Source: a virus
Strand: one strand, 5' to 3'
DNA length: 36,757 nt
IMG/VR virus record: IMGVR_UViG_3300043465_000560
Coordinates: 1-36,757 of that record
In this document: piece after piece, positions 1 through 36,757 of the stretch
Layout: the number at the start of each line of letters is the position of its first letter
Position numbering within the stretch: the stretch's first letter is position 1
Notes under the pieces: generated by a model
Told to the model about the DNA's origin: nothing
The model's database searches: none
Seen by the model: the letters and a program-made list of their open reading frames with translations, nothing else
Program-made: the position numbers and the translations under genes

Positions 1-135
1 GGTCGGCACCGTCCAGACGACGGTCGCAATCGTGTCGGCTGTGGTTGGCAAAGCAAGCTGCTTTGTCCAGTCAATAGAATAATCTAGGCTATCGCTAGGG
101 TCTTTTGCCGGCCACCGGAGATAAGCAGGGATCAC
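1..135 (-). CDS. Phage fibre-tail adaptor-like protein, N-terminal 45 residues (runs off window)
   Basis: The gene reads leftward from a GTG at 135-133 and is still open at base 1. The visible protein starts MIPAYLRWPAKDPSDSLDY and continues with an IDW and a TVVWTVP motif, the usual opening of the short proteins that follow tail-repeat genes in alphaproteobacterial phages and are often called fibre-tail adaptors. The start lies 2 bases after the stop of the repeat-protein gene, with a GGAAAGG ribosome site about 8 bases upstream. Joining it to the right end of the window does not extend the protein sensibly, so it is truncated by the window and the molecule is not a closed circle here. Function is by position and remembered family resemblance only. 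Confidence 0.6.
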   Translation of the reverse strand, partial: MIPAYLRWPAKDPSDSLDYSIDWTKQLALPTTADTIATVVWTVPT

Positions 136-137
136 GG

Positions 138-1181
138 CTACGCCCTTTCCACACGAGACGGCGCTAAAACAAGCGCGGTTCTACTGCCGAAATCAATATA
201 CGCCATGCGTGCAAACAATTCGGGATAGACGATCCTGGCCAGTGATGGCGACCTAAACAAGAACGGCTCGGCACTCATGCCGATTAGCGAAAATGAACCA
301 GCGTCACTTATAATGCGCCGAGTAAATGATTGCCCAGCCGGTTGACCGTTTAGCGCGATTGCGCCGGCTTGTGCGTAAAACTGACGACGCCACAAGATTT
401 CAGCGTCGGCGCCAGAGAGTAGTATAGCGCCGGCACCACTAGCTATTTTACGCGACGCAAGAGGCGCGGCATTTTGCCCTGCGGCGAAGAAGCTACCGGC
501 ATCAAGATATGCGCGGCGAATGGCGATTGTTTGTGCGTTTTGCCCTACGACGGCGAAATCGCCGACTAGACCGAATGATTTTCGCGCTAGCTGAAAAGCT
601 ACGTCGCGCCCGGTTGCGACAAACGAGCCAGCGGCAGCAATGATTGCACGCGCTGAAATAAGCCCGCCATTCTGGCCAGCAACGGAAAACGAACCAGCAT
701 TGCACTCAAGGCGCCGCGTTACTTTTGCTTCGGCGATCTTGCCATCGAACGCAAAGCTGCCAGCGTCGACAAGAAATGTTGAGACGCCAGTAGCAAGCTG
801 CGCATCGTTGCCAGTGAAAATAAAAGCGCCGGCATCGGATGCTAGATTGCGCGGGCGTTGAGCATTAGCGGCTTCGCCAATAAGGGCGAAAGCGGTTGCA
901 TCGGCAGTTAGGTTGCGGGTTGCCGATGATGTCGCGGCTTCGCCGGTAAGGGCAAAAGCAGCCGCGTCAGCAGTTAGTTTGCGAGTTGCTGATGCCGTTG
1001 CGGCTTGGCCGGTAAGTGCAAACGCAGCCGCATCGGCTGCTAGATTACGCGGGCGTTGAGCATTAGCGGCTTCGCCGGTAAGGGCAAAAGCGCCAACAGC
1101 GCCAGCAAGCAAATATGCTTGAGCAACCGCCCCAGGTAGCGCGGAAATAGGCGCTTCTGAGATCGTGCCAAAGCCAAGCAT
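138..1181 (-). CDS. Tail protein made of about 13 tandem 22-residue repeats
   Basis: The 347-residue protein opens with MLGFGTISEAPISALPG, a common leader of phage tail-associated proteins in alphaproteobacteria. From about residue 27 to 315 it consists of about 13 units of some 22 residues with the pattern DAGSFALTGQAA followed by a variable stretch and an Arg-aliphatic end. Each unit looks like two short beta strands, so the whole may form a beta-rich fibre or collar. Units 1-4 (residues 27-114) are nearly identical, while later units have diverged. The last 30 residues (RIVYPELFARMAYIDFGSR) are not repetitive. It lies in the fibre module, between a 144-residue tail protein and the adaptor. 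A virion surface role is inferred; no enzymatic motif is visible. Confidence 0.7.
   Translation of the reverse strand: MLGFGTISEAPISALPGAVAQAYLLAGAVGAFALTGEAANAQRPRNLAADAAAFALTGQAATASATRKLTADAAAFALTGEAATSSATRNLTADATAFALIGEAANAQRPRNLASDAGAFIFTGNDAQLATGVSTFLVDAGSFAFDGKIAEAKVTRRLECNAGSFSVAGQNGGLISARAIIAAAGSFVATGRDVAFQLARKSFGLVGDFAVVGQNAQTIAIRRAYLDAGSFFAAGQNAAPLASRKIASGAGAILLSGADAEILWRRQFYAQAGAIALNGQPAGQSFTRRIISDAGSFSLIGMSAEPFLFRSPSLARIVYPELFARMAYIDFGSRTALVLAPSRVERA
840..1103 (-). repeat. Four near-identical 66-bp coding tandem repeats
   Basis: These four units encode residues 27-114 of the repeat protein. The period is 66 bp, so length changes by recombination stay in frame. Units 1 and 4 share the same 12-residue end (EAANAQRPRNLA), and units 2 and 3 differ from each other at few positions, which suggests recent duplication or gene conversion compared with the diverged units downstream. 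Confidence 0.8.
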
Positions 1182-1185
1182 TTAT

Positions 1186-1620
1186 TTAGCGCCTTGCTGC
1201 GTCGCGAAATAGATCATCCAGCATATCAGACGTGATGCCGATATGTTCTGCCAACGCTAGCAAAACCGGGTCATTGCGATGAATTTCGAGCGCATATTCC
1301 CAAGCCTCGCGAGTGTCAGCATCGGCAACCGCCAATGCGGCTTCTACATCATCCATCAACCCAAAAAAACGCAGTGACCGACGCGCTTGCAATGGAGTGA
1401 TTGTCGCCGGAACCGGAGGCAAAGCAGGAGGCGGCGCGGGCTGCTCAATCCATGTTTGCCACCATTTGCCGTCTCGCTCTTCCGGCGCGCTTTCAATGGC
1501 GACCATGCCGGGCGAGCGTGGGATCGGGGTTGGCCGCACAATGCGTATGCCTGCTGCGATTAGAGCCGCAACGTCCACATCTGGCGGAATGCTGCCGTCT
1601 TCGCGCGTCAAATACTGCAT
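1186..1620 (-). CDS. Small tail-fibre-region protein (fibre-assembly-like), 144 aa
   Basis: The chosen start is the ATG at 1620 (MQYLTREDGSIPPDVD), which has a GCGGGGG ribosome site 4-5 bases upstream; a TTG five codons earlier is the longer alternative. The protein has an N-terminal part with DGKWWQTWIEQ, a Pro-rich linker (PAPPPALPPVPA, about residues 85-95), and a helical C-terminal half beginning ITPLQARRSL and ending DDLFRDAARR. This layout resembles small proteins encoded next to phage tail fibres, some of which help fibre assembly. It follows the Gly-rich fibre gene with 11 bases between them. No catalytic motif is visible; a chaperone-like or structural role is inferred from position. 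Confidence 0.5.
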   Translation of the reverse strand: MQYLTREDGSIPPDVDVAALIAAGIRIVRPTPIPRSPGMVAIESAPEERDGKWWQTWIEQPAPPPALPPVPATITPLQARRSLRFFGLMDDVEAALAVADADTREAWEYALEIHRNDPVLLALAEHIGITSDMLDDLFRDAARR

Positions 1621-1631
1621 GATGCCCCCGC

Positions 1632-2735
1632 TCAAAAATAGGTCGTGATGCGGACAAATCCGTTTGCGCCATTGCCGCCTGCACCGCTGTTATATGGGTT
1701 AACAGAAGCGCCCCCGCCGCCGCCACCGCCACCAGGCCAACCGCCGGCACCTCCAGCGCCAGCGTTAGCTGTAACTCCGTTGCCACCGCCGCCGCCGCCA
1801 TTGCCACTAAACCAATTATCAGAGGGGCTAGCACCCGCTCCGCCTGCTCCACCATTACCAGTGCCGCCAGACCCGGTAACGGTGCCTCCTGCTGATTTCC
1901 ACGCAGATCCTAAACCTGCTAGACCGCCTGCCCTGCTAGGCGGCGATGCAGTATCAATCCCGCCGCCACTACCTCCACCACCGCCACCTAAACCCGGCGT
2001 TCCGTTGCTGCCCGCTACCGAGCTAATTGCACCACCTGCGCCGGTTAAGCTAGTTCCACTAAAGCCAAAATCGTTCCCTTGAAAATTACCACTAAAACAC
2101 GTCAAAAAACTACCGACTGTAGTACTTGATCCGCCACTTCCTCCTAAATTCCCTCCATCTGTAGTTCTTCCTGCTGTCCCAGCACCACCGGCGCCGACAG
2201 TAATAGTTTCGGTTGCACCTAATGACGAAGCGGAAAGCCAAATTTCAACGCGAGACCCTCCATTCCCACCACTTCCAGAGTTTATAGCAGAGGTATTTCC
2301 TGTTGCGCGCCTGCCGCCGCATCCGCCACCATTGCCGGAACCCTGTGCAATAATATGCACCAGCTTAGCGCCAGCAGGCTTAGTCCATGTGCTGGTCCCG
2401 CTTGTGCTCGGCCCGCCAAACTCCTGCACATTAACCGTGGCCGCGCGCGCTGGGTGCGTTAGGAAAACATCTCGCGTCCCAGCAATCCAATCTACTGCCG
2501 CGCCTGAATTGCTGCTGGCCAGGATCGTTGTGCGTGCCAGCGTGTTGCCGGTTGCCCACGTTCCAAGCCCAACTTCCCAATCAGTGCCGCCAACAGCCGC
2601 ATAGTAAACGGTGTCGGTATTGGCGCAGACGGCGGAAAATGCGCGAAAGCCAGATACAGCGCCGGCAAGGCTATAGCTTCCCGTGCCCGTCGTTGTGCTC
2701 GTTTCTTTAACGCGATCCGCTGTAATCTGCGCCAT
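1632..2735 (-). CDS. Glycine-rich tail fibre / receptor-binding protein
   Basis: The 367-residue protein has a conserved phage N-terminal part of about 115 residues (ADRVKETSTTTGTGSYSL, then GTDWEVGLGTW and TLARTTILASSN), typical of tail proteins that attach fibre tips. From about residue 130 to the end it is extremely Gly-rich (runs such as GGGGGGSGG and GGGGGG) with few charged residues. Gly-rich C-terminal fibre domains of this kind occur in tail adhesins, and in phage S16 gp38 such segments form a polyglycine-II sandwich; whether that fold applies here is unknown. The ATG has a GCGGGGG ribosome site. It is one of at least three candidate host-contact proteins in this module. Confidence 0.65.
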   Translation of the reverse strand: MAQITADRVKETSTTTGTGSYSLAGAVSGFRAFSAVCANTDTVYYAAVGGTDWEVGLGTWATGNTLARTTILASSNSGAAVDWIAGTRDVFLTHPARAATVNVQEFGGPSTSGTSTWTKPAGAKLVHIIAQGSGNGGGCGGRRATGNTSAINSGSGGNGGSRVEIWLSASSLGATETITVGAGGAGTAGRTTDGGNLGGSGGSSTTVGSFLTCFSGNFQGNDFGFSGTSLTGAGGAISSVAGSNGTPGLGGGGGGSGGGIDTASPPSRAGGLAGLGSAWKSAGGTVTGSGGTGNGGAGGAGASPSDNWFSGNGGGGGGNGVTANAGAGGAGGWPGGGGGGGGASVNPYNSGAGGNGANGFVRITTYF

Positions 2736-2760
2736 ACTAACCCCCGCTTATCATCACAAA

Positions 2761-3183
2761 TCAAGCGAGCGTAAGAACGCCCGTAGACGGATCGAAATCA
2801 AGCGTGAAGGTTTCACCTGCGTTCAGCGTCACGCTGCTTCCGTAATCCCACCAGCCAATCAAGTCGTCATCGGTCGCCGTGTCATTGTAGAGAACAGAAT
2901 AACGAAAAGGCCCAATGGTGCCACCCGTCGCGGTCCACGTCGCCGGATCACCAAGAACCAGCTTATAGGTGCCGCTAGTCTGGGCGCTACTGGTGACACT
3001 CGCACTGTTGCCGCCCGCCGTGTAACCGTTGCCGGCGCTAATTTCAGTAAGGTCGGTTTTGACGCCATTTGTGGCAGATGGCGCCGTGTTGGTCAGCATC
3101 ACCTTGAGCGTATCGGCGCCAAGGTTGTGCTTCTTTTCAGCAAGAGCTTCGACAAACGGGTTAAACTTGTTGAACGATGCCAT
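2761..3183 (-). CDS. Conserved small phage tail protein, 140 aa
   Basis: The protein starts MASFNKFNPFVEALAEKKHN, followed by LKVMLTNTAPSATNGVK and LTEISAGNGYTAGG. This arrangement recurs in tailed phages and prophages beside tail-fibre genes, but I know of no assigned function. The rest is predicted beta-rich (WWDYGSSVTLNAGETFTLDF), with no catalytic motif or transmembrane segment. The ribosome site GGAGAG lies upstream of the ATG. It sits between the S74 fibre and the Gly-rich fibre, 25 bases before the latter, which fits a virion or fibre-associated structural role. That role is an inference from location. Confidence 0.6.
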   Translation of the reverse strand: MASFNKFNPFVEALAEKKHNLGADTLKVMLTNTAPSATNGVKTDLTEISAGNGYTAGGNSASVTSSAQTSGTYKLVLGDPATWTATGGTIGPFRYSVLYNDTATDDDLIGWWDYGSSVTLNAGETFTLDFDPSTGVLTLA

Positions 3184-3216
3184 GATCGCAACTCTCCTTT
3201 CCGAGACTTATACCGA

Positions 3217-4284
3217 TTAGGTCCGCGCGAGTTCAAGCGCCGCGATACGAGCGTCCAATGCTGATATCAAATCTCGCTGGCGCTTCACGACATCCAACAG
3301 GAGTACAGCGAGCCGATCGTATTGGACTGCATCGGGAACCTTTTGTGCCCCTTCGCGAGCCACAGGCGGGCCGCCTCCCTGAGACTGCATATCTTCTGGC
3401 GCATACGCAAAATGGACTAGACGCGGGTCAACTTCCGCAACTTCTTCCGCAATCAGGCCGTACCATGACCAATCCTGCCGGTCATTACCCGCGTTGCTGC
3501 GATACCAAACCGGACGCAAAGACAAAACCGCGTCAGCAAGTTGCGGGTCAATATCTTCAATGTTGCGCTTGTATCGCCGCGACGACGTGGAACGAAACAG
3601 CTTGTTGCTTGCTGCGCCGTCGAGAAAGGCATTAGCCGCTGATGCGGTAGTTGTTGTGCCAGGAAACGTCACCGTGCCGGCGTGCTGCATGTAAAATGGA
3701 TAGCTAACAGCCGTGCCGCTGTCGTTTATGGCAATTACGTAAGCCTCGCCATCGCCGGCTTCAAGTTTGAACGAGCGTTGGTTAGATGTGCCCGTCGAAG
3801 GATAGAAGTTTACCGCAGGATATGTACTGTCAAGCCGAGCGTTGCCTGCAACATGGATTGTGGCTGATGGCGATGATGTGCCAATGCCGACCAGCCCAGC
3901 CGAGGTAACGCGGACCCGCTCAACCGCATTGGTCGAAACCGCTAGCGTATTTGCGGCGGGCGCCCATAGCCCAGTATCGCTATCGCCGGCGGGCGCGAAA
4001 CCTGGCGCGCCAGACGTACCAGCGGCAAACAAACCTGATGGCGTAAAGCGATTGTTCGTTGCGTCCAGAATGCCAAGCGTAATCCAGTCCGATCCGTCGT
4101 ACTGTTTTACGCTCCATTCGGTCGCCGATGGATTGTCATCCTCAACCCAAATCATGCCAGCAAGAGGCGCAGTTGGCGCGTTAGCGCCTTTCATGCACGA
4201 GCCAAGTGCTTCAAGCGCGCCGTTCAAATCAGCACGAACGGCTGCGCCAGAACCATTTGCGATATTCAGATCGTGTTGCGCCAT
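3217..4284 (-). CDS. Tail fibre/spike with C-terminal Peptidase_S74 intramolecular chaperone
   Basis: The 355-residue protein has an N-terminal phage attachment region (ANGSGAAVRADLNGALEAL, GMIWVEDDN, SDWITLG), a middle beta-rich section (GIGTSSPSATIHVAGNA) and a C-terminal S74 domain from about residue 233. The domain shows SSRRYKRNIED (Ser 235/236 and Lys 240, fitting the Ser-Lys autocleavage dyad of the family), YGLIAEEVAEVDP, and a terminal coiled coil (LLLDVVKRQRDLISALDARI). S74 domains trimerise and fold the spike, then cut themselves off. The ATG overlaps the stop of the J-like gene by one base (TGATG), implying coupled translation. The substrate is presumably a host surface glycan, but this cannot be read from the sequence. 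Confidence 0.8.
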   Translation of the reverse strand: MAQHDLNIANGSGAAVRADLNGALEALGSCMKGANAPTAPLAGMIWVEDDNPSATEWSVKQYDGSDWITLGILDATNNRFTPSGLFAAGTSGAPGFAPAGDSDTGLWAPAANTLAVSTNAVERVRVTSAGLVGIGTSSPSATIHVAGNARLDSTYPAVNFYPSTGTSNQRSFKLEAGDGEAYVIAINDSGTAVSYPFYMQHAGTVTFPGTTTTASAANAFLDGAASNKLFRSTSSRRYKRNIEDIDPQLADAVLSLRPVWYRSNAGNDRQDWSWYGLIAEEVAEVDPRLVHFAYAPEDMQSQGGGPPVAREGAQKVPDAVQYDRLAVLLLDVVKRQRDLISALDARIAALELART

Positions 4285-6947
4285 CAGGCCACCTCATCCG
4301 CTACGGCAGTCAACTCAGAAATGTGAATGTTAAAGGCCGGATCATAGCTGCGCAGCTGAGCGCGAAACTCAAAGCCGCGCGCCGCAAATTCCGATGCGTC
4401 CAGCCTGCGCCAGCTATCCCAAACCGGCGACGACGATGGATTGTTTTGCGTGGTTCTCACTTCAACCCACGCATCAGCTTCACCGCCAATTGCGCCATCA
4501 AAATCTAACCAATCGTCGACCATCGCCGGCCGAGCGTCTACCTCGTCAAAGGTGTTAATAACAACAGCTTTAATATTGCTCGTAAGACGAACCGGCTGCA
4601 CAGAGAGAACGTCTATGCCGGCTGAAAAATTGTAGGTTCCAGACGACAAAACGCCGCCCAAATTATCAATGTTGGAAATTGCGTCGAAGCTAGCTTCTGC
4701 GTCAATGTTGCCGCTGCTGTCTAGCCTGAGCGTATTATCAGTGACGACAACGCCGGTTTTGGCGCCACTAAATGCAGTATGTTCTGTCAGGCTATCAACG
4801 TTTGCAAACGCCAAAGCAGTCGCTTGCGATGCGCCGATCATAGCAACCGCGCTTGAATATCGCCCGCCTGCGTCAACCGCTTTGGCAAAGTAAACGCCCG
4901 GCTTGAGTGGCATTACAACGGTTGTGTGCGCGCCAGAAACCGCGTTGCCAATTGAAGTAGATGAAACCCAATCAGTAGCCGCGTTATTTGACGAATGGCG
5001 GAACTCTATTCGACCACCAACGCGGACATCAAGATCGGGATGCAAATTCCAACGCAGGAACGCAAACCCGCCAATAGACTGCACAGCAAGCCCTGTAACG
5101 CCCGATGGTGGCTGCGAAGCCAAGCCGCCTATCGGCGCTGTGGTAACTGCCCACTCGCCGATGGCGACGCTCCCAACAGCACGCACGCGCCATTCGTAAG
5201 ACCCGTCTGCCAAGTCATCAATTACTGCGCGCGTTTCCCCCAACGTCGGCGCCACAACACGCCACACAGCGTCCCCGACGGCGCGATACTGCACATCATA
5301 AGACCTGATGAACGGATACCCCGGCGGCGCCCACGCAAGCGTTGCGCGAGTACGAACACCTGCCCCGTCCCGCGTCGCGTAAAGCTCTTCAGAAATAGTG
5401 AGACCGGCAGGGGCCGGGATTGAAAAAGCGTCAATCAGATTAGTATCCGGCGACGTTGATCCGATGCCAAGGTCGGCATAAGACCACGCATAAGACCCCG
5501 CGCCTTCCTCGCGAAGCGTCAATGTGATAATGCCTGTGTCTGGCGCAAACGCCCATGACTGAATACGAAACGGCTTGGCTGTCCATCCGAAATCATCAAT
5601 GGTTACGGACAACATTTGCCAGACGCTGTATCGAATACCCTTATACTGGACAGGAACGCGAATGGTTAGGCTCTCGCGTGCCCGACGCAACATAAGCTTT
5701 GCCAACCGTTGAGCGCGCTTGTTGTCAATGGTGAATGGCAACTCAGCGTCGCGCCAAATTGCCTCGCCATCTTCTGTTACGAATGTGCTGTCATAATATG
5801 GCGTGAACTCAGAAGCTTGCCATGAGCGTTCGGGGTCAATGAATGTTCCTCGAACACCATTGAACAATTCACGTCGCGGCGGCTTTGTAACCAGCTCAAC
5901 ATTACCAGCCAAATCAGAGACAGTTAGAGTATCGGTCGGCGCTTCATACGATCCGACATGAACGCGATACTTGCCCTGCACATAGACAAGAGTGCCGGCG
6001 CAACTGGTAAGCATGTCCTCCATAATGTCGATTGGTGCGCGGTCTAAGCCGAAGGCGCCATCGCAGTCATAACGTCGCTGGCCGGTAGGCACCGCGTCAA
6101 TTACAACGTTTTCATCGCAGACATTTGCAGCCGCAATAAATGAGTCAAAGTCTATTTCATCATCTGCGCAGGCGAGGCCGTCTTGCGACTTTAGATAATC
6201 AAGAATTACAAGCGCGGCATTGTGAGTGAAACCAAACTCTCTTGTGCGCGGGTCGTAAATGTCGCGCTTGCCACGCACCTGAAAAGATATGTTCTGCAAG
6301 CCATTGGGGAAGGCTTCTTGATTATATTCAAGCCTTACGTATGCGTATGCAATCCCCTGCAATACGTGATCGCTACCCCATCCATCCGTAGATTGAGAAA
6401 CAAGAATTTGATTGGCTGTGGTTTGTGTCCCGTCAGAAATTTGCACTTTAACAAGCGCCGCGCGCCCCGGAGAAACAGGCCCAAACGGACCTTCAATTAC
6501 GTCCCCGTTGCCGTCGATTGAAATTGCGCCGATGCGGTTATCGTTAATCCATACGGCATCAATTCCCTCAATGGCGTGATTTGCCAAAGGAATAATCAAA
6601 TGCAAATACCGCCGGTCTTCGCCGCTGCTGCTGGCGTAAACCATTGGCCCAGAAACTCGCGCGGTGCCGTAAATCATCTGTCGCGGCTCAACGCTTGATC
6701 GGATTAGCTGCTTCCGGTCTGATGCTTGAGCGCCAAGATTGCCCCGCTGCTTAGGCGCGTTGTTCAACCCCAATACAGCAGAAAGCCCATAACTTACCGC
6801 TGTAGCTACAACAGCGCCCACCAAACCAGCAGCGGCAGTAGCAAGAAACGTAGAGCCTAAAATAGTCGCGCCAATGTAGCCAGCCGCTAAACTTGCGGCT
6901 CCCGCGCCAGCAGCTGCGGCGGCGATAGCAACAATAATTGCCGGCAT
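4284..6947 (-). CDS. Tail-tip host-specificity protein (lambda gpJ-like, Phage-tail_3 type) with FnIII domain
   Basis: At 887 residues this is the largest protein of the window. Residues 1-65 are strongly hydrophobic and Gly/Ala-rich (GATILGSTFLATAAAGLVGA), as in J-like tail-tip proteins. Then come KQLIRSSVEPRQMIYGTARV and GIDAVWINDNRIG, a central hub region with CDGAFGLDRAPIDIMEDML, and a fibronectin type III module around residues 515-610 (TLAWAPPGYPFIRSYDVQYR, DGSYEWRVRAVG). The C-terminal 250 residues look beta-rich. Family members form the central tail hub and carry host-recognition segments. It is the last of the four tail-tip genes, as in lambda (M-L-K/I-J order). Receptor identity cannot be inferred. 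Confidence 0.8.
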   Translation of the reverse strand: MPAIIVAIAAAAAGAGAASLAAGYIGATILGSTFLATAAAGLVGAVVATAVSYGLSAVLGLNNAPKQRGNLGAQASDRKQLIRSSVEPRQMIYGTARVSGPMVYASSSGEDRRYLHLIIPLANHAIEGIDAVWINDNRIGAISIDGNGDVIEGPFGPVSPGRAALVKVQISDGTQTTANQILVSQSTDGWGSDHVLQGIAYAYVRLEYNQEAFPNGLQNISFQVRGKRDIYDPRTREFGFTHNAALVILDYLKSQDGLACADDEIDFDSFIAAANVCDENVVIDAVPTGQRRYDCDGAFGLDRAPIDIMEDMLTSCAGTLVYVQGKYRVHVGSYEAPTDTLTVSDLAGNVELVTKPPRRELFNGVRGTFIDPERSWQASEFTPYYDSTFVTEDGEAIWRDAELPFTIDNKRAQRLAKLMLRRARESLTIRVPVQYKGIRYSVWQMLSVTIDDFGWTAKPFRIQSWAFAPDTGIITLTLREEGAGSYAWSYADLGIGSTSPDTNLIDAFSIPAPAGLTISEELYATRDGAGVRTRATLAWAPPGYPFIRSYDVQYRAVGDAVWRVVAPTLGETRAVIDDLADGSYEWRVRAVGSVAIGEWAVTTAPIGGLASQPPSGVTGLAVQSIGGFAFLRWNLHPDLDVRVGGRIEFRHSSNNAATDWVSSTSIGNAVSGAHTTVVMPLKPGVYFAKAVDAGGRYSSAVAMIGASQATALAFANVDSLTEHTAFSGAKTGVVVTDNTLRLDSSGNIDAEASFDAISNIDNLGGVLSSGTYNFSAGIDVLSVQPVRLTSNIKAVVINTFDEVDARPAMVDDWLDFDGAIGGEADAWVEVRTTQNNPSSSPVWDSWRRLDASEFAARGFEFRAQLRSYDPAFNIHISELTAVADEVA

Positions 6948-6948
6948 T

Positions 6949-7362
6949 TCAAATCGCCCACGCTCTGCAAATTGAACGAAAAGGTAAAAAGTGCAGCCTG
7001 TTTACACCTGGCGCCGCTACACTGCCGCCCAGATGCACGCCGCATGTTGGCATATTGCCAACGTTAATAATCACAAAATCACCACGTTGCGCGATGGCTG
7101 GGGCTATTGGATCGGCCCCGTAAGCACGCAAGGCAGCGGCCATAAACATTGTAAGGCTTACTCCACCTAAAATAGCGTCGCCGGTTTCTTCGCTATTATA
7201 AGTCCCGCGCCACTGCGCTAAAGGGTCTACGCCGGTTTGCCGCTCTACCGCATCAGCCGCAAACATTGCGCAATCATGCACACCCCAAACAAATGGCGCA
7301 AATCTCCGTTCTTCAATCAATGCGGCTAAACGCTCAGGCCAATCAAACCGTCGTTGCGTCAC
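6949..7362 (-). CDS. DUF6950-like tail-tip protein, NlpC/P60-like position
   Basis: The 137-residue protein contains FVWGVHDCAMFAADAVERQT near the N-terminus and CGVHLGGSV near the C-terminus. The HDC cysteine and the later GVH histidine have the spacing of papain-like NlpC/P60 folds, and the motif W-x-x-HDC-x-x-FAADA is the mark of the phage family I recall as DUF6950. In lambda the equivalent position is the C40 peptidase/tail-assembly gene K. The gene overlaps its upstream neighbour by ATGA and lies one base before the J-like gene. Peptidoglycan hydrolase activity during injection is possible but unproven. Confidence 0.65.
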   Translation of the reverse strand: MTQRRFDWPERLAALIEERRFAPFVWGVHDCAMFAADAVERQTGVDPLAQWRGTYNSEETGDAILGGVSLTMFMAAALRAYGADPIAPAIAQRGDFVIINVGNMPTCGVHLGGSVAAPGVNRLHFLPFRSICRAWAI

Positions 7363-7931
7363 CGCGAAAAAAAACCACGCTCAGGCCAAATTAGTTCTTT
7401 TTCCGTTGTGGCTGACACAAAACGAAATCCTGCGTCGTTAGGATAACGTGACCGCTGGTCTTCGTCAGTATACCGTCGAACGCGAGGGCGTTCCCAATCA
7501 GCAAGGCGATTTTCAAGCTTAATTACAACTGTTGCTGTGGTTCCAAGGCTAATGTCCATTTGATCCATTCGGCCACGAAAGACGATGAACGGATTGGCGA
7601 CGACATCGCCATTGGTATCAATGGGCACTTCCCAAACTGTAGCTTTTCGGCCTTGGTATTGCTGATTAAGGGCAATAGAAACCATGTCGCGTGGGATTGC
7701 CGAGACTTGCAACGTCAAACCATACGCTCGAAGCTCGGCGCCTTCTTCAACCGCTGTAATGTTGCCCAGCATTCCAATGCCAAGGAAATCAGCGCCGTTA
7801 AAATTGATTGTTTTGGGCGTGCCATTCCATCGCACTGTGCCGCCGGGAAATTGCAATTCTACGGCTATAGTGCGTGAAAGAATTTCGGCGCCCGTAACCG
7901 CCAACGCGGATGCGGTAAGACCTCGGCTCAT
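7359..7931 (-). CDS. Tail-tip protein, lambda gpL position, 190 aa
   Basis: The protein begins MSRGLTASALAVTGAEILSR and contains VELQFPGGTVRWNGTPKTI, followed by YGLTLQVSAIP, VWEVPIDTNGD and FRGRMDQMDISLGTTATVVI. The pattern of short beta strands around a 'surface of revolution' type motif (TLQVSAIPRDMVSIALNQ) is seen in tail-tip proteins of many alphaproteobacterial phages. It lies between the distal-tail-like protein and the NlpC/P60-position protein, which is the place of lambda gpL. The stop and the next start overlap as ATGA. No metal-binding cysteine motif is visible, unlike lambda gpL. The exact family is not certain. Confidence 0.55.
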   Translation of the reverse strand: MSRGLTASALAVTGAEILSRTIAVELQFPGGTVRWNGTPKTINFNGADFLGIGMLGNITAVEEGAELRAYGLTLQVSAIPRDMVSIALNQQYQGRKATVWEVPIDTNGDVVANPFIVFRGRMDQMDISLGTTATVVIKLENRLADWERPRVRRYTDEDQRSRYPNDAGFRFVSATTEKELIWPERGFFSR

Positions 7932-8539
7932 ACAAGCGCCTCTACAATGTCAAACGATATGGAGCCAAATGGCCCAACGTTATAAACAATTGCTGGCGCA
8001 TCGTCGGTAAGGCGAAAGACGGCTTTAGGCGCTATAATTTCAACCGCTGTTCCGTCTGCAACGCTACGCCTGACAGGCGGCGCTACCGGCACACTGGCTA
8101 TGCCGCCGCTGGTCGCGGTAACGTCCGATGTAGCGACGTAAAGCAAATGCCGACCAGCAGCATCAGGGTAGGAAAGGTAATCGCCCGCCTTGAACGCTTC
8201 AGCGTTTGCCGTCCAACCCCTAATGCTTATCGTGCTGCCTGTTTGCGTGCTTCCGTTTACAACCGGCGTACCGGTTCCAGTAGCTTGCCGAGGCGCTTGA
8301 ACCGGGGTGTAAAAGAACCGGCCAGACATGCCGCCGAGCTGCGCTAGCCAAGCGGACAAGAGCCGAAAATCGCTTTGCTTGAGCCTTTCCCAAGCTAGCG
8401 ACGCCTCCCATTTCTCGCCCGGCCTGCGCAATGTTTGCGTCGATCCATCAAACGGGCTTTCATGCGTTTGCGTCAAACCGCGCAATCGCCATGTTATTTG
8501 CGACGGGTTATTGATCGCGGGGAAGGTCAAGACGGTCAT
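7928..8539 (-). CDS. Distal tail / tail-tip protein (lambda gpM position)
   Basis: The 203-residue protein has LRRPGEKWEASLAWERLKQSD followed by LLSAWLAQLGGMSGRFFYTP, then PRQATGTGTPVVNG and a C-terminal beta-rich half ending SISFDIVEALV. This WE-L-L-x(n)-L-x-G-x-x-G pattern is common in the first tail-tip protein after the tape measure in siphoviruses. The start overlaps the tape-measure stop by one base (TAATG), and the 3' end overlaps the next gene by ATGA. It is expected to bind the end of the tail tube. Assignment is by motif memory and gene order. Confidence 0.6.
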   Translation of the reverse strand: MTVLTFPAINNPSQITWRLRGLTQTHESPFDGSTQTLRRPGEKWEASLAWERLKQSDFRLLSAWLAQLGGMSGRFFYTPVQAPRQATGTGTPVVNGSTQTGSTISIRGWTANAEAFKAGDYLSYPDAAGRHLLYVATSDVTATSGGIASVPVAPPVRRSVADGTAVEIIAPKAVFRLTDDAPAIVYNVGPFGSISFDIVEALV

Positions 8540-10314
8540 TATCGGCGCCCTACAAGGCGCGCGGCTGCGCCGCCGCGCTGAATGCTGTCAGCAAACTGCG
8601 CAATAGTCGCTTGCGAAATCGCTTGAGCCTCGATGCGGGCGCGGGCAAGCGTGTTGGCGTCGGAACCGCGCGCGTCCACGTTAATGGTCGGCGAGTAGGT
8701 GATGTTGCCCATGCCGCCCATCGCGTGATTAGGCGTGATGTTGCCAGACGCGCCGGGCGTGAACAGTTCCGGGCCTCGCTCGCCGACGAGATAGGTTGTG
8801 CCCATGGACACAGGCCCGCCATCGGCTTTGCCAGGAAACAGACTTTTCGCGATAGCGCCAAAATCAATATTTTTTACAGCGCCCGAAATGGCGTTGCTTA
8901 ACGGCGCCGTGATCGTTTGGCGGATAATAATCCGCGCAATGTCCTGTTCGATGCCTTTGAGAATATCGGAAAAACTCTTGCCTTTAACAATGGCGTCCTC
9001 AAAGGCGCTGCTGAACGTCATTCCAAGCTCGCGGCCCATATTGCTTGACCGCTCGGCGCCTTGTTCTAGACGCTCAAAATCTGCAAGCGCCGCATCTGCC
9101 GATCGGCTTATAGTTTCATCAGGGATTGGGTTGCCTTCGCTGCGCGCGCGAAGCGCGACTTCGGCTAGCTCTTCTAAACGCCTCTGATAACGCTCAATAG
9201 GCGTTTCAACGCTGCGAGTTAGCTGGTCAATCTCGCGCTGTAGGGATGTCGCGCGCTGATTGCGAATGCGGTCAAGCGCCCCGCTTGGATCGCTGCGGTC
9301 TACGGAAGCACCGCCACCCGGCTGCCGATCAAGACGAGCTAAAGCCTCATTTCGACGACGCGCAGCAAGGATTTCCAACCGGCCAATTTCGCCTTCAGGC
9401 AGCAAGCCGAAAGCGTTATCCCGCCGCAAACCAGCAACCTTTTCCTCGTATTCCTGATTAATGCGGTAACGGTCATCGAGTGACCGGCGCAAGGCTTCCG
9501 CTGCGTCGCGGTCACCGCCTGTCGGTTCGCCAGTCAAAAGCCTTGCTGTTCTACTGCGGTTTGTTGAAAATCTTTCAAGCTCAGCTCTAGCCGCAGCTGC
9601 GTTGCCTCGCTCGCTTTCCGCGCGTCCTTCAAGCTCGCGTATTGTAATCCTCAAGTCTTCTTGGGCACGAAAAGACAAGCCATATTCTGGCGCTAGCTGT
9701 CCGCGCATTGATGCGGCTTCGTTAGCCGCTTGCCTTGCTGCGAGATCAGCATTTGCCGCGCGAAGTCTGGCGTCGTTTTCAAGCCGGCCTAGCTCTTGCA
9801 CATCAGCAGTTATGGCGCGCCGCCGCTGCTGTTCTGCGGCCTCTTGCATAGACAAAAAACGGCCTTCGACGCGGGCCATCATTTCCGCAAGTCTAGCGCC
9901 GTCTGCGGCGGCTTTTGCCATAGCTTGCGCCATAGCATCCACCGCAGTGCTTGTATTTTCAGCTTCTGTTTTAGCCGTCAGTAGCTGACTAGCCAAAATA
10001 CCCACGGTAAGCACAGCGCCAGCAATCGCGCCGGCAGGGCCAAAGACGCCCAGCAACTGCGATCCCTGCTGCGATAGCGCCGTCAACGCGGACGTGCCGC
10101 CCTGCACCTGGACGGCAAAGTCTTGCACCTGATAGCCGGCTTGGCCAACAACGTAGCGCAGATTATTGCCAGATGATGCCGCTTGCGTCGTGCTATTCGT
10201 GACGGTTTGCATGGCGCGTTCGCCAGTAGCAGCAACGCGGTTAAATGCCGCTTCGGCTTGCGCACCGCCTTCAACGGTAATCCGAACTGGAAGATTTGAT
10301 CCGGACCCGCTCAT
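8539..10314 (-). CDS. Tail tape measure protein (short)
   Basis: The 591-residue protein follows the tail chaperone genes and precedes the tail-tip cluster. Residues 85-110 form a hydrophobic segment (VFGPAGAIAGAVLTVGILAS). A long charged, Ala/Arg/Glu-rich helical region spans about residues 115-400, and the C-terminus has the lambda-type tape-measure signature FEDAIVKGKSFSDILKGIEQ, then ADGGPV, YLVGERGPELFTP and GNITYSPTINVDARG. The tape measure sets tail length at roughly 1.5 angstrom per residue, a family rule, which would imply a tail near 90 nm. The ATG overlaps the frameshift ORF stop (ATGA). It may also help DNA entry through its hydrophobic segment. Confidence 0.85.
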   Translation of the reverse strand: MSGSGSNLPVRITVEGGAQAEAAFNRVAATGERAMQTVTNSTTQAASSGNNLRYVVGQAGYQVQDFAVQVQGGTSALTALSQQGSQLLGVFGPAGAIAGAVLTVGILASQLLTAKTEAENTSTAVDAMAQAMAKAAADGARLAEMMARVEGRFLSMQEAAEQQRRRAITADVQELGRLENDARLRAANADLAARQAANEAASMRGQLAPEYGLSFRAQEDLRITIRELEGRAESERGNAAAARAELERFSTNRSRTARLLTGEPTGGDRDAAEALRRSLDDRYRINQEYEEKVAGLRRDNAFGLLPEGEIGRLEILAARRRNEALARLDRQPGGGASVDRSDPSGALDRIRNQRATSLQREIDQLTRSVETPIERYQRRLEELAEVALRARSEGNPIPDETISRSADAALADFERLEQGAERSSNMGRELGMTFSSAFEDAIVKGKSFSDILKGIEQDIARIIIRQTITAPLSNAISGAVKNIDFGAIAKSLFPGKADGGPVSMGTTYLVGERGPELFTPGASGNITPNHAMGGMGNITYSPTINVDARGSDANTLARARIEAQAISQATIAQFADSIQRGGAAARLVGRR

Positions 10315-10640
10315 CCCGCGCCTTCCTTTAATTTTGCAGCGCCGGCCGATTGGCCAGATTGCACAGCCATAACCAACGGCGCGGCTATGTTATTAGGAAC
10401 GCCTGCCGCAGCGGCCAGGATTAATGCCGCGCTAGCGTCAACGTGCGTCGCCACCATGCCGCCGCGCAACGCATCGCACGCGGCTTGCCAACACGCCCAA
10501 CCATCAACGGTAGTCGGTTGCCGCTCCGGTAAATCGTATTCGCAGTTTATTCCGTCGCCGCAGGATCGGCCTGGCTGGGGGCATGCGTTGCAGTAATCGC
10601 GCCCGCCGCCGAAGTGCCACTCGGCGCGGGCGCGAATGCG
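10311..10640 (-). CDS. -1 frame extension of the tail assembly chaperone (gpGT-like T domain)
   Basis: This reading frame has no usable start: there is no ATG, GTG or TTG until the last third (TTG near 10469-10467, ATG near 10457-10455). It is in the -1 frame relative to the 154-residue chaperone gene and is open from just upstream of the GGGAAAC heptamer at 10646-10640 to a TGA that overlaps the tape-measure start (ATGA). A -1 slip would give a 233-residue fusion: 124 residues of chaperone plus 109 new ones. The extension carries a Cys cluster (DYCNACPQPGRSCGDGINC; C-x2-C-x6-C-x5-C) and LPERQPTTVDGWACWQAAC. Gene position between tail tube and tape measure is that of lambda G/GT. Expression by frameshift is inferred. 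Confidence 0.75.
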   Translation of the reverse strand, partial: RIRARAEWHFGGGRDYCNACPQPGRSCGDGINCEYDLPERQPTTVDGWACWQAACDALRGGMVATHVDASAALILAAAAGVPNNIAAPLVMAVQSGQSAGAAKLKEGAG

Positions 10641-11011
10641 TTTCCCTCTGCGTCATGCGCCATCATCACGGCCAGCGCGGCGGGAAAAAACTCCTCGGCC
10701 ATGCCGATCATCTGCATCAGGACGGCGCAGGCATCAGGCGTGCAATCGCCTTCCACGCCTTCCCATGCCGTGATCGTCAACCGAGCGAGAGCGATGGACG
10801 TGAAGCCCATCACAACGGCGGCCATGCGGTCGTCAGGCGGCCTGGCGCCGTCTAGCAGGGCGGAAGTAGCCGCCGCCGCCTTATCGGCTTCCTGGCGCGC
10901 CCAGGCGCTTGCGGCGGTGACTTCCGCGCGCGTGGCCGGGCGATGGTAGACGCGGACGCCTTGCGCAAGGTCTGTCCAGCGAGCGTCAAATGACGGAAGG
11001 CGCAGCGTCAT
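10547..11011 (-). CDS. Tail assembly chaperone, lambda gpG-like
   Basis: The 154-residue protein lies between the tail tube and the tape measure, the place of lambda gene G. It begins MTLRLPSFDARWTDLAQGVR, is mostly helical, and has a low-complexity Ala/Pro/Ser tail (FAPAPSGTSAAGAI) after the slippery codons 123-124. The start overlaps the tail-tube stop (ATGA). In lambda, a few percent of ribosomes shift into the T frame to make gpGT; both forms bind the tape measure and recruit tail-tube subunits but are absent from the virion. The flexible, weakly constrained 30 residues after codon 124 fit a terminal segment that is replaced in the fusion. Confidence 0.7.
   Translation of the reverse strand: MTLRLPSFDARWTDLAQGVRVYHRPATRAEVTAASAWARQEADKAAAATSALLDGARPPDDRMAAVVMGFTSIALARLTITAWEGVEGDCTPDACAVLMQMIGMAEEFFPAALAVMMAHDAEGNAFAPAPSGTSAAGAITATHAPSQADPAATE
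10640..10646 (-). other. Candidate -1 ribosomal frameshift site GGGAAAC
   Basis: In the chaperone frame the codons read GAG GGA AAC, so the heptamer is G GGA AAC, an X-XXY-YYZ slippery site. Codons 123 and 124 (GGA, AAC) would re-pair as GGG, AAA. Lambda uses G GGA AAG at the same place in gene G. The upstream -1 frame stop (TGA) lies only four codons before the slip, and the downstream -1 frame is open for 109 codons. Confidence 0.75.
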
Positions 11012-11970
11012 TCGAAGTTCGCCATCTGGTTTGCCAGCACAACAGATAGCGATGTATCTGCGCTGGCGTTGTAGGCGCCACGAAAAGCAAATGTGGCTGA
11101 AATGCCCGCGCGCCCCTGCGCACCAACGCCGATGCGGTCGAGATAGGCTTCTGGCACCGTAAAGGTAAGCGCCTGCGATGCGCTGATGGAGTAGCCGAAC
11201 GTCAGCGCAACCGGCGCCGTGCCCTCCGCGTCGCTGAGCATCGTGTCGGTATCCATGCGAAGATCAACAGTGCCGGTCACTTCCATCATTCCCGCTGCCG
11301 CTTCGGTAATGGCGCCGTCAGCGCGGTTAGCCTCTCGCAAAACTTCCAGCCCGTTAGAAAACCGCAAAGTTGCACCCGTAACACGCGCCAGTGCCGACCC
11401 GGCTCGCGTCGCGGTCATTACAGGGCCAAGAAACGGAACCCACGCGGCGTCAGTTGGCGTACTGTCTGCGCTAGACGACGCGCGGGCAGGCGCGTTTTTA
11501 GCAATCATGCCAATTGTAAACGTTTGCTGCGCTTCACCCGGCCTAAATGCGGCTTCGAGCGTATTCGCCCGCACACCAAGAACACGCTGGTAGCCATTGG
11601 CAGTAAATGCGTTTCCATGCTCAATCGACATAGAAAGCGGAGTTGCACCACCGGCCTTAAAAGTGTGGGTATGGTTAGTCCCGCCGGTTGATGTCGGCGC
11701 GCCAAAAAGCAACCGAAGCCAATAGCCAATATTATTAAGATCGGGCTGGATTGAAACGGTTGGTTCAATGGTCAAAAGCCCATGAACCGGATCAGGCTCT
11801 GACCGATCACCAACAAGGCCAATGATATCTTGTCGCTCCCACGGTTGCGCGATGCCGGGGTTATAACTGCGGACAGGTAGACGCTTCCAAGTGTTACCGC
11901 TTGGCAGGGTGCCATAAGTGGCTTCCCATTCCGCAATAATGATGGAACCATGGCCAAATGCTAGCGCCAT
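11008..11970 (-). CDS. Major tail (tube) protein
   Basis: The 320-residue protein begins MALAFGHGSIIIAEWEATYG and contains TIEPTVSIQPDLNNIGYWLR, LSMSIEHGNAF, TLRFSNGLEVLRE and TVDLRMDTDTMLSDAEG. These are hallmarks of the phage tail tube family found in alphaproteobacterial siphoviruses. A strong AGGAGG ribosome site precedes the ATG by 9 bases, as expected for a major virion component. It follows the tail completion gene by 13 bases and overlaps the chaperone gene (ATGA). Hexamers of this protein would stack to form the tail tube along the tape measure. Confidence 0.8.
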   Translation of the reverse strand: MALAFGHGSIIIAEWEATYGTLPSGNTWKRLPVRSYNPGIAQPWERQDIIGLVGDRSEPDPVHGLLTIEPTVSIQPDLNNIGYWLRLLFGAPTSTGGTNHTHTFKAGGATPLSMSIEHGNAFTANGYQRVLGVRANTLEAAFRPGEAQQTFTIGMIAKNAPARASSSADSTPTDAAWVPFLGPVMTATRAGSALARVTGATLRFSNGLEVLREANRADGAITEAAAGMMEVTGTVDLRMDTDTMLSDAEGTAPVALTFGYSISASQALTFTVPEAYLDRIGVGAQGRAGISATFAFRGAYNASADTSLSVVLANQMANFE

Positions 11971-11982
11971 TGCTTGCGCCTC

Positions 11983-12729
11983 CTAGCGCCGAAAAGGCAA
12001 CGTGCGCGTGAGCGCCTGTTGCCAGATTGTTGAAGTGTTTGACTGGACATAAGCCCGCGCAATGTCAGCGGGGCGGAACCGCGCGCGGTAGTTAGCTGCG
12101 CGGACAAAGGCAATAATTAGCAATGGCGCGCCGCCCATTTCCTGAGCGTTGCGGTAGATACCCGGCGCTAGCGTGGCATGTTCCGCGCCAACCGGGATCA
12201 TAAAGTATTTCTCAATTTGGCGCGCATTACGGCCGGCGCGATTGGATCGGTTTGCTCGATAGCCTTGTTCGCCGAACAGGCGCAAATAGGACAGCAAGTT
12301 GGTAATCTGGCCGCGCGAAATGTTGCCGTAAGCGTCGAGCTTAGCCCATTTGCCTGGCACCGCAACGCGATTGGCAGGCAAACCAATCACAACTTCAAAC
12401 CGCTTCAAGCGCCGCGCGCCGCCCTCAATCTGCGCGCGCAAAATCTTGTCGCCCGGAATAGAGCCGGCGCTACCGGGCTTCCAGTCAATGACCGCGCCGG
12501 CGGTCCCGGCCAGAACGTCGCTATCAGTCGCAGGGATGACGTTGACGCTGTTCAACACCCACGGCGTAGGTCGATCAAACGTCCGCACCATGTCGGCCTT
12601 GATCGCGTCGCGCCCACCATACGCCATCGCGTTTACCGCCCGCCGCACCGTTTGGGCTAAGCTGCGCTTTTCACGAATAAGATCTTGCCGCAACCGCGAC
12701 ACATCAAACGCAACAGCAATACTAGTCAT
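11983..12729 (-). CDS. Tail completion / minor tail protein Z-like
   Basis: The 248-residue basic protein starts MTSIAVAFDVSRLRQDLIRE and has RRAVNAMAYGGRDAIKADM with TFDRPTPWVLNSVNV, a motif seen in head-tail completion proteins next to gpU-like terminators. The middle has IEGGARRLKRFEVVIG and the C-terminal part is rich in Arg (NYRARFRPADIARAYVQSN). Gene order (joiner, terminator, this gene, tail tube) matches the lambda FII-Z-U-V block, so a gpZ-like role in connecting tail to head is likely. It overlaps the preceding gene by ATGA. Confidence 0.6.
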   Translation of the reverse strand: MTSIAVAFDVSRLRQDLIREKRSLAQTVRRAVNAMAYGGRDAIKADMVRTFDRPTPWVLNSVNVIPATDSDVLAGTAGAVIDWKPGSAGSIPGDKILRAQIEGGARRLKRFEVVIGLPANRVAVPGKWAKLDAYGNISRGQITNLLSYLRLFGEQGYRANRSNRAGRNARQIEKYFMIPVGAEHATLAPGIYRNAQEMGGAPLLIIAFVRAANYRARFRPADIARAYVQSNTSTIWQQALTRTLPFRR

Positions 12730-13160
12730 GTGTGATAAGCGACAATCCGCAGCACAACGACGGCGCCGCGCACGGCTTCTGCTATCTCGACACGCGGCGG
12801 GCTGCTGTCCTCGTCAACCTCGATCCCCAGGCACGCGCCATACAGCGTGCGGGCCGCCATGAGCGCGGCGCGGCATGTGTCGGCTAGGGTAGCCGCCGCA
12901 TCCTCCGCGCCCCCGTTAGCGTCACCCTCCGCAACAGCGTCATGGCACTCAACAATGACAACTTGCCCTCGCAGTTGCGTGCCGCCGACGTATTCTTCAA
13001 CAACGGTATTTTCGCCTGTCAGCACCACAACGCGCGGCATATCTGCCAACGCAAGCGGCGCCATCCGGTCGCGATCAACGACGACTTCCAGCGAAGCCAC
13101 CGCGCTTTGTAGCAACGTCGCGACGGCGCGCGGGATAGCAACTCGCGTTGGCGTCGTCAT
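12726..13160 (-). CDS. Tail terminator-like protein (lambda gpU position)
   Basis: The 144-residue protein opens with MTTPTRVAIPRAVATLLQSA, has GTQLRGQVVIVECHDAVAEG in the middle, and ends with VRGAVVVLRIVAYHT, a strand pattern resembling gpU-type tail terminators in which a helix-strand core closes a ring. It is encoded between the head-tail joiner and the gpZ-like protein and overlaps both (ATGA at each end). The family would cap the tail tube when the tape-measured length is reached and bind the head connector. Sequence similarity to gpU itself is not obvious, so the call relies mainly on gene order and size. Confidence 0.55.
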   Translation of the reverse strand: MTTPTRVAIPRAVATLLQSAVASLEVVVDRDRMAPLALADMPRVVVLTGENTVVEEYVGGTQLRGQVVIVECHDAVAEGDANGGAEDAAATLADTCRAALMAARTLYGACLGIEVDEDSSPPRVEIAEAVRGAVVVLRIVAYHT

Positions 13161-13513
13161 GCGGATGCAGCTCTAAGCCGCGCGGAAGCCACGGAGGCAT
13201 CCGCTTGCAGCGCAAGATCAAGCATCCAACAACTACCTTCCGCATCTAGCCGAGCGGCCATCACTTCATACTCAGTCGCGCCAATCTTTAAAATATCTCC
13301 GGCGCGCGGCCTTTCGGAAAGATCAGCAACTGTCACCATCGCAACAGCGTTTGCGATTATGGCGCCAGTAACCCCCATTGAAGCAAATTGGTCTGGCGCG
13401 GATAAAACAACGCGCGTTGAAATAGGCAGCTTATTAAGCACGCAAAAAACTGCCGCTACGCTCATGTTTGCATCACGCGACAAAGTGGCGGCGGCGATGT
13501 CAAAAGCTGTCAC
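13157..13513 (-). CDS. Head-tail joining protein, lambda gpFII-like
   Basis: I place the start at the GTG at 13513 (118 residues), because GGAGGCGGC lies just upstream and the preceding gene ends at 13528; longer readings would run back into that gene. The protein begins MTAFDIAAATLSRDANMSVA and ends with the pattern RPRAGDILKIGATEYEVMAA and GSCWMLDLAL, where a G-D-x-L-x-x-G-x-x-x-Y-x-V turn and a C-terminal strand resemble the FII/head-tail adaptor family. It sits between the capsid accessory protein and the tail terminator. It would attach to the portal-bound gpW-like ring and dock the tail. Confidence 0.6.
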   Translation of the reverse strand: MTAFDIAAATLSRDANMSVAAVFCVLNKLPISTRVVLSAPDQFASMGVTGAIIANAVAMVTVADLSERPRAGDILKIGATEYEVMAARLDAEGSCWMLDLALQADASVASARLRAASA

Positions 13514-13527
13514 CGCCGCCTCCGTTT

Positions 13528-13875
13528 TTAAGCCGCGTTCGCGTTCGGGCGACCAAGCAGAACATTGATCGAAGTCGCGCCGGAGGCATAATTGCCCGGC
13601 CCAACAGCCCAACCAATGCAATTGTTGCTAGTCGTTGTCGTGGTCACATTTCCGGCAGTGTTGTCCCAGAAAACGCGGACGCCCTCGTTAATGGCCGTTC
13701 CGCTCACCTTCGGCAGCGTAACTACGCCAGTCACCTGAATATCAACAGACGCGCCGCTGTCAGCATCGCGCACCGCAGCGCCGAACAACAGGCCAACAAG
13801 CACGCCTGCGCCAGACAGAACAGCGGCGGGAGCGGTGACAGTCACCACATCGCCGGCTTGCACAAAGGTCTTCAT
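13528..13875 (-). CDS. DUF2190-like capsid accessory/decoration protein
   Basis: The 115-residue protein starts MKTFVQAGDVVTVTAPAAVL and has SGAGVLVGLLFGAAV, INEGVRVFWDNTAGNVTTT and IGWAVGPGNYASGATSINVL. The opening 'F-V-x-x-G-D-x-v-t-v-T-A-P' and the late 'G-x-A-x' turn are typical of DUF2190, a family encoded directly after phage major capsid genes and found as capsid fibre or decoration protein. An AGGAGA ribosome site precedes the ATG. It follows the capsid fusion gene across a 58-base gap that carries a hairpin (13893-13913). Confidence 0.75.
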   Translation of the reverse strand: MKTFVQAGDVVTVTAPAAVLSGAGVLVGLLFGAAVRDADSGASVDIQVTGVVTLPKVSGTAINEGVRVFWDNTAGNVTTTTTSNNCIGWAVGPGNYASGATSINVLLGRPNANAA

Positions 13876-13892
13876 TGCTCAATGTCTCCTAA

Positions 13893-13913
13893 CCGCCCGC
13901 GCAAGGCGGGCGG
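13893..13913 (-). other. Hairpin between capsid gene and DUF2190 gene
   Basis: An 8-bp perfect stem (ccgcccgc / gcgggcgg) with a 5-base loop lies about 20 bases after the capsid stop and just upstream of the next ribosome site. There is no T-run on the minus strand, so it is not a standard terminator; it could stabilise capsid mRNA or partly attenuate transcription. Confidence 0.45.
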
Positions 13914-13933
13914 CTGCCTCATGTGTTGATGGA

Positions 13934-15952
13934 TCAGGCGCCCGGATTGAACCAGCCGCCACGGAAGCCGATAGCGCCGACAGCGAAGTCATGCACCACT
14001 TCAACCTTAATGCCATCCGTACCAGGTACGTACTGATGCACGCGGATCTGTGGCGCAGTCTGGCCATTTACATAGCCGTACACGTAAATCGGAGCGGCCG
14101 CCGGGTCCGCAAACATATACCAGCGGTTGCCGGTAATGTTGGCGTCACTAATCGGAATAAGATCGGAATACAGCCCAACATTGGCGCCGCTCTCGGCAGT
14201 GATGCGGGTCGTATACCGAAGCGCCGCGCCACGGTACGCGGTGCCGGTCAGCAGATAGCGGGGCTGCAAATTGAGCTTGATCCCGTCAAGACTGGTCGCG
14301 TTCTGAATGCCGGCATAACCCGCATCAAGCGTAGTTTCAGAAATCGTCGCGCCAGAGCTGGCCTTGTTGCCTCGGCCAGTCGTAAAGACTGCCGCAGAGC
14401 CTTCCAGCAGCGTCGGGCCGTTGCCGGTCGCCGTCTCGACCATGGAATAAGCGAGGAAGTTTTCGTAATCGGCAATCCGCCGACCAATCATGGCGCCAAA
14501 GTCAGAAAAGGCGCCAAGATCGTCATTGACGAGCATCTGCCGGGTAACGCCAACGCTGCGGGCGTAAGTCTTCGGCGTAATGCGTTCACGCTTTTCAGAG
14601 ATAGTGCCGCCCTTGATCTCGCCGCCCTCGCCAAGCTCCTGCGGAGCCGGGAAGTCGCCGGCGGTCAGGAACGTATGCGCCTTGAAGTCGTTAAACGAAC
14701 GCTGGCCAAAAAACTGCCGGTAACTAGGCGCGGCCGCAACAAACCCAGCCTCAAGCATCTTGTTGCCTGCGTTTTCCAAAAGCATCGGGAAGTCGCTCGA
14801 CGTGTGGAAAGCTCGCTCAACAAACTGCCCGCGCTGGCGCGGGGAAACATGCTCGCCACGCGCCGCGATCAGCTCCAGCATCATGTCGGACGGCTTAAGC
14901 GCGGCAAATTCGCGCCAGCGGTCGTCCTTAATGCTGCGTGCCATCGCAGGCATCGATCGAACCGCAAGGGCTGTGCCCATCGCATCAATCAACGCGGCCG
15001 GGTCATCGCCAGAACGCCCGACATGGGCAGTCTGCGTCGGAACGGTGACGCCCGCCTGCGTCATAGCGGCCAGCCTATCGAACGCCATAGCGCGCACCGC
15101 TTCGGGCATCATGCCATCGTTAATGGCCTGCGCGCGAAGGTCAGCCCGCACTGCTTCGGGCAAAAGTCGGGAAGCGTTTGAAAGAACGCCATCAACCGCT
15201 GCAATCCGCGCGCGTTCTGCATTAACCGCGCTGGCTCGCTCGGCCTGAATATCAACAACAACCGCGTCGGAACCCGGCGCGGCAGGCGTGACGTTTTCCG
15301 TCATAGTCTGCTCCTGAGAAGCGGCCGGGGCCGCAGTGATGGAAATAGGCACTTTTCGCTCGGCAAGCGCCGGCGCATCGTCCACGGCAAAATCCGCTGT
15401 TTCCGTGGCCACGAATTGAGAAGCACCATCATCAATCGCGCGCATAATAGCGCCGTCGTCGACGGGTATTGGTGCCAAGCTAATTTCCAAAGGCTCCCAA
15501 TCCACTGCGCGGTGGATTGTTTCTGAGCCTTCATTGACTGGCATATATTTTCGCACTGTGTACCCAACACTAACACTGCGAATGGTGCCATCCATAACGC
15601 GATGCCATAGCGGCTCAACATCTGGCGCGCTGCTAAATTGCAGCGTTGCTATCCCGCGCTTACTTTCCAATTTAGCCGAAACAACTCGTCCAATTTGATC
15701 CCGCGCACCGCCTTTGCGGTGACTATCAAAAACAGGAGCGTTGCCGCTTGAAAGCCGCGCCATCCGGACAGACGCAGCCGACAAGTCTAGCTCTTCGGTA
15801 ATAGCACCAATGCCAGGAACGTAGTTTTTTGCGCGCTTGCCAGTCGTCCAAATGACGTCAACCGTGCGGTTGTCTTTATCAATAGACATCGGCGCAGTTA
15901 GGGCACGCACAATAATTGCGGCACTGTCAACCTGTTGCAAGTCGTCACTCAT
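13934..15952 (-). CDS. Prohead protease / major capsid protein fusion
   Basis: The 672-residue protein joins two normally separate enzymes. Residues 1-190 resemble a U35-type prohead protease: NRTVDVIWTTGKRAKNYVPG, SGNAPVFDSHRKGGARDQIG (candidate catalytic His) and GTIRSVSVGYTVRKYMPVNE (candidate Ser), then WEPLEISLAPIPVDDGAIM. A linker of about 190 residues with a helical scaffold-like part follows (VDIQAERASAVNAERARIA). The major capsid domain fills about residues 360-672 (FHTSSDFPMLLENAGNKMLE, ITPKTYARSVGVTRQMLVND, PRYLLTG, and the end VEVVHDFAVGAIGFRGGW). The protease would cleave the scaffold and free the capsid subunit during maturation. The ATG overlaps the portal stop (ATGA). Confidence 0.85.
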   Translation of the reverse strand: MSDDLQQVDSAAIIVRALTAPMSIDKDNRTVDVIWTTGKRAKNYVPGIGAITEELDLSAASVRMARLSSGNAPVFDSHRKGGARDQIGRVVSAKLESKRGIATLQFSSAPDVEPLWHRVMDGTIRSVSVGYTVRKYMPVNEGSETIHRAVDWEPLEISLAPIPVDDGAIMRAIDDGASQFVATETADFAVDDAPALAERKVPISITAAPAASQEQTMTENVTPAAPGSDAVVVDIQAERASAVNAERARIAAVDGVLSNASRLLPEAVRADLRAQAINDGMMPEAVRAMAFDRLAAMTQAGVTVPTQTAHVGRSGDDPAALIDAMGTALAVRSMPAMARSIKDDRWREFAALKPSDMMLELIAARGEHVSPRQRGQFVERAFHTSSDFPMLLENAGNKMLEAGFVAAAPSYRQFFGQRSFNDFKAHTFLTAGDFPAPQELGEGGEIKGGTISEKRERITPKTYARSVGVTRQMLVNDDLGAFSDFGAMIGRRIADYENFLAYSMVETATGNGPTLLEGSAAVFTTGRGNKASSGATISETTLDAGYAGIQNATSLDGIKLNLQPRYLLTGTAYRGAALRYTTRITAESGANVGLYSDLIPISDANITGNRWYMFADPAAAPIYVYGYVNGQTAPQIRVHQYVPGTDGIKVEVVHDFAVGAIGFRGGWFNPGA

Positions 15953-17463
15953 GCGTTTGCATCTTGCCCCTGGTTCGGTGCCTCAACGTTACGTGGCGCC
16001 GCTGCGCCAGTTGCTGCAATTTCGATGGCTGCAATTTGCGCTGCGTCATGCGCAACACCACTTTTCGCCAGTCGCCTCGGGTCGCTATCAACAGCAACCC
16101 CCGCGTCATCGCGCAAAGCGTCGGCTTCTGCGATCTTGGCGATAAGTTCCTTATATTCCCAACCGAACATAGCCGCCGCGTCTTGCGGCGCCAGCAGGCC
16201 CGCGCGAACCTGCGCGACGACAGCCGTTATGTCTTTGAGTGGGTCCACCATTTCAGGTGTTTCAGGGGTATGCGTAAACTGTCCAGCGTCTCGGGGCCAA
16301 AGCCCAGCCATTACCCCTTGTTCGTGAAACATCATTGCCACCGGCATACAAAGCTGCGGCAAAAGCAAAGTCCATTGCACTTGGCTATTAAGCGCGCGAA
16401 ACTCGATTTTTCCTGCGCGTAGACTGGAATAATTAGCGCCGGTAAGATCGCCTGAAACTTGGTCGTATGTCAGCCCAGCACCAACTGCGGCGCGCTCAAG
16501 TGCTCGGCGCGCAAAATTCAAATGCGAACCGCCCCCAGATGGATTGACGACTTCAATTTCGCCGGCGCCTTGCCGGTACATAATCATGCCGGGTTCGACG
16601 TTTTCAACAACTTTACCGTAGCTGTCCTTTACGTACCCGGCATCCGGCTTAGTCATTGTTATTGTATCTTCGCTGCTATCATTCACCAGCAAAGACAAAC
16701 AAGCCTCAATATTAGCTTTAATTAGCAACGCAGCTTCGTAATCCTTCAAGCCTGCAAGAGTAGTTAGAACAGGCGCAAGCCAAGACGCACCCCGGACCTG
16801 GCCCGGACGCTCTTGCCTGAATATATGCAACACATATTCAGCCTGAATTCGCTGCGACGTAAACGCACCGATCGCCGGCATTAATGGCCAAACGTCCCCG
16901 GGATGCCGAGGCAATAGCCAATAGGCAACAGCTTCACCGAATTGCCCGATTTCCACGCCTTGAACAATAGCGCGGTTTTCATATGAACCGGTTTTATTCC
17001 GGTCCAAATGATCGGCCTCTAAGACTTGCAGCCTCAGACCAATTGGATTTGTTGGCGTCGGCGGGCTTGCATACATTCGCACAAGACATTCGCCGTCCTG
17101 CACAACCGCCCGCATAACAAGGGCTTGAATAGCCGCAAGCGTTTTCTTGTTTTCGGCATCACAAGCAGTGGTTTCAGCCCATGCGCGCCACTGTTCCGCG
17201 TGCTGCGGATCGGACCAAGCGCATGTAATTCCAGACCCAACAGCGTTTGCCGCCCAAAGGTCCACAATCCGACGCGCAAAAGCATCATTGCGAACTGCCA
17301 TGCGCGCGGCTTTAGCAAGCGCGGCACCGCCAACAGTTACTTCCGAATTAACGCTGCTGGCTGGCGGCGTAATCCCACGCCCAGCGCGGCTATCAGGACG
17401 CGCCGCGTCATAACTGCGAACAACCTGCATAGGCTGCCGCGCGCGCTTCTTGTTCTTTGCCAT
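15949..17463 (-). CDS. Portal protein, lambda gpB family
   Basis: The start is the ATG at 17463, which overlaps the preceding stop by one base (TGATG); an in-frame GTG lies one codon upstream. The 504-residue protein has the lambda-portal pattern: RSYDAARPDSRAGRGI, VRNDAFARRIVDLWAANAVG, a basic first section, WRAWAET, LEADHLDRNKTGSYENRAIV and VLHIFRQERPGQVRGASWLA, then LIKANIEACLSLLV and DLTGANYSSLRAGKIEF. The dodecamer forms the DNA gate at the capsid vertex and carries the packaging motor. Gene order (TerL, gpW-like, portal, protease/capsid) is that of lambda. Confidence 0.88.
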   Translation of the reverse strand: MAKNKKRARQPMQVVRSYDAARPDSRAGRGITPPASSVNSEVTVGGAALAKAARMAVRNDAFARRIVDLWAANAVGSGITCAWSDPQHAEQWRAWAETTACDAENKKTLAAIQALVMRAVVQDGECLVRMYASPPTPTNPIGLRLQVLEADHLDRNKTGSYENRAIVQGVEIGQFGEAVAYWLLPRHPGDVWPLMPAIGAFTSQRIQAEYVLHIFRQERPGQVRGASWLAPVLTTLAGLKDYEAALLIKANIEACLSLLVNDSSEDTITMTKPDAGYVKDSYGKVVENVEPGMIMYRQGAGEIEVVNPSGGGSHLNFARRALERAAVGAGLTYDQVSGDLTGANYSSLRAGKIEFRALNSQVQWTLLLPQLCMPVAMMFHEQGVMAGLWPRDAGQFTHTPETPEMVDPLKDITAVVAQVRAGLLAPQDAAAMFGWEYKELIAKIAEADALRDDAGVAVDSDPRRLAKSGVAHDAAQIAAIEIAATGAAAPRNVEAPNQGQDANA

Positions 17464-17696
17464 CACCAGTACCGATTAACAGCAGCAAAAGTCACTACCG
17501 GGCGACGGACGCCGGATATTTGCGCATCGTAAAGCGCAACAATAGCAGCGGCAATATCCGCAATTTCGCGATATTGCACTTGCCTCCCATCAGCAAACCT
17601 AACCGAAAAAGTGCCCGACGTGTATGCATCTGCCAGTGATTTAGCAGGCGTGCCAGCAGACTGAGCCAAGGCCCATGCAAGCTTATAAGCATCCAT
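17463..17696 (-). CDS. Head-tail joining protein, gpW-like
   Basis: The 77-residue protein (MDAYKLAWALAQSAGTPAKS) contains the small-family hallmark SGTFSVRFADGRQVQYREIA followed by a helix (DIAAAIVALYDAQ). Lambda gpW is 68 residues and occupies exactly this place, between large terminase and portal. It binds the portal after packaging so that FII and the tail can attach. It starts 11 bases after the terminase stop and its TGA overlaps the portal ATG, so the two are probably translated together. Confidence 0.7.
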   Translation of the reverse strand: MDAYKLAWALAQSAGTPAKSLADAYTSGTFSVRFADGRQVQYREIADIAAAIVALYDAQISGVRRPVVTFAAVNRYW

Positions 17697-17707
17697 TGCG
17701 GCCCCCT

Positions 17708-19693
17708 CTATCTAGCCCATCGGTTAGAACGCCCGTTTAGCCAGCTTTCCCGCCGCTCAATAGGTTTTTCAGCGTCAATCACAGACGTATTTGGAATTGT
17801 TGTCGGTCGTGTAGCTAATTCAACCGCCTCATGCTCGGCTTCCAGAGTTTGCCAAAATAGATCGCCGTGGCGGTCCGCGCCGGCAATCCACAGCGCGGCG
17901 CGCGCATACACGGCGCAGTCAAGCGCCTCGTTCCGCTCACGCAGGGGCCGCCATTCCTGCCGATGCCGGCCGTGCTTGTCTTTCACGGTAACAAGCTGTT
18001 CGGCAACCAACTGCTTCAACGCCTCAACCGGCGCCCATTTCGGCAGATGCACCCAGCCCGGCGGGAAACCCTCGTCGCTCCGCGACAACCACAGCCGGCG
18101 GTACAACTCGCCTTTTAGCTGCGACGCGGAAAGCGTCCACAATTTCAAGCCGCCGCGCACCTTGGCGCCGCGCTCCGTCACATCGACCGAAGTGGGCCCG
18201 GTAATCGGCACCGTGGCGCCCATGCGATCGGCCCCTTTAAGAGGCAGGATGCGCGGGTCATGCAGACGCCTCAACTGCGCGTAGACCGCCGCCGTGTTGT
18301 ACCCGGTGTCAACGCCGCACCGCAGAACGCGAAGGCTTCCTCCGCCATCGCGCTGAACCGGCTTATCCAGCCGATCCCGCAATGCCTGCCACACTTCCGG
18401 CTGCGAAGGATCGCCGTCAAATACCTCACGCCCAACCAAGCGCGAGGTCATACCCCTGCCCCATGCCCACAGATACAACTCAACCCGCGCGCCCTGCACG
18501 TCTACGCCGCCGGTCACGGCCAGCGCATCAGCGGGCGCCCAATTCTCTGGATAGTCTTCCGCGCGCTCTAGCAGGCGCTCCCAGTCCGGCGCGTCGCCGC
18601 GCTCCTGCCATGTCTCGCCAAGCGCCGTGTTTACCCAGGTCTTGAGCCGTTCCGGGTTGCCCTGCACATCCGCAAACTCGCGCGCCGTTTCCGACAAGCG
18701 CCGCCAGGACGAATACAACTCAGACAGATGAAAGCCGGCGACGCCCGCGAAGATGCCTTCCCCGCGCCACCCGCCGCCGTTGGCTTCCGCCGTCTCGATG
18801 GCCTTCCACCGCGCCCCGTCATCCCACGCGGCGCCGCACGCCTCGCAGTGATAGGCCGCCGTAGTCGTGTCGCCCGCTTCCCAACGAACCTGCGCCCATT
18901 TGAGCGTTTGCGCCTCGCCGCAATGCGGGCAAGGCACCCAGAACCGCCGCCGGTCGCTCTCGTTATACGCTTCCTCGATGCGCGAGGCGCCTCGAATGGT
19001 TGGTGTGCTGGCAAGGACAATCTTGCGGTTCCACATCGTGGTTGCGCGCTTGATCGCCAGCGATACCGGGTCCCCTTCGTTGCCCGCGCTGTGCGGGTAG
19101 CCGTCCACCTCGTCACAACACACCACGCGCACCGTCTTAGCGCGCAGCCCGCTCGGGGCATTCGCGCCAACGATAAACAGCTTCCCGCCAGGGAACTGCT
19201 TGTGGAGGATCGTGTTCGCGCTATCCCGCGACCGAACCGCCGCAACCTTCCGCCGCAGCGCCGGGCTATCCCGAAGCATTGGCGCCAGTTCCTCCTTGCT
19301 CCATTCCTCGGCTGCCGCCGTAGTCGGCAACACCACGAGAATAGGCGCCGGGTCCTGATGGATGTGGTAGCCGACCAGATTGTTGATCGCCTGCGTCTTA
19401 CCGACGCGGGCGCTAGTCATCATCACGACACGCTCAACGCGCGGGTCACTAATCGCATCGAGTATCCCGCGCAGATAAGCCGCACGCCCAGTGCGCCACC
19501 GCCCCGGCTCCGCGCTATTCTCCGTCGAAAGGACGCGATAAGCGTCAGCCCACTCGCTAAGCGTCAGCCTCGGCGGCGGCGCCAGGCGCCTCAGTATCCT
19601 CGTTGCCGCTCGCGTTGCGGCTAGCCCTGCGCCGGGCGCGATCAGTGACAGAGCCGACAACCTCGGTTCTGGCGAGGTCGCCGCATGCCTCAT
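17708..19693 (-). CDS. Terminase large subunit, GpA family
   Basis: The 661-residue protein shows LTLSEWADAYRVLSTENSAE, then the ATPase Walker A VMMTSARVGKTQAINNL, the Walker B VRVVCCDEVDGYP, and the coupling motif LASTPTIRG. A zinc-binding pair CPHC...CEAC follows at about residues 255-290. The C-terminal nuclease half has VTGGVDVQGARVELYLWAWG and LRCGVDTGYNTAAVYAQL, whose aspartates fit the RNase H-like site. It packages DNA into proheads through the portal and makes cohesive ends with TerS. The ATG is preceded by GGAG at 7 bases and lies 137 bp inside the TerS gene. Confidence 0.9.
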   Translation of the reverse strand: MRHAATSPEPRLSALSLIAPGAGLAATRAATRILRRLAPPPRLTLSEWADAYRVLSTENSAEPGRWRTGRAAYLRGILDAISDPRVERVVMMTSARVGKTQAINNLVGYHIHQDPAPILVVLPTTAAAEEWSKEELAPMLRDSPALRRKVAAVRSRDSANTILHKQFPGGKLFIVGANAPSGLRAKTVRVVCCDEVDGYPHSAGNEGDPVSLAIKRATTMWNRKIVLASTPTIRGASRIEEAYNESDRRRFWVPCPHCGEAQTLKWAQVRWEAGDTTTAAYHCEACGAAWDDGARWKAIETAEANGGGWRGEGIFAGVAGFHLSELYSSWRRLSETAREFADVQGNPERLKTWVNTALGETWQERGDAPDWERLLERAEDYPENWAPADALAVTGGVDVQGARVELYLWAWGRGMTSRLVGREVFDGDPSQPEVWQALRDRLDKPVQRDGGGSLRVLRCGVDTGYNTAAVYAQLRRLHDPRILPLKGADRMGATVPITGPTSVDVTERGAKVRGGLKLWTLSASQLKGELYRRLWLSRSDEGFPPGWVHLPKWAPVEALKQLVAEQLVTVKDKHGRHRQEWRPLRERNEALDCAVYARAALWIAGADRHGDLFWQTLEAEHEAVELATRPTTIPNTSVIDAEKPIERRESWLNGRSNRWAR

Positions 19694-20117
19694 GGACCAA
19701 CTCCGTCAAGGCTTCACGTATCTCGACCATCCCCGACAACGCCGAAACCACAGGCGCCGCACGCGACGGCAATCCCAACATCTTCGCCCGGATGCCATCG
19801 ACCAGCGCGCCAACAACCACGTCCAAGTCTTCGGCTAAAACCGCCTCGCCGCGCATCTGCGCATTGAGCATCTCCCGCGCGTCCGCCTGCGCCGTTAGCA
19901 GCCGCACCCGCGCCGCATCCAAATCCTGCGCAGCCTCAGAACCGCCGCCCGCCGCTTTTCCAGACGAGGGCCGCATGTGCGCGCAGTAGGCGCGAACGCA
20001 TTCCTTGAGGTCGTATGCCTCGCCGCTACCGCCAGGAAGTACGCCATCCGCGCGCAATTCCTTCACCCGGCGGCCACTCAACCCAAGCCAGTCAGCGACT
20101 TCCGCGACTGTTGCCAT
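19557..20117 (-). CDS. Terminase small subunit, Nu1-like
   Basis: The 186-residue protein begins MATVAEVADWLGLSGRRVKE, an N-terminal winged helix-turn-helix of the Nu1/MerR-like type that recognises cos DNA. A Gly-rich linker follows, then a helical oligomerisation domain (DAARVRLLTAQADAREMLNA, VGALVDGIRAKMLGLPSRAA). The C-terminal tail is acidic/Ala-rich and presumably contacts TerL. It is the first gene of the late operon. The ribosome site is weak (AGGGG about 11 bases upstream). The overlap with TerL is 137 bp. Confidence 0.8.
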   Translation of the reverse strand: MATVAEVADWLGLSGRRVKELRADGVLPGGSGEAYDLKECVRAYCAHMRPSSGKAAGGGSEAAQDLDAARVRLLTAQADAREMLNAQMRGEAVLAEDLDVVVGALVDGIRAKMLGLPSRAAPVVSALSGMVEIREALTELVHEACGDLARTEVVGSVTDRARRRASRNASGNEDTEAPGAAAEADA

Positions 20118-20297
20118 GGGAGGAGGAACCCCTAGAAATGCCTACAGACTAGGCAATATGAGCCGCATGAACCACTGCGACGCACCCTTCTGACTGGGAC
20201 CCGCCGCTAGTGCTTTGATATCAAAGCAAAGTCTCGCGCCGCGCGCCCTTGGCTAGATTGGCCCTTGCCCACAAGGGGCGCAGGTTTGATAGCGCCC
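20118..20297. promoter_or_regulatory. Late-operon/cos control region (180 bp)
   Basis: This non-coding stretch separates the leftward terminase genes from the rightward lipoprotein gene. It holds the 18-bp palindrome at 20211-20228 and two overlapping hairpins just before the lipoprotein start: cccttg/caaggg (20262-20277) and gggcgc/gcgccc (20276-20297). No good sigma-70 promoter for the late operon is visible. By analogy with lambda, cos should lie in or near here, but I cannot point to it. Confidence 0.45.
20211..20228. promoter_or_regulatory. 18-bp perfect palindrome, candidate operator
   Basis: The sequence tgctttgatatcaaagca is a perfect 9+9 inverted repeat. It lies 94 bases upstream of the terminase start and 70 bases upstream of the divergent lipoprotein gene. 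The size fits a dimeric HTH regulator. No second copy is obvious in the window. Confidence 0.6.
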
Positions 20298-20438
20298 ATG
20301 CGCCCGATCATCCTCGCCCTCTGCCTCGCCCTACCCGCATGCGCTCAGCCTCGCATCGTCTACGAGCGTCCAGACACAACGCGTGCGGTCGCTTGTATGC
20401 AGGCTCGGCGCTATGAGCGCAGGGTCTACCGAGAGTAG
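20298..20438 (+). CDS. 46-aa predicted lipoprotein, lone plus-strand gene
   Basis: The peptide MRPIILALCLALPACAQPRI has an N-terminal hydrophobic signal with a lipobox LPAC (Cys 15), so the mature protein would be about 32 residues anchored in a membrane. The mature part is short and Arg/Tyr-rich (YERPDTTRAVACMQARRYER). It is the only plus-strand gene among leftward operons, which suggests a separately expressed 'moron'. Candidates are superinfection exclusion, like other small phage lipoproteins, or an Rz1-like spanin, although no partner Rz gene is near. The ribosome site is poor and enclosed by hairpins. It could be spurious given its size; the lipobox and clean stop argue for it. Confidence 0.45.
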   Translation: MRPIILALCLALPACAQPRIVYERPDTTRAVACMQARRYERRVYRE

Positions 20439-20440
20439 GC

Positions 20441-20477
20441 AAAAGAAAACCCGAGGCGCTTTGGGCGCAACTCGGGT
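20441..20477 (-). terminator. Rho-independent terminator of the leftward early operon
   Basis: On the minus strand a 7-bp stem (acccgag / ctcgggt) with an inner GCGC/GCGC pairing is followed by TTTTCTTTT-like T-rich sequence (20448-20441). It lies 18 bases after the stop of the GIY-YIG-like gene and separates the early operon from the terminase operon. Confidence 0.7.
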
Positions 20478-20494
20478 GTCCAATCCGGCTGGTA

Positions 20495-20977
20495 TCAAAT
20501 ACCGGGCGCTCTTGCAACCCCTATTCGCTGCCTCCGCGCATCCTCCTCGGTAATGGCAGGGTCTACCCGACGATACCGGCTCACCTCGCGCCATGCGTCT
20601 TGAACAGCGGATATCGCTGCGTCGGGTGGCGCAATCACCCACTCTTCAGGCTCGTTGTAGGTGCGACCCAACTTCCTCAACGCCACCTCTTCCACGTCCT
20701 TGGCCGCCTCTACCGTAACAGCCAGCACATAAGCCATGCTGGCGCCTATCTCCTTGGCCCGGCGAATAGGGTCCGACGTAACGCCAACCTTGGTCAGCCC
20801 CGCCGCAGCCGCCACGTAGACAAACGCAGGCTTGCCCTTTCGCAAGCTGCCGTAGGTCTTCTGGCGGCGCCTCGCCGCGTGCTGAAGCGGGGGCGATCGA
20901 AAGAAAATGTAATTGGTGCCGACCTTCATGCGGTCTGGCGCAGCCCACGGATCGGGCGCATCTTCGTCATCAGTCAT
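20495..20977 (-). CDS. GIY-YIG / T5orf172-like protein
   Basis: The 160-residue protein has an N-terminal arm (MKVGTNYIFFRSPP) and a core FVYVAAAAGLTKVGVTSDPI, RRAKEIGASMAYVLAVTVEA, EEVALRKLGRTYNEPEEWVI, matching the T5orf172/MUG113 branch of GIY-YIG nucleases: degenerate 'VYV', K-V-G-x-T-x-D-P-x-x-R, then a strand and a Glu-rich helix. The basic helix with Arg after the DP and EEW would supply active-site residues. It is the last gene before the operon terminator and lies near the terminase. It could be a packaging-associated nuclease, a free-standing homing-type nuclease, or inactive. The ribosome site is AGGAA. Confidence 0.55.
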   Translation of the reverse strand: MTDDEDAPDPWAAPDRMKVGTNYIFFRSPPLQHAARRRQKTYGSLRKGKPAFVYVAAAAGLTKVGVTSDPIRRAKEIGASMAYVLAVTVEAAKDVEEVALRKLGRTYNEPEEWVIAPPDAAISAVQDAWREVSRYRRVDPAITEEDARRQRIGVARAPGI

Positions 20978-21114
20978 GGCGTGTTTCCTACGCTGTGATC
21001 AGGTGCCGGCGAGGTGTTCCACCACCAAACCGGCGCCGCTCTTATAGCACACATGGCATTGATGCGGAACGATTTACCGCATCCCCCAATGCCCGGCCAG
21101 CACGTCCAGCCCAT
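20974..21114 (-). CDS. Possible 46-aa orphan ORF
   Basis: This reading frame ends with a TGA that overlaps the GIY-YIG start as ATGA, the pattern used throughout this operon, and it would fill the 97-base gap after the 168-residue gene. It starts MGWTCWPGIGGCG and ends NTSPAPDHSVGNTP. A shorter start (MCAIRAAPVWWW) is also possible. The first third overlaps the upstream gene. Composition is odd (many Trp and Cys) and no homolog comes to mind, so it may not be expressed. Confidence 0.2.
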   Translation of the reverse strand: MGWTCWPGIGGCGKSFRINAMCAIRAAPVWWWNTSPAPDHSVGNTP

Positions 21115-21580
21115 CGCGCACATGCGGAGGATGCCTCGGCACCCCGCGCAGCACGGCATCCCGTACAGCCTCGCCCAGCGGCTCAGAAAGGCGCGCCATG
21201 GCTTTCTGGTAGTCCTGCCACGCCCGCGACGCCGCAAGGTGCTGGTCGTGCGTCAGGTGCCGCCTGCCGCCGTGTCCTGCGCCGCTGCCATACCCGCCGG
21301 GTAGCTCGCACCCAGGCAGGCAGTCAGCCCATAGGCCGCGCAGGTAAGCCGCCGCATCGCGTTGCAGCAGCGTGAGGCCCATGGCGCTCAGGATGTCTTC
21401 GTCGGCCATGTAGACCTCGCGCACGCCTGCCCGCATGGTCTCCTGCGTCCTAGTCTCCCGAGCCTCGGCAGCGCCGCCGGGCGTGCCAGCGATGGCCATT
21501 GCCGCGCGCTCCCGTGCGGCTTGGCGCATGGCTCGCTTAGACGCAAGAACGCGGGCGGCGGGGTCAAGCATGGCGTTCAT
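21074..21580 (-). CDS. Orphan helical protein, 168 aa
   Basis: The start is the ATG at 21580 (MNAMLDPAARVLASKRAMRQ), with AAGGA 8 bases upstream and an ATGA overlap with the 30-residue membrane peptide. The protein is charged and helical with a Gly-rich middle (PGGYGSGAGHGGRRH). Its end, VRDGLDVLAGHWGMR, recalls the 'GLDxLAxHxG' ending of DUF6456-type helix-turn-helix proteins of alphaproteobacteria. Being near the end of the early operon and just before the late genes, it is where a late regulator might sit, but I cannot demonstrate this. Confidence 0.5.
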   Translation of the reverse strand: MNAMLDPAARVLASKRAMRQAARERAAMAIAGTPGGAAEARETRTQETMRAGVREVYMADEDILSAMGLTLLQRDAAAYLRGLWADCLPGCELPGGYGSGAGHGGRRHLTHDQHLAASRAWQDYQKAMARLSEPLGEAVRDAVLRGVPRHPPHVRDGLDVLAGHWGMR

Positions 21581-21669
21581 GGGGCGTCCTTCCCAGCGTT
21601 GCTGCCGATCCAATAACCGAACACAAGGCCGACCAAGGCCCCGAACAAATAGGCCCCCATGTACGTCAT
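21577..21669 (-). CDS. 30-aa single-pass membrane peptide
   Basis: The peptide MTYMGAYLFGALVGLVFGYW (then IGSNAGKDAP) is almost entirely one transmembrane segment with a short hydrophilic tail. Its ATG overlaps the TGA of the gene before it and its TGA overlaps the ATG of the gene after it (ATGA on both sides), which strongly supports expression despite its size. It could be a small holin-like or inner-membrane protein; nothing in the sequence decides this. Confidence 0.6.
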   Translation of the reverse strand: MTYMGAYLFGALVGLVFGYWIGSNAGKDAP

Positions 21670-22007
21670 GGCTTCTCTCCATCGCTCGCGGGCGGGGGCG
21701 ACAGGGCGGCTAGAGCGCGACCGTGCGGCGTCTCATGTGAAATCGAGCGGGCGCCCGGTAAATGCGGCAATGCCGCCCACAGCGCCGCCCGCAGCCGCGC
21801 AATCTCGGCGTCCCGCGCGGCTAGCGCGTCGGCTGCCTCAATCACGTCTCCATGCAGGTCTGTGGCGTGCCTAATCCACGGCACGGTTGCGACCACCTCG
21901 CCGTCGAGGGTCAGGCACGCGTGCGTGTCGTAGTCCGAGGCGCCCCATCGCCGCAACCTCGCCACGAGGTCGCCCGGCAGCGCCGCGCGCGTGTTTTCAG
22001 CGGTCAT
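21666..22007 (-). CDS. Orphan protein, 113 aa
   Basis: The start is the ATG at 22007 (MTAENTRAALPGDLVARLRR), which overlaps the TGA before it (ATGA). The first 50 residues include DYDTHACLTLDGEVVATVPW, followed by an Ala-rich coiled helix (AADALAARDAEIARLRAALW) and a Pro/Ser tail. The layout, a short N-terminal helix (LVARLRRWG) plus a coiled coil with ERD/ARD repeats, is typical of phage Ea22-like and other early-region orphan proteins. No function is known to me. Confidence 0.55.
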   Translation of the reverse strand: MTAENTRAALPGDLVARLRRWGASDYDTHACLTLDGEVVATVPWIRHATDLHGDVIEAADALAARDAEIARLRAALWAALPHLPGARSISHETPHGRALAALSPPPASDGEKP

Positions 22008-22159
22008 GGCAGCGCCTCCACATCCCCGTCGTCTTCGCTCGGCGCCCGCCATTCCTCGCGCTGTTCGACCATTGCCCCGGCGCGCCACGACGTGATGCGC
22101 CACAGCGTGCGGGTTGCCTCGCGCGCGATGACCTCGCGCGTTGTCCATTCGCGGTTCAT
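22004..22159 (-). CDS. Small orphan, 51 aa
   Basis: The peptide starts MNREWTTREVIAREATRTLW and ends EEWRAPSEDDGDVEALP. The start overlaps the preceding stop by one base (TGATG) and its own stop overlaps the next start (ATGA). Arg/Trp-rich N-terminal and acidic C-terminal parts are visible; there is no membrane segment. The overlap pattern is the only evidence that it is a gene. Confidence 0.5.
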   Translation of the reverse strand: MNREWTTREVIAREATRTLWRITSWRAGAMVEQREEWRAPSEDDGDVEALP

Positions 22160-22461
22160 CACGCGCCCCTCCCACAAAGCCCATCCGGCTCCTGCATCGG
22201 CGCCGGCATCCGCATCCCCGCGATTTCTGCCGCCAGCGACGGATACTGCCGCGCCACGCGGTCCAGTATCGCGGACTGCGCCACGAGCCATCCGGTGCGC
22301 CAGGCTTCCGCTTCGCCTGTGGTCATGGCGCCATATGCCGTTTTAAAGCGTTCTGACGGGGCTACAGCGGCTTGTGGAGGCAGTGGCGCTACCCGCGTAG
22401 TCGCTACCCCGGCAACGGCGCCCCAAGCGGCTCCTAGCGCCATGTAATCGTCCTGCGTCAT
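22159..22461 (-). CDS. Small orphan, 100 aa
   Basis: The protein starts MTQDDYMALGAAWGAVAGVA with a mildly hydrophobic N-terminus, has a Pro-rich linker (RVAPLPPQAAVAPSERF) and a helical section (AEAWRTGWLVAQSAILDRVA). Both ends overlap neighbouring genes (ATGA upstream, TGATG downstream). I recognise no family. Confidence 0.5.
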   Translation of the reverse strand: MTQDDYMALGAAWGAVAGVATTRVAPLPPQAAVAPSERFKTAYGAMTTGEAEAWRTGWLVAQSAILDRVARQYPSLAAEIAGMRMPAPMQEPDGLCGRGA

Positions 22462-23033
22462 GCTGCGTGTTCCTCCTGCCCGAATGGCACTTCGTCCGCC
22501 GGCAACCGGCCGGCGCGGGGTCGAACGGTCATCGTGGCGCCCGGAAATGCGTCCATGACCCGGCGCGCGACGACTGCGGCGCTGCCTAGGATTGCGGTCA
22601 TGGCCTCGGGGCTGCGGGTAATGGCGCAGTGGACCACCTCGACCGCCGGCCAGATGTCCACATCGACGCGGAGGTAATCCGCCGTTGCGCGCACCCGCTT
22701 GCCGTGCGCCTCACTGGCAACGATGGCGATGTTGTCGCCCAACAGGTACCACGGGCGGTCTAGGTCTTCCGGCATGCCGATTTGCGGCGGCGCTGCCTCC
22801 CAAGTCAGGCTAGCCGCCTCGGCAGCGCCTGCCGCCGTTGCCGCTGCGTCCAGCGCCTGCCATCCCCTAGCCATCGCGGCGCATAGGTCCGGGGCATTGC
22901 TGCCGTCGCGGAGCTTCCGCGTCATCAGGTCGAACTTGGCTGCCAGGTCGGCAGACACCAGCAGCGGCAGGCGGCCGATGCCCCAGCGCCGTTCCGCCGT
23001 GGAGGCGATTAGGTCGAGTTCGGCGGGGGTCAT
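22458..23033 (-). CDS. Orphan phage protein, 191 aa
   Basis: The start is the ATG at 23033 (MTPAELDLIASTAERRWGIG), overlapping the TGA of the gene before it (ATGA). The first part reads RLPLLVSADLAAKFDLMTRK, a helical pattern I associate with uncharacterised phage proteins of alphaproteobacteria. Beta-strand-rich middle and C-terminal parts follow (DRPWYLLGDNIAIVAS, WPAVEVVHCAITRSPEAMTA). No catalytic motif stands out. It sits in the run of small genes downstream of the primase gene. Confidence 0.55.
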   Translation of the reverse strand: MTPAELDLIASTAERRWGIGRLPLLVSADLAAKFDLMTRKLRDGSNAPDLCAAMARGWQALDAAATAAGAAEAASLTWEAAPPQIGMPEDLDRPWYLLGDNIAIVASEAHGKRVRATADYLRVDVDIWPAVEVVHCAITRSPEAMTAILGSAAVVARRVMDAFPGATMTVRPRAGRLPADEVPFGQEEHAA

Positions 23034-23434
23034 GCCGACGCCTTGCGGCGGTGTTGGGGGCACCCTTTCGCCACATAGCCGCTGTTCAAGTTCTTCTGGC
23101 TGTTGGTCGTCTCAAAGCCCGCGCCGCAAGTGGCGCATTCGCCCCAGAGCCGGATCGCCACAGTAACGCCGGCCTTGCTCGGCAGCGGCACCCATCCGAG
23201 GCAGACGTATTCGCGCCCCCGGATCGTGGCCTTTCCGCCGTCCGTGAGTGTGTTCCACAAATTAGACGATTGCGCTGCGTCGGGTCGCAACAGGACCCCG
23301 TCTGCCGCACACGTGCGTCGGGTCTGCGACGTATGCAGACCGACGCGCGGGTGCGACGGGTCCTTACTGGCAAACCGGACCCGACGCACACTTTTTGCGT
23401 CGGGTTTGCGTCGGGTCTTCGTCGCGTCAGTCAT
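23030..23434 (-). CDS. Cys-motif orphan protein, 134 aa, carrying an iteron-like array
   Basis: The start is the ATG at 23434 (MTDATKTRRKPDAKSVRRVR), which overlaps the primase stop (ATGA). The N-terminal 50 residues are Arg/Lys-rich and encoded by the repeated decamers described separately. The C-terminal half has EYVCLGWVPLPSKAGVTVAI and a Cys cluster (ECATCGAGFE...KGCPQHRR) that could bind zinc. A basic N-terminus with a zinc-ribbon-like C-terminus suggests nucleic acid binding; this is inference. The repeats make the N-terminal coding sequence do double duty. Confidence 0.55.
   Translation of the reverse strand: MTDATKTRRKPDAKSVRRVRFASKDPSHPRVGLHTSQTRRTCAADGVLLRPDAAQSSNLWNTLTDGGKATIRGREYVCLGWVPLPSKAGVTVAIRLWGECATCGAGFETTNSQKNLNSGYVAKGCPQHRRKASA
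23276..23416. repeat. Iteron-like array of decamer TGCGTCGGGT
   Basis: Exact plus-strand copies lie at 23276-23285, 23314-23323, 23396-23405 and 23407-23416. An inverted exact copy lies at 23379-23388 and a one-mismatch copy at 23352-23361. The first three plus-strand sites are exactly 38 bp apart (23276, 23314, 23352). The inverted copy and the copy at 23396 form a 9-bp hairpin. The copies are read in two different frames (T-R-R and P-D-A), so protein repetition does not explain them. Confidence 0.75.
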
Positions 23435-25581
23435 TGCGCGTATCCCTCTCGGCTTTGGCGTCTCATTTCCTGGATCATGTCGTGATTGACGGTGTATCCC
23501 TGGCGCTTGTGCCCACGGCGCGGGCTGTCCTCCGGGCCTTCGATCAGGGCGCCGGCTTGCTTCCATGCGCCTAGGATCGAGGCGGCTTGGCCTTCGGTCT
23601 TGCTGTACGGTTCGGCCATCAGGAGACGCCCGGCCCAATCGTCGCCGGCCTGCTTTTTCGCCGCGTAGGGAATGCCGTTGGTGCCCTGCCCGATGGCAGT
23701 GAGAACGGCGACGCATTGGGCCATAGACAGGCCGGCAAAGGCGCTAGGCGGCTCCCACGGCAGGCATGCGGCGATGTGTTCGCCGTTGCCGATCTGGTAG
23801 CCTTCCAGCTTGAACCACTCGGCTTCGCCAGCAATGGCGTAGTTGCTCTTGGCACCGTCAATGCGGAAATGCCGGCGACGATGCTCGGGCGCGATGCCCA
23901 GCTTGTCGGCTTCCTCGACCGACATCGTGGTCAGGGTCATCATCACCCGAACGGCGCCAGTGATGGCCGAGGCGCCGCGCATGCGGTCCATGTCGCCCGG
24001 CGCGTTGTTGCCCTTGCGGTCGTGGTGGAGGATCATTACGGCGATATCCAGGCGCCGCGCGAGGCCCCGGAAGGCCGCAATTACGGACCGCATGGCCGTG
24101 TTGTCGTTCTCTTCGGCGTTGTGCAGTTCGGCCAGCGGGTCGCAGATCAGAACCTCGGCTTCGCTCTCCATGCACAGCCGCTCAAGCGCCTGCATGGCGT
24201 TGGTCTCCGCGATACGCCCGGTTGCGGGATCGCGCTCAAACAGGGTGCCAACGTCGTGCGGGCCGCAGCGGATAATGTCGGGCATGACTTCCGCGCCGTT
24301 GGCTTCCACGGCCATCAGGGCGGCGCTGTAGCGGCGTTGCTGTTCCTCGCGGTCGTCCTCGACGTTGTAGTTGATGCAGCGCATGGGCTTGCGGGGCGTG
24401 AAGGCGCCAAGCGCTTGGCCGGTCGCGCATGCGATGGTCCATGCGACCACAAGGGACGACTTGCCGCCTGCGCCCTGCCCGCTGAGGACCGACACGGCGC
24501 CACGCATGAGGTAGCCTGGCACCGACCATGGTCGGGCTGGGATAGCTGCTGCGTCCCATGTGCCCGCGTCGATCCAGAGGGGCGAACGGATCGGCGTAAC
24601 CTGTTGATTTTGCTCCACCACGAGGTTTGGCCTCGGGGTGGCTTCCCCCGTCTCCGGGTCAATGCCATCTGGCACGCTATCGGCACTTGGGATGCCAAAC
24701 GGCGCCCGCGCCAGCGTCACTTGCCGCTCTGGCACCTGGCGCGGCGCGGCCATGCCTGCGGCAAAGCCTTCGCGCAGGGTGCGCTGTGCCGCCGGGTAGT
24801 CCTCGCACCGGGATTGGATGTCGGCCAGCGCGGCGCGGAGTTCGGACAGCGCGGCGCCCTCGGGCAGTTCGCCCGCCGCGACCAGCCCGGCCACGGAATA
24901 TGCGGCTTTGTTGAGCGCATGGTGCTTGCCGCCGTCCGGGGCGTTTCGGATGTTGGCTGCCTCGCGTTCCAGCGCCGCCCGGCCATAGGGCGTGCCGTCG
25001 CCCGTGTAGGGCTGGCGCGGCAAGGACGGCGTGGGTGCTGGCGCCTGATACGGCGGGTCGAGCAGGTCGAGCAGCCATGCCGGCATCTCGGCGGGCATGG
25101 CGTCATCGGTGATCGTGTAGCCATCGGACGGCGGGACGATCACATAGCCACCCGCGCCCCGGACATCGACGCCCGGCGCCACCTTGCTGGCGCTGTTCCG
25201 GATCGTGCGGCCTGCCGGGTAGTTGAACAGCAGGTGGCGCCCGCCGCTCCGCGTGCCATGCTGGCGGGTTCGGGGTAGCCTGTGCTGGTTGGCTGCCAGC
25301 CATTCCAGCCCGCCGCCGCCGTGCTTTACGTCAAGGTCAACAACGGCAAGGCGGGACGCTGGCCCGGTTGGGACGCCGATCAGCCGGGCGCCGGGCTGCG
25401 CGAACATGGCGCGGACGGCGGCGGGATCGCGGCTGGCATCGTAGAAGCCATGGGCCGTGATCGGCCGTTTATCGACGCCGCAGGGGAACACGGGCCATTG
25501 CTGCGCGAGGAACGCGGCGGCGTCGGCTATGCCGGGCCATGCCTTCGCACCGTCGCCGTGGGTTGGTAGGCTGTCCGGCAT
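23431..25581 (-). CDS. Primase-polymerase (AEP) / RepA-like helicase ATPase
   Basis: The ATG at 25581 gives 716 residues; a GTG one codon earlier is also possible. The N-terminal 180 residues form a bifunctional primase-polymerase domain: FPCGVDKRPITAHGFYDAS, the metal motif RLAVVDLDVKHGG (D-x-D) and TRSGGRHLLFNYP. The C-terminal part from about residue 330 is a RecA/RepA-like ATPase: Walker A VLSGQGAGGKSSLVV, NYNVEDDREEQQRR, Walker B EVLICDPLAELHN, and MILHHDRKGNN. This is the standard phage/plasmid initiator replicase, which would prime and unwind the phage origin. The decamer array begins 15 bases beyond its 3' end. Confidence 0.85.
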   Translation of the reverse strand: MPDSLPTHGDGAKAWPGIADAAAFLAQQWPVFPCGVDKRPITAHGFYDASRDPAAVRAMFAQPGARLIGVPTGPASRLAVVDLDVKHGGGGLEWLAANQHRLPRTRQHGTRSGGRHLLFNYPAGRTIRNSASKVAPGVDVRGAGGYVIVPPSDGYTITDDAMPAEMPAWLLDLLDPPYQAPAPTPSLPRQPYTGDGTPYGRAALEREAANIRNAPDGGKHHALNKAAYSVAGLVAAGELPEGAALSELRAALADIQSRCEDYPAAQRTLREGFAAGMAAPRQVPERQVTLARAPFGIPSADSVPDGIDPETGEATPRPNLVVEQNQQVTPIRSPLWIDAGTWDAAAIPARPWSVPGYLMRGAVSVLSGQGAGGKSSLVVAWTIACATGQALGAFTPRKPMRCINYNVEDDREEQQRRYSAALMAVEANGAEVMPDIIRCGPHDVGTLFERDPATGRIAETNAMQALERLCMESEAEVLICDPLAELHNAEENDNTAMRSVIAAFRGLARRLDIAVMILHHDRKGNNAPGDMDRMRGASAITGAVRVMMTLTTMSVEEADKLGIAPEHRRRHFRIDGAKSNYAIAGEAEWFKLEGYQIGNGEHIAACLPWEPPSAFAGLSMAQCVAVLTAIGQGTNGIPYAAKKQAGDDWAGRLLMAEPYSKTEGQAASILGAWKQAGALIEGPEDSPRRGHKRQGYTVNHDMIQEMRRQSREGYAQ

Positions 25582-25623
25582 CACCTGGCGCGGCCCTCGC
25601 TTGGGGTTTCGTCGTGGTGGTGT

Positions 25624-25666
25624 GCCGGGGCGGGCATCGTGGTTGGCGCCTGGCGCCCGCCCCGGC
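25624..25666 (-). other. Strong 12-bp hairpin after the SSB-like gene
   Basis: A perfect 12-bp stem (gccggggcgggc / gcccgccccggc) with a 19-base loop begins 7 bases after the SSB-like stop. On the minus strand no T-run follows, so it is not a classical terminator. It may be a mild attenuator or protect the upstream mRNA, in a gap of 91 bases to the primase start. Confidence 0.55.
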
Positions 25667-25672
25667 GGCTAG

Positions 25673-26422
25673 TCAGAACGGCAGCGGTTCGTCGAGTTCG
25701 GCCGCCGCCATGGCAGCCGCAGCCGCCATCTCGGGCACAGGCTGGCGCGCGGCCTGCTGCACAGGCGCCGGGCGCGGCGCGGCGGGCATGGCGCCACCGG
25801 GCGGCGGCACGGTGCGCTCGCCGAAGCCGGCGGGGCGGTCGATCCATGACGTGATCCGAAACCGTGGCGCAAAGTTGCGCGTCGTGCCTTTCGGCCCCTT
25901 TGTCTCAATCGCCTCGGCTTCCTCAGCGACGACAACGGGAATTTTTCCGGCGCTGGCCTCGGGCGCTGCCGTGAACGCCTTGTAAAGGTTCTCCACGCCC
26001 TTGTTTGCTGACTTGGAGTTGCCCGAAAAGTAGCGAGGCTCACTATCGCCAAACGTCTTTGACGACATGACCTTGAGGCGGAAGCCGGGCAGAAATGCCT
26101 TGCGCGGCGTTTCGCCCGGCTTGGCGGCGGCCATCTCATCGGGCTGGCGCGGGTACTCTGTTCGCCCCTCACCGAAATACGGCACCATCAGGAACGCCGG
26201 GGGCGTATCCAGCTTGATGTAGCCGACTTCCATCGACCCAAAATCGACAGCAAAAGACGGATCGTAGTAGGGGCGGCTCTTGCGATCAGACCAAGCGCCA
26301 TCCGCGCCCTGGATGCGGTCAACGTTAACGAAAGAGCCTGTCCGCGCATCGTACTGGATGCGGGCAAGGAAAGGGCCGCTGCTGCCGCCGCCGTCGTTGC
26401 TGCCGGGAATGCCAAAAGCCAT
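25673..26422 (-). CDS. Single-stranded DNA-binding-like protein with SSB-type acidic tip
   Basis: The 249-residue protein has a beta-rich N-terminal region (ARIQYDARTGSFVNVDRIQG, VGYIKLDTPPAFLMVPYF) and a Pro/Ala-rich flexible tail (MPAAPRPAPVQQAARQP) ending LDEPLPF. That end matches the SSB C-terminal tip (consensus DDDxPF), which recruits replication and repair proteins. Long N-terminal OB-type domain, disordered linker and acidic tip suggest a functional SSB analogue, although a canonical OB signature is not obvious. It lies between the 95-residue orphan and the primase gene in the replication operon. Ribosome site AAGGA precedes the ATG. Confidence 0.55.
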   Translation of the reverse strand: MAFGIPGSNDGGGSSGPFLARIQYDARTGSFVNVDRIQGADGAWSDRKSRPYYDPSFAVDFGSMEVGYIKLDTPPAFLMVPYFGEGRTEYPRQPDEMAAAKPGETPRKAFLPGFRLKVMSSKTFGDSEPRYFSGNSKSANKGVENLYKAFTAAPEASAGKIPVVVAEEAEAIETKGPKGTTRNFAPRFRITSWIDRPAGFGERTVPPPGGAMPAAPRPAPVQQAARQPVPEMAAAAAMAAAELDEPLPF

Positions 26423-26426
26423 CGTC

Positions 26427-26714
26427 TCAATCCTTCATCGCTTCATTGCCCCGGTTGCGCCGGGTCGCATCGGCCACGGCATACGCCGCGACGATCTGGT
26501 GATACCGGGCCGACAGCAGGCGCGCGGCGCGCTCTGCGTTGGGGCCGGCAAACTTCGTCAGGCTGCGGAACGGCGCCCCTGCCTGGATGTCGTTCAGGTC
26601 GCCATGCGTGGTTGCCTGCGACAGCGACCACGCCAGGGCTTCCAGCCGCTCGGCAGGGCCAAGCGTCAGGCCGTTGCCTTCCTGCGGCGCGTCGGGGATG
26701 CCGAAGGCGCTCAC
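26427..26714 (-). CDS. Small orphan, 95 aa
   Basis: The start is the GTG at 26714, which overlaps the stop of the VRR-NUC gene (GTGA); a GTG three codons upstream lies inside that gene. The protein starts MSAFGIPDAPQEGNGLTLGP and contains AERLEALAWSLSQATTHGDL and HQIVAAYAVADATRRNRGNE. It is helical throughout. The 3' end lies 5 bases before the SSB-like start. No family is recognised. Confidence 0.5.
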   Translation of the reverse strand: MSAFGIPDAPQEGNGLTLGPAERLEALAWSLSQATTHGDLNDIQAGAPFRSLTKFAGPNAERAARLLSARYHQIVAAYAVADATRRNRGNEAMKD

Positions 26715-27088
26715 AGCGACCACCCGAAGCTGTTCAACGCCGCCACGGCTTCGTCCTGGCTCGTGACGATGGCAACGGGGATGCCAAGCGCGCGAAGCTG
26801 GTCGTGCATCGCATGCTGATCGTCGCGCACGGCGCTGGCGGTGTAGCCAGGGCGCTTAACTTCAAGCAGCGCATGTCGCCCGCCCGCGCCGTAGCAGAGC
26901 AGATCGGGGAAGCCGGATCGCATCCCCTGCCCTTTCAGCCGCTTCGCCGCGATGGCGCCGCCCTTAAGCGCCGCACCGTTGGGAACGTGGACGGCCATGA
27001 CGCCGCGCATGCGCAGGCGGTCGATGATCGCGCGTTGCACGGCTTCCTCTAGGGGCGCGGGGATGCGTAATTTACGGGCGGCGGGCAT
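26711..27088 (-). CDS. VRR-NUC domain nuclease
   Basis: The start is the ATG at 27088 (MPAARKLRIPAPLEEAVQRA), overlapping the stop before it by one base. The 125-residue protein is a minimal VRR-NUC fold (PD-(D/E)xK superfamily): EEAVQRAIIDRLRMRGVMAV, VPNGAALKGG, QGMRSGFPDLLCYG (catalytic Asp), HALLEVKRPGY (Glu and Lys) and DDQHAMHDQLRALGIPVAIV. Family members cut branched DNA and are common in phage replication modules next to SNF2 helicases. A junction-resolvase or end-processing role for replicating DNA is likely. Confidence 0.8.
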   Translation of the reverse strand: MPAARKLRIPAPLEEAVQRAIIDRLRMRGVMAVHVPNGAALKGGAIAAKRLKGQGMRSGFPDLLCYGAGGRHALLEVKRPGYTASAVRDDQHAMHDQLRALGIPVAIVTSQDEAVAALNSFGWSL

Positions 27089-27858
27089 CACTGCGTCCCA
27101 TCCAGCAAATGCGGATGCTTGCGCCGCAGCCATCGTAGCCGCGTGGTCACAGCGGTTTCGCTGCACCCGAGGGTTTCAGCCATGCGGCGCTGCGAGACGC
27201 CTTTGCGGTGCATGATGACCAGCTTCGCAATGTGCGCCTGCGTAAAGCGGAACCGCGATGCCAAGTCGTAGGATGTCCTCATGACCCGCATCGCTTCAAC
27301 GGTGCGGCCTTCGACAATGGCGATCTGCCGCCAGGTCATGCCGTCAGAGCGCATTGCAATCACGCGCTCAATCATTTCGGGCGTGATGCGCTTGCGTTCA
27401 TTGAATGGCACAACTGGCGGCAGCGAAGGCACCCGCGCGCCGCCGTGCGATCCCTGTATTCCCAGGGCTTTGACTTTGCTGTGGATCGCGGTTGGTTTCT
27501 TTCCAAGCGCCTTGCCGATCTGCGCAGCAGTGGCGCCCGCTTCGCGCATGTTGACCAGCGTCGCAACCTGCTCCGGGCTCCACCGCGATGGATCGCATGC
27601 AGCTCCGGCCCTTTTGCAGAGCGTTTGCGCCCATCGGATCGAGCAACCAAGTTCGGCTGCTACCTGCTTCCACAGCATGCCTTGCTCACGCAGCGTCTTG
27701 GCCCGCTGCTCAGAAAGAGCGCCGGGGGCGGCCGGTGCGCACGCCCCCGGCGCCAAGTGACCGCCGGCCCGCGCGGATGCACAGTCGGCCGGCGGCTCCA
27801 CGCGCGGGGAGGAGGGAGAGAACCCGGCATCGTAGCTGTTGTGGTGCGCGGCGCTCAT
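27088..27858 (-). CDS. Multi-helix-turn-helix DNA-binding protein
   Basis: The 256-residue protein has a disordered N-terminus of about 45 residues (SPSSPRVEPPADCASARAGG) and then several tandem HTH-like units: LREQGMLWKQVAAELGCS, WSPEQVATLVNMREAGATAA with IGKALGKKPTAIHSKVKALG, ITPEMIERVIAMRSDGMTWR and RFTQAHIAKLVIMHRKGVSQ with RMAETLGCSETAVTTRLRWL. Units with 'W-S/T-x-E-x-V...L...G.t...IA..LG.t..AV..R...L' resemble SANT/GcrA-like regulators. It could be an early transcription regulator or origin-binding factor. The ATG overlaps the methyltransferase stop (TAATG). Confidence 0.65.
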   Translation of the reverse strand: MSAAHHNSYDAGFSPSSPRVEPPADCASARAGGHLAPGACAPAAPGALSEQRAKTLREQGMLWKQVAAELGCSIRWAQTLCKRAGAACDPSRWSPEQVATLVNMREAGATAAQIGKALGKKPTAIHSKVKALGIQGSHGGARVPSLPPVVPFNERKRITPEMIERVIAMRSDGMTWRQIAIVEGRTVEAMRVMRTSYDLASRFRFTQAHIAKLVIMHRKGVSQRRMAETLGCSETAVTTRLRWLRRKHPHLLDGTQ

Positions 27859-28754
27859 TATTCCGCCGCCACCAGATCAAACAGGGTGGACGAGTTACGC
27901 TCGGCGCCGTCGAGATTGCGGCACGCCTGGCGCCAGTAGCTTTCCTTCAACTCCGTGCCGATAAACTTCCGGCCCATCCGCAGCGCGCAATCGCCCTCGC
28001 TGCCGATCCCCATAAACGGCGACAGGACGACATCGCCGGCATTGCTCCACATCGCCAACGCGCGCTCAATCACATCGAGTTGCAGCGGGCAAAGGTGCTT
28101 CTCGTCTGCTTGCTCGCGCGCGGCCTTGACGTTCAAGACGCGCGTCTGGTTGACGGTCATCCAGACCGGCGACGCCCACTCCTGCCACTGCGACACGGGG
28201 AAATCCTCGGGCCGGTGGACGATGGGCGCGGGGTTGTCGCCCGGCTTGCGGAATACGAGCAGGTAGTCAGGCATCCCCATGCGCGAGCGTGCGCTGTCGG
28301 ACTTGAGTGTCTTGTAGAGCAGGCCATGCGCCTTGGTCCGGGTCATCTCGACCACGGGGCACTTCCAAATCGTCACGCGCGAATGAAGCACCCATCCGGC
28401 GGCGATGTGCTCGCGTATGATGTCGCCCGAGAAGTCCTTGATGCCGATCTCACCATCACGCCACTTGGTCATAGGCAGATCGGTGCAATGCACGGCGGTC
28501 AACCGGCCCGGCATCGTCACGCGGAACATCTGCGCCACGAGATAGCGGTAGTGCGCGGCGAACTCGTCATCCGTCGCGCTGTTGCCCATGTCGGCGGCGC
28601 TGTCCGAATAAACGAACAACGAACCGAACGGAGGCGAGTAAACAGAGAAGCCGATGGATGCGTCGGGCAACTGCCCGACCACATCGACGCAATCACCGTG
28701 GATCGCCTTGTAGCTGGCGCTCTCGGCGCTATTCAAACAGCGGATCGCAGCCAT
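27858..28754 (-). CDS. DNA methyltransferase (N4-cytosine/N6-adenine, SPPF type)
   Basis: The 298-residue protein carries motif IV early (GFSVYSPPFGSLFVYS, Ser40-Pro-Pro-Phe) and motif I late (VVLSPFMGIGSEGDCALRMG), the beta-class order. SPP[YF] is typical of N4-cytosine enzymes, although N6-adenine cannot be excluded. IIREHIAAGWVLHSRVTIWK and LLVFRKPGDNP complete the fold. No restriction enzyme is next to it, so it is an orphan phage methylase, which could protect phage DNA or mark the origin. The start (GGAG at 8 bases) lies 22 bp inside the helicase gene. Confidence 0.8.
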   Translation of the reverse strand: MAAIRCLNSAESASYKAIHGDCVDVVGQLPDASIGFSVYSPPFGSLFVYSDSAADMGNSATDDEFAAHYRYLVAQMFRVTMPGRLTAVHCTDLPMTKWRDGEIGIKDFSGDIIREHIAAGWVLHSRVTIWKCPVVEMTRTKAHGLLYKTLKSDSARSRMGMPDYLLVFRKPGDNPAPIVHRPEDFPVSQWQEWASPVWMTVNQTRVLNVKAAREQADEKHLCPLQLDVIERALAMWSNAGDVVLSPFMGIGSEGDCALRMGRKFIGTELKESYWRQACRNLDGAERNSSTLFDLVAAE

Positions 28755-30112
28755 GTCGGCAACTCCGTCGTGTGGGTTGGGTTGTAAGTGACGCGGGTTT
28801 CGGACGACTTCGCGTTGGCGCGAAGCATCGCCGCAGCCATCGCGCGCTTCATCGTCGTGTGGTCCGCGCTCTTGCGGTCGATCACGCGGCCGATCTGGTC
28901 TTCGCCCTCGGCAACGATCAGATGGCAGTCAACGGGCCGCACCTGGCCGAACCGCCAGCAGCGACGAACAGCCTGATACCAAGCTTCGTAGGAGAAACTG
29001 CGGCCGGCAAAGATCATCGTGGCGCAATGCTGCCAATTCATGCCGAAACCGGCGACGCTTGGCTTAGTGACCACCACGCGATGCGTGCCATCGGCAAAGC
29101 CTGCCAACGTCGCCTCTTTCCTGTCCGCGTCGTGCGAGCCGCGCACTTCCACGGCGCCGGGGATGGCGGCGCGGATGGCGTCGGCTTCGTAATCGGTATC
29201 GCACCAGATCACGCAAGCATCGTCGCTCGGCACCAGCCCCGCGCACATCGCGGCGCGAGCCTCCGCAGTCTGGCGCTTGACATCATGCATCGTCGTCGCG
29301 CTAACTTCGCCGGCGAACAACTCACCAGCCGCCGCGCGAATGTCGCCCGCCGCCTTGTGCCGATGCACGCGGAGAGGCGGCAACACGTAGCGGGATGCGT
29401 CGTGGCCAAGATCCGCTGGCGTCTCAGCCATGCGGCACCATGACGCCATCCAGTCCCAAAACTCGCGCTCCGCGTGGCGCTTGATCCGCCAAGACTGCGA
29501 AGCCGTCGAACTGTCGTTGATGAAGAACCGCGACAGCATCTCGTTGCCGGTCATCACGCCCAGGAACTCAGCATGATTGCCTAGCTCCATGTGATCGTTC
29601 GGCGCAGGCGTCGCGGTCGCGGCAAGGCGGAAGCGATGATGCTTGAATGCCGCGATCAGCGATTGCGTCGTCTTGCCGGTAAAGCTCTTGAGGATGCTGC
29701 TTTCATCCAGCGCGACGGCGCCGAATGCATCCGTGTCCAGGCGGTCAAGCCGGTCATAGTTGCAGATGTTGATGCCCGGCCGCGCCTCCGACTGGTCGCG
29801 AATGACGCGAGCGTCGTAGCCGAACTTGACGCCCTCGCGTGCGATCTGCGCCGCGACGGCTAGGGGCGCCAGGATCAGCGCGTAGCCGTTCGACGCGGCG
29901 GCAGCGTGCTTGCTCCATTCCAACTCGCACAGCGTCTTGCCTAGGCCGGTATCAAGGAACAGGCCAAACCTGCCCATCCGCAAGCCGAACTCGACGCAAT
30001 CGCGCTGATGCGGGAACAGCGCCGGGTTGATCGGCGGCACCACGTCCAGCCCAACGGCCAGAGGGCGCGGCTGCTTACCGGCCAGAAATGCGGAGTAGCT
30101 GCGCGCGCTCAT
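28733..30112 (-). CDS. SNF2-family DNA helicase
   Basis: The start is the ATG at 30112 (MSARSYSAFLAGKQPRPLAV; GGGGCG ribosome site and ATGA overlap with the membrane peptide gene). The 459-residue protein has Q-motif-like LFPHQRDCVEFGLRMG, Walker A LFLDTGLGKTLCELEW, ALILAPLAV, the DEAH-box equivalent VALDESSILK, RLAATATPAPNDH, and helicase C motifs HRVVVTKPSVAGFGMNWQHC and YQAVRRCWRFGQVRPVDCHL. The family translocates on duplex DNA and is common in phage replication modules with VRR-NUC proteins. No chromatin partner exists here, so replication or recombination support is most likely. Confidence 0.85.
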   Translation of the reverse strand: MSARSYSAFLAGKQPRPLAVGLDVVPPINPALFPHQRDCVEFGLRMGRFGLFLDTGLGKTLCELEWSKHAAAASNGYALILAPLAVAAQIAREGVKFGYDARVIRDQSEARPGINICNYDRLDRLDTDAFGAVALDESSILKSFTGKTTQSLIAAFKHHRFRLAATATPAPNDHMELGNHAEFLGVMTGNEMLSRFFINDSSTASQSWRIKRHAEREFWDWMASWCRMAETPADLGHDASRYVLPPLRVHRHKAAGDIRAAAGELFAGEVSATTMHDVKRQTAEARAAMCAGLVPSDDACVIWCDTDYEADAIRAAIPGAVEVRGSHDADRKEATLAGFADGTHRVVVTKPSVAGFGMNWQHCATMIFAGRSFSYEAWYQAVRRCWRFGQVRPVDCHLIVAEGEDQIGRVIDRKSADHTTMKRAMAAAMLRANAKSSETRVTYNPTHTTELPTWLRSAV

Positions 30113-30249
30113 GGTATCGCCCCGCGCCAAATCACGAGCATCGCCGCGACCCACAGGAGAAACAGGATGCCCGACACGCAGCGCCACATGTCGCGCGACG
30201 CTTCGGCGTCCATCACGCGCCATTCAAGATCGTCCGGATCGCCGTTCAT
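30109..30249 (-). CDS. 46-aa single-pass membrane protein
   Basis: The peptide begins MNGDPDDLEWRVMDAEASRD and ends with a hydrophobic segment (ILFLLWVAAMLVIW) and GAIP. It is encoded between two genes with ATGA overlaps on both sides (stop at 30109 within the helicase start, ATG at 30249 within the preceding stop). The hydrophilic part faces the cytoplasm if the positive-inside rule holds (Arg-rich segment before the helix). Function is unknown; membrane tethering or exclusion are possibilities. Confidence 0.6.
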   Translation of the reverse strand: MNGDPDDLEWRVMDAEASRDMWRCVSGILFLLWVAAMLVIWRGAIP

Positions 30250-30620
30250 GTTACCGGCATCCCGTTCACGAGCGTTGGGAACCTAGGCGCAAACATCGGA
30301 TCGCCGTGCGTCACCGTCGTGACCTGCACGACAATGAATGGCACATCTTTCCCCTGCGCGGCCCAGGCGGCGCGCGCAATTTCGCCCAGCTTGACGGCGC
30401 CTGCCTGCGTCAGGAAATCCTCGCGACGCCAAAGCCCTTCGCCGCGCGCCATCGGCGGATGCTTACCGCCGCGATACCGCGCTGCGGGCACGGTCGCACT
30501 AGGCTTACTCCATATCCTCTGTGCAGCAAGTGTCTGTCTGTTCAACCCGCGCTCACTCATTGCGGATCTCCGTGCTGCGCTTGGCGCTTGCACCACGCAG
30601 TTACTGTTGCTATTTTTCAC
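30246..30620 (-). CDS. Orphan early protein, 104-124 aa
   Basis: The GTG at 30620 has AAGGA 8 bases upstream (124 residues); an ATG at 30560 with GGAG 8 bases upstream is equally good (104 residues, MSERGLNRQTLAAQRIWSKP). The conserved-looking part is VKLGEIARAAWAAQGKDVPF, IVVQVTTVTHGDPMFAPRFP. The first 20 residues of the long form (MKNSNSNCVVQAPSAARRSA) may be leader sequence. It is the second gene of the leftward operon, after the Cro-like gene. No family is known to me. Confidence 0.5.
   Translation of the reverse strand: MKNSNSNCVVQAPSAARRSAMSERGLNRQTLAAQRIWSKPSATVPAARYRGGKHPPMARGEGLWRREDFLTQAGAVKLGEIARAAWAAQGKDVPFIVVQVTTVTHGDPMFAPRFPTLVNGMPVT
30588..30616 (+). promoter_or_regulatory. 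Possible plus-strand promoter for a short antisense RNA
   Basis: TTGCAC (30588-30593), a 17-base spacer and TATTTT (30611-30616) form a weak sigma-70-like promoter that would start RNA near 30623, just ahead of the strong terminator. The match is 3/6 and 4/6, so this is weak evidence on its own. Confidence 0.3.
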
Positions 30621-30622
30621 TT

Positions 30623-30684
30623 GGTCGGTCCTTTCAAGCGTTTGCGTAGCGCCCGGTCCCTTTGCCGAGGGACCGGGCGTTTTT
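30623..30684 (+). ncRNA. Candidate ~62-nt plus-strand sRNA, antisense to the leftward operon leader
   Basis: A weak plus-strand promoter lies just upstream and a textbook terminator ends it. No plus-strand coding region precedes the terminator. The RNA would lie opposite the untranslated stretch between the Cro-like gene and the next gene and its ribosome site. In position it recalls the lambda OOP antisense RNA. Confidence 0.35.
30650..30684 (+). terminator. Strong plus-strand rho-independent terminator
   Basis: A perfect 12-bp stem (cgcccggtccct / agggaccgggcg) with the 6-base loop ttgccg is followed by TTTTT. The reverse strand lacks a T-run after the stem, so it acts on rightward transcripts only. 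Confidence 0.85.
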
Positions 30685-30722
30685 CTTGCGGCACGAACCG
30701 CAGAAACGTGTGCCGCTGAAAA

Positions 30723-30917
30723 TCACGACGCAACCTCAACAGCTACGATGCCGAGCGTCTCTAGATACGCCTTAAGCGCGGCCTCGACGGCAGGCAAGCG
30801 GTCGGCCGGAATGCCGCGCAAGCGCCACTGCGACACCGCAGCCTGAGAAATATCTAGGGCGCCAGCTACTGCGGCACATGCGCCCCGTGTGGTGTAAAGG
30901 GTCCGGTGAATGTCCAT
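30723..30917 (-). CDS. Cro/YdaS-like helix-turn-helix regulator
   Basis: The 64-residue protein (MDIHRTLYTTRGACAAVAGA) has one HTH, CAAVAGALDISQAAVSQWRL, with the YdaS/Cro-type signature S-x-A-A-V-S-Q-W, then RGIPADRLPAVEAALKAYLE. Size and place, first gene of the leftward operon beside a divergent operator region, match phage Cro-type regulators. AAGG lies 7 bases before the ATG, but the candidate -10 (CTTAAG) lies so close that the mRNA may start within a few bases of the ATG. It would bind the TTAAG-N3-CTTAA sites. Confidence 0.75.
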   Translation of the reverse strand: MDIHRTLYTTRGACAAVAGALDISQAAVSQWRLRGIPADRLPAVEAALKAYLETLGIVAVEVAS

Positions 30918-30925
30918 GGCGGCAC

Positions 30926-30953
30926 CTTAAGATGCTTAATGGCGCCGACGCAA
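30926..30953 (-). promoter_or_regulatory. Candidate leftward promoter over operator A
   Basis: On the minus strand TTGCGT (30953-30948), a 16-base spacer and CTTAAG (30931-30926) mirror the rightward promoter. The -10 lies within operator A. Confidence 0.4.
30927..30939. promoter_or_regulatory. Operator A, TTAAG-N3-CTTAA
   Basis: A perfect 5-3-5 inverted repeat (ttaag atg cttaa) 10 bases before the Cro-like start. The identical half sites recur in operator C, and a cttaag palindrome (30995-31000) lies between them. Confidence 0.65.
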
Positions 30954-31007
30954 GCCCTCAATAGCAACTGCCGCGCAAGACCGCGCGCAGAGCGCTTAAG
31001 TATCCGC

Positions 31008-31036
31008 TTGACGAGGCATCCGTTAAGCGCCTTAAT
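31008..31036 (+). promoter_or_regulatory. Rightward early promoter
   Basis: TTGACG (31008-31013), a 17-base spacer and CTTAAT (31031-31036) precede the first rightward gene by about 27 bases. The -10 region coincides with operator C, so binding there should block transcription of the rightward operon. Confidence 0.6.
31023..31035. promoter_or_regulatory. Operator C, TTAAG-N3-CTTAA
   Basis: Perfect inverted repeat (ttaag cgc cttaa) with the same half sites and spacer length as operator A. It overlaps the -10 of the rightward promoter. Confidence 0.65.
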
Positions 31037-31062
31037 GCAGGCATCCACAGAGGATGCCAGCG

Positions 31063-31284
31063 ATGCAGCCCGACCAAGAGACGCCAGCCGCCGCCAATCT
31101 GGTTTGGCGCAAGACGCCCGAAGGCAATCTGCGCCTTGAGACCCGCACCGGCCAAGTGCGCGGCATTGTCTGGACGCAACGCTCCGAAGGTGAATTTAAG
31201 TTTCGCGTTGGCGGCTACTTCGCCGGCAGCGCGACGGTGGCTGAGGCGCAGGCCCGCGCCTTGGCGAAGGCGTCCGCGCTGTGA
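31063..31284 (+). CDS. First rightward gene, orphan 73 aa
   Basis: The start is the ATG at 31063 (GAGG 9 bases upstream); an ATG at 31054 is too close to the ribosome site. The protein begins MQPDQETPAAANLVWRKTPE and has GNLRLETRTGQVRGIVWTQR, GEFKFRVGGYFAGSATVAEA, a beta-rich small domain with a C-terminal helix. As the first gene of the rightward operon it could be a regulator or antitermination factor, but no family is recognised. Its TGA overlaps the next GTG (GTGA). Confidence 0.6.
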   Translation: MQPDQETPAAANLVWRKTPEGNLRLETRTGQVRGIVWTQRSEGEFKFRVGGYFAGSATVAEAQARALAKASAL

Positions 31285-31598
31285 GCGCCGCCGAGGTCTG
31301 CCAGATTACTGGCCACGCCATCCCGCGCCTCCTCGCTAGCACGCTTGCCCGCCCCGTGCATCCTGTCGCGCTGGACGAGCCGGCCATTCTCGCGCGGCTC
31401 GATGCCATGGCAGCCAGCGCCGGCCACAGCGCCGTGGCGATGGTGACGCTCCGGTCGCGTGGCTGCACTGGAGGCGCTGCGTGCGCGTCGCTGCATCCAC
31501 ATGGCGTCGGGCGCGATGGCGCGACGTTCGCGTTCGCCGACGATGTGACAGAGGCGCTGGATGCGCTGGCAACGGCGCTGCGGGATGGCGTGGCATGA
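31281..31598 (+). CDS. Orphan protein, 105 aa
   Basis: Start GTG at 31281 overlaps the preceding TGA. The protein starts MSAAEVCQITGHAIPRLLAS, contains AILARLDAMAASAGHSAVAM and GGAACASLHPHGVGRDGATF, and ends FADDVTEALDALATALRDGV. It has Cys and His residues but no clear zinc motif. No function is recognised. Confidence 0.5.
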   Translation: MSAAEVCQITGHAIPRLLASTLARPVHPVALDEPAILARLDAMAASAGHSAVAMVTLRSRGCTGGAACASLHPHGVGRDGATFAFADDVTEALDALATALRDGVA

Positions 31599-32032
31599 GC
31601 GCGCGTTGCCCATACAACGGGGGCGACCATCGGCTACAGGTGGAGCCGGATCAACCGTGCCCCGTGTGCGGCGACTACGGCGACGCTCGCGCGTGGAACA
31701 GCGACAACTGTGTTGAGCGCGCCGAACCCCTCACCTCGCACGCGGCGGCGGCTGCGGAAATCGCGCGGCTGCGCGGCCATGTCGCGGCGCTGCGGGAGGC
31801 GCAAGCGTGGAAGCCCATTGAGACGGCGCCGAAGGACGGGACGCCGTTGCTTCTCACGGGCTGGTGGAACGAAGACCAGGACAGCGGCATTCGCTGGCGT
31901 GCGGTCGGCGCGTGGCACGTCGAGGCCGGCGAGTGGATCGAAGATTGCGAGGAACCGGGTGATACCAGCCTAATCCCGCCGACGCATTGGATGCTTGCGC
32001 CCGCAACGCCGCATGAGGACGAAACGCCATGA
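31595..32032 (+). CDS. DUF551-like protein with Cys motif, 145 aa
   Basis: The start is the ATG at 31595 (ATGA overlap). The N-terminus has a metal-binding-like cluster (MSARCPYNGGDHRLQVEPDQ, CPVCGDYGDARAWNSDNC), followed by a helix with heptad pattern (AAAAEIARLRGHVAALREAQ). The C-terminal half is DUF551: AWKPIETAPKDGTPLLLTGW, WNEDQDSGIRW, VGAWHVEAGEW and PTHWMLAPATP. DUF551 is a common phage early-region domain of unknown function. It ends at an ATGA overlap with the next gene. Confidence 0.7.
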   Translation: MSARCPYNGGDHRLQVEPDQPCPVCGDYGDARAWNSDNCVERAEPLTSHAAAAAEIARLRGHVAALREAQAWKPIETAPKDGTPLLLTGWWNEDQDSGIRWRAVGAWHVEAGEWIEDCEEPGDTSLIPPTHWMLAPATPHEDETP

Positions 32033-32445
32033 ACCACATCGCAACCCCGCGCGTGGCCGCATGGCCGCGCCTGCAAGCGCCGGAACAGGGCTTTTACTTC
32101 GCCACTGCCGTCGAGGCGCACGGCGCATACGAGCCGCGCATGACCGAGGTCGAGGAAGCGCGCGAAGTGCTGCGCGCTGCCTATGTCATGGTGTCCTCGC
32201 TGATCCCCGGCGCGTCGCCGTTGATGCAACGCGAGTTGGCCGTTGTCGCCAACAGCCTTGTTGATCTGGACGCCGACACAACGCGGCACCTGCTGGAACG
32301 GCAAGCCGAGGCGCGCGACTGGCTCAGCGACACGGCGCACGTCCGCACGCTGGCCAACGAGCTTGGCTGCTGCACCATGTTGCGACCTGACGGCGGGCAC
32401 GCGGAGGCGGCGCGGGTTGCTGCGCTGCTGGCGGTGCCGAGGTGA
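32029..32445 (+). CDS. Orphan protein, 138 aa
   Basis: Start ATG at 32029 overlaps the preceding stop (ATGA). The protein begins MNHIATPRVAAWPRLQAPEQ and is mainly helical: EEAREVLRAAYVMVSSLIPG, QRELAVVANSLVDLDADTTR and LERQAEARDWLSDTAHVRTL. No motif gives a function. A perfect 12-bp hairpin (32451-32482) starts 6 bases after its stop. Confidence 0.5.
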   Translation: MNHIATPRVAAWPRLQAPEQGFYFATAVEAHGAYEPRMTEVEEAREVLRAAYVMVSSLIPGASPLMQRELAVVANSLVDLDADTTRHLLERQAEARDWLSDTAHVRTLANELGCCTMLRPDGGHAEAARVAALLAVPR

Positions 32446-32450
32446 TCCTG

Positions 32451-32482
32451 TGCGGCTCCCGGCTACCGAACCGGGAGCCGCA
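32451..32482 (+). other. Perfect 12-bp hairpin after the 138-residue gene
   Basis: tgcggctcccgg and ccgggagccgca form a perfect 12-bp stem with loop ctaccgaa. No T-run follows, so it looks like an attenuator or mRNA end-protecting hairpin rather than a full terminator. It lies ahead of the first 65-nt leader element. Confidence 0.6.
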
Positions 32483-32558
32483 TGGTTCCATGACGCACTA
32501 CCACGCGTCGCTGCGCGCCGCATCACCACGCAACACATCGCGCCGCTACTTAAAGCAC

Positions 32559-32623
32559 CGCAACGCTTCGACCCTCCCGCCGCCTGTCCGCAGGCAACGG
32601 GATGGCCGGGGAACCGACTATCC
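32559..32623 (+). promoter_or_regulatory. Leader element E1: 65-nt two-hairpin RNA
   Basis: The element lies in the 257-base gap before the gene at 32703. Hairpin 1 (32576-32601) is CCCG-cc-GCCTG-[TCCG]-CAGGC-aa-CGGG. Hairpin 2 follows at once (32602-32621) with a GNRA tetraloop GGAA at 32610-32613 and one C/A mismatch in its stem. A second copy lies at 33362-33426. The rest of the gap is GC-rich and shows no gene. Confidence 0.7.
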
Positions 32624-32702
32624 ACCGCCTCTCCGCTCCGCAGTGCCGCGCTACGCACCGCACCGCCGCACGACGCAACGCCTACCCACAAGGAACCATA
32701 AC

Positions 32703-33296
32703 ATGCAAGCATCCGTCGCAACCCTGACGCTCGTTGGCCTGACGCCATATTCGCAGTCCCGCCAGCACGACGACCCCAAGCTTGAAGGCGAAAGCCATGA
32801 CGCCTTTGACGCGCGCACATGGCGGTCCAAGCTGAACGTCGCCACGCGCCACGGCGCCGCGACCATCGTCCTGCCAGCGCATGGGCTGCAACAGTCTATT
32901 GCCGCCGCCGCCAAGTATTCCAAGCGGCAAATTCCCGGGCAGGGCAAGGCGACATGGACGAAGAAGTTTGAAGCCGGCATCGCGCTTCTTGAAGACCCGG
33001 CGCTGAACATCGACCCGGCTTCCGTGTCGTCCATTACCATCAGCGCGAACGCCGATGGCATCCGAGGCAGCGGGCGCCGTGTGCAGCGCCGCTTCCCGAT
33101 CATGCCGGAATGGCGCGCGACGTTCGATATCTACATCCTCGATCCGATCATCACCGAACCCGTGTTCCGCGAGATGGTCGAGATTGCCGGGATGTTCATT
33201 GGCATCGGCCGCTTCCGCCCTGAGAAGGGCGGCACGAATGGCCGCTTCAGGATTGAGGCGCTGGCATGGGCGGATAACCGCAAGCTGGCGGCTTAA
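32703..33296 (+). CDS. Conserved phage early protein, 197 aa, Gly-rich C-terminal loop
   Basis: The start is the ATG at 32703 with AAGGA upstream. A GTG at 32442 overlapping the preceding stop would extend it through the structured leader, but the extra residues look non-coding. The protein has ATLTLVGLTPYSQSRQHDDP, FDARTWRSKLNVATRHGAAT, SIAAAAKYSKRQIPGQGKAT, DGIRGSGRRVQRRFPIMPEW and GMFIGIGRFRPEKGGTNGRF. I have seen this arrangement repeatedly in phages of diverse hosts, without a function. The late GxGRFRPEKGG loop between strands is reminiscent of Gly-rich loops of RAMP-type RNA-binding folds; this is only a suggestion. Confidence 0.6.
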   Translation: MQASVATLTLVGLTPYSQSRQHDDPKLEGESHDAFDARTWRSKLNVATRHGAATIVLPAHGLQQSIAAAAKYSKRQIPGQGKATWTKKFEAGIALLEDPALNIDPASVSSITISANADGIRGSGRRVQRRFPIMPEWRATFDIYILDPIITEPVFREMVEIAGMFIGIGRFRPEKGGTNGRFRIEALAWADNRKLAA

Positions 33297-33361
33297 TACC
33301 CCGCCTCGCTGCGCTCCGCCTCGCTGCGCCTCGCTTCGCGACGCCGCGCCCCGCAACGCAA

Positions 33362-33426
33362 CGCAACGCTCCGACCCTCCCGTTGCCCGGTGACGGGCTG
33401 CGGGATGGCCGGGAAACTGGTTATCC
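33362..33426 (+). promoter_or_regulatory. Leader element E2: 65-nt two-hairpin RNA
   Basis: The copy aligns to E1 without gaps, at about 77% identity. Hairpin 1 (33379-33404) is CCCG-tt-GCCCG-[GTGA]-CGGGC-tg-CGGG. Hairpin 2 (33405-33424) has the GNRA loop GAAA at 33413-33416. It precedes the gene at 33512 by 85 bases, in a 215-base gap that also has a low-complexity cctcgctgcgc stretch. Confidence 0.7.
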
Positions 33427-33511
33427 GCTGCGCACCGCGACCCTGCGCGTCGCACTGCTACGCTACTCGGCTCTACTCAACGCAACGCTTCCACCCATCA
33501 AGGAACCCAAC

Positions 33512-34009
33512 ATGATCGCAACCGAACTTTCCGCAGATGCCCGCGCCGTCGCGGACATGCTGGCCGCAACCCCAATCGGTGATGTCGTGACGTTCGGCGC
33601 CATGAGCGCCGCCATTGGTCGCGACATCACGACATGCCGCCACGTCTTGGCATCCGCTCGCAACGTGGCGCTGCGCGAGAATGGCGCGGCGTTTTTGTCC
33701 GAACGATCCATCGGCCTGCGGCGTATGTCCGCAGAGCGCGCGACGGAGACGGTTGGCAGCACGGCGCGCGCGCATATCCGCAGCACAGCCCGCCGCGCCA
33801 AGCGGACGCTGATCGGCGCCACCAACGGCGTGAACGATCTGCCGCCGGAAGCGCAGCGCCGTATGGCTGCCGAGGTTTCCGCGCTGGCGCTGGTCGAGCA
33901 TCTGGCGCGCGATGCTGCCGTAAAGCCCGGCGCCGAAGCCCCCACGAAGCCGACGCCTGTCGCCGTCACCGCGCGCAACATGATGGCTGCGTTGGTTGGT
34001 GCCCCATGA
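33512..34009 (+). CDS. Winged-helix-like DNA-binding protein, 165 aa
   Basis: The ATG at 33512 has AAGGA 7 bases upstream, following the second leader element. The N-terminal half reads ADMLAATPIGDVVTFGAMSA, AIGRDITTCRHVLASARNVA and ENGAAFLSERSIGLRRM, with the spacing of a winged helix (helix, recognition helix, beta wing), recalling 'D-x-V-T-F/Y-x-x-L-S-x-x-I-G-R-D' proteins. A helical C-terminal half follows (EAQRRMAAEVSALALVEHLA). DNA binding is inferred. It overlaps the next gene by ATGA. Confidence 0.55.
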   Translation: MIATELSADARAVADMLAATPIGDVVTFGAMSAAIGRDITTCRHVLASARNVALRENGAAFLSERSIGLRRMSAERATETVGSTARAHIRSTARRAKRTLIGATNGVNDLPPEAQRRMAAEVSALALVEHLARDAAVKPGAEAPTKPTPVAVTARNMMAALVGAP

Positions 34010-34242
34010 TCGCCGCATCCCTCCACCACACGCGCCAATGGCGCTTGGCGTGCCGATCAGGAGAGCTACAGGCCGCCGCGATCCGCAACGCACGCGACGG
34101 CGCCACGATGCGGGCGCGGCAGGCTGCGGCGCTGTCCGAGGCGCTGCACTGGCGCGCTGGCGGCGACAGGCAGGGCGTGACGCTCGCGCTGTCGGACGCG
34201 AAGTTCTACGCGAAGCAGAAGCGGAAGGAGACGCAGGCATGA
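34006..34242 (+). CDS. Orphan protein, 78 aa
   Basis: ATG at 34006 overlaps the preceding stop (ATGA). The protein is MIAASLHHTRQWRLACRSGE, basic and helical, ending FYAKQKRKETQA. A high Arg/Lys content hints at nucleic-acid binding. Its stop overlaps the next start (ATGA). Confidence 0.5.
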   Translation: MIAASLHHTRQWRLACRSGELQAAAIRNARDGATMRARQAAALSEALHWRAGGDRQGVTLALSDAKFYAKQKRKETQA

Positions 34243-34529
34243 CCACGGAACCCAAGTTGCGCGAAATCGCGGAACGCATCGCGGCGCATCTGCAACGCAT
34301 TGAGTTGGCTCACCCGAGGCGCGGCAAATCAGATTGCCTTTACTACTCCGCAAACGCATGGCCCGCCGGCGCCCGCCTTGGAGTGCGGTATGTGACCTAT
34401 CAAAACACGTCAAACCTGACGAAGCGCGATGCTTTGGAATATCTCGCGTGGCTTGATGCCGGCAACGAAGGGCGGCACTACACGGCGCTGTCGTTCAACA
34501 CACGCATTCGCAGGGAGACGCAGCGATGA
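34239..34529 (+). CDS. Orphan protein, 96 aa
   Basis: ATG at 34239 (AAGGAG 8 bases upstream) starts MTTEPKLREIAERIAAHLQR. It has DCLYYSANAWPAGARLGVRY, VTYQNTSNLTKRDALEYLAW and LDAGNEGRHYTALSFNTRIR, a mixed alpha/beta domain with conserved-looking aromatic residues. No family is recognised. Confidence 0.55.
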   Translation: MTTEPKLREIAERIAAHLQRIELAHPRRGKSDCLYYSANAWPAGARLGVRYVTYQNTSNLTKRDALEYLAWLDAGNEGRHYTALSFNTRIRRETQR

Positions 34530-34939
34530 CGAGCGAGGAACACGAGAACCTGCGGCGGCTGGCGCAGGCTGCAATCAAGATCACGCGGCTTTTCGTGCGG
34601 TCGGCCGATCCTGTTGATGCGTTTCATCAGGCAGCGCACCCCGGCGCGGTGCTGGCGCTGCTGGATGACCTGGCGGCGGTGGAAGAGGAGCGCGACAAGC
34701 ACGCCTTTGCGCATGACGCCATGGCTTGCGAACGCGACGCGCTGGCCGAGGCGATCCAGCGCGCGGTGATGCGGGAGCGGGAGGCGATTGCAGTGTGGCA
34801 CGACAAGCTCGCAGCAGACGACGCCGCGCCGACACGAGACACGGAAAGCGTGAACGCCGGTGTGCTTAGGCGCATGCGCTCTACTTGGCACGAAACCCAG
34901 GCAGCAGCGATCCGCGCACGCGGGGAGGCCGGGCGATGA
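34526..34939 (+). CDS. Ea22-like coiled-coil early protein, 137 aa
   Basis: ATG at 34526 overlaps the preceding stop. The protein starts MTSEEHENLRRLAQAAIKIT and has a long helical stretch LLDDLAAVEEERDKHAFAHD, MACERDALAEAIQRAVMRER, typical of ead/Ea22-like phage proteins with repeated E/R/D heptads. Such proteins are common in the accessory early region and have no fixed function. It ends at an ATGA overlap. Confidence 0.55.
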   Translation: MTSEEHENLRRLAQAAIKITRLFVRSADPVDAFHQAAHPGAVLALLDDLAAVEEERDKHAFAHDAMACERDALAEAIQRAVMREREAIAVWHDKLAADDAAPTRDTESVNAGVLRRMRSTWHETQAAAIRARGEAGR

Positions 34940-35235
34940 CGGCGCGGGAGGTGATTGCGGTTGCGCTTGAAGGCCGCATGACTGTTCGGATGGGCGGCAC
35001 GCCTGGCCACATGGCACTGAGACAAGCCGACGCGATCCTAGCCGCGCTCGCGGGCGCGGGGTTCGCTGTGGTGCCGGTGGAGGCTACGGCGGAAATGCTG
35101 CAAGCGGCCTTCGCCGTAGAGCCACAGACTTTGAAGCAGTTCAGGACGCGCATTGACTGCTGGCCATCGGATATTGCCGCGATGCACCGCGCCATGGTCG
35201 CAGCCGCGCAGCCGGCGCGCGAGGGAGGCGAGTGA
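34936..35235 (+). CDS. Orphan protein, 99 aa
   Basis: ATG at 34936 overlaps the stop before it. The protein begins MTAREVIAVALEGRMTVRMG, with a block ADAILAALAGAGFAVVPVEA, TAEMLQAAF that recurs in phage proteins of alphaproteobacteria. The pattern 'AD-IL-AL-GAGFAVVP-EAT-EML-A' is a short alpha/beta unit of unknown function. The stop overlaps the next start by one base (TGATG). Confidence 0.55.
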   Translation: MTAREVIAVALEGRMTVRMGGTPGHMALRQADAILAALAGAGFAVVPVEATAEMLQAAFAVEPQTLKQFRTRIDCWPSDIAAMHRAMVAAAQPAREGGE

Positions 35236-35453
35236 TGCCTGACGTTGATGTCGAGTGGGGCAGCTTCAAGATATTGGTGAATGGCGCGGAGATTGCCGGC
35301 GGCATGGGGCCATACGAGTTCTGCAAGCGCGAGGCTGCCCACTATGCGCTCGTCTACAGCAAGGACGGCGACGTAAAGGTCAGGCTGCGACGCCTCGGCA
35401 AGAGGACCGTCAACGCATCGCCTCGCCGCAGCGGTGGAGGCAGCAGCGCATGA
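35235..35453 (+). CDS. Orphan protein, 72 aa
   Basis: ATG at 35235 follows the TGATG overlap. The protein begins MPDVDVEWGSFKILVNGAEI and has GPYEFCKREAAHYALVYSKD, then a basic C-terminus (VRLRRLGKRTVNASPRRSGG). It is the gene before the excisionase-like gene, with which it overlaps (ATGA). No family is recognised. Confidence 0.5.
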   Translation: MPDVDVEWGSFKILVNGAEIAGGMGPYEFCKREAAHYALVYSKDGDVKVRLRRLGKRTVNASPRRSGGGSSA

Positions 35454-35716
35454 GTGACGCCCCGCGCTGGCTATGCCGCGACGCGCTGGCGACATACATC
35501 AGTGTCCGCGCCGATGCCGTCGCCCGACTACAGAAAGCCGGGCGCCTTCCCGCGCCGTCGTACCATTTAGGCCCAAGGCAACCGCGCTGGGACCGTGACA
35601 AGGTAGACGTCACCTTGTCGGGCGGGGTAGCCTCGACGGACCCCAGGACAGCCATCAATGCCCTCGCTAACAGCATCGCCGGCCGGCGTCAGGCGCGTCC
35701 GCAAGCGCCTCGCTGA
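35450..35716 (+). CDS. Excisionase-like HTH protein
   Basis: The 88-residue protein has an N-terminal MerR/AlpA-like winged helix: WLCRDALATYISVRADAVAR, LQKAGRLPAPSYHLGPRQPR, WDRDKVD. Size, the HTH with an Arg-Trp wing, and direct location before the integrase identify it as a likely Xis/recombination directionality factor. Its 3' end overlaps the integrase start by 59 bp. Its role would be to bend attachment-site DNA and favour excision. Confidence 0.7.
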   Translation: MSDAPRWLCRDALATYISVRADAVARLQKAGRLPAPSYHLGPRQPRWDRDKVDVTLSGGVASTDPRTAINALANSIAGRRQARPQAPR

Positions 35717-36626
35717 CGGTTCGATCAAGGTCTACGAATACGCCACCGTCAGCAAGGCCCGCACGCGGATAACGCTGCCCGTTGACAGCATTCGCGATCT
35801 ACTCGCCGCGTATGAGCGCAGCCCGGAATGGCGCGGCATGGCGCCTCGGACGCAGAAGAACCGGCTCATTGCGCTGCGGCACCTCCAAGGCATCAAGCAC
35901 CTGTCGGTTGCTGGCCTCAAGCGCCGCGACATCCTGACGTTGCGCGACGCCATCGCGGAAGGCATCGGCCCCGGTGCCGCGAATGCGTTTGCGTCTGGCC
36001 TAGCTGCGCTGCTGTCGTGGGCACGGGATCGCGGCTGGATCGACGCCAGCCCCGCCGACAGGATCAAGGCGATACCTGGCGGGCACTTCCCGACATGGAC
36101 CGAGGACGCGCTAGCCGCAGCCCTTACCGCCGTTCCCGAGCCGATCCGGCGCGCGCTGATCCTCGCCGTCCACACGGGGCAGCGGCGCGGCGATCTTGTC
36201 CAAGCGCGGTGGTCGGATTTCAAGGACGGCGTGTGGCGGATCGCGCAGGAGAAGACCGGCGCGCGGCTGGTGATCCCGCTGCACCCCGATCTTGCCGCAG
36301 AGTTGGATACCTGGCGACGGTCGGCAACGGCGGTCACGGTGCTAACGCAGGGCAACGGCACGCCATGGGACAGGGATGGCCTCACGATGGCCGTGATGCG
36401 GGCTGTGGAGCCGTTGGGCCTCAAGGGCCACAACCTGCACGGTCTCCGCAAGCTGGCGGCTGTGCGGCTCGCGGAGGCCGGCTGTAGCGCGCACGAAATC
36501 GGCAGCATTACGGGGCACAAGAGCTTGGCGGAAATCGAACTCTACACGGCGGCGGCATCGCAGGAGCGGCTGGCGCGATCCGCCGTTGTCCGGTTGCAGG
36601 CGGTTGCAAGGCCGCCGAAAGCATAG
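35658..36626 (+). CDS. int: Tyrosine integrase
   Basis: The 322-residue protein is a phage tyrosine recombinase with an N-terminal arm/SAM-like core-binding domain (YERSPEWRGMAPRTQKNRLI, ANAFASGLAALLSWARDRGW) and a catalytic domain. Active-site residues visible are Arg in HTGQRRGDLVQARW, Lys in QEKTGARLVI, His-x-x-Arg in LHGLRKLAAVRLAEAG, His in SITGHKSLAEI, and the nucleophile Tyr in ELYTAAA. All expected boxes are present, so it should be active. It is the last gene of the rightward operon, and attP is expected in the remaining 131 bases or just beyond. Confidence 0.9.
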   Translation: MPSLTASPAGVRRVRKRLADGSIKVYEYATVSKARTRITLPVDSIRDLLAAYERSPEWRGMAPRTQKNRLIALRHLQGIKHLSVAGLKRRDILTLRDAIAEGIGPGAANAFASGLAALLSWARDRGWIDASPADRIKAIPGGHFPTWTEDALAAALTAVPEPIRRALILAVHTGQRRGDLVQARWSDFKDGVWRIAQEKTGARLVIPLHPDLAAELDTWRRSATAVTVLTQGNGTPWDRDGLTMAVMRAVEPLGLKGHNLHGLRKLAAVRLAEAGCSAHEIGSITGHKSLAEIELYTAAASQERLARSAVVRLQAVARPPKA

Positions 36627-36757
36627 CTGCAAAAGCCAATGAGTTCAGCGATTTGGGACACGGAAGCCGAGTGCCACGGCGTTGATAACGCGAGGCTTCA
36701 ACCCGTCGCGCGTGTCACTGGCGGGTAGATCGGCTTGTTGTCGGGGTGGGTTCGTGC
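36627..36757. other. Sequence after integrase, expected attachment region
   Basis: No convincing gene, tRNA or terminator is visible here. A 29-codon plus-strand ORF (from MSSAIWDTEAECHGVDNARL) and short open minus frames are too short to judge. Integrases usually lie next to their attachment site, so an att core may lie here, but without the other end it cannot be located. Confidence 0.3.

Follow-up and report, generated by a model that had tools for sequence, protein, structure and literature searches.

A probable iteron and hairpin replication origin beside the primase-helicase gene of a little-studied phage family, with an iteron motif that varies along with the predicted winged helix of its proposed initiator

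What is the function of an array of decamer repeats that directly adjoins the primase-helicase gene of a virus? We addressed this question in IMG/VR record IMGVR_UViG_3300043465_000560, positions 1 to 36,757, and refer to this whole 36,757-nt stretch as the window. Terminase, portal, tail, and integrase genes (the last at 35658-36626) make it a temperate tailed phage by content, and a large protein encoded at 13934-15952 on the minus strand matches, over its whole length, a 'major head and protease protein' family (PHROG 4523). A blastn search of positions 21000-25600 against phages gave no match. We conclude below that the decamer array is probably the core of the phage replication origin, an iteron and hairpin element presumably bound by the phage's own fused helicase.

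The first-pass annotation had described TGCGTCGGGT in five exact copies and a near copy within 141 bp, and a period of 38 bp, all of which is borne out. Exact plus-strand copies start at 23276, 23314, 23396, and 23407, and an exact minus-strand one at 23379; the copy at 23352 has one mismatch, and the decamers at 23276, 23314, and 23352 are spaced 38 bp. Since the window genes here lie on the minus strand, the motif reads ACCCGACGCA on the coding strand. In this direction, a motif search gives iterons 1 (23407-23416) and 2 (23396-23405), both ACCCGACGCA on the minus strand, and iteron 3 (23379-23388), an inverted copy on the plus strand that forms a short dyad with iteron 2. Iteron 4 (23352-23361, minus strand), the near copy ACCCGTCGCA, lies in the 5' arm of a long hairpin, iteron 5 (23314-23323, minus strand, ACCCGACGCA) in its inner stem, and iteron 6 (23276-23285, minus strand, ACCCGACGCA) directly beyond it. 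Iterons are thus placed before, within, and after the hairpin; the first 180 nt have a GC content of 0.63. With up to one mismatch allowed, TGCGTCGGGT has 15 matches on both window strands, against 3.9 expected (maximum 9 in 100 shuffles). A further exact copy reported at 20618 is real but does not belong to the element. We rejected it as an array member and regard it as probably due to chance because it is isolated, the DNA around it shares only short matches of 22 bases or less with the relative L007, and CCGACGCA was not found 2-3 kb downstream of the array in the related record G001; by our estimate, about 0.13 exact matches per window are expected by chance.

The primase-helicase gene (23431-25584, minus strand) ends directly before the array, in agreement with the annotated adjacency. 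Its 717-aa product, the proposed initiator, was characterized with Pfam, phmmer, and Foldseek. It contains a Prim-Pol domain (PF09250, E 4e-34) and an AAA_25 domain (PF13481, E 1e-31) by Pfam, and its helicase part matches RSF1010 RepA (1g8y, E 1.2e-10) by phmmer, RepA chains also filling the top four Foldseek rows for the predicted helicase fold, with 1nlf first. The helicase is therefore of the AAA_25/RSF1010 RepA type, rather than of the DUF927/D5 type of SaPI Rep or of the SF3 type. AlphaFold2 models of both the full-length protein and the isolated domain show, with good confidence, a C-terminal winged helix at residues about 621-700 (23485-23724, minus strand), which is the proposed iteron reader. 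Nearly all structural matches to this domain are winged-helix proteins of many families, and because these matches are of low significance (best Foldseek E 0.013, best Z 8.0) we claim a fold for it rather than a family or a relative; that P4 alpha, pRN1 ORF904, and SaPI Rep are not among the matches listed for this model carries no weight. The P4 alpha helicase is of another type than the present one. Primase, helicase, and winged helix are fused in one ORF, with no separate iteron-binding RepC and primase RepB'. Among the relatives L034, L035, and L065-L074, the N-terminal parts of the primase genes diverge strongly and the helicase part is kept, as if primase modules had been exchanged.

Iterons beside phage replication genes are familiar from lambda O, where they lie inside the initiator gene; the O protein is not a helicase. 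The analogy with lambda drawn in the first-pass annotation holds for the neighborhood of iterons and replication gene, but not for their exact position, as the array lies just outside the initiator gene, after its stop. A lambda-O-type origin within the initiator gene is rejected on this ground.

The array had also been described as lying inside a coding gene. An ORF at 23030-23434 on the minus strand does span it: this bridge ORF has an ATG that overlaps the primase stop, crosses the array, and ends in a zinc-ribbon-like part, where its stop is overlapped by the ATG of the next gene (22458-23033, minus strand). In the related loci L040-L060, however, stops occur in all three frames (21 of 21 loci) and the element is kept. 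An ORF crosses the array here and in most relatives, and the repeats could in principle reflect coding constraint, or chance, in an arginine-rich small protein. We find this hardly credible, given the stops in L040-L060, the peptide sequence, which by eye has no evident common part between motif types, and the copies themselves, which occur in both orientations and use all three frames of the spanning ORF, instead of the two first reported. Outside L040-L060, 21 of 21 representatives (a set that excludes L068 and the near-duplicates L007, L009, L018, L037, L063, and L064) have one or more frames open across 180 nt, where shuffles expect 9.9, and the opening ATG or GTG lies between -11 and +4 nt relative to the primase stop. 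Bridge stop and next start overlap as ATGA in the window, L036, L016, L067, L020, L023, L074, and L101, and as TGATG in L032 and L011; no bridging ORF of at least 30 codons is present in phage 16-3, the Rhodoplanes plasmid, or L102. We infer that the bridge ORF serves to carry ribosomes across the origin. Used as a search query, its zinc-ribbon part matches only L027, on the same contig as L007.

The decamer array first singled out as the feature is present, but it belongs to a larger element that also includes a long imperfect hairpin (23292-23364) whose structure is conserved according to folding and covariation. With DNA folding parameters and G-T pairs disallowed, z scores range from -2.8 to -10.2 in 24 of 25 elements, whereas controls from the same loci average near 0, with single controls down to -4.2. 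In an alignment of seven sequences, pairing is found in 91.1% of cells, two-sided changes in 8 of 30 hairpin pairs, and 12 cells are compensatory against 2.8 after shuffling (0/500), the reference structure being taken from L036, itself an aligned row, which favours it over slid versions. Many relatives also have CTATAG- or CCTAGG-like palindromes at the hairpin foot (by eye). A strong fold with compensatory changes, in a region that is probably transcribed, might instead act in the transcript as a structured RNA, through attenuation, processing, or translation control, the repeats being a by-product. This seems quite improbable to us, as such a fold needs no direct repeats in the same orientation, G-U is rare among the compensatory changes, which are Watson-Crick in both partners in nearly every case, the motif follows a domain of DNA-binding type (see below), and no Rfam family is reached at its gathering score. 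Four weak Rfam matches, all far below the gathering score, were treated as chance.

Relatives of the primase-helicase were collected by profile and protein scans; a first scan of genome contigs gave none, and a second one gave L101 and L102. Copies of 8-mers exceed all 100 dinucleotide shuffles in 33 of 49 regions, taken as the 240 nt after the match end. The other 16 are the 12 type A loci described below, L061, L067, L068, and L071. Arrays missed by 8-mer counting were found by a 10-mer search in L061, L067, and L071, and L068 has no array by this search and no strong hairpin (z = -1.0). Relatives with the window's motif keep the spacing, with iterons at about -1 to +31, the inverted copy at +39 to +48, and further iterons at about +70, +107, and +147 from the stop. 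As the annotation proposed to check, these decamers are retained despite protein change: L007 keeps them with different first codons of the ORF, and L036, L037, and L016 keep them with a different small ORF. Most other relatives have an array at the same place and with a similar layout, built from other motifs. Examples across the loci are ACCCGACGCA, TATCGGGGAT, ACTTGCACGA, CCACTAGCAC, GAACTTCGGG, AGAAGTGCGG, AAAATCCGGC, and GCGACAGTAA, and the consensus decamers of 32 loci (28 from the 10-mer search, without L068, and four named ones) group into 16 clusters at a similarity threshold of 0.8, with 7 clusters at 0.7 and 20 at 0.9.

Which part of the locus does the motif follow? Among 24 loci (276 pairs), motif similarity correlates with C-terminal domain identity at r 0.66, compared to 0.45 for the helicase. 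In partial Mantel tests (n=24), the winged helix given the helicase retains r 0.54, with 0/5000 permutations as high, and the helicase given the winged helix gives r -0.09, with 4255/5000, counts that are not strict probabilities because the loci are related and the Mantel pairs are not independent lineages. L036 and L016, which have the window's motif, are 24-27% identical to it in the N-terminal part and 46-54% in the C-terminal part, whereas L032, L009, and L011, which have another motif, are 58-59% identical in the N-terminal part, 72-73% in the helicase, and 34-38% in the C-terminal part. Moreover, the wing sequence PRRGH is present in 7/7 C-terminal fragments with a CCG(A/T)CG-class array and in 0/18 others. 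The motif thus tracks the winged helix, and not the helicase, the primase domain, or the next gene. Binding tests had been proposed for the primase or a multi-HTH protein. The likely binder is the C-terminal winged helix of the primase-helicase, and the multi-HTH protein (27088-27858, minus strand; HTH_7, sigma-70 r4, HTH_38; PHROG D5-like regulator) is placed second because the motif follows the winged helix.

Linkage of winged helix and array as neighbors could alone give part of this motif match. A view based on linkage only is nevertheless opposed by the next genes, since 18 pairs have a common motif (similarity >=0.8) and non-homologous next genes, 26 have homologous next genes and different motifs (similarity <=0.6), and 13 have both in common; it is also opposed by the block exchange described below. 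Covariation with the winged helix would equally fit autoregulation, the array lies between genes reading as one operon, and a multi-HTH gene is present. Still, we consider it unlikely that the array is an operator by which the winged helix or the multi-HTH protein controls downstream transcription or translation, replication starting elsewhere: the array is downstream of the initiator gene and not before it, its motif stays while the next genes differ, and the long hairpin and the skew step (see below) are left unexplained. Plasmid centromeres carry repeat arrays of such a kind too, but a centromere-like partition site (parS) of a phage-plasmid is extremely improbable here, as the co-varying domain belongs to the primase-helicase rather than to ParB or ParR and the window encodes an integrase.

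The related loci L040-L060 fall into two types, A (12 loci, namely L040, L041, L044-L050, L052, L053, and L058, TGTGCA-like motif) and B (9 loci, ACTAGCAC). Type A hairpins are strong and type A iterons weak, their 8-mer counts not exceeding shuffles. Across 108 A-B pairs, mean DNA identity is 81.9% upstream, drops to 67.9% for the winged helix and 55.5% for the array, and is 78.7% on the downstream side; B-B pairs are 99.7% identical in winged helix and array, compared to 90.6% and 82.0% outside. In 100-nt blocks, identity between L041 and L042 is 81-99% across the primase and helicase part, falls to 48-74% across winged helix and array, and recovers to 84-98% in the roughly 700 nt beyond the array, with divergence in the region that follows. 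Between L042 and L054, winged helix and array show 100% identity, and identity is lower further out on either side. These profiles indicate that winged helix and array moved as one block. Smaller changes are seen in L065/L066 and L070/L072, which have GCTCCAGTAA and GCGACAGTAA iterons at matching positions. Between L066 and L072, two bases are changed in each of nine iteron copies, the other 63 iteron bases being identical, compared to 121/224 identical bases in the spacers (the script used three-base windows with a common third base, hence 9/27 identical). Five of 27 loci (L009, L011, L018, L032, and L033) have a palindrome like GTCTCAGAAATGAGAC twice, at about -36/-27 from the primase stop, within the 3' end of that gene, and at about +179/+188, after the array, on both sides with at most one mismatch outside the centre; this pair may be a second binding site or a recombination flank.

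GC skew had been suggested as a check for the origin. The largest upward step of the window is indeed near the array, but the window as a whole shows no clean V. We computed steps with 3-kb flanks in nine records (the window, G001-G006, G009, and G010), and in five of them the record's largest upward step lies less than 1 kb from the primase stop, at +973 in the window, +488 in G001, +273 in G002, -285 in G003, and +261 in G005. The array step of G010 is above every scanned position, with an upstream flank of just 1.75 kb, that of G004 ranks 16/326, and G006 (rank 84/284) and G009 (rank 81/266) show no skew step at the array. Independent lineages are fewer than these records, because the window and G001, and likewise G004, G005, and G010, are close relatives. 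Locus by locus, an increase in skew across the array is seen in 19 of 20. The window step is not explained by a switch in gene direction, since the main ORFs on both sides share a strand. The left half of the window has a GC content of about 0.51-0.64 and the right half one of about 0.63-0.71, which suggests a mosaic genome. Dense short repeats unrelated to the origin array occur about 6.1 kb upstream of it in G009 (GGCGTCCC, 12 copies) and about 6.6 kb upstream in G003 (CGCGAGGT, 7 copies).

Position, winged-helix covariation, hairpin, and skew together support the annotated idea of an iteron-type origin beside a replication gene. In such an origin, the fused Prim-Pol/RepA-type protein would bind the decamers 3' of its own gene through its C-terminal winged helix, and its assembly on iterons at fixed spacing would open the DNA. 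The long hairpin would then be exposed as a structured loading or priming site, at which the helicase ring may load and the Prim-Pol domain may make the first primers. Joint inheritance and exchange of winged helix and array, seen as a sequence pattern, would follow from the need of reader and sites to match.

Several known systems share parts of this layout. As described in excerpts of PMC7581432, SaPI Rep helicases recognise iterons directly downstream of the helicase gene through their C-terminal domain, and SCCmec Cch2 has been shown to bind iterons; PICIs have the same helicase-iteron layout as SaPIs (PMC6092414, in excerpt). Here too, iterons lie directly 3' of the gene of the proposed initiator helicase. 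The presumed C-terminal reader is a predicted winged helix that covaries with the motif. The SaPI and PICI helicases are however of DUF927 or D5 type and not of RSF1010-RepA type, two sets of PICI iterons flank an AT-rich region, and the present family has a long conserved hairpin. According to excerpts of PMC4234260, replication of pRN1 requires a 100-nt stem-loop downstream of the Prim-Pol/helicase/winged-helix gene (ORF904), conserved in structure and poorly in sequence, in an origin described there as lacking iterons. The present family likewise has a stem-loop 3' of a Prim-Pol/helicase/winged-helix gene, its structure kept as the sequence varies, but combines it with iterons and with a RepA-type instead of an SF3 helicase. 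RSF1010 oriV has iterons and hairpins recognised by a primase (PMC4234260, in excerpt), and a hexameric RepA to which the present helicase appears homologous, although RepA, RepB', and RepC are separate proteins there and one fused protein here. Hairpins of RSF1010-type origins serve for single-strand priming, a role that the present hairpin may have. The same excerpts describe phage P4 alpha as a primase and helicase with a winged helix binding origin repeats, an arrangement like the present one but with a Toprim-type primase. The present family would work like SaPI/PICI and pRN1 origins, none of which it matches by helicase type, and its element combines iterons with a long hairpin. Among open-licence papers on the family, SaPI origins, and phage 16-3 replication, we found no description of these arrays.

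Exchange of origin specificity is known by experiment from the PLE satellites, where the initiator DNA-binding domain and the origin iterons are exchanged as one module, with an origin-directed nuclease proposed as driver (PMC8263062, in excerpt). The present winged helix and iterons resemble this module, but the initiator of Vibrio cholerae PLE is RepA_N, without helicase or primase as far as excerpts of PMC7145576 describe it. Iteron diversification has also been reported in geminiviruses (PMC12548392). We tentatively suggest, as a possibility that we hold to be rather less than even, that origin specificity in this phage replicon family, which would be widespread, is one exchangeable cassette of winged helix, iterons, and hairpin, and that it has switched to many codes, each foreign to the others, in response to diversifying pressure, for instance from origin-directed nucleases, satellites, or competing phages. 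The cassette would be hidden in a translated bridge ORF linking the primase gene with its downstream neighbor, which would keep operon expression from being interrupted at the origin. How transcription and translation of an operon pass through an origin is a question that this ORF raises. Types A and B are a natural domain-swap experiment: two similar backgrounds carry different winged helix and array alleles, and origin recognition is therefore directly testable. A recognition code would be easier to learn from a set of many iteron codes that a single small domain reads, and such a set could provide orthogonal replicons.

The origin is indicated for a little-studied phage family to which the laboratory phage 16-3 and prophage-like loci of cultured Alphaproteobacteria are related. 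Among 138 phage and 861 plasmid records with matches, we examined seven named relatives, array scores for these and for cultured genomes being compared with small shuffle sets (8-10). RHph_X2_26 and Azospirillum p4, which are distant relatives, gave no array. Phage 16-3 has a GCGTGACAAA array (score 32.6 against 8.8 for the best shuffle; fold z -6.5) and Rhodoplanes plasmid 1 a GCGTCACCTT array (30.6 against 8.8; z -7.9). Weaker G-rich repeats are found in Methylobacterium pVL1_6 (19.8 against 12.6; z -2.4), Microvirga pR24_3 (15.8 against 11.6; z -3.7), and M. lotononidis unnamed3 (16.2 against 9.4; z 0.7). The cultured genomes of Rhodovarius crocodyli and Neoroseomonas nitratireducens show TGCATCAAAG (20.2 against 11.8; z -5.1) and AGTGGCGCAC (18.0 against 9.4; z -4.4) arrays, respectively. 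Finally, in the plasmids L078, L079, and L080 the Toprim primase is encoded by a gene of its own, with a RepA-type helicase gene after it and G-rich repeats beyond that.

Follow-up and report, generated by a model that had tools for sequence, protein, structure and literature searches.

Genes and arrays at the locus

Region 32494-34009 of the window (by which we mean the whole 36,757-nt stretch of viral DNA analysed here) holds two genes and, in the intergenic DNA on the same + strand, two copies of a 65-nt element, E1 (32559-32623) and E2 (33362-33426). Each element lies directly 3′ of a (CGC NN)n array of 13-14 units, and a second array begins right after it. The intergenic DNA flanking both elements has a period of five with the pattern C-[G/A/T]-C-N-N, and autocorrelation at lags of 5, 10 and 15 is high only in the intergenic DNA around the elements.

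Four arrays of 10-14 units, the sole strong period-5 runs in the window, flank the vipr gene described below. The vrRNA1 guide array (32494-32563; 14 CGC/NN units; PWM score 51.3) has the NN series AC CA GT TG GC AT CA AA AT GC TA AA AC AA and is followed by E1 as its 3′ tail. The second array, of vrRNA2 type (32629-32678; 10 units; score 43.4; TC TC AG CG TA AC AC CG GA AA), has no tail and enters the vipr leader. Downstream of vipr, the vrRNA3 guide array (33302-33366; 13 units; score 66.4; CT TG TC CT TG CT TT GA CG CC AA AA AA) is followed by E2, and a vrRNA4-type array (33426-33485; 12 units; score 44.6; TG AC GA TG GT AC TA TA GG TA AA AA) again lacks a tail and enters the leader of the next gene. 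The scores of 43-66 compare with 19 for the next best site in the 36.7-kb window and a maximum of 22 in 30 window shuffles. The elements had been placed 79 and 85 nt before start codons; both distances are correct, and they arise because E1 and E2 are each followed at once by a tail-less array that extends to the ribosome-binding region of the gene behind it.

Between the stop codon of the upstream gene and the first array there is a strong 11-bp hairpin (32452-32481; GCGGCTCCCGG...CCGGGAGCCGC) with no T run, which is perhaps the 5′ boundary of vrRNA1. No promoter was recognised at the locus. On the vipr strand of one relative (L014, approximately 2890-2935), a sigma-70-like TTGACA-18-TATAAG site, found by eye, lies directly 5′ of the first array and is a possible vrRNA promoter. 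At the right end of the window are an excisionase-like gene (35255-35716) and a tyrosine integrase (35658-36626), which indicate a temperate phage.

The Vipr homolog and the accessory gene

The open reading frame at 32703-33296 (197 aa) belongs to phrog_4652, a family annotated without function. A profile built from 44 sequences matches the SUSP1 Vipr protein in the PDB (36pp_D, E=3e-11) and has no other convincing match there; with a profile of six relatives the same chain is the sole relevant one (E=6e-4). The AF2 model obtained from the 44 sequences, which superseded a poor six-sequence model, has a pLDDT of 92.7. Its 50 best Foldseek matches are RAMP subunits of CRISPR effector complexes, including Csm3 (6xn3), Cmr and type VII Cas7, with E values down to 8e-7. 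The predicted fold is that of a Cas7-type RAMP (RRM-like), and we refer to the protein as a Vipr homolog and RAMP/Cas7-like backbone protein.

The second gene (33512-34009, 165 aa) is conserved beside vipr in most relatives. No similarity to SUSP1 vap1 is detectable, and the resemblance of the gene to the O6-methylguanine methyltransferase DNA-binding domain is below threshold and non-significant; we call it vap-like by position only.

Guide arrays in relatives

About 65 further loci with close Vipr homologs were collected from phage contigs and alphaproteobacterial genomes, the latter including Roseomonas, Hyphomicrobiales, Rhizobium and Ancylobacter. In 199 non-redundant arrays from approximately 60 of these relatives, the triplet positions are C (93%), G (74%) and C (94%), and the NN dinucleotides are near-uniform. 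The triplet can shift as a set within one phage, to CAC/NN in L051 (1663-1757 and 2378-2482) and to CTC/NN in L056 (2741-2966), and this set-wise drift suggests co-evolution of the triplet with Vipr. Some loci are very large, with about a dozen arrays separated by near-identical tails (L036, 1981-4560; L032, 3604-5154). Different phages can share a guide with small NN changes, or share its 5′ half while the 3′ half is new (L035, 2859-2978, and L038, 3653-3802; also L013, L059 and L069), and this suggests that guides turn over by recombination or follow drifting targets.

Sequence and fold of the tails

E1 and E2 align without gaps over 65 nt with exactly 15 differences, as the earlier note had it, and E1 used as a query retrieves E2 from its own record with E=1.5e-10. 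A check of pair types agrees with the substitutions that the note had read as pair-preserving: the one paired change in its hairpin 1 is T-A to C-G, and in its hairpin 2 the C/A mismatch of E1 is C-G in E2, in addition to G-C to G-U changes. Both elements fold better than most shuffles of their sequences.

The minimum-energy fold of both is one long hairpin whose 5′ strand takes up part of hairpin 2, so that hairpin 2 is not a free stem. This long hairpin has four short helices with small mismatches between them; in E1 these helices are P1 (32566-32570/32607-32611), P2 (32572-32573/32604-32605), P3 (32575-32579/32598-32602) and P4 (32582-32586/32591-32595). Hairpin 2 corresponds to a competing 3′ hairpin, P5 (32600-32609/32614-32623 in E1; 33403-33412/33417-33426 in E2, which has the same fold). 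Since the 5′ strand of P5 also belongs to P1, to P2 and to the last part of P3, P5 cannot fully coexist with the long hairpin except in a pseudoknot that places the 3′ strand of P1 within the P5 hairpin. On these predicted structures, P5 is either an alternative to the long hairpin or its partner in a pseudoknot. A conserved GNRA loop was considered as a family feature and rejected, as relatives carry GCA, GAAG or CCGGAAAA at that loop.

Homologous tails occur directly 3′ of arrays in four relatives (L013, L014, L059 and L073), and these are among the seven E1/E2-type sequences of our covariance model, R1. In the E-type tails, all 13 pairs are kept (100%), one of them with compensation. In five sister tails 96.8% of the cells are paired and seven pairs are compensated, where shuffles average 2.8; for P5, these five show 100% pairing and one compensated pair, which is weak by itself. 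Each of the 21 tails examined allows a hairpin resembling P5, and most of the 81 inter-array stretches of the relatives are foldable tails.

In 61 sources R1 found no strong copy other than these seven, all in VIPR loci of related phages, and when 60 genomes from a single host family were searched the sole matches were at a known VIPR locus. The restriction of strong covariance-model matches to VIPR loci, together with the compensatory changes, supports the earlier proposal of a structured, functionally constrained RNA family. E1 and E2 have no match in Rfam at the gathering score and none that is meaningful at E≤1. A nucleotide search of known phages returned nothing, and the only match to its exact pattern in IMG/VR is another copy of the same phage. 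A hammerhead or other ribozyme reading of the elements was set aside, there being no visible core motif and no Rfam match.

Target search and the one-base-skip code

If the arrays are read with a one-base skip between dinucleotides, the target predicted for vrRNA1 is ACnCAnGTnTGnGCnATnCAnAAnATnGCnTAnAAnAC. The code was examined by scanning 80 stretches (approximately 1.5 Mb) of VIPR-carrying phage records with 257 guides, taken from some 60 related loci. For 10-unit guides with at most three mismatches, a one-base skip gives near-matches for 46 guides, against 34.6 ± 3.5 when the unit order is shuffled; with skips of 0, 2 and 3 the near-matches do not clearly exceed those of shuffles. After removal of low-complexity guides, 25 guides have near-matches with the skip at the third codon position, compared with 10.0 ± 2.7 in shuffles (maximum 14 in 10 shuffles) and 8 with reversed unit order, a difference whose significance is only approximate because it depends on open-frame calls, partly related records and several test variants on the same data. 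At the other two codon positions there is no comparable excess (7 and 12 guides, against 11.3 and 8.4). The clade thus shows a wobble-phased skip signal, in which approximately 10 of the 25 individual near-matches are expected by chance.

The best near-match (19 of 20 bases) is antisense to a gene that reads as terminase small-subunit-like, and another lies in a gene that reads as DnaB-like helicase. Two wobble-phased sites, each with 17 of 20 bases and individually not significant, are candidate VIPR-against-VIPR targets: a guide of L032 against the vipr gene of the L044 record (L158, near 650), and a guide of L052 against the accessory gene of the L043 record (L096, near 16677). A guide of L052 also matches the primase/helicase-like gene of the window phage itself at 24013, wobble-phased and with three mismatches in 18, which may be chance.

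A nine-unit exact one-base-skip search of IMG/VR with the four guides of the window returned one chance match, in which the flanking units fail, and was empty for the other three. No vrRNA3 target was found in 43 carrier records, the guide shared by L035 and L038 gave four chance matches only, and two guides searched against host-family genomes gave none, or three-mismatch chance matches.

Comparison with known systems

A 2026 preprint describes VIPR (Viral Interference Programmable Repeat), a phage-encoded, RNA-guided system with a relationship to CRISPR, from Escherichia phage SUSP1 and a P. fulva prophage clade (PMC13142463). Its components there are the Vipr RAMP, the product of a vap gene, and vrRNAs; a vrRNA has 9-16 tandem pentamers, each a constant triplet (GGY or a related consensus) plus a hypervariable NN, and ends in a structured, invariable 3′ tail, DNA is read with a one-base skip that falls mostly at the wobble position, and seven VIPR types are distinguished (PMC13142463). 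As a positive control, the SUSP1 locus (NC_028808.2; its relative LESphi2 was fetched alongside) carries its GGYNN arrays on the strand of vipr, one before the gene and three after it, with a tail behind each. The window has the same order and strand, its triplet being CGC where SUSP1 has GGY, so that + is likely the RNA strand.

The locus shares with the SUSP1 and P. fulva systems a homologous Vipr RAMP, a minimal two-gene organisation, flanking intergenic DNA that holds pentameric triplet/NN arrays in the orientation of vipr, a structured 3′ tail with pseudoknot potential and, as a signal of the clade, the one-base skip at codon third positions. It differs in its triplet, which is CGC where those systems have GGY, with agreement at two of three positions, and which some relatives replace by CAC or CTC, and in that the tail is a longer hairpin with a competing 3′ hairpin. 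In addition, the accessory gene is not detectably similar to vap1, and some arrays have no tail and enter the leader of the next gene. The predicted fold of the Vipr homolog resembles the Cas7-family RAMPs of class 1 CRISPR-Cas systems (Csm3, Cmr4 and type VII Cas7), but here there are no cas genes and no CRISPR array, and the guide information resides in the NN dinucleotides of pentamers rather than in contiguous spacers.

Interpretation

We consider it highly probable (approximately 0.9) that region 32494-34009 is the VIPR locus of an alphaproteobacterial phage and that E1 and E2 are the tails of its guide RNAs (vrRNAs). In the mechanism that we propose, the intergenic DNA would be transcribed rightward, and each vrRNA would be a run of CGC/NN pentamers, with the NN dinucleotides giving the bases of a gapped DNA target of the form NNxNNx..., where x is a skipped base. 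The run would end with constant CGCAA units, followed by the folded tail. By analogy with SUSP1, Vipr subunits would coat the array, one per pentamer; the tail would cap the complex and probably mark the vrRNA 3′ terminus or the border from one tandem vrRNA to the next; and the complex would bind matching double-stranded DNA of competing phages, leading to repression. Transcription, processing, Vipr binding and repression at this locus are inferred from the related system. Several observations speak against the VIPR reading: the four guides of the window gave no target in IMG/VR, and vrRNA3 none in the 43 carrier records; the triplet departs from the GGY of the characterised systems; vrRNA2 and vrRNA4 are tail-less and enter ribosome-binding regions; the accessory gene does not detectably resemble vap1; and no promoter was recognised. 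Among the functions suggested by the earlier note, a protein-binding RNA is plausible for E1 and E2, since published vrRNAs co-purify with Vipr.

The same note had proposed a cis-acting leader RNA, and two folds that compete for a common strand, both kept in relatives, could indeed form a switch (antiterminator, attenuator or translational operator) controlling the genes that follow both copies in the window. The note likened the elements to the put antitermination RNAs of HK022, as two stem-loops in approximately 65 nt that are present in two copies in a phage early region. We regard a cis-acting leader RNA as very improbable. E1 and E2 cap guide arrays, and the presence of a tail tracks arrays rather than genes: many tails of relatives recur between tandem arrays far from start codons (for example in L036 and L032, with a dozen arrays), and vipr genes without an upstream tail occur in L048 and L051. 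There is no terminator-like site in 31900-33600, which with the position of the tails makes an antiterminator unlikely, and the comparison with put is not sustained, no Rfam family having been found either.

The position between arrays would equally suit an element that separates tandem vrRNAs, such as an RNase site or an unrecognised ribozyme, and that Vipr does not bind; arrays interspersed with hammerheads are mentioned for some VIPR types (PMC13142463). No Rfam ribozyme matches at any useful score, and we think this explanation unlikely as a separate one, although it is largely compatible with the role of a tail and differs from it in detail only. That the elements are a REP-like dispersed repeat, or low-complexity DNA with no RNA function, has very little probability. 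GC-rich DNA of short period folds well by composition, but such a repeat would not explain why strong covariance-model matches keep to VIPR loci, host-family genomes included, why the triplet is fixed while NN varies, or why the wobble-phased matches vanish when the unit order is shuffled or reversed.

Within the reading of E1 and E2 as vrRNA tails, we tentatively suggest that the clade may be a distinct VIPR type, with a CGC/NN consensus drifting to CAC/NN and CTC/NN, an unrelated accessory protein, tail-less arrays in mRNA leaders and a two-state tail. One strand of such a tail would pair either into the long hairpin or into the 3′ pseudoknot hairpin, a choice that may gate the processing of vrRNA or the loading of Vipr; we are rather doubtful of this as a whole.

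Implications

VIPR itself is already known, from experiments on one phage of E. coli and one prophage of Pseudomonas (PMC13142463); the locus described here belongs to a branch in alphaproteobacterial phages with a CGC/NN consensus. The same architecture is found with a different constant triplet in this clade, and the one-base-skip, wobble-aligned code is recovered by computation alone. The analysis provides approximately 200 guide arrays, a covariance model for one tail family and testable targets, among them apparent VIPR-against-VIPR targeting. More generally, two-hairpin leaders in phages can be parts of guide RNAs instead of cis-acting switches.
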